This document shows positions 1-27,314 of a DNA stretch of 27,314 bases, piece by piece. Both the position numbers and the translations under genes were made by a program. The notes under the pieces were generated by a model. The model did no database searches and had not been told where the DNA came from. It worked only from the letters and a program-made list of their open reading frames with translations. Positions within the stretch are counted from its first letter, which is position 1. Each line of letters opens with the position of its first letter. Source of the DNA: a virus; the IMG/VR virus record IMGVR_UViG_3300025096_000098, positions 1-27,314 of that record; one strand, written 5' to 3'.

Positions 1-1
1 T

Positions 2-130
2 GGAGAGGAGAAATTTATAACATGTGAAACAACGGAACAATTCATGGACGTTAAGGAAGTGGTTCACAAACTACTTGACCCAGATCGTATAGAGTACGCT
101 GGACTTTCTATTCATGAAAAAGCAAAATGA
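2..130 (+). CDS. C-terminal end of an unidentified phage protein (truncated by window edge)
   Basis: An open frame enters from the left edge and stops at TGA 128-130, giving the last 42 residues of a protein. The tail is charged and mixed in character, with a segment reading DPDRIEYAGLSIHEKAK at its end. I do not recognise the family. Its stop lies 17 nt inside the next small gene, the overlapping arrangement usual for phage genes, which supports it being real. It stands just upstream of the long fibre genes, so it may belong to the tail or baseplate block; that is inference from position only. Confidence 0.6.
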   Translation, partial: GEEKFITCETTEQFMDVKEVVHKLLDPDRIEYAGLSIHEKAK

Positions 131-263
131 ACCTAAAATCAAATTATCTTTTGATGGGTGTTATAACTATAAAAAGTTAAAAGAGGAGGGTTTAGTTGAT
201 ACCTCAAAGACAGAAGAAGAGTTTCTCCGCATGTATAAAGAGGAGAACTCTGATGCACCTTAA
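114..263 (+). CDS. Small hypothetical protein, 49 aa
   Basis: ATG at 114 opens a 49-codon frame ending at TAA 261-263. The protein is hydrophilic and rich in Lys and Glu, with an aromatic stretch (DGCYNYKKLKEEG) near residues 14-26, and has no membrane segment. It overlaps the end of the preceding gene by 17 nt, suggesting translational coupling. It lies about 50 nt upstream of the giant fibre gene and ends just before a late-promoter-like box at 275-282, so it may close the upstream transcription unit. Function unknown. Confidence 0.6.
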   Translation: MKKQNEPKIKLSFDGCYNYKKLKEEGLVDTSKTEEEFLRMYKEENSDAP

Positions 264-274
264 TCTCTGCCTAA

Positions 275-282
275 CTAAATAG
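275..282 (+). promoter_or_regulatory. T4-type late promoter-like box (CTAAATAG) upstream of the giant fibre
   Basis: CTAAATAG lies 32 nt before the ATG of the 1793-aa fibre gene. T4 late promoters use TATAAATA at -10; cyanophage versions are relaxed relatives. The same core recurs before the next three structural-region genes (5694, 7820, 9299), so the assignment rests on recurrence as well as likeness. There is no -35 element, as expected for a sliding-clamp-activated late promoter. Confidence 0.5.
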
Positions 283-313
283 AACATAGAAATATCTTGT
301 TAAAAATAAAGCG

Positions 314-3300
314 ATGCCTCTTAATAAGTTAGAGAATTTTATTAAGAATACGGAAGGACGTATTCTATATGTTAATCCCAATGACCTTGATTCGACTGAT
401 GCGATTACTAATCAAGGTAATTCGTTAGCACAACCTTTCAAAACGATTCAAAGAGCACTCATTGAATCTGCAAGATTTTCATATCTGAGAGGTAATAATA
501 ACGATACGGTAGAAAAGACAACAATACTTTGTTTCCCTGGTGAACATGTAATTGATAACAGACCAGGTTATGCTATTAGGGATGATGGTGGAACTGCAAG
601 AATTGTTCCTCCAGCAGGTGGATTAGGTGTAGTTGCATCTACTTCCGATATGTCATTGACATTATCATCTAATTTTGATATTACTCAAGATGATAACGTT
701 CTTTATAAGTTTAATAGTATTAATGGTGGTGTTGTAATTCCCCGTGGTACTTCGATTGTTGGTCTAGATTTAAGAAAGACTAAGATAAGACCAAAATACG
801 TTCCAAACCCAACAGATAGTAGTGTTAATAAATCTGCTATATTCAGGGTAACGGGTTCATGTTATTTTTTCCAATTCACCTTCTTTGATGGTGACGATAC
901 TGGATTAGTTTATACAGATAGTTCAGACTTCTCAGAAAATAATCAATCAAAACCAACATTCTCTCACCACAAATTAACTTGTTTTGAGTATGCTGATGGT
1001 ATTACTGTACCTGCGGGATATAGTATTACTGATCTTGACATGTATTATAGTAAGCTCTCTAATGCATTTAATACGGAGTCTACTAGAAATATTGATCAGA
1101 AGTATCCAGGTGCTGCTGATGGATTTGCAAAACAAAGACCTGAATGGGAAATTGTTGGTGCATTTGCAACTGACCCAATTACCATTAGTAAGGTTATTTC
1201 TGGTGATGGATATGCTGCTGGTCAAGTTGTTACCGTTACAACTTCAACAGAACATGGATTAAATGCAGGAACTCCTATTAAGATTAAAGGAGTTACTACT
1301 ACAGATTATAATATCTCGACGGTAGTTCAGAGTGTAACTAATGCAACTCAATTCACTTATTTACTACCATTCGTAAGAGATACTTTACCACCTTCTCCAG
1401 GTGTATCTTCTGCGTCAGTAACTATTGAGACTGATACTGTATCTGGTGCTTCCCCATACATCTTTAACTGTTCTTTACGCTCTGTATGGGGTATGAATGG
1501 TATGAAGGCAGATGGTGCTATGTCATCTGGATTCAAATCTATGGTTGTTGCTCAGTTTACTGGTGTTTCACTACAGAAAGATGACCGTGCATTTGTAAAA
1601 TATAATAAGACTTCTAGATCTTATGAAAGTATTGCAATAACCTTGGAAAGGGGATCTGCACTTGCACAGGGATCATCATCTCTTAATGCAACTAAGGTAT
1701 ATCACTTAGATTCTGATGCCATTTATCGAAGTGGATGGGAAGGAAGTCATATTAAGATCACAAATGATGCTGTACTTCAGATTGTTTCTGTATTTGCTAT
1801 TGGATACAATAAGCACTTTGATATTCAATCTGGTTCTGACGCATCAATTACTAACTCAAACTCTAACTTTGGTCAGATCTCGTTAGCTGCTGAAGGATTT
1901 AAGACTAAGGCATTTGATAAGGATGATGCTGGTTATATAACAAATATAATTACACCAAAAGCAATTACATCAAAAGATAACAACATTGATTGGGTTGAGT
2001 TTGATGTACAAAAGACTAAGACAGTTGGTATTTCTAGTCATGTTTATTTGTATGGTTATGAAGATCAGGATGATGTACCTCCTATCACATTAAGAGGTTA
2101 TCGTCTTGGTGCTAAGACTAATGATACAGTATTTGTAGATATAGGTGGCGTTAAGACAGCAGCATTCCACATGACTGGTGGTGGAACTAGTGTAAGCGAA
2201 AAATCATATGTAGTTATAAGTGGACCTTCATATATTGCTGGTAATACGGCATTATCTAATATATTTGATATTGGAGCACATAATATTCAAACAGGTGAAA
2301 GTGTAAGAATTATTAGTAACGACGCAGATTTACCAGAGAATATCGAAGACAATCGAGTCTATTATGCAATTCGTCATTCTAATACACAAGTTAAATTAGC
2401 ATCTTCAAAGACCAATGCTGATAATAGTAAAGCAGTTACTATTTCTGGTGGAACACAACTTAGGATTGTTAGTAGAGTACATGATAAAGAATCTGGTGAT
2501 ATAGGTGCTCCAATTCAGTGGGATACTACCAATAATCAATGGTATGCTCATTTACCTGGAACCAATGATGTTTATAGTGCAATTGGTGGATTAGGTGGTA
2601 CTGTTGCTAAAACCGAAGTATCGTACATAACAAGAAAAGAAGATCCAAGATCATTAGATGAAAAGATTTATAAGATGCGTGTTGTTATTCCTAAGGAATC
2701 AGTAAACGCAAAGGATCCTAATGAAGGATTTGTTATTCAAGAATCCAGTACTACTGGACCTAGATCAAATAGTGATTTTACGATAGCAACTATTGATGAA
2801 AATGATTATGGATATAATAGGAACCCAAGATTTATAAGTACTTGTTCTGTATCTGGTAGTACTGTTACTGTTGTATCAGAATTGCCACATAATCTGAATA
2901 TTAGTGATGTTGTTACTATTAAGAATGTTACTAGTTCCACCAATACTGTTGGTGCAGCAAGTAGTGGATATAATAGTACATTTGCTGTAACAAGTATCAG
3001 TGATGATAAAACATTCACATATACAACAACAGATACTGTAGGAGTTACACATAATCCTGGGTTGTTTAATAATGATGTGTCTAATAGAGATACAACATTA
3101 CCAAGATTTGATAGAAATGATCTTAAATCCAATTATTATGTTTATAGAAATGAAACTATAAGTCCATATATTCGTGATGTTCAGGATGGTATCTATCATC
3201 TATTTGTATTACAAGCTGATAATCAAGTCCCAACAGAATTTACGGGTTTGAAGTATGGTCAGAATGTTGAGAATCTTTATCCACAGCAAGATAAAGATAA

Positions 3301-5695
3301 TGCTAATGATAACCCACAGGCATCAGTTTCATTTGCTAAGAGACATCCATTAGGTGATGTTTCTACTGATGAACTTAAAAATAGTATAACAAGAGAATCT
3401 GCTGATAATTTCTTAAAGGATATTGGTCTTGGTCATCAGATCACCAGTGTTCTAACTGATACTACCGCTGGTATATCTACACTTACTTTTGGTAGAGCAC
3501 ATACATTTAGTGGAATTGCTACTCATACTAATGTAGCAGGATGGGGTGGTGCTAATTATATTCCAACATCTGGAATTTCCACATACTATAATGTTAAATT
3601 ATTGAATGGTGGTTCTAATCCTTTATCTGGTAGCACATGGGGTGGTGCAACTGCTCAAGTAACTGTTGCTAATGGTGCTATTGTTAATGCTGACGTTATG
3701 AATCCTGGTTCAGGATATAATGCTGTTGATTTGTATTTCGATCAGTCAGTTGTTGGTGCTGGTAATGGTAATGCTAGATATCGAGTTACTACTAAGACTC
3801 TTGCTACTAACGTTAATGATGTAGTACAAATATCTGGTATTGGTACTGTTACAGATGGTGTATATCGTATAACTTCTGTTCCTACTAGTAACAAGATTGC
3901 TATTGCTATTACTGCTGGTGATCCTGGGATTATTGCTTCTCAATATACGTTAGCAGTTGGACCTTCTGTATCAGTTTCTTCTGATACTTATGATACTACT
4001 ACTGGTATTTCAACATTCACATGTGGTGTTGGTCATGGATTAGTATCTGGTAACAAGTTTAGGGTTGTAGATAGTAATGATAATAATCAAGGTGATTTCT
4101 ATGTTAAAGAAAGACTAAGTGTTACAAAGTTCTCAGCAGTTACTAATTTATGGGATATAGTTGCTTCTCGTATTTTAAGTCATGGGATGGGTGCTGCTAA
4201 TGCACCATCTGATGATGCAAATGAAAATATAGGAGCAAGAGGACTGTCACTTTATAGTGGAGACTATGTAACTCTTGGTGCTGCTTCTGGATCTGGTAAT
4301 TCACTTCAGATTTCAATACCAAATTCTGGTATTGGTACAGTAAGTAGATTACCTCTTGGATCGTATGTCCAAGTTGATAATGAGATTATGAGAGTTACTA
4401 GCTCTGCTCCAACTGGTGGTGGATTTAATCAGATTACTGTAATTCGTGGTTCTCTGGGTACTAACAAGGCAGATCATGCTATTAATTCAGTTGTTAAGAA
4501 GATTAAACCATTAGCGATTGAATTCCGTCGTCCATCTATCATTCGTGCATCTGGTCATACCTTTGAGTATCTTGGATATGGTCCTGGTAACTATTCTACT
4601 GGTTTACCGCAGGTTCAGGTTAGGACTCTTAGTGAAAGAGAAGAGTTTCTATCACAAGCACAAGAAAGATCTTGTGGTGCGGTTGTTTACACTGGTATGA
4701 ATAATGATGGTGACTTTTACATTGGTAATAAGAGAGTTAGCTCCGCAACTGGTCAGGAGACTACCTTTGATGCTCCGATTCCTACTGTTACAGGTCAAGA
4801 TCCTTCAAGACTTAGTGTAGTATTTGATGAGGTTGTTATTAAAGATAGACTAATTGTTGAAGGTGGTACATCGGATAGGATTCTATCTCAGTTTGATGGT
4901 CCAGTTACCTTTAACCAAGAAGTTAAGGTTAATAATAATGTTGTTATTACTGGAACATTAAAAGTTTATGATGCTGTTTATTATATTGCTGATACACAAT
5001 CAAATGATAAGGACACTGGTTGTCTTGTGCTTGATGGTGGACTTGGTGTTGAGAAGAATATTAATGTTGGGGGTCATTCAAAAGTAACAGGTATCAGTAC
5101 GTTTATTGGATTACTTGATGCTGATGGTGGTGCTGAGATTAAGAATGTTCGAATTGGAGTTAATGCTGCTAATGAGATTGACACATCAAGTGGTAATCTA
5201 GTACTTGATTCTGCTGCTGGTACTGTAAATGTTACCGATATACTTACGGTGTCTGGTGTTGTAAATGCAAATGCTAATACTGCATCTACAAGTGGATCTA
5301 CTGGTGCTCTTGTAGTAGCAGGTGGTGTTGGTATTGGTGGTGACTTACATGTTGCTGGTGATATTTGTGCGTTCTCTACTTCTGATAGTAACTTAAAATC
5401 TAACGTTACTGTAATTCCTAATGCTCTTGATAAGGTTAAGGCTATTAGTGGTAATACATTTACTTGGAATGATAATGCTACTGAATCTATGCGTGGAGCA
5501 CCTGATACTGGTTGTATTGCACAAGAAGTTGAAGCACTTGGATTACCTGGAATTACTTCTACCAGAGATTTAACTAATGCAGTTGGTTATGGTGAGACTA
5601 TGACCGAACTCAAATCCGTTGACTATAAGCGACTTGTTCCTCTTCTTATCGAAGCAATTAAGGAACTTTCTGCAAAAGTCGATGCACTGTCCTAA
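314..5695 (+). CDS. Giant tail-fibre/structural protein with C-terminal S74 self-cleaving chaperone
   Basis: A 1793-aa virion protein, probably a long fibre. The N-terminus (about residues 15-80, NTEGRILYVNPNDLDS, then a conserved Q-PFKTIQRALIESARFSY stretch) resembles the start of phage beta-helix fibres. The middle holds diverged modules with an HGL-x2-G core and a downstream TxFTY strand (near residues 300-355, 848-910 and 1235-1275), probably beta-sandwich repeats. Around 1400-1470 is a block seen in cyanophage fibres (FRRPSIIRASGHTFEYLG). The last ~104 residues form a peptidase S74 / endosialidase chaperone: TSDSNLKSN, then TFTWN, GCIAQEVEALG and VDYKRLVPLLIEAIKEL. In that family the chain cuts itself between Ser and Asp of the SD motif, here Ser1690-Asp1691, after trimerisation. 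No Shine-Dalgarno precedes ATG 314; a late box lies at 275-282. Confidence 0.9.
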   Translation: MPLNKLENFIKNTEGRILYVNPNDLDSTDAITNQGNSLAQPFKTIQRALIESARFSYLRGNNNDTVEKTTILCFPGEHVIDNRPGYAIRDDGGTARIVPPAGGLGVVASTSDMSLTLSSNFDITQDDNVLYKFNSINGGVVIPRGTSIVGLDLRKTKIRPKYVPNPTDSSVNKSAIFRVTGSCYFFQFTFFDGDDTGLVYTDSSDFSENNQSKPTFSHHKLTCFEYADGITVPAGYSITDLDMYYSKLSNAFNTESTRNIDQKYPGAADGFAKQRPEWEIVGAFATDPITISKVISGDGYAAGQVVTVTTSTEHGLNAGTPIKIKGVTTTDYNISTVVQSVTNATQFTYLLPFVRDTLPPSPGVSSASVTIETDTVSGASPYIFNCSLRSVWGMNGMKADGAMSSGFKSMVVAQFTGVSLQKDDRAFVKYNKTSRSYESIAITLERGSALAQGSSSLNATKVYHLDSDAIYRSGWEGSHIKITNDAVLQIVSVFAIGYNKHFDIQSGSDASITNSNSNFGQISLAAEGFKTKAFDKDDAGYITNIITPKAITSKDNNIDWVEFDVQKTKTVGISSHVYLYGYEDQDDVPPITLRGYRLGAKTNDTVFVDIGGVKTAAFHMTGGGTSVSEKSYVVISGPSYIAGNTALSNIFDIGAHNIQTGESVRIISNDADLPENIEDNRVYYAIRHSNTQVKLASSKTNADNSKAVTISGGTQLRIVSRVHDKESGDIGAPIQWDTTNNQWYAHLPGTNDVYSAIGGLGGTVAKTEVSYITRKEDPRSLDEKIYKMRVVIPKESVNAKDPNEGFVIQESSTTGPRSNSDFTIATIDENDYGYNRNPRFISTCSVSGSTVTVVSELPHNLNISDVVTIKNVTSSTNTVGAASSGYNSTFAVTSISDDKTFTYTTTDTVGVTHNPGLFNNDVSNRDTTLPRFDRNDLKSNYYVYRNETISPYIRDVQDGIYHLFVLQADNQVPTEFTGLKYGQNVENLYPQQDKDNANDNPQASVSFAKRHPLGDVSTDELKNSITRESADNFLKDIGLGHQITSVLTDTTAGISTLTFGRAHTFSGIATHTNVAGWGGANYIPTSGISTYYNVKLLNGGSNPLSGSTWGGATAQVTVANGAIVNADVMNPGSGYNAVDLYFDQSVVGAGNGNARYRVTTKTLATNVNDVVQISGIGTVTDGVYRITSVPTSNKIAIAITAGDPGIIASQYTLAVGPSVSVSSDTYDTTTGISTFTCGVGHGLVSGNKFRVVDSNDNNQGDFYVKERLSVTKFSAVTNLWDIVASRILSHGMGAANAPSDDANENIGARGLSLYSGDYVTLGAASGSGNSLQISIPNSGIGTVSRLPLGSYVQVDNEIMRVTSSAPTGGGFNQITVIRGSLGTNKADHAINSVVKKIKPLAIEFRRPSIIRASGHTFEYLGYGPGNYSTGLPQVQVRTLSEREEFLSQAQERSCGAVVYTGMNNDGDFYIGNKRVSSATGQETTFDAPIPTVTGQDPSRLSVVFDEVVIKDRLIVEGGTSDRILSQFDGPVTFNQEVKVNNNVVITGTLKVYDAVYYIADTQSNDKDTGCLVLDGGLGVEKNINVGGHSKVTGISTFIGLLDADGGAEIKNVRIGVNAANEIDTSSGNLVLDSAAGTVNVTDILTVSGVVNANANTASTSGSTGALVVAGGVGIGGDLHVAGDICAFSTSDSNLKSNVTVIPNALDKVKAISGNTFTWNDNATESMRGAPDTGCIAQEVEALGLPGITSTRDLTNAVGYGETMTELKSVDYKRLVPLLIEAIKELSAKVDALS

Positions 5696-5701
5696 TAAAT
5701 A
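5694..5701 (+). promoter_or_regulatory. Late promoter-like box (AATAAATA) overlapping the stop of the giant fibre
   Basis: AATAAATA begins inside the TAA stop of the preceding gene (5693-5695) and lies 17 nt before the ATG at 5718. It differs from the T4 late consensus TATAAATA only at the first base. The implied transcript would have a leader of about 10 nt without a Shine-Dalgarno sequence. Confidence 0.5.
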
Positions 5702-5717
5702 ACTAAAAAATATAGTA

Positions 5718-7823
5718 ATGCCTAATATAAGGAAGAGTTTTAACTTTAGGGATGGGGTCCAAGTTGACCAAGATGATTTTATCGTAAGAGGTAATCTCGT
5801 CGGTATTGGAACGACTGTCCCTGCTGAGAAGTTGGACGTTAAAGGTAACGTATCTGTTAGTGGGGTAGTTACAACTAATAATCTATATGCTTCTGGTACT
5901 GCTACTCTAACTGAGGTTAGGATGGGTGCTGGCATTACAATGTCTTCGGCAAGTGGAATTATAAGTGCAACTTCATTCTATGGTAATGGAGCAAACTTAA
6001 CAAATCTTCCAACTTCTGCATGGTCTAATGCTGGATCTGGTTTAGGAATTTATAATTTATCTCGTGCTGGTGTAGGAACTAATAATCCAGTTTATGCTCT
6101 TCAAGTTGGTGGTAATCCCATTCTTTATCCTGGGGTTGGTGTTAGTACAGAAGGAAATGTTCTTGTATCTGGTATATCTACATTTAGAAATGATGTTGTA
6201 ATATCAACTGGTTCTAGTGTTAGTTTTGGATCTACTGCATATTTCCCCGAAGATGTTAAAGCGATTTTCGGTAATAATGTGTTTAGCATTTATAATGACG
6301 GTACGGATAGTATAATTGATACTAATAGTGGTGAATTGAAGCTTCTAGGTTCTCAAGTAAGTGTAAGATCTGATAATGGTGCAGAAGTACAAGCAGTATT
6401 TAATGAAAATTCACATGTAAATCTCTATTATAATAATGACAAGCGATTCTCTACTTCTGGAATTGGAGTCACAATATATGACCACATAGAAACAGGATCA
6501 ATTAATCTAGCTAGTGACTTGAGTGTTACCGGTGTTTCTACATTTGCAGATGCTATAACTGCTGAAGAAATAACTCTTCAAGATGGTAAGAAATTAAACT
6601 TTGGTAATAGTGAAGATCTAGCAATATATCATGATAATAGTCTCGGTTCTCAAAATGATAGTAATGGAGATTCAATTTGTAATAGTTTCGCTTCAATAAT
6701 TAAGGAAGATGGACCAGGGGGATTAATATTTAAGTCAAATGGTGGCGATGGGCCAGGAGCATTTCAATTCTTTGATGATACTTGGCGACCAATATTAAAA
6801 TTACATAGTGGTACTAATTCCAGAGTAATTTTATTCCATAAGGCTAAAGAACGTTTAGCAACTAATAGTGATGGTATAAGTATTTCAGGTTCAGGAACAG
6901 AAACATTATTAGATGTTACTGCAACTGGAAGTGTATCGCGATTGCGTGTAGGAGTTGGTGTTGGTAACAGTACTGCTGTTTTCAAATTTAGTAATAAAAA
7001 TCTTGATATCTTTAATAATGATACTGGTAACGTTACCACGTATCTCCATAAAGGTGGTGTTGGTGTAAGTACAGGTAGTTTTGATTGGGTATATGGACAG
7101 ACTAATGCTCAGTTAATGACTCTCACTTATGGTGGTAGTTTAGGATTAGGTGTTGATGCTCCTGTTAATACTTTACATGTAGTAGGAACATCTACTGTTA
7201 CATCTAATGCTTGGGTTGGTGGTAATTTGGGTGTTGGTGGAACTATTACAGGAACTATTAATTATCCAGATGTAATTACTGGTACTAATCTTAATAATAC
7301 TTCTGGACTTTCAACTTTCTTTAATATACGTGCTTCTAAGATAGGAATTAATATTTCTTCTCCAAGAGTAGAGTTAGATGTATTCAGTGGAAAAGGTATT
7401 TTCCAAGGTGTTGGTATAGGAACTACAAATCCAATAGCGGTATTGGATGTTAAGGGAATTGCTTCATTTGAGAAGGTTGGTATTGGAACAACCGCAATGC
7501 ATCAGATAACGGGGACTAATTGTGGAGATTTCCAAGTACATAATAGTAAGATAACATGTTGGGATCAAGCAATTACTGTTGCTACTAGTAGTATGGGATC
7601 AAGGATTGGTGTTGGAACGATTTCTCCTAGATGTGCCGTTGACTTCTCTGATGCTGGTACTGGTGCTATAGGTGCTGCTGCTGGATTTATGATGATTCCA
7701 CGGGTTAGTTCAACTGTAAGAGATAATTTCCAAGTGTCCGCTGCACCTGGATCAGTTATATACAATACAACTACCAATAAGATGCAGTGTCATAATGGAT
7801 CTGGTTGGCAGGATCTATTCTAA
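5718..7823 (+). CDS. Tail fibre-like structural protein with repeated GxGTxxP units
   Basis: A 701-aa protein, very probably a fibre or fibre-associated protein. The start (MPNIRKSFNFRDGVQVDQDD) leads into the first of several repeats of the form (I/L)G(I/V)GTxxPxxxLxVxG: VGIGTTVPAEKLDV at about residue 28, VGVGTNNPVYALQV near 118, LGLGVDAPVNTLHV near 475, IGINISSPRVELDV near 545, VGIGTTNPIAVLDV near 568 and IGVGTISPRCAVDF near 630. Such repeats form beta-rich trimeric shafts in phage fibres. The C-terminus (GSVIYNTTTNKMQCHNGSGWQDLF, quoted in part as VIYNTTTNKM) is a common fibre tip ending. It directly follows the giant fibre and shares its base composition and SD-less start. Confidence 0.85.
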   Translation: MPNIRKSFNFRDGVQVDQDDFIVRGNLVGIGTTVPAEKLDVKGNVSVSGVVTTNNLYASGTATLTEVRMGAGITMSSASGIISATSFYGNGANLTNLPTSAWSNAGSGLGIYNLSRAGVGTNNPVYALQVGGNPILYPGVGVSTEGNVLVSGISTFRNDVVISTGSSVSFGSTAYFPEDVKAIFGNNVFSIYNDGTDSIIDTNSGELKLLGSQVSVRSDNGAEVQAVFNENSHVNLYYNNDKRFSTSGIGVTIYDHIETGSINLASDLSVTGVSTFADAITAEEITLQDGKKLNFGNSEDLAIYHDNSLGSQNDSNGDSICNSFASIIKEDGPGGLIFKSNGGDGPGAFQFFDDTWRPILKLHSGTNSRVILFHKAKERLATNSDGISISGSGTETLLDVTATGSVSRLRVGVGVGNSTAVFKFSNKNLDIFNNDTGNVTTYLHKGGVGVSTGSFDWVYGQTNAQLMTLTYGGSLGLGVDAPVNTLHVVGTSTVTSNAWVGGNLGVGGTITGTINYPDVITGTNLNNTSGLSTFFNIRASKIGINISSPRVELDVFSGKGIFQGVGIGTTNPIAVLDVKGIASFEKVGIGTTAMHQITGTNCGDFQVHNSKITCWDQAITVATSSMGSRIGVGTISPRCAVDFSDAGTGAIGAAAGFMMIPRVSSTVRDNFQVSAAPGSVIYNTTTNKMQCHNGSGWQDLF

Positions 7824-7827
7824 ATAA
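7820..7827 (+). promoter_or_regulatory. Late promoter-like box (CTAAATAA) overlapping a stop codon
   Basis: CTAAATAA covers the TAA stop of the 701-aa fibre (7821-7823) and lies 22 nt before the halogenase ATG. It is the third of four nearly identical boxes in the structural block and suggests that the halogenase is transcribed late together with virion genes. Confidence 0.5.
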
Positions 7828-7848
7828 TTTTTAACTATATTATTCTAA

Positions 7849-9306
7849 ATGAAAAAAATTGTTATTGTTGGGGCAGGGTCTTCTGGACTGATTACTGCTG
7901 CCATGATGAAGAATTATTGGGGTGATAAAGTCGATATCTCAGTATATTATGATAAGAGTAATAAGAATATTGCAGTAGGAGAAAGCACTACACCAATCAT
8001 TCGTTTATTATTAAGTCACCTTGGAATGAGTACAGGAGATTTGTTTCAAGAGTTAAAGACTAGTGCTACCATGAAGTTAGGGATTCATTTTAAAGAATGG
8101 ATTCCTGATACTGAATATTTTCATGGTTTTGGTCAGATTTATATGGATTCATATAGAAATTCATCTTCTCTATATTCTATTCCAGAAAATAAGTTTAAAG
8201 GTGGACAAAATTATGGTGAACCAACATACAATATTCCTGATAGACCATTTGAAGAATATGACTATGCATTTCATATTGACACACAAGAATTTTCAGATCT
8301 TATATTTAAGAAGTTAGAAAATAAAGTAAACTTTGTTGATACAAGAATTAAGAATGTAGTTTCTGATGGTAAGAATATCATTAGTCTTGTTACAGAAGAG
8401 GATGAAATTGTAACAGCAGATTTATTTGTTGATTGCTCTGGGTTTAGTACCATATTGTTTAAACATCTTAATCCAAAGTGGAATGATATTTCTGATGCTT
8501 TACCACTTGATAGGGCAATAGCACAACAAGTTCCACATAAGTTTATGAAACTGCCAGCATTTACTGTGGCAGAAGCAACTGATAATGGGTGGACATGGAG
8601 AATACCAATAGGAGACAGGTATGGAACAGGATATGTTTATTCTTCAAAATTTATATCTGATGATGAGGCAAGAGAGAAGTATGATGCTTGGTTGTTTAAG
8701 AATTTAAAGGTACATCTGGATACTGATCGGATCATTCGGTATAGGCCAGGTTATTATGATAAGTATTACATAGGAAATTGTTTAGCAGTAGGACTTTCTA
8801 GTGGATTCGTTGAACCATTAGAATCTACAGGATTGCAAGTTGTTATCCAACAGGTTCAAGAGTTCTTAACTATAAATTCCACATTATTGAATTTGGATTA
8901 TAATAGAAAACTTTTGAATGCAAGTAATACGAAATTATATGTTGATATCGTTGATTTCATTTGTTTACATTATAATACTAATAGGACTGATTCTGAGTTT
9001 TGGAAATATATGACAGATAATAAAACAGAATGGGTTAAACAATTTGATGCTAAATGTAGAGCAGAATTTTTAGATTCTAGGTCTTCTTTTCGTGAGAAAA
9101 CTTTCTGGGGTCTTGATAGTTGGGTTCAGGTATGTGATGGACTTAAGATGTTTAATAATGATTCAATTCAGAATTTCTTAGAGTCTAAGAATGATCGTAA
9201 TATAATATCATTACAGGCAAAGGAAGATGATAGGTATCAAAAGGATGAGAAGAGCAGAATTAAATGGATCTCACATAGGAAAGTATTAGACTCTTTGACT
9301 AAATAG
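7849..9306 (+). CDS. Flavin-dependent (tryptophan-type) halogenase
   Basis: A 485-aa FAD enzyme of the PrnA/RebH family, which uses FADH2, O2 and halide to make hypohalous acid and halogenate aromatic substrates. Seen here: Rossmann GAGSSG at residues 8-13; GESTTP at 44-49; the lysine equivalent to PrnA Lys79 at Lys76 (SATMKLGIHF); the family hallmark WTWRIP at 248-253; and SGFVEPLESTG at 318-328, with Glu325 matching PrnA Glu346. So the active site looks intact. Length is slightly below PrnA/RebH (about 530), mainly in the C-terminal half that shapes the substrate pocket. A cyanophage relative, VirX1, is known to iodinate varied aromatics; substrate and halide here are unknown. It sits between fibre genes behind a late-type box, unlike most host-derived metabolic genes. 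It needs a flavin reductase, not seen in the window, so presumably a host one. Confidence 0.9.
   Translation: MKKIVIVGAGSSGLITAAMMKNYWGDKVDISVYYDKSNKNIAVGESTTPIIRLLLSHLGMSTGDLFQELKTSATMKLGIHFKEWIPDTEYFHGFGQIYMDSYRNSSSLYSIPENKFKGGQNYGEPTYNIPDRPFEEYDYAFHIDTQEFSDLIFKKLENKVNFVDTRIKNVVSDGKNIISLVTEEDEIVTADLFVDCSGFSTILFKHLNPKWNDISDALPLDRAIAQQVPHKFMKLPAFTVAEATDNGWTWRIPIGDRYGTGYVYSSKFISDDEAREKYDAWLFKNLKVHLDTDRIIRYRPGYYDKYYIGNCLAVGLSSGFVEPLESTGLQVVIQQVQEFLTINSTLLNLDYNRKLLNASNTKLYVDIVDFICLHYNTNRTDSEFWKYMTDNKTEWVKQFDAKCRAEFLDSRSSFREKTFWGLDSWVQVCDGLKMFNNDSIQNFLESKNDRNIISLQAKEDDRYQKDEKSRIKWISHRKVLDSLTK
9299..9306 (+). promoter_or_regulatory. Late promoter-like box (CTAAATAG) overlapping the halogenase stop
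   Basis: CTAAATAG ends in the TAG stop of the halogenase (9304-9306) and lies 20 nt before ATG 9326. It is identical to the box at 275-282. Confidence 0.5.
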
Positions 9307-9325
9307 AAAAAAGTATATTCGATTA

Positions 9326-10525
9326 ATGGGTATAGCAGTTACAAAATACGGTCCATATTTTGCTGGTAGTGGTGGTGTTTCACCAAATAATCAGACTAAT
9401 ATGAAATTTAGTCAGATGAGAGATACTTTTAGATTAACAATGCCTGGCCTTGACGGAACTCCAGGTACTGCAACAGGTGGTACAGAGATTAAAGCATCAG
9501 AATTATTGAGAGTTACTGATGTAACTAATACAAATCCCAATGTTCCAGATTGTACTGAAAATAATGATGTAGGTGCAGTGAATGATTGGAAAGTTTCTCA
9601 GATTAAAGATAGTATTAAGTATTATTATGTTACTCAGACTGGAACAAATATTAATTTTGATATAGATCAGTCAAGTTGGAATGATAATTTACATAAAAGC
9701 ATCCTTAAATGGATGAATGTTGATGGGACGTGTGGATCAAATAGTAGTAATGTTTCTGCTGCTGACCTTAATGCAACAGCAAATAATTTAACCATAGATG
9801 TCACTGGGACTATTATGGGTGGTCGTGGTGCAGGTGGTACTGAGGTAACAATTAGTGGTGATGCTGGTGGTAATGCTTTAACCATAACATCATCTAGTGC
9901 TAATAATCTTAGAGTACATGTTCAATCAGGTGCTAAAATATATGGTGCTGGAGGAGGTGGAGAATTTGGAACTGTTGGAGCTCAGGGATCATCAGGAACT
10001 TGTTCTACTTACGAGTTAAAAACTGCAAATAGTGGTTGTAATTCTTGTGGAGATTGTGGAGCAGGTTGGGAAAGATATGGTGGATGTAGCACAGCAGGTC
10101 AAGGATTGTGTGATTGCCATTCAAGTTGGGGTTGGACTTGGTGTAATGGTAGATATCAAACAGCAGCACTATGTCGTAGACACACTTATACAACAGTATC
10201 AGGAGGTATTGGTGGTAATGGTGGTAATGGTGGGCCTGGAAGAGGATATAATAATCAATCTGGATCATTAGCAGGTTCTGGTGGTGGTGCTGGTACTGCT
10301 TGGCCTGGATGTCCTAATCCACCTTATACTGGAGGTGTTGGTACTCCTGGTCAACCTGGAGATCCTGGAACTGCAGGTGGTAGTGGTGGAGAATGGGGTT
10401 TAGCAGGTGTTAATACTCCTGCCAGTGGTAATGGTGGTGTTGCTGGTAAAGCAGTATCAGGATCTAATTATTCTGTTGTTGGTGTAATTAATAATAGTAC
10501 CGTTAGGGGAGCATTTAATCCATAA
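9326..10525 (+). CDS. Gly-rich adhesin-like fibre tip protein with Cys/Trp-rich insert
   Basis: A 399-aa protein, probably a receptor-binding or fibre-tip protein. Residues 1-130 look like a virion attachment region (KFSQMRDTF, then ASELLRVTDV, a pattern of small cyanophage fibre proteins). Residues 150-215 form beta repeats that end in IYGAGGGG. Residues 226-283 are a striking insert with nine cysteines (226, 238, 241, 244, 254, 262, 264, 273, 283) and a Trp cluster (SSWGWTWC, 266-273). From 292 to the end the chain is Gly-rich (GGIGGNGGNGGPGRG; GTPGQPGDPGTAGGSGG), like the polyglycine loops of T4-type gp38 adhesins, which contact the host receptor. It lies directly behind the halogenase. 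Alternative: a non-adhesin structural protein. No signal peptide or membrane helix is seen. Confidence 0.75.
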   Translation: MGIAVTKYGPYFAGSGGVSPNNQTNMKFSQMRDTFRLTMPGLDGTPGTATGGTEIKASELLRVTDVTNTNPNVPDCTENNDVGAVNDWKVSQIKDSIKYYYVTQTGTNINFDIDQSSWNDNLHKSILKWMNVDGTCGSNSSNVSAADLNATANNLTIDVTGTIMGGRGAGGTEVTISGDAGGNALTITSSSANNLRVHVQSGAKIYGAGGGGEFGTVGAQGSSGTCSTYELKTANSGCNSCGDCGAGWERYGGCSTAGQGLCDCHSSWGWTWCNGRYQTAALCRRHTYTTVSGGIGGNGGNGGPGRGYNNQSGSLAGSGGGAGTAWPGCPNPPYTGGVGTPGQPGDPGTAGGSGGEWGLAGVNTPASGNGGVAGKAVSGSNYSVVGVINNSTVRGAFNP

Positions 10526-10550
10526 TATATAATTTAATTGAACTTATATC

Positions 10551-10826
10551 ATGCCTGAATATCCTTCATTACAAAAACAACTGAATAACTTTAAGACTTC
10601 TTTTGCTAATGTCACTCTTTCACTGGCAAATAAGAATTATAGGAAATTATTAAAAGTACCTAGTAGTATATTTAAAGAGAGATTATCTATCTGTAAAGAA
10701 TGTGATAGATATGTAGAAGAACATCACAGATGTGGAGAGTGTGGATGTTTTATTGGAATAAAAGCAAGGGTGGGTATAGAATCATGTCCCTTGAAGAAAT
10801 GGGGTGCATTGACAGATGAACTATAA
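10551..10826 (+). CDS. Small Cys-rich (zinc-knuckle-like) phage protein
   Basis: A 91-aa protein whose C-terminal half holds CKEC at 48-51, then CGECGC near 62-67, and a final Cys in SCPLKKW near 78-84. The pattern CxxC-x(10)-CxxCxC-x(n)-CPxxKW recurs in small proteins of T4-like and other phages and probably binds zinc. The N-terminal half is basic and helical. No function is established that I know of. It overlaps the next gene by 11 nt, so the two are likely translated together. ATG 10551 has no Shine-Dalgarno, like the other late genes here. Confidence 0.75.
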   Translation: MPEYPSLQKQLNNFKTSFANVTLSLANKNYRKLLKVPSSIFKERLSICKECDRYVEEHHRCGECGCFIGIKARVGIESCPLKKWGALTDEL

Positions 10827-11364
10827 AGTATTTGATTATTCTAATTCTACTAAGTTGAACTCTCTCATATATGAGATGGCAATTAATAATGCTAAATTGC
10901 ATACACCAATAACACATATTGAGGCAGCACAAATACTCTCAGAGAATAATAAAGAAGTATATGATACTAAAGGTTTGAATCCTAGAAATATTAAACATCA
11001 TCCTGGTGCTATTAAAGTTGATGGTGGTGGAGTATTATCATCTTTTATGATACATGAGTATAAAGTTAAAGAAGTGAATGATTTTTTTACTTGGATAGAA
11101 GGGATATTAGATATTAAGACAGAAATGAGTTGGATTGTAACCTATAATCAGCATCAGCGTGGTGGTAAGCATTGTCATATGGAATATGATACAACTTTTT
11201 GTTATTATGCTAATGTTCCTAATGGGTCATCACCTTTAATTATAGAAGGTGAAACAATAGAACCAGTATTGGGTAGAGTAGTTGTTTTTTCTGGACAATT
11301 AGAGCATGAGGTATTATTATCTGAGATAGATGGTCGATGTAGTTTAGTTGGGCATGGTTCATGA
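10816..11364 (+). CDS. Putative 2OG-Fe(II) oxygenase / cupin-fold protein
   Basis: A 182-aa protein whose C-terminal half matches the layout of small phage 2-oxoglutarate/Fe(II) oxygenases: a strand ending in QHQRGGKHCHMEYD (112-125, candidate metal ligands His121 and Glu123, or His119), a strand FCYYANVP, a proline/glycine turn, then GRVVVFSGQLEHEV (153-166, distal ligand His164) and Arg174 in the last strand, which in the family binds the 2OG carboxylate. These enzymes hydroxylate or otherwise oxidise protein side chains or small molecules. It overlaps the Cys-rich gene by 11 nt and ends the late block that contains the halogenase and the adhesin. HxE instead of the usual HxD makes the call tentative; a non-enzymatic cupin is the alternative. 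Confidence 0.55.
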   Translation: MNYKVFDYSNSTKLNSLIYEMAINNAKLHTPITHIEAAQILSENNKEVYDTKGLNPRNIKHHPGAIKVDGGGVLSSFMIHEYKVKEVNDFFTWIEGILDIKTEMSWIVTYNQHQRGGKHCHMEYDTTFCYYANVPNGSSPLIIEGETIEPVLGRVVVFSGQLEHEVLLSEIDGRCSLVGHGS

Positions 11365-11387
11365 TAAGTCAAAATTCATGAATTACT

Positions 11388-11403
11388 ACATACCTTTGTA
11401 TGT
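11388..11403 (+). terminator. Possible terminator hairpin closing the late block
   Basis: ACATAC and GTATGT form a perfect 6-bp stem with a CTTT loop 24 nt after the oxygenase-like gene, followed by only three T residues. Weak as an intrinsic terminator, but it stands exactly where the late block ends. Confidence 0.35.
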
Positions 11404-11424
11404 TTGCAAGGCAGACTCTATAAT
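11396..11424 (+). promoter_or_regulatory. Candidate promoter TTGTAT-N17-TATAAT
   Basis: TATAAT at 11419-11424 is a perfect -10; TTGTAT at 11396-11401 is a weak -35 at the ideal 17-bp spacing. It would start transcription near 11431, just ahead of the two-hairpin segment described as a possible small RNA. Confidence 0.4.
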
Positions 11425-11430
11425 ATCTTA

Positions 11431-11480
11431 AGGGACCAGAAGGGAAACTGGCACAGGCACTCCAACACGGGGTGCTTTTC
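11431..11480 (+). ncRNA. Candidate ~50-nt small RNA with terminator
   Basis: Between a TATAAT box (11419-11424) and a second one (11484-11489) lies a compact segment with no ORF. It contains a first hairpin, CCAG 11436-11439 with CTGG 11448-11451 around a purine loop AAGGGAAA, and a second, GCACTCC 11457-11463 with GGGGTGC 11469-11475 around AACAC, ended by TTTT. That is the layout of a short terminated sRNA. The same segment could instead be only a leader plus terminator upstream of the helicase. Confidence 0.35.
11457..11479 (+). terminator. Intrinsic terminator before the helicase unit
   Basis: A 7-bp GC-rich stem (GCACTCC / GGGGTGC, one G-T wobble, loop AACAC) is followed by TTTT. The next promoter -10 begins only 5 nt after the T run. 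Confidence 0.6.
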
Positions 11481-11489
11481 TGCTATAAT
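11481..11489 (+). promoter_or_regulatory. Extended -10 promoter (TGCTATAAT) for the helicase operon
   Basis: TGC followed by TATAAT is an ideal extended -10 element; no good -35 lies upstream, which extended -10 promoters do not need. The expected start near 11496 gives a 16-nt leader to GTG 11512. Confidence 0.55.
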
Positions 11490-11511
11490 AGGTTTATATT
11501 AATGGAACACT

Positions 11512-12678
11512 GTGCAACTACGTCCCCACCAACAGGAAGCATTGGAAGCAATGACAAGAACCTCTAAGGGACAGATCATCGTTCCTACGGGCGGTGGTAA
11601 GACTCTTGTGGCAATTAATGATGCCATGCGTCAATTAGAAGATGGTCATAAGACTATTGTTGTAGTTGCTCCACGCATCCTATTAGCAGAGCAATTGAGT
11701 TCTGAGTTCTTGGAAGAGATTGAGAATGTATCTGTGATGCACGTACATAGTGGTGAAACACATCATTATAGTACAACTAAGAGTGATGAGATTCAAGAGT
11801 GGGTAAGTAATACACAGGGTAGTAAGATTATCTTTACAACATATCATTCACTTCATAGATTGGTAGAGGCAGATGTTGTTGTAGATACGATATACTTTGA
11901 TGAGGCACACAATTCAGTCCAGAGGAATTTCATAGAGTTTGTTGAGTATTACTCATTAAATGCAGATAGATGTTATTTCTTCACTGCTACGCCAAAACAT
12001 TCACTAACTCCCATGAGGGTGGGTATGAATGAACATGATATATTTGGTAATGTTATTTGTAACGTACCAGCACCTAAGTTAGTAAAGGAAGGATACATTC
12101 TACCACCAAAAGTAAAAGTATATAAGACAGACATATTACAGAAGGATGAAATAACATTTGATGTAGAATGTAATCAGATCATGGATAACATTGATGACCA
12201 CAATACTAAGAAGATCTTGGTATGTGCTAAGTCAACTAAGCAGATCAAAGGATTAGTATCCTATGATAAGTTCCTTGACGAATTGGCATGGAGAGGTTAT
12301 ACTTGCATGTATATTACATCTAAAACTGGTGCAGTCATTGATGGTGAGAAAGTAAGTCGGGATGAGTTCTTTAATGTACTGAGTGCATGGGGTAAGGATG
12401 ATGATAAGAAGTTTGTTGTCTTGCATCACAGTATCCTAGCAGAAGGTATTAACGTAAAAGGACTTGAAGCAGTCTTATTCTTACGTTCTATGGATTATAT
12501 CGGAATATCACAGACAATTGGAAGGGTTATAAGAAAAGGTAGCAAGGAGAAAACGTATGGATTAGTGTGCGTTCCTGTATACTCTAAGGTGGGTATTAGT
12601 ACAGCACGTAGAGTACAAGCAGTAGTTGATCTTGTATTCAAGCAGGGTGCACCAGCAATATCGGTGGTAAGACGATGA
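11512..12678 (+). CDS. SF2 DEAH-box helicase
   Basis: A 388-aa superfamily 2 helicase. Motifs in order: Q-like RPHQQEAL (4-11), Walker A PTGGGKT (25-31), FTTYHS (108-113), Walker B DEAH (130-133), motif III TATP (158-161), a C-terminal RecA lobe with ILAEGINVKGL (308-318) and motif VI QTIGRVIRKG (334-343). It should hydrolyse ATP to unwind or remodel nucleic acid. It resembles UvsW-type and restriction-like helicases of T4-like phages but lacks an N-terminal extension of UvsW, so I give no symbol. The start is GTG at 11512, since the upstream ATG at 11502 is out of frame. It overlaps the HAD gene by 4 nt and heads an operon behind an extended -10 promoter. Confidence 0.85.
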   Translation: MQLRPHQQEALEAMTRTSKGQIIVPTGGGKTLVAINDAMRQLEDGHKTIVVVAPRILLAEQLSSEFLEEIENVSVMHVHSGETHHYSTTKSDEIQEWVSNTQGSKIIFTTYHSLHRLVEADVVVDTIYFDEAHNSVQRNFIEFVEYYSLNADRCYFFTATPKHSLTPMRVGMNEHDIFGNVICNVPAPKLVKEGYILPPKVKVYKTDILQKDEITFDVECNQIMDNIDDHNTKKILVCAKSTKQIKGLVSYDKFLDELAWRGYTCMYITSKTGAVIDGEKVSRDEFFNVLSAWGKDDDKKFVVLHHSILAEGINVKGLEAVLFLRSMDYIGISQTIGRVIRKGSKEKTYGLVCVPVYSKVGISTARRVQAVVDLVFKQGAPAISVVRR

Positions 12679-13373
12679 GAAAATTCATTTTTGATGTTGA
12701 TGGGACTATCACTCCCAGTAGGCAAAAGATAAACATACATTGCCTGACTTTCTTCAATGAGTTTGCATCTAATCATGATGTTTACCTTGTGACTGGAAGT
12801 GATCGAGAGAAGACCATAGAACAGATAACACCCATACTATATGATAATTGCAAGAGAGTTTATAACTGTTCTGGCAGTGATGTGTATGAGCAGCATAGAA
12901 GTGTTTATAGAGATAGTTGGGGATTACCAGAAGATGTGAAGTGGTTTTTATATGATGAATTAGATAACAGTCAGTTTCCTCTTCGTAATGGATTACATAT
13001 TGAGATAAGGCCAGGAGGTGTTAATTTTAGCATCTTAGGTAGAGGTGATGATTATGGCAGAAATGAGTATGTGAAGTGGGATAAAGAGACTAATGAGAGA
13101 AGAGATATTGCTGATAGACTTAAAGATCATTTCCCAAACTTAGAAGTACAAATAGGTGGACAGACTGGACTTGATCTAGCACCATTAGGAGTAAACAAGA
13201 GTCAAATACTGAGAGATTTTAGTATTGATGATGAGTTACATTTCTTTGGTGATATGATGGAAGAGGGACAGAATGATTATCCTTTAGCAAAGGCAGTAAA
13301 GGAACGTGGTGGATATACCTATTGTGTTAAGGACTATCATGATACAATGGCAAAGGTATCAGAAATACTATGA
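12675..13373 (+). CDS. HAD-superfamily phosphatase, phosphomannomutase-like
   Basis: A 232-aa HAD protein most like the eukaryotic-type phosphomannomutase/cof branch. Motif I is FDVDGTIT (6-13, nucleophile Asp7, acid/base Asp9), motif II VTGSD (39-43), the cap has IEIRPGGVNFSILGRG (109-124), which parallels the PMM substrate loop, then GGQTGLDLAPLGVNKSQ (161-177), and motif IV GDMMEEGQND (192-201). It would act on a sugar phosphate, either isomerising or dephosphorylating it. It overlaps the helicase by 4 nt upstream and the nucleotidyltransferase by 4 nt downstream, suggesting that the last two make or recycle an activated sugar or polyol. Substrate unknown. Confidence 0.8.
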   Translation: MRKFIFDVDGTITPSRQKINIHCLTFFNEFASNHDVYLVTGSDREKTIEQITPILYDNCKRVYNCSGSDVYEQHRSVYRDSWGLPEDVKWFLYDELDNSQFPLRNGLHIEIRPGGVNFSILGRGDDYGRNEYVKWDKETNERRDIADRLKDHFPNLEVQIGGQTGLDLAPLGVNKSQILRDFSIDDELHFFGDMMEEGQNDYPLAKAVKERGGYTYCVKDYHDTMAKVSEIL

Positions 13374-13807
13374 AGGAAGTTATTATTGTTACTGGTGGAT
13401 TTGATCCATTACATTCAGGGCACATTGCTTACTTCCATGCAGCAAGGGAACTTGATTCTAGTCTAAGTCTTGTAGTGGGTGTGAATTCGGATGCTTGGTT
13501 AACTAGAAAGAAAGGTAAACCATTCATGCCAATAGAAGAAAGAGTTACAATTCTTAAAGAGTTAAAATCAGTTGATGTTGTGATTGAATTCAATGATAAG
13601 GATGATAGTGCTTGTGATGCAATTAGGATGGCATTAGAAATATATGATAGAGTAATATTTGCTAATGGTGGGGATAGGCATAATGAGAATACATTAGAGT
13701 ACATTACATTCAAGGATGATGAGAGAGTTATATTTAAATGGGGTGTAGGTGGAACAAATAAACTTAACAGTAGTTCATGGATTCTGGATGGATACTATGC
13801 CAGTTGA
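13370..13807 (+). CDS. Cytidylyltransferase-like nucleotidyltransferase
   Basis: A 145-aa protein of the HxGH nucleotidyltransferase superfamily. The start has GGFDPLHSGHIAYF (9-22) with the HSGH signature, followed by VVGVNSDAWLTRKKGKPFMP (motif around 35-54), EERVTILKEL (56-65) and a later GGDRHNE. This pattern fits glycerol-3-phosphate cytidylyltransferase or the heptose-1-phosphate adenylyl (HldE C-terminal) type: NTP plus phospho-sugar/polyol gives the NDP derivative and pyrophosphate. The ATGA overlap with the phosphomannomutase-like HAD gene suggests one pathway. It ends an operon; the next gene has its own TATAAT box. Confidence 0.8.
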   Translation: MKEVIIVTGGFDPLHSGHIAYFHAARELDSSLSLVVGVNSDAWLTRKKGKPFMPIEERVTILKELKSVDVVIEFNDKDDSACDAIRMALEIYDRVIFANGGDRHNENTLEYITFKDDERVIFKWGVGGTNKLNSSSWILDGYYAS

Positions 13808-13847
13808 TAAGGTGTCTATTAATACTGCATTTATTTGTTAAATACTC

Positions 13848-13853
13848 TATAAT
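13848..13853 (+). promoter_or_regulatory. -10 box (TATAAT) upstream of the small-gene block
   Basis: A perfect TATAAT lies 25 nt before ATG 13878, in the only gap between the nucleotidyltransferase and the small-gene run. No convincing -35 is seen at 16-18 bp, so it may rely on a phage or host accessory factor. Confidence 0.4.
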
Positions 13854-13877
13854 AGATTCATCTAAAAGAGATTAGTC

Positions 13878-14018
13878 ATGCTCCACGAAGTCAAACTCTA
13901 TGTTGCTGGTCAAGTTTTCAGTGAGGAAGTTCGAGCACGTAACTACAATGAGGCAAAACAAGTTGCTTTGGCACGTAATCCAAATGCTAAGGTAATCTCA
14001 GTAAATGCCAAGTTCTAG
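13878..14018 (+). CDS. Small conserved-type cyanophage protein, 46 aa
   Basis: ATG 13878 to TAG 14018 encodes 46 residues beginning MLHEVKLYVAGQVFSEEV. The chain alternates as beta-beta-alpha-beta: an N-terminal strand, a helix NYNEAKQVALARNP and a final strand AKVISVNAKF. This looks like a compact folded domain rather than a chance ORF. It follows a TATAAT box and overlaps the next gene by 14 nt. I believe similar proteins occur in cyanophages, but no function is known to me. Confidence 0.7.
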   Translation: MLHEVKLYVAGQVFSEEVRARNYNEAKQVALARNPNAKVISVNAKF

Positions 14019-14157
14019 GCAGTATAATGGTCAACCTCAGAAAGACTGGACTGATCAAGACTGGTTACAACATGCGTATGTAATGGTCCATAGTCCTTGG
14101 ATTGATGAGGATGACCGACAATATTGGAGAGACAAAATCACTGAATTAACAAAATGA
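14005..14157 (+). CDS. Small hypothetical protein, 50 aa
   Basis: ATG 14005 lies within the end of the previous gene; the stop TGA 14155-14157 overlaps the next ATG by 4 nt. The 50 residues are hydrophilic with five Trp (DWTDQDWLQHA; SPWIDEDDRQYWRDK), suggesting a small helical binding protein. Overlaps at both ends support translation as part of a polycistron. Function unknown. Confidence 0.55.
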   Translation: MPSSRQYNGQPQKDWTDQDWLQHAYVMVHSPWIDEDDRQYWRDKITELTK

Positions 14158-14378
14158 AACGATGGATAGATCTATCAGACCCTAAACCTTGGTCAGGTAG
14201 AGTGAAGAATAAGAAAATTGACCCCAATGAATACATGCCAGATGGTTGGGATTCTCAGACACCTGTAGAATATGTCAAGGGTTCACGCCATAATCAAATT
14301 GGTATGTGGATCATGTGGACATACTATGTGCTCATTGTTGGTATGGTCATTAGACTTATATGGGTATTAAACACATAA
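14154..14378 (+). CDS. Small membrane protein with C-terminal helix, 74 aa
   Basis: Residues 1-47 are polar and basic (WIDLSDPKPWSGRVKNKK; PDGWDSQTPVEYVKG). Residues 48-71 are a clear transmembrane helix (GMWIMWTYYVLIVGMVIRLI), leaving only a few residues after it, so the protein is probably tail-anchored with its soluble part in the cytoplasm. It starts in a 4-nt ATGA overlap with the preceding gene. Not a family I recognise; possibly acts on host membranes. Confidence 0.65.
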   Translation: MKRWIDLSDPKPWSGRVKNKKIDPNEYMPDGWDSQTPVEYVKGSRHNQIGMWIMWTYYVLIVGMVIRLIWVLNT

Positions 14379-14393
14379 TGAATTTAATAGATT

Positions 14394-14621
14394 GTGAGTA
14401 AGGACTATAGAAAGTTTTATACTTGCCCCAATAAGGGTATATTAAATCCTAAGCGCGGTGATCCTGAAGGTTACATCACTAAGGAGGGTGATTGGGTAGC
14501 AGTGCCTATCATTGGTAGTAAGACAAAATTGCAAATTATTAACAATGGTAATTTTGTTCATGTTGCAAGGAACTATGACTCTGCAAAAGCATACATACTA
14601 AGAGAAAAAAGAAAGAAATGA
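14394..14621 (+). CDS. Hypothetical protein, 75 aa (GTG start)
   Basis: The frame opens at GTG 14394; the nearest ATG at 14378 runs out after a few codons in another frame, so GTG is preferred. The protein begins SKDYRKFYTCPNKG after Met, has a Gly/Pro-containing middle (NPKRGDPEGYITKEGDW) followed by short beta strands (VAVPIIGS; LQIINNGNFVHVA) and a basic helical end (AKAYILREKRKK). Possibly a small beta barrel, with the basic tail hinting at nucleic-acid contact; that is inference. The stop overlaps the next ATG by 4 nt. Confidence 0.6.
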   Translation: MSKDYRKFYTCPNKGILNPKRGDPEGYITKEGDWVAVPIIGSKTKLQIINNGNFVHVARNYDSAKAYILREKRKK

Positions 14622-14917
14622 GCATTTTTGATTCGATAGGCAGGAGCATTAAGAATGTTTTTGTTGGTTCCCATAGGGGTGAGGATTTCGTTATTGAAAA
14701 CCTTAATAAACAAAAGGAGAAGACTGAACAGGTTAAGGATGTAGATCCTGATGATTGGTTTGATGAAAAATCATCATACTCTTCACGTCACCAATCAACT
14801 CCTGATAGTGAGAAATCTGCTGAAGCAATTGTGACTATGCATGAGAAAATGTATAGATTTGCAACTAGAAGTGGAAAGCATACGATAGGTGGTGGATCTG
14901 AGGAGGCACAGAAGTGA
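14618..14917 (+). CDS. Hypothetical protein, 99 aa
   Basis: It starts in an ATGA overlap with the preceding gene and ends in a GTGA overlap with the next. The N-terminus (SIFDSIGRSIKNVFVGS) is an amphipathic helix that might touch a membrane surface. The remainder is polar, Ser/Glu/Lys rich and probably disordered until an end rich in Gly and Ser (TIGGGSEEAQK). No recognised domain. Confidence 0.6.
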   Translation: MSIFDSIGRSIKNVFVGSHRGEDFVIENLNKQKEKTEQVKDVDPDDWFDEKSSYSSRHQSTPDSEKSAEAIVTMHEKMYRFATRSGKHTIGGGSEEAQK

Positions 14918-15267
14918 AGGATCAAAATGCAATTCAAGAGAAGGAAACTAAGGAAGATAAATGGACAAGAGCTCATGCACTCTTTCTTGAATCATTATAC
15001 AAGGCAGACCATGAATTGCGTGGTTGTTCCCACAATCAGAAATGTTATCATGAACTCTTAGAGATAAGGGATGAAGTAATAGAATATGTTAGAAAGATAC
15101 ATAACCCACATACACCAGCAGGGAAGTTCCGTGGTGCTGAATCAGTTAAGTCTATTAATGGTATTAGTGTTACTTTATTAGGTGGAGCATTAGGTAAACA
15201 TTATATGGAGGATTGGTCAGAAGAGCATCTGAATGAGTGGAAAGAATATGTAAGTAGTATTGCCTAG
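14914..15267 (+). CDS. Hypothetical helical protein, 117 aa (GTG start)
   Basis: GTG 14914 overlaps the preceding TGA and is preceded by a strong Shine-Dalgarno (GAGGAGG, 14899-14905), which decides the start. The protein is mostly alpha-helical and charged: DKWTRAHALFLESLYKADHEL, then CSHNQKCYHELLEIRDEVIEYV, a Pro/Gly turn (NPHTPAGKFRG), a short apolar GISVTLLGGALG and a final helix EEHLNEWKEYVSSIA. One pair of cysteines (CSHNQKC) could bind metal or form a disulfide. Unknown function. It is the last gene of the 13878 operon. Confidence 0.6.
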   Translation: MKDQNAIQEKETKEDKWTRAHALFLESLYKADHELRGCSHNQKCYHELLEIRDEVIEYVRKIHNPHTPAGKFRGAESVKSINGISVTLLGGALGKHYMEDWSEEHLNEWKEYVSSIA

Positions 15268-15312
15268 GCATAAATTTTTGTAAAACCGAACTTGTGTTTG
15301 TGTTCATTTTAT

Positions 15313-15320
15313 GATAAATA
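15313..15320 (+). promoter_or_regulatory. Late-like box (GATAAATA) upstream of the CX3C mini-protein
   Basis: GATAAATA matches 7 of 8 positions of the T4 late box TATAAATA. An overlapping TATGAT (15310-15315) could equally serve as a sigma70 -10, though no good -35 is visible. Either would make a transcript that begins just before the leader element at 15333. Confidence 0.35.
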
Positions 15321-15332
15321 GTAGGGAGAATT

Positions 15333-15412
15333 AGGGAGGACAAGATGAACTGAAACTCCTTTGTCATGTGTTGTAGATCATGTTTTTTTGCTGTATCAGG
15401 AGTACGATTATG
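15333..15412 (+). promoter_or_regulatory. Leader with minimal ORF (ATG-AAC-TGA) and anti-Shine-Dalgarno helix
   Basis: A strong Shine-Dalgarno AGGGAGGA (15333-15340) sits 4 nt before ATG AAC TGA (15345-15353), a two-codon ORF. Two nt after its stop, ACTCCT (15355-15360) is perfectly complementary to AGGAGT (15398-15403), which contains the Shine-Dalgarno of the gene starting at ATG 15410. A ribosome on the two-codon ORF would cover ACTCCT and free the downstream site. The pairing and the ORF are seen; the switch is inferred. Confidence 0.45.
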
Positions 15413-15559
15413 CACAACTTAATACCTTATAATCAATTAGCCGGGGACGAATCTTTTGATCCTGACAATGATTTAATCGCAGATTACTACGAGTGTTTAA
15501 TCGAATGTGATGAAAGTCAATCAGTCTGTAAACGAATCTGTAAGGAGGTTCTAATTTAG
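15410..15559 (+). CDS. Small protein with twin CX3C motif, 49 aa
   Basis: ATG 15410, with AGGAG at 15398-15402 as ribosome site, encodes 49 residues ending at TAG 15557-15559. The C-terminal half has Cys29-x3-Cys33-x6-Cys40-x3-Cys44, a twin CX3C arrangement that would place the cysteines face to face in a helical hairpin, with two disulfides or a metal site. The N-terminal half is acidic and polar (GDESFDPDNDLIADYYE). The gene is isolated, with about 140 nt of leader upstream and a terminator downstream, so it seems to be its own transcription unit. Function unknown; redox or metal-linked roles are speculation from the cysteines. Confidence 0.65.
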   Translation: MHNLIPYNQLAGDESFDPDNDLIADYYECLIECDESQSVCKRICKEVLI

Positions 15560-15660
15560 GTTTAGAGTCTATCTGTAGTTTATTTCTAAGATCAAATGCT
15601 ACCATACTCACATCCACCTTGAAAGAGTTCATTTTTTAACAAAATTTAATAGTAAAAAGA
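15560..15660 (+). other. Non-coding stretch after the CX3C gene
   Basis: About 100 nt of AT-rich sequence between the CX3C gene and the terminator at 15660. No ORF, clear promoter or hairpin was seen on the + strand. Confidence 0.4.
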
Positions 15661-15693
15661 AACCTCTGCTTGACAAAACAAAGCAGGGGTTTT
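15660..15693 (+). terminator. Intrinsic terminator with a -35 box in its loop
   Basis: AAACCTCTGCTT and AAGCAGGGGTTT pair over 12 positions with one wobble, around a loop holding GACAAAAC, and end in TTTT. It closes the CX3C gene unit. The same bases carry TTGACA (15670-15675) for the next promoter. Confidence 0.7.
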
Positions 15694-15698
15694 ATACT
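15670..15698 (+). promoter_or_regulatory. Consensus promoter TTGACA-N17-TATACT
   Basis: TTGACA 15670-15675 and TATACT 15693-15698 at exactly 17 bp, matching the early promoters described for marine T4-like phages. Transcription should start near 15705, so the mini-gene at 15705 would have almost no leader. It drives the ho1 operon. Confidence 0.8.
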
Positions 15699-15704
15699 GT
15701 ATGC

Positions 15705-15803
15705 ATGGATAATTTAATTACAGAAGTGGGATTTATCTTACTAGGTGGCATTGTTGCTGCCATACCAATCTACATAATGGGACTGATTCTTAACAATGAC
15801 TGA
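15705..15803 (+). CDS. 32-aa single-helix membrane mini-protein
   Basis: ATG 15705 to TGA 15801-15803. After MDNLITEVG the chain is a hydrophobic helix (FILLGGIVAAIPIYIMGLIL) ending NND, i.e. a one-pass membrane peptide with little outside the bilayer. It overlaps the next gene by 8 nt. Its ATG lies about 7 nt after a consensus -10, so it may be translated leaderless. It superficially recalls tiny photosynthetic subunits such as PetG, but a gap is needed to align the Pro and I do not claim homology. Confidence 0.55.
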   Translation: MDNLITEVGFILLGGIVAAIPIYIMGLILNND

Positions 15804-15978
15804 AGAAGAATTGGAAGAGCAACGTCGTATTGATGATGATTATAATGTAGTTAATCATTATTATAAAGCAAAAAGAATGCACCCAAAGATACCTTTTTAT
15901 TTACAAGATGAGAAGGGTGAAACTTATGAGTTTGGGTGGGAATTGATCTATCAGTACATTGCTAAACTTACACAATGA
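15796..15978 (+). CDS. Hypothetical protein, 60 aa
   Basis: Starts inside the mini-membrane gene and ends in an ATGA overlap with the following gene. The protein is acidic at the start (MTEEELEEQRRIDDDYN), then aromatic (VVNHYYKAKRMHPKIPFYLQD), with a short strand pair GETYEFGWELIYQYI. No family recognised. Tight overlaps on both sides and lack of internal stops support it. Confidence 0.6.
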   Translation: MTEEELEEQRRIDDDYNVVNHYYKAKRMHPKIPFYLQDEKGETYEFGWELIYQYIAKLTQ

Positions 15979-16313
15979 CTATAACAAATGACAACATAAT
16001 AACAATAAATCTTAATAAACTTGCTGCAATTAGAGCAGCATTCCTTGAGGAGAAACTTACTGATGATGAGATTGATGAAGTGGCAAGTGAACTTCGAGTT
16101 AGAATGTCCTTTGATTCACTTTATGGGCAGGTTGATGATATGATATGGGAGATAACAGAAAATACTGATATGTTACCACAATACGGTCAGATATCACCTG
16201 AGCCTGGACGTGAGGCATGGTTAACAGAGATGGAAAAGAATAAAATGCAGTTTGAAATGGTTGATTTGGTATCACCAGCATGGACAATTAAAGTCCCAAG
16301 GAGGATAAAATGA
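15975..16313 (+). CDS. Hypothetical protein, 112 aa
   Basis: An alpha-helical protein with an amphipathic block LNKLAAIRAAFLEEKLTDDEIDEVASEL (about residues 13-40) and a second block WLTEMEKNKMQFEMVDL near 82-98, ending in a basic VPRRIK. It lies immediately upstream of ho1 with a 4-nt overlap, and a Shine-Dalgarno for ho1 (AGGAGG, 16300-16305) is within its last codons. Not recognised. Confidence 0.6.
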   Translation: MTITNDNIITINLNKLAAIRAAFLEEKLTDDEIDEVASELRVRMSFDSLYGQVDDMIWEITENTDMLPQYGQISPEPGREAWLTEMEKNKMQFEMVDLVSPAWTIKVPRRIK

Positions 16314-16999
16314 CAGTAGCAGATTTTTCTAAGCAATTAAAAGAAGGGACTAAACGATCTCATACCGCAGCAGAGAATACTAAATTTGTAAAGGGATTTC
16401 TTCGTGGTGTTGTAAACAAAGACAGTTATAGAGTATTGATTACTAATTTCTATTTTGTTTATAGAGCAATGGAAGAGGAAATAGGTAATCTAAAGGATCA
16501 TCCTATTGTTGGTCCTATTGGTTCTGATCTACTCCATAGGACTGAACCACTGTCGAGAGATCTTAGATATTATTATGGACCGAATTGGAGAGCGATTATT
16601 GCTCCTACCGAAGCAGGTCAACAGTATGTAAATCGTATTAGAGAGGTAGCAAAGAATGACCCAGAATTATTGGTTGCTCATCATTACACCCGATACATGG
16701 GTGATCTTTCAGGTGGACAGATACTTAAAGGCATTGCAGAAAAGGCAATGGTTCTAAGAAAAGGTGAGGGATTACATTTCTATCAATTTGAGAACATTAC
16801 TGATGCAAGAGGATTTAAAGAGTCCTATCGTACCATACTTGATGGATTACCAATAGAACAATCTATGGTTAATGCTATTGTGGCAGAAGCGAATTATGCT
16901 TTTAGGTTAAATATGTACATGTTTGATGAGTTGCAAGGTAATTGGTTAGCATCATTTATTAAGGTTCTCTTTGGTACTGTTAGAGGTAAATTGTTATGA
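16310..16999 (+). CDS. ho1: Heme oxygenase (cyanophage type)
   Basis: A 229-aa heme oxygenase that would cleave heme to biliverdin IX-alpha, CO and Fe2+ with ferredoxin electrons, the first step of bilin synthesis for phycobiliproteins and phytochromes. The proximal heme ligand is His18 in KRSHTAAEN; the distal helix carries HHYTRYMGDLSGGQILKG (124-141) with the family GDLSGGQ. Length is typical of cyanobacterial HO1 (about 230-240). Phage ho1 is often beside a bilin reductase (pebS or pcyA); no such gene follows here. The ATGA overlap, upstream AGGAGG and the consensus promoter at 15670 place it in an early operon of small genes. Confidence 0.95.
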   Translation: MTVADFSKQLKEGTKRSHTAAENTKFVKGFLRGVVNKDSYRVLITNFYFVYRAMEEEIGNLKDHPIVGPIGSDLLHRTEPLSRDLRYYYGPNWRAIIAPTEAGQQYVNRIREVAKNDPELLVAHHYTRYMGDLSGGQILKGIAEKAMVLRKGEGLHFYQFENITDARGFKESYRTILDGLPIEQSMVNAIVAEANYAFRLNMYMFDELQGNWLASFIKVLFGTVRGKLL

Positions 17000-17286
17000 T
17001 TGATAGATTGTATAAATCTATTATGAACTACTTTGTTAGTGATGACCCTAGGTGGGATCCTGATAGAATTGTTTGTACAGTAGATGGTGATCCAGTTGAT
17101 TGTTTTACTGATGAGTTACAATCTAAGGGATATCAGTATAATGATATTAAAGATTGGTGGGAACGTAAGTGGACTACTAATCAAGGTAAGGAATCAATTG
17201 TAGAGGCATACAAACAAGATCATGATGGGTGGACATCCATAATGGTTGGGTATGGTGATCGTGTATTTTACGAGGAAAAGGTATGA
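16996..17286 (+). CDS. Hypothetical protein, 96 aa
   Basis: Begins in the 4-nt ATGA overlap with ho1. The protein is rich in aromatic and acidic residues (DDPRWDPDRIVCTVDGDPVDCF; DIKDWWERKWTTNQG; HDGWTSIMVGYGDRVFYEEKV), suggesting a small alpha/beta fold. No motif identifies it. Coupled expression with ho1 hints at a shared phase rather than a shared pathway. Confidence 0.6.
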   Translation: MIDRLYKSIMNYFVSDDPRWDPDRIVCTVDGDPVDCFTDELQSKGYQYNDIKDWWERKWTTNQGKESIVEAYKQDHDGWTSIMVGYGDRVFYEEKV

Positions 17287-17579
17287 GCGACGAATTTCAT
17301 GGTGCAAATGAAACAGATCTTGATGATGATCTAGGGGTTGATAAGCATGGATTTAGAATTAGACGTAAGAAGACAGATTTTGAGTCTATTCTTATATCTG
17401 TAAAGAACTGTGAGGAACTTGCTGGTCTGGATAGAAATGATATGCAACGATTGGTTAAAGCATTAGAGAGTGGTAAGGTTACGCATATGAATACATACGA
17501 CCATAGTGGTAGAACCAGTAAGAAAATTGTGATAGAGTATGATGTAGGAATATATGAGAGAACTAAGAGTGATGATTAA
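17283..17579 (+). CDS. Hypothetical protein, 98 aa
   Basis: Overlaps the previous gene by 4 nt and the next by 1 nt (TAATG). The N-terminus is acidic (DETDLDDDLGVDKHG-like, residues 9-22), followed by a basic patch FRIRRKKTDF, a helical segment NCEELAGLDRNDMQRLVKALESG and a beta end KKIVIEYDVGIYE. Unrecognised. Confidence 0.6.
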   Translation: MSDEFHGANETDLDDDLGVDKHGFRIRRKKTDFESILISVKNCEELAGLDRNDMQRLVKALESGKVTHMNTYDHSGRTSKKIVIEYDVGIYERTKSDD

Positions 17580-18109
17580 TGTCACCATTACCTTGGGATC
17601 ATAATGATCTTGATCCCGATTTCAAAGAATATTTTAAAGATAAGAATGATCTAAGTATTATAGATTTAGGATGTGGTAATGGTTCTCAGGCATATCATTT
17701 AGAGGAGATTGGATTTGATGTAACAGCAACGGATATTGATAATTATTTGGTGTATGATATTGGTAATTTCATCATTGATGATGCATTAAATACTCAACTA
17801 GAAGAAAAGTATGATGTTATTATAGATAGGGGATTAATACATAATCTGATTACTGACAAGAGATCTAATAATTATTTTAATATGATTGATAAGATAAGTC
17901 ATGATGATACTACTATACTTTTAAAAGTTCTAAGTCAGGATGAGATTAGACATAATAATCCATATCGTTTTAGTAAAGATCAATTAAGTGAATTATATTC
18001 TGAATTTGGATTCAGTTGTGTATTACTTAAAGACAGTTATTATTATAGCAATATAGAACCATATCTGAAGGCATGTTACTGTGTTTATGAAAGAACTCTT
18101 GACATTTGA
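17579..18109 (+). CDS. Class I SAM-dependent methyltransferase
   Basis: A 176-aa Rossmann methyltransferase. Motif I reads IIDLGCGNGSQAYHL (27-41), followed by the acidic end of strand 2 (ATDID, Asp52) that binds the SAM ribose, and a strand 4 region YDVIIDRGLIHNL. The motif IV region lacks a DPPY/NPPY signature, so DNA amino-methylation is unlikely; a small-molecule, RNA or protein target is more plausible. Its length is the bare catalytic domain. It shares one base (TAATG) with the preceding gene. Confidence 0.75.
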   Translation: MSPLPWDHNDLDPDFKEYFKDKNDLSIIDLGCGNGSQAYHLEEIGFDVTATDIDNYLVYDIGNFIIDDALNTQLEEKYDVIIDRGLIHNLITDKRSNNYFNMIDKISHDDTTILLKVLSQDEIRHNNPYRFSKDQLSELYSEFGFSCVLLKDSYYYSNIEPYLKACYCVYERTLDI

Positions 18110-18154
18110 TCCTTATTGAGATATTATAGATAGAACTGGAGACCTGCGGAACTA

Positions 18155-18349
18155 ATGGCATTAAGAACTCATACAATATCTAAAAAGAAAGACACACATA
18201 ACCAAATTTGGGAGTGGGAAGAAACACCTGAGCTACTAGCAGCAATAGAACAACTACATAAATCTTCTCAGGTAGTTGATAATATACGTGTTCCTAGATT
18301 GCATGTTGGTAATATGAATCCAGCACAATTGAAGAAAAGAAATGGATAA
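18155..18349 (+). CDS. Hypothetical protein, 64 aa
   Basis: ATG 18155 is preceded by TGGAG (18137-18141) at a slightly long distance. The polar, basic protein (RTHTISKKKDTHNQ; IWEWEETPELLAAIEQLHKSSQ; LHVGNMNPAQLKKRNG) has one likely helix in the middle. It overlaps the next gene by 8 nt. Unrecognised. Confidence 0.55.
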   Translation: MALRTHTISKKKDTHNQIWEWEETPELLAAIEQLHKSSQVVDNIRVPRLHVGNMNPAQLKKRNG

Positions 18350-18581
18350 TCTCTATCAAGAGATGATGGAGATGAGAGATCATCTACTAACAAGAATAGA
18401 AATGCTTGAGGATGATGTAGAGCATCTAGTTCAAGAGAATATGGAGTATGTAAGAGAGATATATGAATTAGAATGTAGTCTACATGAACGTATAGATAGC
18501 ATAGTAGGCGAAGTAACACAACTTAATGAAGGACAAGAAAGCAGCAAAACTGATTATCAAGAGGGCAAAGAAACACCCTGA
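18342..18581 (+). CDS. Coiled-coil protein, 79 aa
   Basis: Residues 1-65 form one long heptad-rich helix (MMEMRDHLLTRIEMLEDDVE, then HLVQENMEYVREIYELECSL and HERIDSIVGEVTQL) with Leu/Ile/Met at a and d positions, so a dimeric or higher coiled coil is expected. The tail is polar. It overlaps its upstream neighbour by 8 nt and the next gene by 56 nt in another frame. Possibly a scaffold or adaptor; function not known. Confidence 0.6.
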   Translation: MDNLYQEMMEMRDHLLTRIEMLEDDVEHLVQENMEYVREIYELECSLHERIDSIVGEVTQLNEGQESSKTDYQEGKETP

Positions 18582-18687
18582 AATGTACACCGAATCAGAG
18601 ATAAAGTATGCTAAAATGGTAAAAAGACGTATTAAACGTGAGGAGAAGGATGCAGAACGTAGATTCCTTGAAAATAAACCAGAATGA
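18526..18687 (+). CDS. Small basic protein, 53 aa
   Basis: ATG 18526 to TGA 18685-18687. It encodes 53 residues with about 18 Lys/Arg: KDKKAAKLIIKRAKKHPEMY, then TESEIKYAKMVKRRIKREEK and a final ERRFLENKPE. The pattern of two basic helices joined by a turn suggests nucleic-acid or ribosome contact. The reading is supported by intact overlaps with the coiled-coil gene (56 nt) and with the next gene, and I recall similar small basic proteins in cyanophages. Length is below many ORF cut-offs. Confidence 0.65.
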   Translation: MKDKKAAKLIIKRAKKHPEMYTESEIKYAKMVKRRIKREEKDAERRFLENKPE

Positions 18688-18820
18688 GGATGGATCATTT
18701 ACTATGGATTGGGATCGTAGTGATCCTGAATGGAAATGGTTGAACAACTTGACAACTAAGGAAATTCAGGTTATCATGGAACAAGCAATCAAAATGGATC
18801 AAAATGAGTTACCCACTTGA
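18650..18820 (+). CDS. Hypothetical acidic protein, about 56 aa
   Basis: The frame runs to TGA 18818-18820. Candidate starts are GTG 18638, ATG 18650 and TTG 18668; I use ATG 18650, though a GAGGAGAAGG stretch at 18640-18649 sits too close to it and would suit a slightly later start. The conserved-looking part is NQNEDGSFTMDWDRSDPEWKW followed by a helix TTKEIQVIMEQAIKM. The compact acidic/aromatic start plus helix recurs in small cyanophage proteins as far as I recall. It overlaps both neighbours. Confidence 0.55.
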   Translation: MQNVDSLKINQNEDGSFTMDWDRSDPEWKWLNNLTTKEIQVIMEQAIKMDQNELPT

Positions 18821-19187
18821 ACAGTTGAAGGAGTTTCTAGAAGATGCAATGGAGTCTGAATGCACATCTGAAGAAATATATGATTGTTTAGTGGATACTG
18901 TAACTCAGAACATGCGTTATCATAAGGCATGTTTTAATACAAGTGTTACACTATTGTCCAGATTAAAAACTGACTTTAAAGCAGACATACTTTCTAATGA
19001 ACCGATAGGTAAGAGTGAGTGGGCAAAATATTGGAATGGTGAACTTTCTGGTGAAGAGTTTCATGCAGCATTAGAAAAGTATGGGTATGAGTATACACCA
19101 CCAACTGCTGAAGAAAGGTTGAGATTTAGATTAGATTCGCCTGAACTACATAATAATGTTGATGACATTGACTTAGATTTAAGTTAA
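18804..19187 (+). CDS. Hypothetical protein, 127 aa
   Basis: Overlaps the previous gene by 17 nt. Helical and acidic: PLEQLKEFLEDAMESECTSE, EIYDCLVDTVTQNMRYHKAC, then SRLKTDFKADILSN and a WAKYWNGELSGEEFHAALEK block, ending DDIDLDLS. Three cysteines. It closes the operon, since the next 89 nt are non-coding and repeat-bearing. No family recognised. Confidence 0.6.
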   Translation: MSYPLEQLKEFLEDAMESECTSEEIYDCLVDTVTQNMRYHKACFNTSVTLLSRLKTDFKADILSNEPIGKSEWAKYWNGELSGEEFHAALEKYGYEYTPPTAEERLRFRLDSPELHNNVDDIDLDLS

Positions 19188-19189
19188 GG

Positions 19190-19253
19190 AGTGTTACGAC
19201 ACTATAAAGACACTATAAAGTTTATAGATATTGGATATAACTAATGTTATGAT
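19190..19253 (+). promoter_or_regulatory. Regulatory gap: hairpin, 11-bp tandem repeat and -10 box
   Basis: AGTGT-TACG-ACACT (19190-19203) is a small perfect hairpin. ACACTATAAAG occurs twice in direct contact (19199-19209 and 19210-19220). Further on, GGATAT and ATATCC flank a TATGAT box (19248-19253) about 24 nt before ATG 19277. There is no strong -35, so the repeats may bind an activator or repressor. Confidence 0.45.
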
Positions 19254-19276
19254 ATCCACATACTTTTTTAGAACCC

Positions 19277-19495
19277 ATGATTAATCTCGATGCAAAGTAC
19301 CATTCTTACCTTCACAGTGGTAAGAAATTCACTATTGATGGTGTTGGTGAACGTGTACGGGGTTATGGTTGGACTGATGATGGTAAAGATATTGTAGGAC
19401 ATTATGTTATTACTGACAACTACAAACTTTATTATAATATGGATGATGTGTTTGTTAGGATGGACGCACTAAGAGAGTTAGAATCTGTCTTATAA
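19277..19495 (+). CDS. Hypothetical protein, 72 aa
   Basis: ATG 19277 to TAA 19493-19495. The chain suggests a small beta-rich domain: HSGKKFTIDGVGERVRGYGW, KDIVGHYVITDNYKLYYNMDD, then a helix RMDALRELES. The gene stands alone between a repeat-bearing promoter and a TAATAAATA box, so it may be a single-gene unit. Unrecognised. Confidence 0.6.
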   Translation: MINLDAKYHSYLHSGKKFTIDGVGERVRGYGWTDDGKDIVGHYVITDNYKLYYNMDDVFVRMDALRELESVL

Positions 19496-19504
19496 TAATA
19501 AATA
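19495..19504 (+). promoter_or_regulatory. Late-like box (AATAAATA) before cp12
   Basis: A TAATAAATA-type sequence immediately follows and touches the stop of the 72-aa gene, 24 nt before the cp12 ATG, with the same stop-overlapping layout as the boxes in the structural block. Only likeness supports it. Confidence 0.35.
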
Positions 19505-19527
19505 TAAGTGACTAAGGCAGTTTAATT

Positions 19528-19782
19528 ATGACAATCAAGCACGATTTAGAACATGAAGTGTATATTGATCCAAAGGATCATAAGGAGCATACTAATCATG
19601 GTATGCATGAATACAGCGAGGCAGATCTGAAAGATGTTCATGCCAATTACGAGGAGTATCACAAAGGTGATGAACCCGAAACTGGCATTAATGATTATCA
19701 CACTAGGCACACAGATAAGACCCTAGAAATCTACTGTGACAATCATCCTGACGCATTTGAGTGCAGAGTGTACGACGAATAG
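19528..19782 (+). CDS. cp12: CP12-like Calvin-cycle regulator
   Basis: An 84-aa protein ending in the CP12 signature: LEIYCDNHPDAFECRVYDE, with Cys70-x8-Cys79 and the conserved ECRVYD end. In cyanobacteria the C-terminal CP12 loop closes by a disulfide and inserts into GAPDH, which then traps phosphoribulokinase and shuts the Calvin cycle; cyanophage CP12 is known to push carbon into the pentose phosphate pathway. The N-terminal Cys pair of plant-type CP12 is absent, as in phage and Prochlorococcus forms. The first 60 residues are unusual: His/Asp/Glu-rich (HDLEHEVYIDPKDHKEHTNH), perhaps metal-binding. The gene has a late-like box in front and a terminator behind. Confidence 0.75.
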   Translation: MTIKHDLEHEVYIDPKDHKEHTNHGMHEYSEADLKDVHANYEEYHKGDEPETGINDYHTRHTDKTLEIYCDNHPDAFECRVYDE

Positions 19783-19804
19783 GACAGTTTAACAAGTTGT
19801 ACAT

Positions 19805-19833
19805 GGATCTCCTATTTCGGTGGGAGATCCTTT
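19805..19833 (+). terminator. Intrinsic terminator after cp12
   Basis: GGATCTCC (19805-19812) and GGAGATCC (19823-19830) form a perfect 8-bp stem around a 10-nt loop, followed by TTT that merges into TATACT. Confidence 0.7.
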
Positions 19834-19838
19834 ATACT
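19833..19838 (+). promoter_or_regulatory. -10 box (TATACT) fused to the cp12 terminator
   Basis: TATACT directly continues the T run of the terminator, 22 nt before ATG 19860. The local sequence TTTATACTGT is the same as at 15691-15700. No good -35 is apparent because that position falls inside the hairpin loop. Confidence 0.45.
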
Positions 19839-19859
19839 GTTTACAGTTGAATCACATTC

Positions 19860-20447
19860 ATGGAATTAGTTGAATTTTTACAAACATCATTTCAGAATGT
19901 ACGATCATCCAAACGTACTGATGATTTGCATGAGGTTTTGCTTAGTGAGATTCTAGCAAAGAATCCACAATGGCATGGTATGGTATGGGAGTTTGAATAT
20001 AAATTACCTGTTGATGCTTTTGGAGGCACATTTGATATTGATATTGCAGGATTTGATATAGAAGGTAATTTGAAAGTTTGTATCCTTGCTAAGGCTATGA
20101 ACAGCAATGTTAATAAGAATATTAAGAACTATGCTAACACAACTATTGGTGAGGCAGCAAGATTAGCATTTGCACCTGATATAGAATTAGAGAAGATTCT
20201 ATTTGTTAGTGTACTACCAAGAGTAGCACCTAGATTTAAGAAGGATGGAAGAGTTGAAGGTTTTGATGATGTTATCTCAGCTAAGAATCGTACTAAGATA
20301 GGTGGAGTATTAGAACAACAATATGGTGGACTTGTTGAACTAATAGATGTATTCTTTGACATTGGTGATGTTAGAAATAAGAAGACAAAATCTGAATTTA
20401 GTGATATAATAGTAGAGAACCTTGGTGAATTGGTAGTAAATGGATAG
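19860..20447 (+). CDS. PD-(D/E)xK nuclease-like protein next to a DNA methyltransferase
   Basis: A 195-aa protein with a layout recalling PD-(D/E)xK endonucleases: helix with LHEVLLSEIL (23-32, candidate Glu30), a strand pair KLPVDAFGGTFDIDIAGFD (48-66, candidate Asp59/Asp61), and a second strand VCILAKA (73-79) where Lys78 would be the motif lysine, followed by NSNVNKNIKNYANTTIGEAARL, a helix typical of restriction-enzyme-like proteins. The acidic residue two before Lys78 is Leu76, so the motif is degenerate and activity doubtful. It overlaps a DNA methyltransferase by 8 nt, which suggests a restriction-modification-like pair or a relic. No database support was available. Confidence 0.5.
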   Translation: MELVEFLQTSFQNVRSSKRTDDLHEVLLSEILAKNPQWHGMVWEFEYKLPVDAFGGTFDIDIAGFDIEGNLKVCILAKAMNSNVNKNIKNYANTTIGEAARLAFAPDIELEKILFVSVLPRVAPRFKKDGRVEGFDDVISAKNRTKIGGVLEQQYGGLVELIDVFFDIGDVRNKKTKSEFSDIIVENLGELVVNG

Positions 20448-21243
20448 TGCTATCCTTCTAGGTGATTGTCTTTCAGTGATGGAAGATCTGCCTGACAATT
20501 CTATTGATATGGTATGGTGTGATTTACCTTATGGAACTACCCAGAATAAATGGGATAGTGTCATACCATTTGATGAATTGTGGTCAGCATATAATAGAGT
20601 AGTTAAAGAGGATGGTGCTATTGTATTAACAGCACAACCACCATTTGATAAGGTTCTAGCATGTTCCAACCTCAAATATTTTAAGTATGAGTGGATATGG
20701 GAGAAGAATAAGGCAACAGGGCATCTAAATGCCAAGAAAATGCCAATGAAAGCACATGAGAATGTACTCATATTCTATCGTAAGTTACCAACATACAATC
20801 CACAAAAGACCACAGGACATAAACCATTTGGTGCAGTTAAACCACGTAAGAATATACCAGAGCCAAAGGTTAAGAGAAACTACAATCATTTAACTGAAAC
20901 ATTTGGTAATGATGGAACTACCACTGATCGTTACCCTAGATCAGTTCAGAAGTTCCCAGTGATTAACAATGATAATCCTTTGAAGTTCCATCCTACACAG
21001 AAACCAGTGGAAATGATAGAATACTTCATTAAGACCTATTCTAATGAGTATGATACTATCCTAGACAACTGTATGGGCAGTGGTAGTGCCTGTATAGCAT
21101 CCATAAACACCAATAGACACTATATCGGCATAGAATCCAATGCAGAGTATTATATGATGGCAGAGAGATGGATACAAAATCATGTGTCAGTTGATGAAGT
21201 GGCACAAGAGGGGTTGAATCCACTCCAAGATCTGTTATATTAG
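20440..21243 (+). CDS. DNA (N6-adenine or N4-cytosine) methyltransferase
   Basis: A 267-aa beta-class amino-methyltransferase (PF01555-type). The catalytic motif DLPYG is at 28-32, the region KFHPTQKPVEM at 182-192, and the SAM-binding DNCMGSGSACIAS at 209-221, i.e. catalytic motif before SAM motif, as in the beta class. The target base cannot be decided from this; DLPY occurs in both m6A and m4C enzymes. The sequence between 100 and 180 is the probable target-recognition part. It is translated in overlap (ATGGATAG) with the nuclease-like gene. It may guard phage DNA from host restriction or mark DNA for the partner. Confidence 0.85.
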   Translation: MDSAILLGDCLSVMEDLPDNSIDMVWCDLPYGTTQNKWDSVIPFDELWSAYNRVVKEDGAIVLTAQPPFDKVLACSNLKYFKYEWIWEKNKATGHLNAKKMPMKAHENVLIFYRKLPTYNPQKTTGHKPFGAVKPRKNIPEPKVKRNYNHLTETFGNDGTTTDRYPRSVQKFPVINNDNPLKFHPTQKPVEMIEYFIKTYSNEYDTILDNCMGSGSACIASINTNRHYIGIESNAEYYMMAERWIQNHVSVDEVAQEGLNPLQDLLY

Positions 21244-21248
21244 GTACA

Positions 21249-21350
21249 TGGGAAACAAAGCAGGTTACTCACTACTCTGACTTAGAAGCAGAGATATGAT
21301 GTGAGGTAAAAACTACACCGTAATTCGCCTGTTTTTGTTTCTCTCACCCA
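21249..21350 (+). ncRNA. Structured non-coding element with nested stems
   Basis: In the 121-nt gap after the methyltransferase, nested complementary pairs enclose about 100 nt: TGGG 21249 with CCCA 21347; AAACAAA 21253-21259 with TTTGTTT near 21334-21340; CAGG 21261-21264 with CCTG 21328-21331; TTACTCAC 21265-21272 with GTGAGGTAA 21301-21309; and CTCTG 21275-21279 with CAGAG 21289-21293. A TTTTTGTTT run lies on the 3' arm. It could be a structured leader of gene 21365, an sRNA or a long terminator. It is not a normal tRNA because the T-arm is absent. Confidence 0.4.
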
Positions 21351-21364
21351 TTATTCTATTTTAA

Positions 21365-21760
21365 ATGGCAACACGATCACGAATTGGATTAGAACTTGCT
21401 GACGATGCTGTATTATCAGTCTATCATCATTGGGATGGTTATCCACAGTGGTTAGGTGTTACTTTAAGAGAAAAGTTTAACACAAGAGAGAAAATTGCTG
21501 AATTACTTGATGGTGGTGACATTTCTTGTGTAGAGTCTGACTCTGACTGGGATAGGAATGAGTGTGAAAATCATGTTCAATATTATAATGGTCGGGGTGA
21601 AAAGACTGAACCACGTTTAGATCTTACTCATGAAGATTATTTTGAGAACAATGAAGAGTATGCATACATCTTCACACTAGACCATGAGTGGATATGTTAT
21701 GATCTACATACTACCACACCAAAGGTAGTCCCAATACCAGACAAGAAACCAGTTCACTAA
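21365..21760 (+). CDS. Conserved phage protein of unknown function, 131 aa
   Basis: Begins MATRSRIGLELADDAVLSVYHHWDGYP (residues 1-27), a start I recall from a widespread uncharacterised phage family (MATRSRI...YxHWDGYP). The middle has NTREKIAELLDGGDISCVES, then VQYYNGRGEKTEPR and a C-terminal YIFTLDHEWICYDLH. The fold is probably small alpha/beta. It has its own terminator directly downstream and a structured element upstream, so it may be a single-gene unit. Confidence 0.75.
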   Translation: MATRSRIGLELADDAVLSVYHHWDGYPQWLGVTLREKFNTREKIAELLDGGDISCVESDSDWDRNECENHVQYYNGRGEKTEPRLDLTHEDYFENNEEYAYIFTLDHEWICYDLHTTTPKVVPIPDKKPVH

Positions 21761-21767
21761 GTGGCAC

Positions 21768-21796
21768 ATGACCCCTTCCAAGGGGTCATTTTTTTG
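21768..21796 (+). terminator. Strong intrinsic terminator after gene 21365
   Basis: ATGACCCCTT (21768-21777) and AAGGGGTCAT (21780-21789) are perfectly complementary, followed by a run of T residues to 21795. The best terminator in the window. Confidence 0.9.
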
Positions 21797-21797
21797 C

Positions 21798-21803
21798 TAT
21801 ACT
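21798..21803 (+). promoter_or_regulatory. -10 box (TATACT) directly after the terminator
   Basis: TATACT starts 3 nt after the T run and 31 nt before ATG 21829. Any -35 would lie in the terminator stem (around 21775-21781) and is poor. Fits the recurrent terminator/-10 fusion in this genome. Confidence 0.45.
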
Positions 21804-21828
21804 ATAAGAGTAAACAAGCAAAGGTCTT

Positions 21829-22197
21829 ATGACAAGAACACTTGAACCAGTGCCGACCATTGCTGTATTCCCTGAAGAGCAACTCACACTTTCCCAAAAA
21901 GTTGAGAAGTGGGTCTGGCAACTCTGCCGAGCACTTGAGGCAAATTATGACAGAAGATATCCTAATTCTTCTGATCCTGCAAGGTTTAGTATAGAGTCAG
22001 GACGTAAGTATTGGAAAATCATGCAGAATCATGGTGGAGTCCATGCCTTCATCGATAAGAAGACTGGTCAGGTTTACAAACCAGCATCATGGAGAGGACC
22101 AGCAAAAGGTGTTCGTTATGATCTAAGGATCATTAGAGAACGTGAAGAGTGCCTACTCAGTGCAGACTGGGCCGGTGGATACTTATACGTGAGGTAA
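21829..22197 (+). CDS. Conserved phage protein of unknown function, 122 aa
   Basis: The N-terminal part is variable (TRTLEPVPTIAVFPEEQLTL), then a helix KVEKWVWQLCRALEANYDR. The C-terminal half, RKYWKIMQN, then HGGVHAFIDKKTGQVYKPAS and WRGPAKGVRYDLR, matches a small domain I recall in many phages (KYxKI...VHAFVDxxTGdVYKPASWkaPAK). It looks like a beta sheet with two loops; function not established. It opens an operon of small genes that runs to 24300. Confidence 0.75.
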   Translation: MTRTLEPVPTIAVFPEEQLTLSQKVEKWVWQLCRALEANYDRRYPNSSDPARFSIESGRKYWKIMQNHGGVHAFIDKKTGQVYKPASWRGPAKGVRYDLRIIREREECLLSADWAGGYLYVR

Positions 22198-22199
22198 TT

Positions 22200-22322
22200 A
22201 TGTCAAAAGATATGAGTGGAAAGGAGAAACTATTGTTCATCCTTTCCTTCTTTTGGATGATGCATTGGGGTGTTAACCTGACAATGCTCACATTCAGTAA
22301 ACTTGAACTTTTTCTATTCTAA
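22200..22322 (+). CDS. 40-aa membrane mini-protein
   Basis: ATG 22200 to TAA 22320-22322. After the polar start MSKDMSGKEK comes a hydrophobic stretch LLFILSFFWMMHWGVNLTML that can span the membrane. Separated from the preceding gene by 2 nt and sharing one base with the next ATG (TAATG), it sits perfectly in the polycistron. Confidence 0.6.
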   Translation: MSKDMSGKEKLLFILSFFWMMHWGVNLTMLTFSKLELFLF

Positions 22323-22510
22323 TGAAAAGAACACTAAAAGACAGGCAAGACATGTGTCAAGATCTATATGATGCTTGTCAAATAGATCCAACTCTATTAG
22401 AAGTTGTCTGTGATGAATACATTTACAGACTAAATGACAAGGAGATGGATGAATTAGAAGAAATCATTTTCAACACTCATCAACACATTCTAGGAGGAAC
22501 ATCCGAATGA
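22322..22510 (+). CDS. Hypothetical protein, 62 aa
   Basis: Acidic helical protein (LKDRQDMCQDLYDACQIDPT, LLEVVCDEYIYRLNDKEMDE, LEEIIFNTHQHILGG). Three cysteines are spaced irregularly. The general pattern, a helix ending in a short DEYIYRLND-type segment, is also seen in gene 23186 (SVEYFCEEFVFICED), so the two may be distant paralogs. Overlaps the next gene by 4 nt. Confidence 0.55.
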   Translation: MKRTLKDRQDMCQDLYDACQIDPTLLEVVCDEYIYRLNDKEMDELEEIIFNTHQHILGGTSE

Positions 22511-22941
22511 CTTTGTACACATCAGGCGATTGGACGATTGACTCTCAGTTCATATTGACTAAGGCAGTCTTTGATTTCATGTGTGATAAGTTTGCAGTAT
22601 TAAAAACAAATGATACTGAAGTTGAAGTAAATCAAGTTGACCTAACAGATGATAATGCATTTGGATTCTGTCAGGTTGATGAGGATGGAGAGTTTTTAGT
22701 TCATATTCATAATGATCTGACTCCTGAGCTCTATGTGACAACCTTGATTCATGAGTTAGTCCATGTGAAACAAACTCTAACAGGATTGTTTGACTATGAT
22801 AGGAGAGAAGAGGAGGCAGAGATATGGGAGTTCATACTTAGTAATAAATTCTGGGACACTTTCCAAAGTGCCACATTCTACCATACACCATGGGGTAATA
22901 GGGTGTATAATAAGAATGTAATCAACCAAGGAGTTCACTAA
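22507..22941 (+). CDS. Zincin-like protein with HExxH motif
   Basis: A 144-aa protein with LIHELVHVKQ (81-89), a textbook HExxH zinc-protease motif (His82, Glu83, His86). A downstream EEEAEIWEF (101-109) offers the third ligand Glu, as in gluzincins and SprT-like domains. The N-terminal strands (FGFCQVDEDGEFLVHIHND) precede the active-site helix in the usual order. A secreted role is unlikely, as no signal peptide is seen; a small intracellular protease or an inactive zinc-binding relative is possible. It overlaps both neighbours (4 nt, 1 nt). Confidence 0.65.
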   Translation: MTLYTSGDWTIDSQFILTKAVFDFMCDKFAVLKTNDTEVEVNQVDLTDDNAFGFCQVDEDGEFLVHIHNDLTPELYVTTLIHELVHVKQTLTGLFDYDRREEEAEIWEFILSNKFWDTFQSATFYHTPWGNRVYNKNVINQGVH

Positions 22942-23186
22942 TGTTTGAGACTATGGAAGACTTCACTGATTATGTTGCATCATTCTACCTACCAAGTGAT
23001 CCTGATGTATTATATCCTATTCAGGGACTAACCAAGAGAATGATTGAAGAAGCATCATTTCTTTATCTTCAAATGTGTACTTATCCAGCATTTCCCGAAA
23101 TGAACTGGGGTGATGGTGATTCATTAGATAGAGAGCACGTAAGAGATATTCTTATTGATAAATTCAACCTATCATGGAGCAACTAA
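22941..23186 (+). CDS. Hypothetical protein, 81 aa
   Basis: Starts in a TAATG overlap with the zincin-like gene. Acidic, with helices ETMEDFTDYVASFY and GLTKRMIEEASFLYLQMC, then a Pro/Trp segment (YPAFPEMNWGDGDSLD) and a last helix EHVRDILIDKFN. No known motif. It shares one base with the next start. Confidence 0.55.
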   Translation: MFETMEDFTDYVASFYLPSDPDVLYPIQGLTKRMIEEASFLYLQMCTYPAFPEMNWGDGDSLDREHVRDILIDKFNLSWSN

Positions 23187-23446
23187 TGTCAAAACGCAAA
23201 TCTCAACTTGAAAAGGACATTGCATTCTGTATTGATGAATGTGAAATGGATGATGAGCAAATTGGTGATATGTTAAGAGCATGTGAGAGTCTGGGTGGAA
23301 TGAGTGTTGAATATTTCTGTGAAGAGTTTGTCTTCATATGTGAGGATGTTGATGTCATGAAGTATCATGATACTGATTATCTGAACATAGCAGAATTCAA
23401 TGCAATGCACTGGGACACCAATCATCCTGGAGGACATATATCATGA
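23186..23446 (+). CDS. Hypothetical acidic protein, 86 aa
   Basis: I place the start at ATG 23186, where TAATG overlaps the preceding stop and TGGAG (23175-23179) lies 6 nt upstream as ribosome site; an in-frame ATG at 23174 would overlap the neighbour more and lacks such a site. The protein has KRKSQLEKDIAFCIDECEMD, EQIGDMLRACESLGG, EYFCEEFVFICEDVD and ends near a His-rich HWDTNHPGGHIS. Four cysteines, not in a zinc-finger spacing. Confidence 0.55.
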   Translation: MSKRKSQLEKDIAFCIDECEMDDEQIGDMLRACESLGGMSVEYFCEEFVFICEDVDVMKYHDTDYLNIAEFNAMHWDTNHPGGHIS

Positions 23447-23658
23447 GAACACTACACATAACCGAGATTGAGGAATCAGTATTAAGATATGTACTATCAA
23501 TGATCAAGGAAGATGATATTTATCTTTCTGAACTTCATGAGTGTGCACTGAATACATTATTTGATAAGGTCAACGAAACAGAGTATATACCAGATAGAAT
23601 CTATTCTACATCCTGTTCTTCTATTTTCGATACTCACTATGAGCAAAACAGCATTTAA
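23443..23658 (+). CDS. Hypothetical protein, 71 aa
   Basis: Overlaps the previous gene by 4 nt and the next by 20 nt. Mostly helical (HITEIEESVLRYVLSMIKED, DIYLSELHECALNTLFDKVN), ending in a Ser/Tyr-rich tail. The first half resembles small cyanophage proteins with an EESVLRY(I/V)L helix. Function unknown. Confidence 0.55.
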   Translation: MRTLHITEIEESVLRYVLSMIKEDDIYLSELHECALNTLFDKVNETEYIPDRIYSTSCSSIFDTHYEQNSI

Positions 23659-23821
23659 ACCACAGAAGGTGAATCGTTATACGCGAGCACCTCATGAAGG
23701 CAAAGAGATTGTCTGTCCTGTATGTGATAGTACATCAAGAGTATATCATTTTGCCTGGAGTGCCCTAGGATGTCAATCATGTAAGGGAATGATCACCAAA
23801 GCAGAATGGACAGTTCTATGA
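23639..23821 (+). CDS. Zinc-ribbon-like small protein, 60 aa
   Basis: Starting at ATG 23639, the protein has VCPVCDS (about 26-32) and GCQSCKG (about 46-52), two CxxC pairs 17 residues apart with aromatic and beta-type residues between (RVYHFAWSAL), i.e. a zinc ribbon. The N-terminus is basic (SKTAFKPQKVNRYTRAPHEG). Upstream in-frame codons exist to 23561, but they would overlap the neighbouring gene by almost 100 nt and read as an unlikely hydrophobic leader, so I take the later start. It may bind nucleic acid or a host polymerase. Confidence 0.65.
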   Translation: MSKTAFKPQKVNRYTRAPHEGKEIVCPVCDSTSRVYHFAWSALGCQSCKGMITKAEWTVL

Positions 23822-24027
23822 GCACACTACATTTTTTAGATCAAATGAAAAGCAGACTCAGTGTACAAGAATGTGATTTCTTGATTGATGTACTCAGTGG
23901 GGTACGTGATGGTAAAATAGAAAGGAGTGCCGAGGAGTTTGGTGCCAATGTCAAGACTGTGGTCAACAAACTCAGTGCTCAGGCAGATTTATTAGAAGGA
24001 ATACCGAATGAGGCAAATAATGACTGA
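23818..24027 (+). CDS. Hypothetical protein, 69 aa (HTH-like helices)
   Basis: ATG 23818 forms an ATGA overlap with the zinc-ribbon stop. Composition fits three helices (HFLDQMKSRLSVQECDFLID, VLSGVRDGKIERSAEEFG, NVKTVVNKLSAQADLLEG); the middle part, a short turn followed by AEEFGANVKTVVNKLSAQA, is reminiscent of a helix-turn-helix. That resemblance is by eye only. Its end overlaps the next gene by 8 nt. Confidence 0.5.
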   Translation: MSTLHFLDQMKSRLSVQECDFLIDVLSGVRDGKIERSAEEFGANVKTVVNKLSAQADLLEGIPNEANND

Positions 24028-24220
24028 GGACGACATTGCAAACTTCATCAAAACATTTGATTCTTTCATGAACAACTCCGAAACCTTCATTTTTGAATAT
24101 TATGAACGTACAAACCCTATGGTACAACAAATGAAAATAGACAAAATTGCAGAGTATGAGAAACGAGCAGCAGAGTTAGAGGTCACAGTTGATTACTATA
24201 TGGAAGAATTTCTATCATGA
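24020..24220 (+). CDS. Hypothetical protein, 66 aa
   Basis: The start at ATG 24020 is favoured by GAGG at 24010-24013; an in-frame ATG at 24008 is possible. The protein is acidic and helical (TEDDIANFIKTFDSFMNNSE, RTNPMVQQMKIDKIAEYEKR, AAELEVTVDYYMEEFLS). Overlaps the next mini-gene by 4 nt. Unrecognised. Confidence 0.55.
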   Translation: MTEDDIANFIKTFDSFMNNSETFIFEYYERTNPMVQQMKIDKIAEYEKRAAELEVTVDYYMEEFLS

Positions 24221-24300
24221 TCACATTCATTGCATTTCTATTGGTCCTTACCATATTAGCATTCGTTGTCTTCATGCGATACTATGACCCGACATCTTGA
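24217..24300 (+). CDS. 27-aa single-helix membrane peptide
   Basis: ATG 24217 overlaps the preceding TGA by 4 nt; the stop is TGA 24298-24300. Residues 2-19 (ITFIAFLLVLTILAFVVF) form one transmembrane helix, followed by a short polar tail MRYYDPTS. Its stop codon is part of the TTGACA box of the next promoter. Small size lowers confidence, but the coupling is clean. Confidence 0.5.
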   Translation: MITFIAFLLVLTILAFVVFMRYYDPTS

Positions 24301-24325
24301 CATATATCTTAAATAGGAGTATAAT
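24297..24325 (+). promoter_or_regulatory. Consensus promoter TTGACA-N17-TATAAT
   Basis: TTGACA 24297-24302 and TATAAT 24320-24325 with a 17-bp spacer: a perfect sigma70-type early promoter. It begins within the stop codon of the upstream mini-gene and starts transcription near 24332, about 15 nt before ATG 24347. Confidence 0.85.
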
Positions 24326-24346
24326 AAATCCAATGCAATCAAACAA

Positions 24347-24553
24347 ATGAAAGCACGAAACAAGTTTTATAGAATAGAAGAATTCAGTACAGTAGGATGG
24401 GAATTAATTGATAAGGGTGATCGTCAATTATCAAAACAAAGAGCATCCGAACGATTAGAGTATTGGATTGCCGAAGGAGTATCACCAGATCGATTAAGAG
24501 CAGTACATGATGAGGATGGAAAATACAATGCACAAGGAACTGCTAACTTCTAA
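24347..24553 (+). CDS. Hypothetical protein, 68 aa
   Basis: First gene behind the consensus promoter. Beta-alpha layout: KFYRIEEFSTVGWELIDKGD, then LSKQRASERLEYWIAEGVSP and a final DRLRAVHDEDGKY. Such small modules (two strands, one amphipathic helix, two strands) recur in cyanophage genomes as far as I recall. No function known. The next gene starts 47 nt before its end. Confidence 0.65.
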   Translation: MKARNKFYRIEEFSTVGWELIDKGDRQLSKQRASERLEYWIAEGVSPDRLRAVHDEDGKYNAQGTANF

Positions 24554-24827
24554 TTTCCATATACCCCCAGATGAATATTATTATGAAGCAACCCAATTCA
24601 ATAAATCTACCATTGCTATCTGGATATGCCGTGATAGTATTCATAGTCTTATTGATAGGGAAAGTAAGTCTATATGGGGATTCTACAATACCAAGACAAA
24701 ACGATACCATTCACCTATTACATCCACCAAGCAAGGCAATCCAGTAAAATTAGAACGTACAACGCCCTATTCAGCAATGATACCTAATCTTAATCCGTTA
24801 GAACTATGTTTAAGTGGAGCATATTAA
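24507..24827 (+). CDS. Hypothetical protein, up to 106 aa
   Basis: Several ATGs are possible (24507, 24510, 24516, 24528); the last has GGA 7 nt upstream and would reduce overlap with the previous gene to 26 nt. The body contains FHIPPDEYYYEATQFNKSTI, AIWICRDSIHSLIDRESKSI, WGFYNTKTKRYHSPITSTKQ, a beta-rich pattern with many aromatics. Possibly a small nucleic-acid-binding or structural domain; not recognised. Confidence 0.55.
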   Translation: MMRMENTMHKELLTSNFHIPPDEYYYEATQFNKSTIAIWICRDSIHSLIDRESKSIWGFYNTKTKRYHSPITSTKQGNPVKLERTTPYSAMIPNLNPLELCLSGAY

Positions 24828-24952
24828 TAGTATACTCATTGTTCTCATTCTCAGTACTATTCGTTTCCCTAAACAAACCAACCCCTAAAACTATTCATTG
24901 TAATAAGATATGTCTAGCAAAGAGTATGAACCTGAAGTCGATGATTATGTAG
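24806..24952 (+). CDS. 48-aa protein with N-terminal membrane helix
   Basis: ATG 24806 to TAG 24950-24952. Residues 4-21 (WSILIVYSLFSFSVLFVS) form a transmembrane or signal-anchor helix; the rest (LNKPTPKTIHCNKICLAKS) is basic with two cysteines. It bridges the two flanking genes by overlapping both (22 and 43 nt), filling what would otherwise be an 80-nt gap. Confidence 0.45.
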   Translation: MFKWSILIVYSLFSFSVLFVSLNKPTPKTIHCNKICLAKSMNLKSMIM

Positions 24953-25248
24953 TATGGGATCAAGGAGAGTATGGTATAGATGAAGGTTGGGTATATTTCA
25001 AGGCACCTGTAATGGAAGAGAAGAAAGGATTCGTTACAAAGGCAAGGTATATTACAATAGAAACACATGTAACAGATAAACCCAAGAATGAATTAGAACC
25101 CAGTAATGGTAAGAGAAGTATTAACCCTCATACAAAGGTACATTGTTTATTGTTATGTTATGAGCAAGACTGGAAAGATTTAAAGTTCATTAAAAGACGT
25201 AAGACTAAGAACTGTATGCACTATGCACAATATGATGATGTAAACTAA
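24910..25248 (+). CDS. Hypothetical protein, 112 aa
   Basis: The protein opens with SSKEYEPEVDDYVVWDQGEY, then GIDEGWVYFKAP, KARYITIETHVTDKPKNEL, and CLLLCYEQDWKDLKFIKRRK near the end. The first part, DDYVVWDQGEYGIDEGWVYF, resembles small SH3-like barrels present in T4-like phages (a DxVxW...GxVxF arrangement). Its stop and the next ATG share a base (TAATG). Confidence 0.6.
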   Translation: MSSKEYEPEVDDYVVWDQGEYGIDEGWVYFKAPVMEEKKGFVTKARYITIETHVTDKPKNELEPSNGKRSINPHTKVHCLLLCYEQDWKDLKFIKRRKTKNCMHYAQYDDVN

Positions 25249-25460
25249 TGTTATTAACAGTATGGAAGTATGCATTAGGTAGTTTCCATGATGATAAAAC
25301 AAAGAAATATGATAATGCAGTATGTATTATCAGAACATGTATATTACTGACTTATATTGTCACAAATACTGTCATATGTGCAGGTGTAGTGCGCCATTGG
25401 AATGATAGTACCAAGGATAGTGTTAGTAGTGTTGAATTGGTATCGGTTGTTACAGAATAG
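25248..25460 (+). CDS. Hypothetical membrane protein, 70 aa
   Basis: Contains one likely transmembrane segment (IIRTCILLTYIVTNTVICAG, about 27-46) between a basic N-terminal part (FHDDKTKKYDNAV) and a polar C-terminal tail (DSTKDSVSSVELVSVVTE). Last gene before the large non-coding control region. Unrecognised. Confidence 0.55.
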   Translation: MLLTVWKYALGSFHDDKTKKYDNAVCIIRTCILLTYIVTNTVICAGVVRHWNDSTKDSVSSVELVSVVTE

Positions 25461-25486
25461 GTTGAAAAATAGGTTTTAAATACCTT

Positions 25487-25494
25487 TATAAATA
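25487..25494 (+). promoter_or_regulatory. Perfect T4 late box (TATAAATA)
   Basis: TATAAATA at 25487-25494 is an exact match to the T4 late -10. The next credible start codon is almost 400 nt away, so it may make a long leader or a non-coding transcript. Confidence 0.4.
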
Positions 25495-25530
25495 TAATCC
25501 GCTAATTTATCTCTTTTCTCAATAAGATGA

Positions 25531-25575
25531 TTTAATGAGACTCAATAGTGTATATTTAATGATTCTCAATAGTAT
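25531..25575 (+). repeat. Two ~21-bp direct repeats with CTCAATAGT core, 24 bp apart
   Basis: TTTAATGAGACTCAATAGTG (25531-25550) and TTTAATGATTCTCAATAGTA (25555-25574) match at all but three positions. A third partial copy TTCTCAATAAGATGA lies at 25516-25530. The core is shared with the inverted repeats near 26185 and 26871. Confidence 0.6.
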
Positions 25576-25630
25576 TATTACTCTTCTCAGTGCTTACCTA
25601 AATTTGTAGTATTATGAGAGTTATATTGTT

Positions 25631-25673
25631 ATAAGGTTTCATAAAGGTCACATAAAGGTTTCATAAAGGTCTC
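25631..25673 (+). repeat. Four tandem 11-bp repeats (ATAAAGGTnnC)
   Basis: ATAAGGTTTC (25631-25640), ATAAAGGTCAC (25641-25651), ATAAAGGTTTC (25652-25662) and ATAAAGGTCTC (25663-25673) follow without gaps. The 11-bp period puts each copy on the same face of the helix, as in iterons or activator-site arrays. Confidence 0.75.
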
Positions 25674-25679
25674 TGAGAC

Positions 25680-25747
25680 TTGTGAACTAAGCGAGCGTAC
25701 CATGAAACGCGATCTCTGTCAACATACAAGGCGAAAAATGTTCACAA
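25680..25747 (+). repeat. Inverted repeat TTGTGAAC / GTTCACAA
   Basis: Perfect 8-bp arms at 25680-25687 and 25740-25747, 52 nt apart, in the non-coding region. Could be paired protein-binding sites or a weak stem. Confidence 0.5.
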
Positions 25748-25800
25748 AAGCACACAATTTTTTATAAAACCGTATATATAGTACATTGTTACTGTATGAA

Positions 25801-25872
25801 TCTCGTCGAGACACTAGGTTGACATCTCGTCGAGTATCATGTATAATATTATCATATCACATCTCGACTAGA
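25801..25872 (+). promoter_or_regulatory. Operator-controlled consensus promoter
   Basis: TTGACA 25819-25824 and TATAAT 25842-25847 at 17 bp form a perfect promoter. TCTCG-T-CGAGA palindromes stand upstream (25801-25811) and in the spacer (TCTCGTCGAG, 25825-25834), with a degenerate copy after the start (TCTCGACTAGA, 25862-25872). A repressor bound to the spacer site would block polymerase. The motif and promoter are seen; the repressor is inferred. Confidence 0.8.
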
Positions 25873-25875
25873 ATC

Positions 25876-26055
25876 ATGTACGAAGACTACGAGTTTAATA
25901 CATTTGATCTAGATTACACTTACGATCTCGACGAGACATATGCATATAATCATAATGCATATAATCATAACGAGACCACATATGAACTAGATGATGACAA
26001 CTATCAACGAGATAGCACAGATTATCAAGCACTTGCATATATGCATTACGCATGA
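25876..26055 (+). CDS. Tyr/Asp/Asn-rich small protein, 59 aa
   Basis: ATG 25876 lies 29 nt after TATAAT; in-frame codons upstream (to 25786) cross the promoter and operators and are not taken as coding. The 59 residues contain 12 Tyr, about 10 Asp, no Lys, Cys, Trp or Gly: YEDYEFNTFDLDYTYDLDE, then AYNHN twice from a 15-bp tandem DNA repeat, and DDDNYQRDSTDYQALAYMHYA at the end. Very low complexity; probably disordered, perhaps a nucleic-acid mimic or a calcium/metal binder. An additional operator palindrome lies inside the gene. It might be only operator-bearing DNA with an incidental ORF. Confidence 0.5.
   Translation: MYEDYEFNTFDLDYTYDLDETYAYNHNAYNHNETTYELDDDNYQRDSTDYQALAYMHYA
25926..25936 (+). 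promoter_or_regulatory. Fourth operator-like palindrome TCTCGACGAGA
   Basis: TCTCGACGAGA is the exact reverse complement of the upstream operator at 25801 and lies inside the 59-aa gene, 80-125 bp from the other sites, a spacing suited to looping. Confidence 0.6.
25941..25970 (+). repeat. Perfect 15-bp tandem repeat (x2) encoding AYNHN
   Basis: TGCATATAATCATAA occurs at 25941-25955 and again at 25956-25970, in frame with the 59-aa gene. Each copy includes a TATAAT hexamer. Confidence 0.8.
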
Positions 26056-26077
26056 TATGATTGTGTGATTATCATAT
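26055..26077 (+). terminator. Hairpin directly after the 59-aa gene
   Basis: ATATGAT (26055-26061) and ATCATAT (26071-26077) pair over 7 bp. There is no T run, so it could be a weak terminator, an mRNA end stabiliser or a binding site. Confidence 0.35.
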
Positions 26078-26083
26078 AGACAT

Positions 26084-26165
26084 ACACAATTAGTTTGTGA
26101 ATGTTTATACTGTCTTATTATAACATATAATAACTTAGTGTTAGTTATTATGTGACAGTTTGTGT
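26084..26165 (+). other. Large nested inverted repeat (possible RNA structure)
   Basis: Three sets of arms enclose one another: ACACAA 26084-26089 with TTGTGT 26160-26165; ACTGTC 26109-26114 with GACAGT 26154-26159; ATAATAACT 26127-26135 with AGTTATTAT 26143-26151, loop TAGTGTT, extended by CAT/GTG. No ORF covers it. Could be a structured RNA or a cruciform-forming site. Confidence 0.5.
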
Positions 26166-26184
26166 ATTGGTTACGTGAAGATCT

Positions 26185-26239
26185 TATTCTCAATAAGAGA
26201 ATATTATTGATTCTCAACTATCGACGCTTAATGAGAATC
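26185..26239 (+). repeat. ATTCTCA-type inverted repeats
   Basis: TATTCTC 26185-26191 pairs with GAGAATA 26197-26203 (loop AATAA). GATTCTCA 26209-26216 pairs with TGAGAATC 26232-26239 across 15 nt. The same half-sites recur near 25516-25575 and 26871-26900. Confidence 0.65.
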
Positions 26240-26353
26240 GCAGCTGCTTTTGAAAAATCAAGCCGACTGGGGTCAATTCTTAAACTGGCACATGATTTCC
26301 CCATTCGTGCCATAGCAGGTCTATGATAAGAGAGTTCAAACGAATGGATTCAA
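26240..26353 (+). other. Non-coding leader with nested hairpin
   Basis: Between the inverted repeats and ATG 26354 there is no gene. CCATTCG 26301-26307 pairs with CGAATGG 26341-26347, enclosing CATAG 26311-26315 with CTATG 26321-26325. The outer stem ends 6 nt before ATG 26354, so it could affect translation. Confidence 0.4.
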
Positions 26354-26485
26354 ATGGGAATGGTTGCCGACGCACTTCGTAAGCACTTAGAAGCATACAA
26401 GGTCGCAAGCGATAAGCAATTAGCAGCGATGCAAATGGAAAACGATTCGCTCAAAGCACAACTGAAAATTCTAAAGGGGTCGTAA
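26354..26485 (+). CDS. Small coiled-coil protein, 43 aa
   Basis: ATG 26354 (or ATG 26360) to TAA 26483-26485. The chain MGMVADALRKHLEAYKVAS, DKQLAAMQMENDSLKAQLKIL is one long amphipathic helix with hydrophobic residues in heptad spacing, so a coiled-coil dimer is expected. A terminator hairpin begins within its last codons. Its start lies just downstream of a nested hairpin. Function unknown. Confidence 0.55.
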   Translation: MGMVADALRKHLEAYKVASDKQLAAMQMENDSLKAQLKILKGS

Positions 26486-26500
26486 TACCCCCCTTTTTTT
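26473..26500 (+). terminator. Intrinsic terminator overlapping a stop codon
   Basis: AAAGGGGT pairs with ACCCC (plus following bases) and ends in seven T residues. The TAA stop of the 43-aa gene lies in the loop. Confidence 0.75.
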
Positions 26501-26507
26501 GGAAAAC

Positions 26508-26573
26508 GGCCGACCGTGTTCGGTTTGCAAACTGTCCACCATTCTCCCTATGCACCGTGAAATCGTGTATGAT
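26508..26573 (+). promoter_or_regulatory. Promoter/leader module, copy 1
   Basis: GGCCG (26508), a TTTGCAAACTGTCCACC stretch, CCGTGAAA (26555-26562) and GTGTAT (26565-26570) occur in the same order and spacing as in copy 2 (26904-26966). TATGAT at 26568-26573 could be the -10, putting the start at about the ATG 26580. Confidence 0.5.
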
Positions 26574-26579
26574 ACAGGT

Positions 26580-26720
26580 ATGGAAAATTTCAATTACACT
26601 TTCACCGAATCTGAAGATCAGATTCTCACAGAAATGGTCGCTTTTTTCATTGACTGTGGGTTGACCTCAGAAATGGATAGTGACGCATTTGACACACTCT
26701 CTGAAAAGGTGCTAGCATGA
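26580..26720 (+). CDS. Small acidic protein, 46 aa
   Basis: I choose ATG 26580, which falls at the expected transcription start of the TATGAT promoter (leaderless); upstream in-frame codons (ATG 26550, TTG 26499) run through the conserved promoter module and the terminator. The 46 residues (MENFNYTFTESEDQILTEMV, AFFIDCGLTSEMDSDAFDTL, SEKVLA) are acidic and helical. The type FxxxEDxILxxxV is seen in small cyanophage proteins as I recall them. The stop overlaps the next gene by 4 nt. Confidence 0.55.
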   Translation: MENFNYTFTESEDQILTEMVAFFIDCGLTSEMDSDAFDTLSEKVLA

Positions 26721-26857
26721 GCGACCTTGCACATGAAATTATGCTAGAGGATCTCTATGAAGAGGTCGTGGCAGAATTGAAAGACGTGGGAGATTATCCC
26801 ATGTACTCACAGTCAGAAATCGATCAGTTAGTCGAATCACGCATAAGGGACCTGTAA
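26717..26857 (+). CDS. Small acidic helical protein, 46 aa
   Basis: ATG 26717 in an ATGA overlap; TAA 26855-26857 lies in a terminator loop. Sequence MSDLAHEIMLEDLYEEVVAE, LKDVGDYPMYSQSEIDQLVE, SRIRDL is acidic, mostly helical. The EVVAEL helix followed by MYSQSEIDQLVE suggests two packed helices. Unrecognised. Confidence 0.6.
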   Translation: MSDLAHEIMLEDLYEEVVAELKDVGDYPMYSQSEIDQLVESRIRDL

Positions 26858-26869
26858 TGGTCCTTTTTT
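26848..26869 (+). terminator. Intrinsic terminator
   Basis: GGACC (26848-26852) and GGTCC (26859-26863) with loop TGTAAT, followed by six T residues. The loop includes the stop codon of the 46-aa gene, the same arrangement as at 26473. Confidence 0.75.
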
Positions 26870-26870
26870 C

Positions 26871-26900
26871 ATTCTCAATTATAGTATACTTATTGAGAAT
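26871..26900 (+). repeat. Inverted repeat ATTCTCAAT / ATTGAGAAT flanking TATACT
   Basis: Perfect 9-bp arms (26871-26879 and 26892-26900) enclose 12 nt containing TATACT (26885-26890). A factor bound here would cover the -10. Half-sites match those at 26209-26239. Confidence 0.7.
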
Positions 26901-26903
26901 CGC

Positions 26904-26966
26904 GGCCGTTTGTGGTCAGTTGGCAAAGTGCACACTAAACCCCCACAACCCGTGAAAATGGTGTAT
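26904..26966 (+). promoter_or_regulatory. Promoter/leader module, copy 2
   Basis: GGCCG 26904-26908, GGCAAAGTGCACAC near 26922, CCGTGAAA 26950-26957 and GTGTAT 26961-26966 repeat the order and spacing of copy 1 (offset about 396 nt). It stands before the gene at 26994. Confidence 0.5.
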
Positions 26967-26993
26967 TGTAAGAAAGTCCAAAGCAATTCAATT

Positions 26994-27122
26994 ATGTTCG
27001 TTGATCCACGGTATGAGGATGAGGCAATCTCAGCACTTATGGAAGAGGCACTCTCTGAAACCAAGGAGGACCTGAAATTTGATGTTGAGGCATACATTGA
27101 GAATTCTGACTATGAATTCTAA
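26994..27122 (+). CDS. Small acidic protein, 42 aa
   Basis: I take ATG 26994, the first in-frame ATG after the conserved promoter module; earlier in-frame starts (ATG 26958, GTG 26910) lie within the module. The protein MFVDPRYEDEAISALMEEAL, SETKEDLKFDVEAYIENSDYEF is acidic and helical with an aromatic end. Its last codons overlap the next mini-gene. Confidence 0.5.
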   Translation: MFVDPRYEDEAISALMEEALSETKEDLKFDVEAYIENSDYEF

Positions 27123-27180
27123 CACATGGTCGCTCAATGATTCCATTATCCTATTCATCGTTATTCTTTGCATTCTATGA
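27112..27180 (+). CDS. 22-aa membrane peptide (tentative)
   Basis: ATG 27112 to TGA 27178-27180. After MNSNTWSLNDS the residues IILFIVILCIL are a hydrophobic helix of about 11 residues, short for a full span. It overlaps the preceding gene by 11 nt and the next by 4 nt (ATGA), filling the gap between them exactly. Very small, so tentative. Confidence 0.4.
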   Translation: MNSNTWSLNDSIILFIVILCIL

Positions 27181-27314
27181 ACACTACTATTCGTTACTCA
27201 TTCCCTGACGACTGTAAATTCCGTTACATGAGTTTTGCCACGTATGACCAGGCACTCAAATGCATTGCGTTATTCAAGCAAATCGCAGTCAAGGCAGAAT
27301 TGAAGCACCACTGA
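27177..27314 (+). CDS. Small hypothetical protein, 45 aa
   Basis: ATG 27177 to TGA 27312-27314, the last base of the window. MNTTIRYSFPDDCKFRYMSF, ATYDQALKCIALFKQIAVKA, ELKHH: a strand pair followed by a helix, with two cysteines and a basic end. It starts in an ATGA overlap with the mini membrane peptide. Unknown function. Confidence 0.55.
   Translation: MNTTIRYSFPDDCKFRYMSFATYDQALKCIALFKQIAVKAELKHH

Follow-up and report, generated by a model that had tools for sequence, protein, structure and literature searches.

A probable adhesin-finishing cassette with a flavin-dependent halogenase in a T4-like cyanophage

The halogenase locus at the end of the fibre module

The stretch of DNA analysed here (the window) comes from a virus record and spans 27.3 kb. 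Its two fibre genes are followed by a halogenase gene, an adhesin gene and two smaller genes (Table 1). The ORF check placed these four late-region genes consecutively on the plus strand, at the coordinates given in the initial annotation. The halogenase slot lies directly 3' of the 701-aa distal fibre gene, and the DUF6171 and 2OG-oxygenase-like genes overlap by 11 nt. Every protein of the region can be assigned to a family or fold already known.

Table 1. Genes, tip insert and late-type boxes of the window (nucleotide positions).
Feature	Coordinates	Strand	Evidence
CTAAATA late-type box, before the fibre gene (ATG 314)	275..281	+	
Long tail-fibre gene, 1793 aa, S74 chaperone C-terminus	314..5695	+	phrog_529 E 0; PF13884 1.8e-9
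ATAAATA late-type box, before the 701-aa tail gene	5695..5701	+	
Distal fibre (gp37-position) tail protein, 701 aa	5718..7823	+	phrog_3269 E 2.7e-53; synteny in relatives
CTAAATA late-type box, before the halogenase	7820..7826	+	
Flavin-dependent halogenase, 485 aa	7849..9306	+	PF04820 1.1e-85; active-site residues
CTAAATA late-type box, before the adhesin	9299..9305	+	
gp38-type receptor-binding adhesin (predicted), 399 aa	9326..10525	+	AF2 model, Z to S16 and PP01 gp38
Cys/Trp-rich tip insert, adhesin residues 213-292	9962..10201	+	9 Cys; W248, W268, W270, W272
DUF6171 small Cys-rich (zinc-ribbon-like) protein, 91 aa	10551..10826	+	PF19668 6.6e-10
2OG-Fe(II) oxygenase-fold protein (predicted), 182 aa	10816..11364	+	weak PF13759; predicted structure

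The halogenase and adhesin genes had been described as standing behind the same late-type boxes as the fibre genes, and CTAAATA does precede one fibre gene and both of them. The three copies in Table 1 are the only ones in the whole window, with none on the minus strand. Among relatives, TAAATA was present within 40 nt upstream of 47 of 95 adhesin genes and 8 of 24 halogenase genes, against a background of 1.8%.

The assignment of the first gene as a flavin-dependent halogenase with an intact active site was upheld. In the Pfam profile search the protein matched PF04820 with 288.7 bits (cut-off 21), by a wide margin the best model, and it also matched phrog_2928 (E 2.9e-95); NCBIfam gave weak matches to GoxB, QhpG and LodB. 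The closest PDB entries were Trp 5-halogenases (1.7e-49), and the nearest solved relatives use free Trp as substrate. The GxGxxG (G8/G10/G13) and WxWxIP (W248xW250xxP253) motifs are intact, as are the catalytic K76 and E325, and all are kept in every relative whose sequence covers them. The N-terminus is the FAD-binding motif itself (MKKIVIVGAG), with no visible export signal. No flavin reductase was seen among the window genes scanned.

The predicted gp38-type adhesin and the genes behind it

Sequence searches with the adhesin gave weak matches only. Its AlphaFold (AF2) model, built from 34 input sequences (pLDDT 81.5), resembled S16 gp38 (6f45_D; Z 18.1, Foldseek E 7e-3) and PP01 gp38 (9v85_A; Z 16.5, Foldseek E 2e-6), the next unrelated structure scoring Z 4.3. 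The protein is thus predicted to be a T2/S16-type gp38 adhesin with a polyglycine-II sandwich fold. Its variable segment lies between Gly-rich blocks and its gene at the end of the fibre module, and the tip insert occupies the position of the hypervariable receptor loops of gp38. The earlier description of a fibre-tip-like protein with a Trp/Cys cluster agrees with this model fold and with the 9-Cys, 4-Trp insert. The gp38 profile PF05268 was not reported among the Pfam matches of the window adhesin; a match to it has been published for the homologue in the Synechococcus phage S-SRM01 (PMC8557907). A likeness of the tip to the resistin head domain was too weak (Z 3.7) and was dropped. Receptor contact in gp38 is made by the loops protruding from the polyglycine sandwich (PMC12892980), and modification of the tip would therefore be expected to affect host recognition.

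The third protein, initially annotated as zinc-knuckle-like and Cys-rich, is a small, Cys-rich, zinc-ribbon-like DUF6171 protein (PF19668, 39.7 bits, cut-off 27). Of 74 adhesins that have a Cys-rich stretch, 65 adjoin DUF6171, compared to 1 of the 11 that lack such a stretch. Adhesin and DUF6171 form the stable core of the locus, and it is the Cys-rich tip that DUF6171, to judge by this association, most likely serves.

The fourth protein scored below the Pfam threshold (PF13759, 22.3 vs. cut-off 27), although its model (pLDDT 70) has the fold that its designation as 2OG-oxygenase-like implied: Z was 14.7 to 2rg4 and between 12 and 14 for many 2OG oxygenases, and the matched structures include protein prolyl hydroxylases (Z 12-13 to prolyl hydroxylases). 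A 2OG-oxygenase fold, the double-stranded beta-helix, is therefore predicted. H119, H121, H164 and R174 are conserved in nine relatives; the acidic ligand of the HxD/E...H iron triad was not found. The gene was found elsewhere only in locus L139, as an identical copy, which rules out the four-gene cassette as one unit. Enzymes variably present after DUF6171 include PF13759 and PF13640 2OG oxygenases, a JmjC/cupin protein and DUF6445; the 2OG gene belongs to this shuffled set of oxidative enzymes and occurs sporadically.

Linkage and co-variation of the halogenase and the adhesin tip

A clade scan with the halogenases of the window, of L003 and of S-SRM01 as queries gave 19 clade loci, and separate scans were run with the adhesin and with DUF6171; the surveyed loci are mostly contig fragments. 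The adhesin lies directly 3' of the halogenase in 17 of the 19 clade contigs, and DUF6171 comes next in all 16 clade loci with enough DNA. The L016 contig ends 378 bp past the halogenase, and its next ORF is a different one, resembling the ORF upstream of the L003 halogenase. L028 is a true exception, a clade halogenase without adhesin linkage. The complete S-SRM01 genome harbours exactly one halogenase, in the same slot and with the adhesin next. In several loci without a halogenase the tail protein directly adjoins the adhesin, and 16 of the 17 contigs with an empty slot, which are fragments, carry no halogenase elsewhere. The halogenase is an accessory gene, cleanly present or absent at one slot. 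A divergent halogenase in L045 occupies a different slot, after DUF6171, also with a Trp-bearing tip.

Among distant cyanophage-type halogenases a fibre gene was nearby in 3 of 67 loci, and some other cyanophage halogenases sit in metabolic or tRNA regions. Fibre linkage as a constant of all cyanophage-type halogenases is ruled out by the distant loci; the proposed halogenase-adhesin linkage is near-constant in the clade of the window and mostly absent elsewhere.

Co-variation was analysed along the DNA order halogenase, adhesin N-domain, shaft, tip and C-part by correlating pairwise identities, with Mantel tests, which do not fully remove phylogeny. Halogenase identity correlated with tip identity at Pearson r 0.89-0.90; the values were 0.62 for the N-domain, 0.64 for the shaft, 0.52 for the C-part and 0.65 for the upstream gene. 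Given N-domain, shaft and C-part, the partial r between halogenase and tip was 0.81-0.82 (permutation p 0.0005 for 0.82), and 0.77-0.79 after dereplication (p 0.0002). In the reverse control, halogenase against N-domain given the tip, the partial r was 0.23. In comparable loci the halogenase reached a partial r with the tip of 0.81, DUF6171 0.64, the upstream tail gene 0.36 and the helicase 0.33. Physical linkage alone should make the N-domain the part most closely tracked, but the halogenase tracks the tip instead. A sliding window over the halogenase spread this co-variation along the enzyme rather than confining it to one region.

Mosaic loci point in the same direction. L002 shares with L019/L020 83-86% identity in the N-domain, 78% in the shaft and 72-80% in the C-part, with 49-51% in the tip and 60% in the halogenase; L017 shares with L019 56% in the N-domain, 81% in the tip and 84% in the halogenase. 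Together with the co-variation, we interpret these mosaics as enzyme and tip being exchanged in matched pairs. Part of the co-variation could come from neutral recombination of a conserved adhesin frame rather than from selection. Co-variation beyond the rest of the adhesin supports the tip as the partner of the halogenase. Of the initial suggestion that the enzymes of the cassette modify the adhesin or other virion proteins, the part concerning the halogenase is strengthened by this result; the part concerning the 2OG gene is not, since that gene is no constant member of the cassette, and its joint role with the halogenase is an analogy only.

Trp occurs in each of the 25 tips whose adhesin neighbours a halogenase, compared to 18 of the 38 others (Fisher p 3e-6, raw), with a mean of 3.9 and 1.2 tip Trp respectively; Trp outside the tip did not differ (3.3 vs. 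3.0). Tyr content of the tips did not differ between the two groups, and Tyr was dropped as the favoured target. With tips clustered, the Trp association gave p 0.006 at 70% identity and 0.026 at 60%, and was not significant at 50%; phylogenetic contrasts, drawn on a quick tree, left only two independent pairs on well-supported branches. Trp presence was rejected as stand-alone proof, the independent contrasts being too few after phylogeny. L216 was scored as having no adjacent halogenase; it has one at a distance of 1 kb upstream, and its tip holds three Trp.

A proposed role for the halogenase and its relation to known systems

Taken as one joint claim, it is probable that the source virus is a T4-like cyanophage, that the region is an adhesin-finishing cassette and that the halogenase acts on Trp of the tip within it; the chemistry is a proposal. 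More tentatively, the phages of this group may halogenate Trp in their own adhesin insert and swap enzyme and tip as a matched pair. Under the joint claim, the phage would make a T2/S16-type gp38 adhesin in which a compact, Cys-rich insert bearing Trp stands in for the receptor-binding loops, with the DUF6171 protein most likely aiding the folding or handling of that insert. The halogenase, with its own late-type promoter box, would most likely act on at least one insert Trp before fibre assembly, using reduced flavin supplied by the host, and the changed Trp would alter the adhesin surface that contacts the host receptor. The 2OG oxygenase may be a further tailoring enzyme of this sort, one that the cassette can do without.

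Co-variation of halogenase and tip would also be accounted for, with no modification of the adhesin, if the enzyme modified a host receptor or surface molecule, for example blocking re-adsorption of progeny, and the tip followed the same receptor. Superinfection exclusion of this sort would fit late expression. However, such action leaves the Trp in every halogenase-linked tip unexplained, and it requires an aromatic receptor group accessible from the cytoplasm, the enzyme opening with its FAD motif and having no visible export signal; we regard it as unlikely. It is similarly unlikely that the halogenase is an auxiliary metabolic gene with free Trp or a host metabolite as substrate, its place in the fibre module being a chance effect of late expression. 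This is the literature view of cyanophage halogenases (PMC10452541), and the free-Trp substrates of the nearest solved relatives and the metabolic or tRNA surroundings of some other copies are in its favour, but neither the conserved position of the gene, with the distal fibre gene on one side and gp38 on the other, nor co-variation with an 80-residue tip follows from it.

The target could also be the tip and the chemistry another, the flavoprotein hydroxylating tip Trp/Cys or helping to crosslink them in the manner of QhpG or LodB/GoxB (protein-derived quinones). QhpG, whose fold resembles that of halogenases, introduces two hydroxyl groups into Trp of a crosslinked protein (PMC7876137), and a different oxidation of the tip is therefore conceivable; the weak NCBIfam matches and the many Cys near Trp in the tips are consistent with it. 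Conservation of the catalytic Lys and Glu wherever they are covered, and PF04820 as by far the best-scoring model, argue against it and make it quite improbable.

With the proposed action on tip Trp, one halogenase clade would have a concrete protein partner, down to an insert of 80 residues, and S-SRM01 is a cultured phage that carries the halogenase-adhesin pair. If the proposal is true, phage binding chemistry extends past the 20 amino acids, the host-contact surface of the virion is the work of a dedicated halogenase that phages can exchange, and the matched enzyme-tip pair is a natural protein-halogenation system. The literature searched, which omitted most subscription papers, yielded no paper on halogenated phage tail fibres or on DUF6171, nor was any description found in it of the conserved slot, of DUF6171 as a constant partner or of halogenase-tip co-variation.

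S-SRM01 (NC_070963, gp52-gp54) has the same gene order of fibre, tail protein, halogenase, adhesin, DUF6171 and helicase, with 51% identity in the halogenase and about 50% in the gp38-type adhesin. It differs in having no 2OG gene. Its genes carry annotations, the adhesin among them as a gp37-gp38 tip, but have never been read together as a cassette, and the paper in which the adhesin was so named makes no mention of the halogenase (PMC8557907). The gp38 of T2, S16 and PP01 (6f45, 9v85) shares with the window adhesin the predicted polyglycine-II sandwich, the predicted position at the end of the long tail fibre and the hypervariable segment between Gly blocks. By contrast, the window adhesin has an insert of about 80 Cys/Trp-rich residues instead of hypervariable loops, and is accompanied by a dedicated DUF6171 protein and tailoring enzymes. 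VirX1, the halogenase of cyanophage Syn10 (6qgm), is likewise a viral PF04820 halogenase, but it is only distant kin of the clade of the window (the syn9 copies are 23-24% identical) and has no adjoining gp38/DUF6171 pair; in syn9, a close relative of Syn10, a tail fibre is followed downstream by two halogenases, and 2OG genes accompany them. Cyanophage 2OG oxygenases have been read as modulators of host 2-oxoglutarate/nitrogen sensing (PMC3037559).

A precedent for halogenation of peptide-bound Trp is given by MibH and SrpI, flavin halogenases that modify Trp in ribosomal peptides (PMC12615548, PMC10858898). Their substrates are natural-product peptides, whereas the window adhesin is a virion-type protein of 399 aa, and no RiPP cluster was seen with the window halogenase; the likeness is functional only. 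MibH requires prior macrocyclisation or crosslinking of its substrate together with Pro hydroxylation (PMC12615548, PMC10858898), and this substrate is a functional analogue of the Cys-rich, possibly hydroxylated tip.

Coordinates of features in the window and in related viral loci (positions within each locus)
Locus	Feature	Position	Match
Window	Phosphomannomutase/HAD-like, then cytidylyltransferase-like protein	12675-13807	
Window	Heme oxygenase	16310-16999	PF01126, E 2e-77
L008 (S-PM2)	Halogenase	8983-10473	
L065	Adhesin	11455-13017	
L140	Adhesin-DUF6171 region	3-2678	
L216	Tandem DUF6171 genes	5361-6136	
L245 (S-SSM7)	DUF6171-2OG oxygenase region	5992-7503	
L246 (Sf-FS3)	DUF6171-2OG oxygenase region	5992-7401	

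DUF6171, adhesins and oxygenases

In S-SSM7 and Sf-FS3, 2OG oxygenase genes lie immediately after DUF6171, with no annotated adhesin close by. This placement suggests a DUF6171-oxygenase link in its own right. In L140, DUF6171 was 86% identical to the window copy, and the adhesin ahead of it was very different from that of the window and far larger (>780 aa); here DUF6171 was retained and the adhesin swapped. Three tandem DUF6171 genes followed a single adhesin in L216, where the upstream genes include a halogenase and one that is 2OG-like. The L065 adhesin carried an additional domain of ~130 aa between the tip and the C-part, as did those of L141, L143, L144 and L146.

Halogenases of other loci

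Four to five halogenase genes were arrayed in each of L099, L131, L114, L136 and L137, with neither a window-type adhesin nor a fibre nearby. A single stop codon interrupts the S-PM2 halogenase reading frame, for which the RefSeq record has no CDS.

Host-related and metabolic genes

The phosphomannomutase/HAD-like and cytidylyltransferase-like pair in the window perhaps plays a role in sugar-nucleotide metabolism. A cyanobacterial host is supported by the heme oxygenase gene, a typical auxiliary gene of cyanophages.
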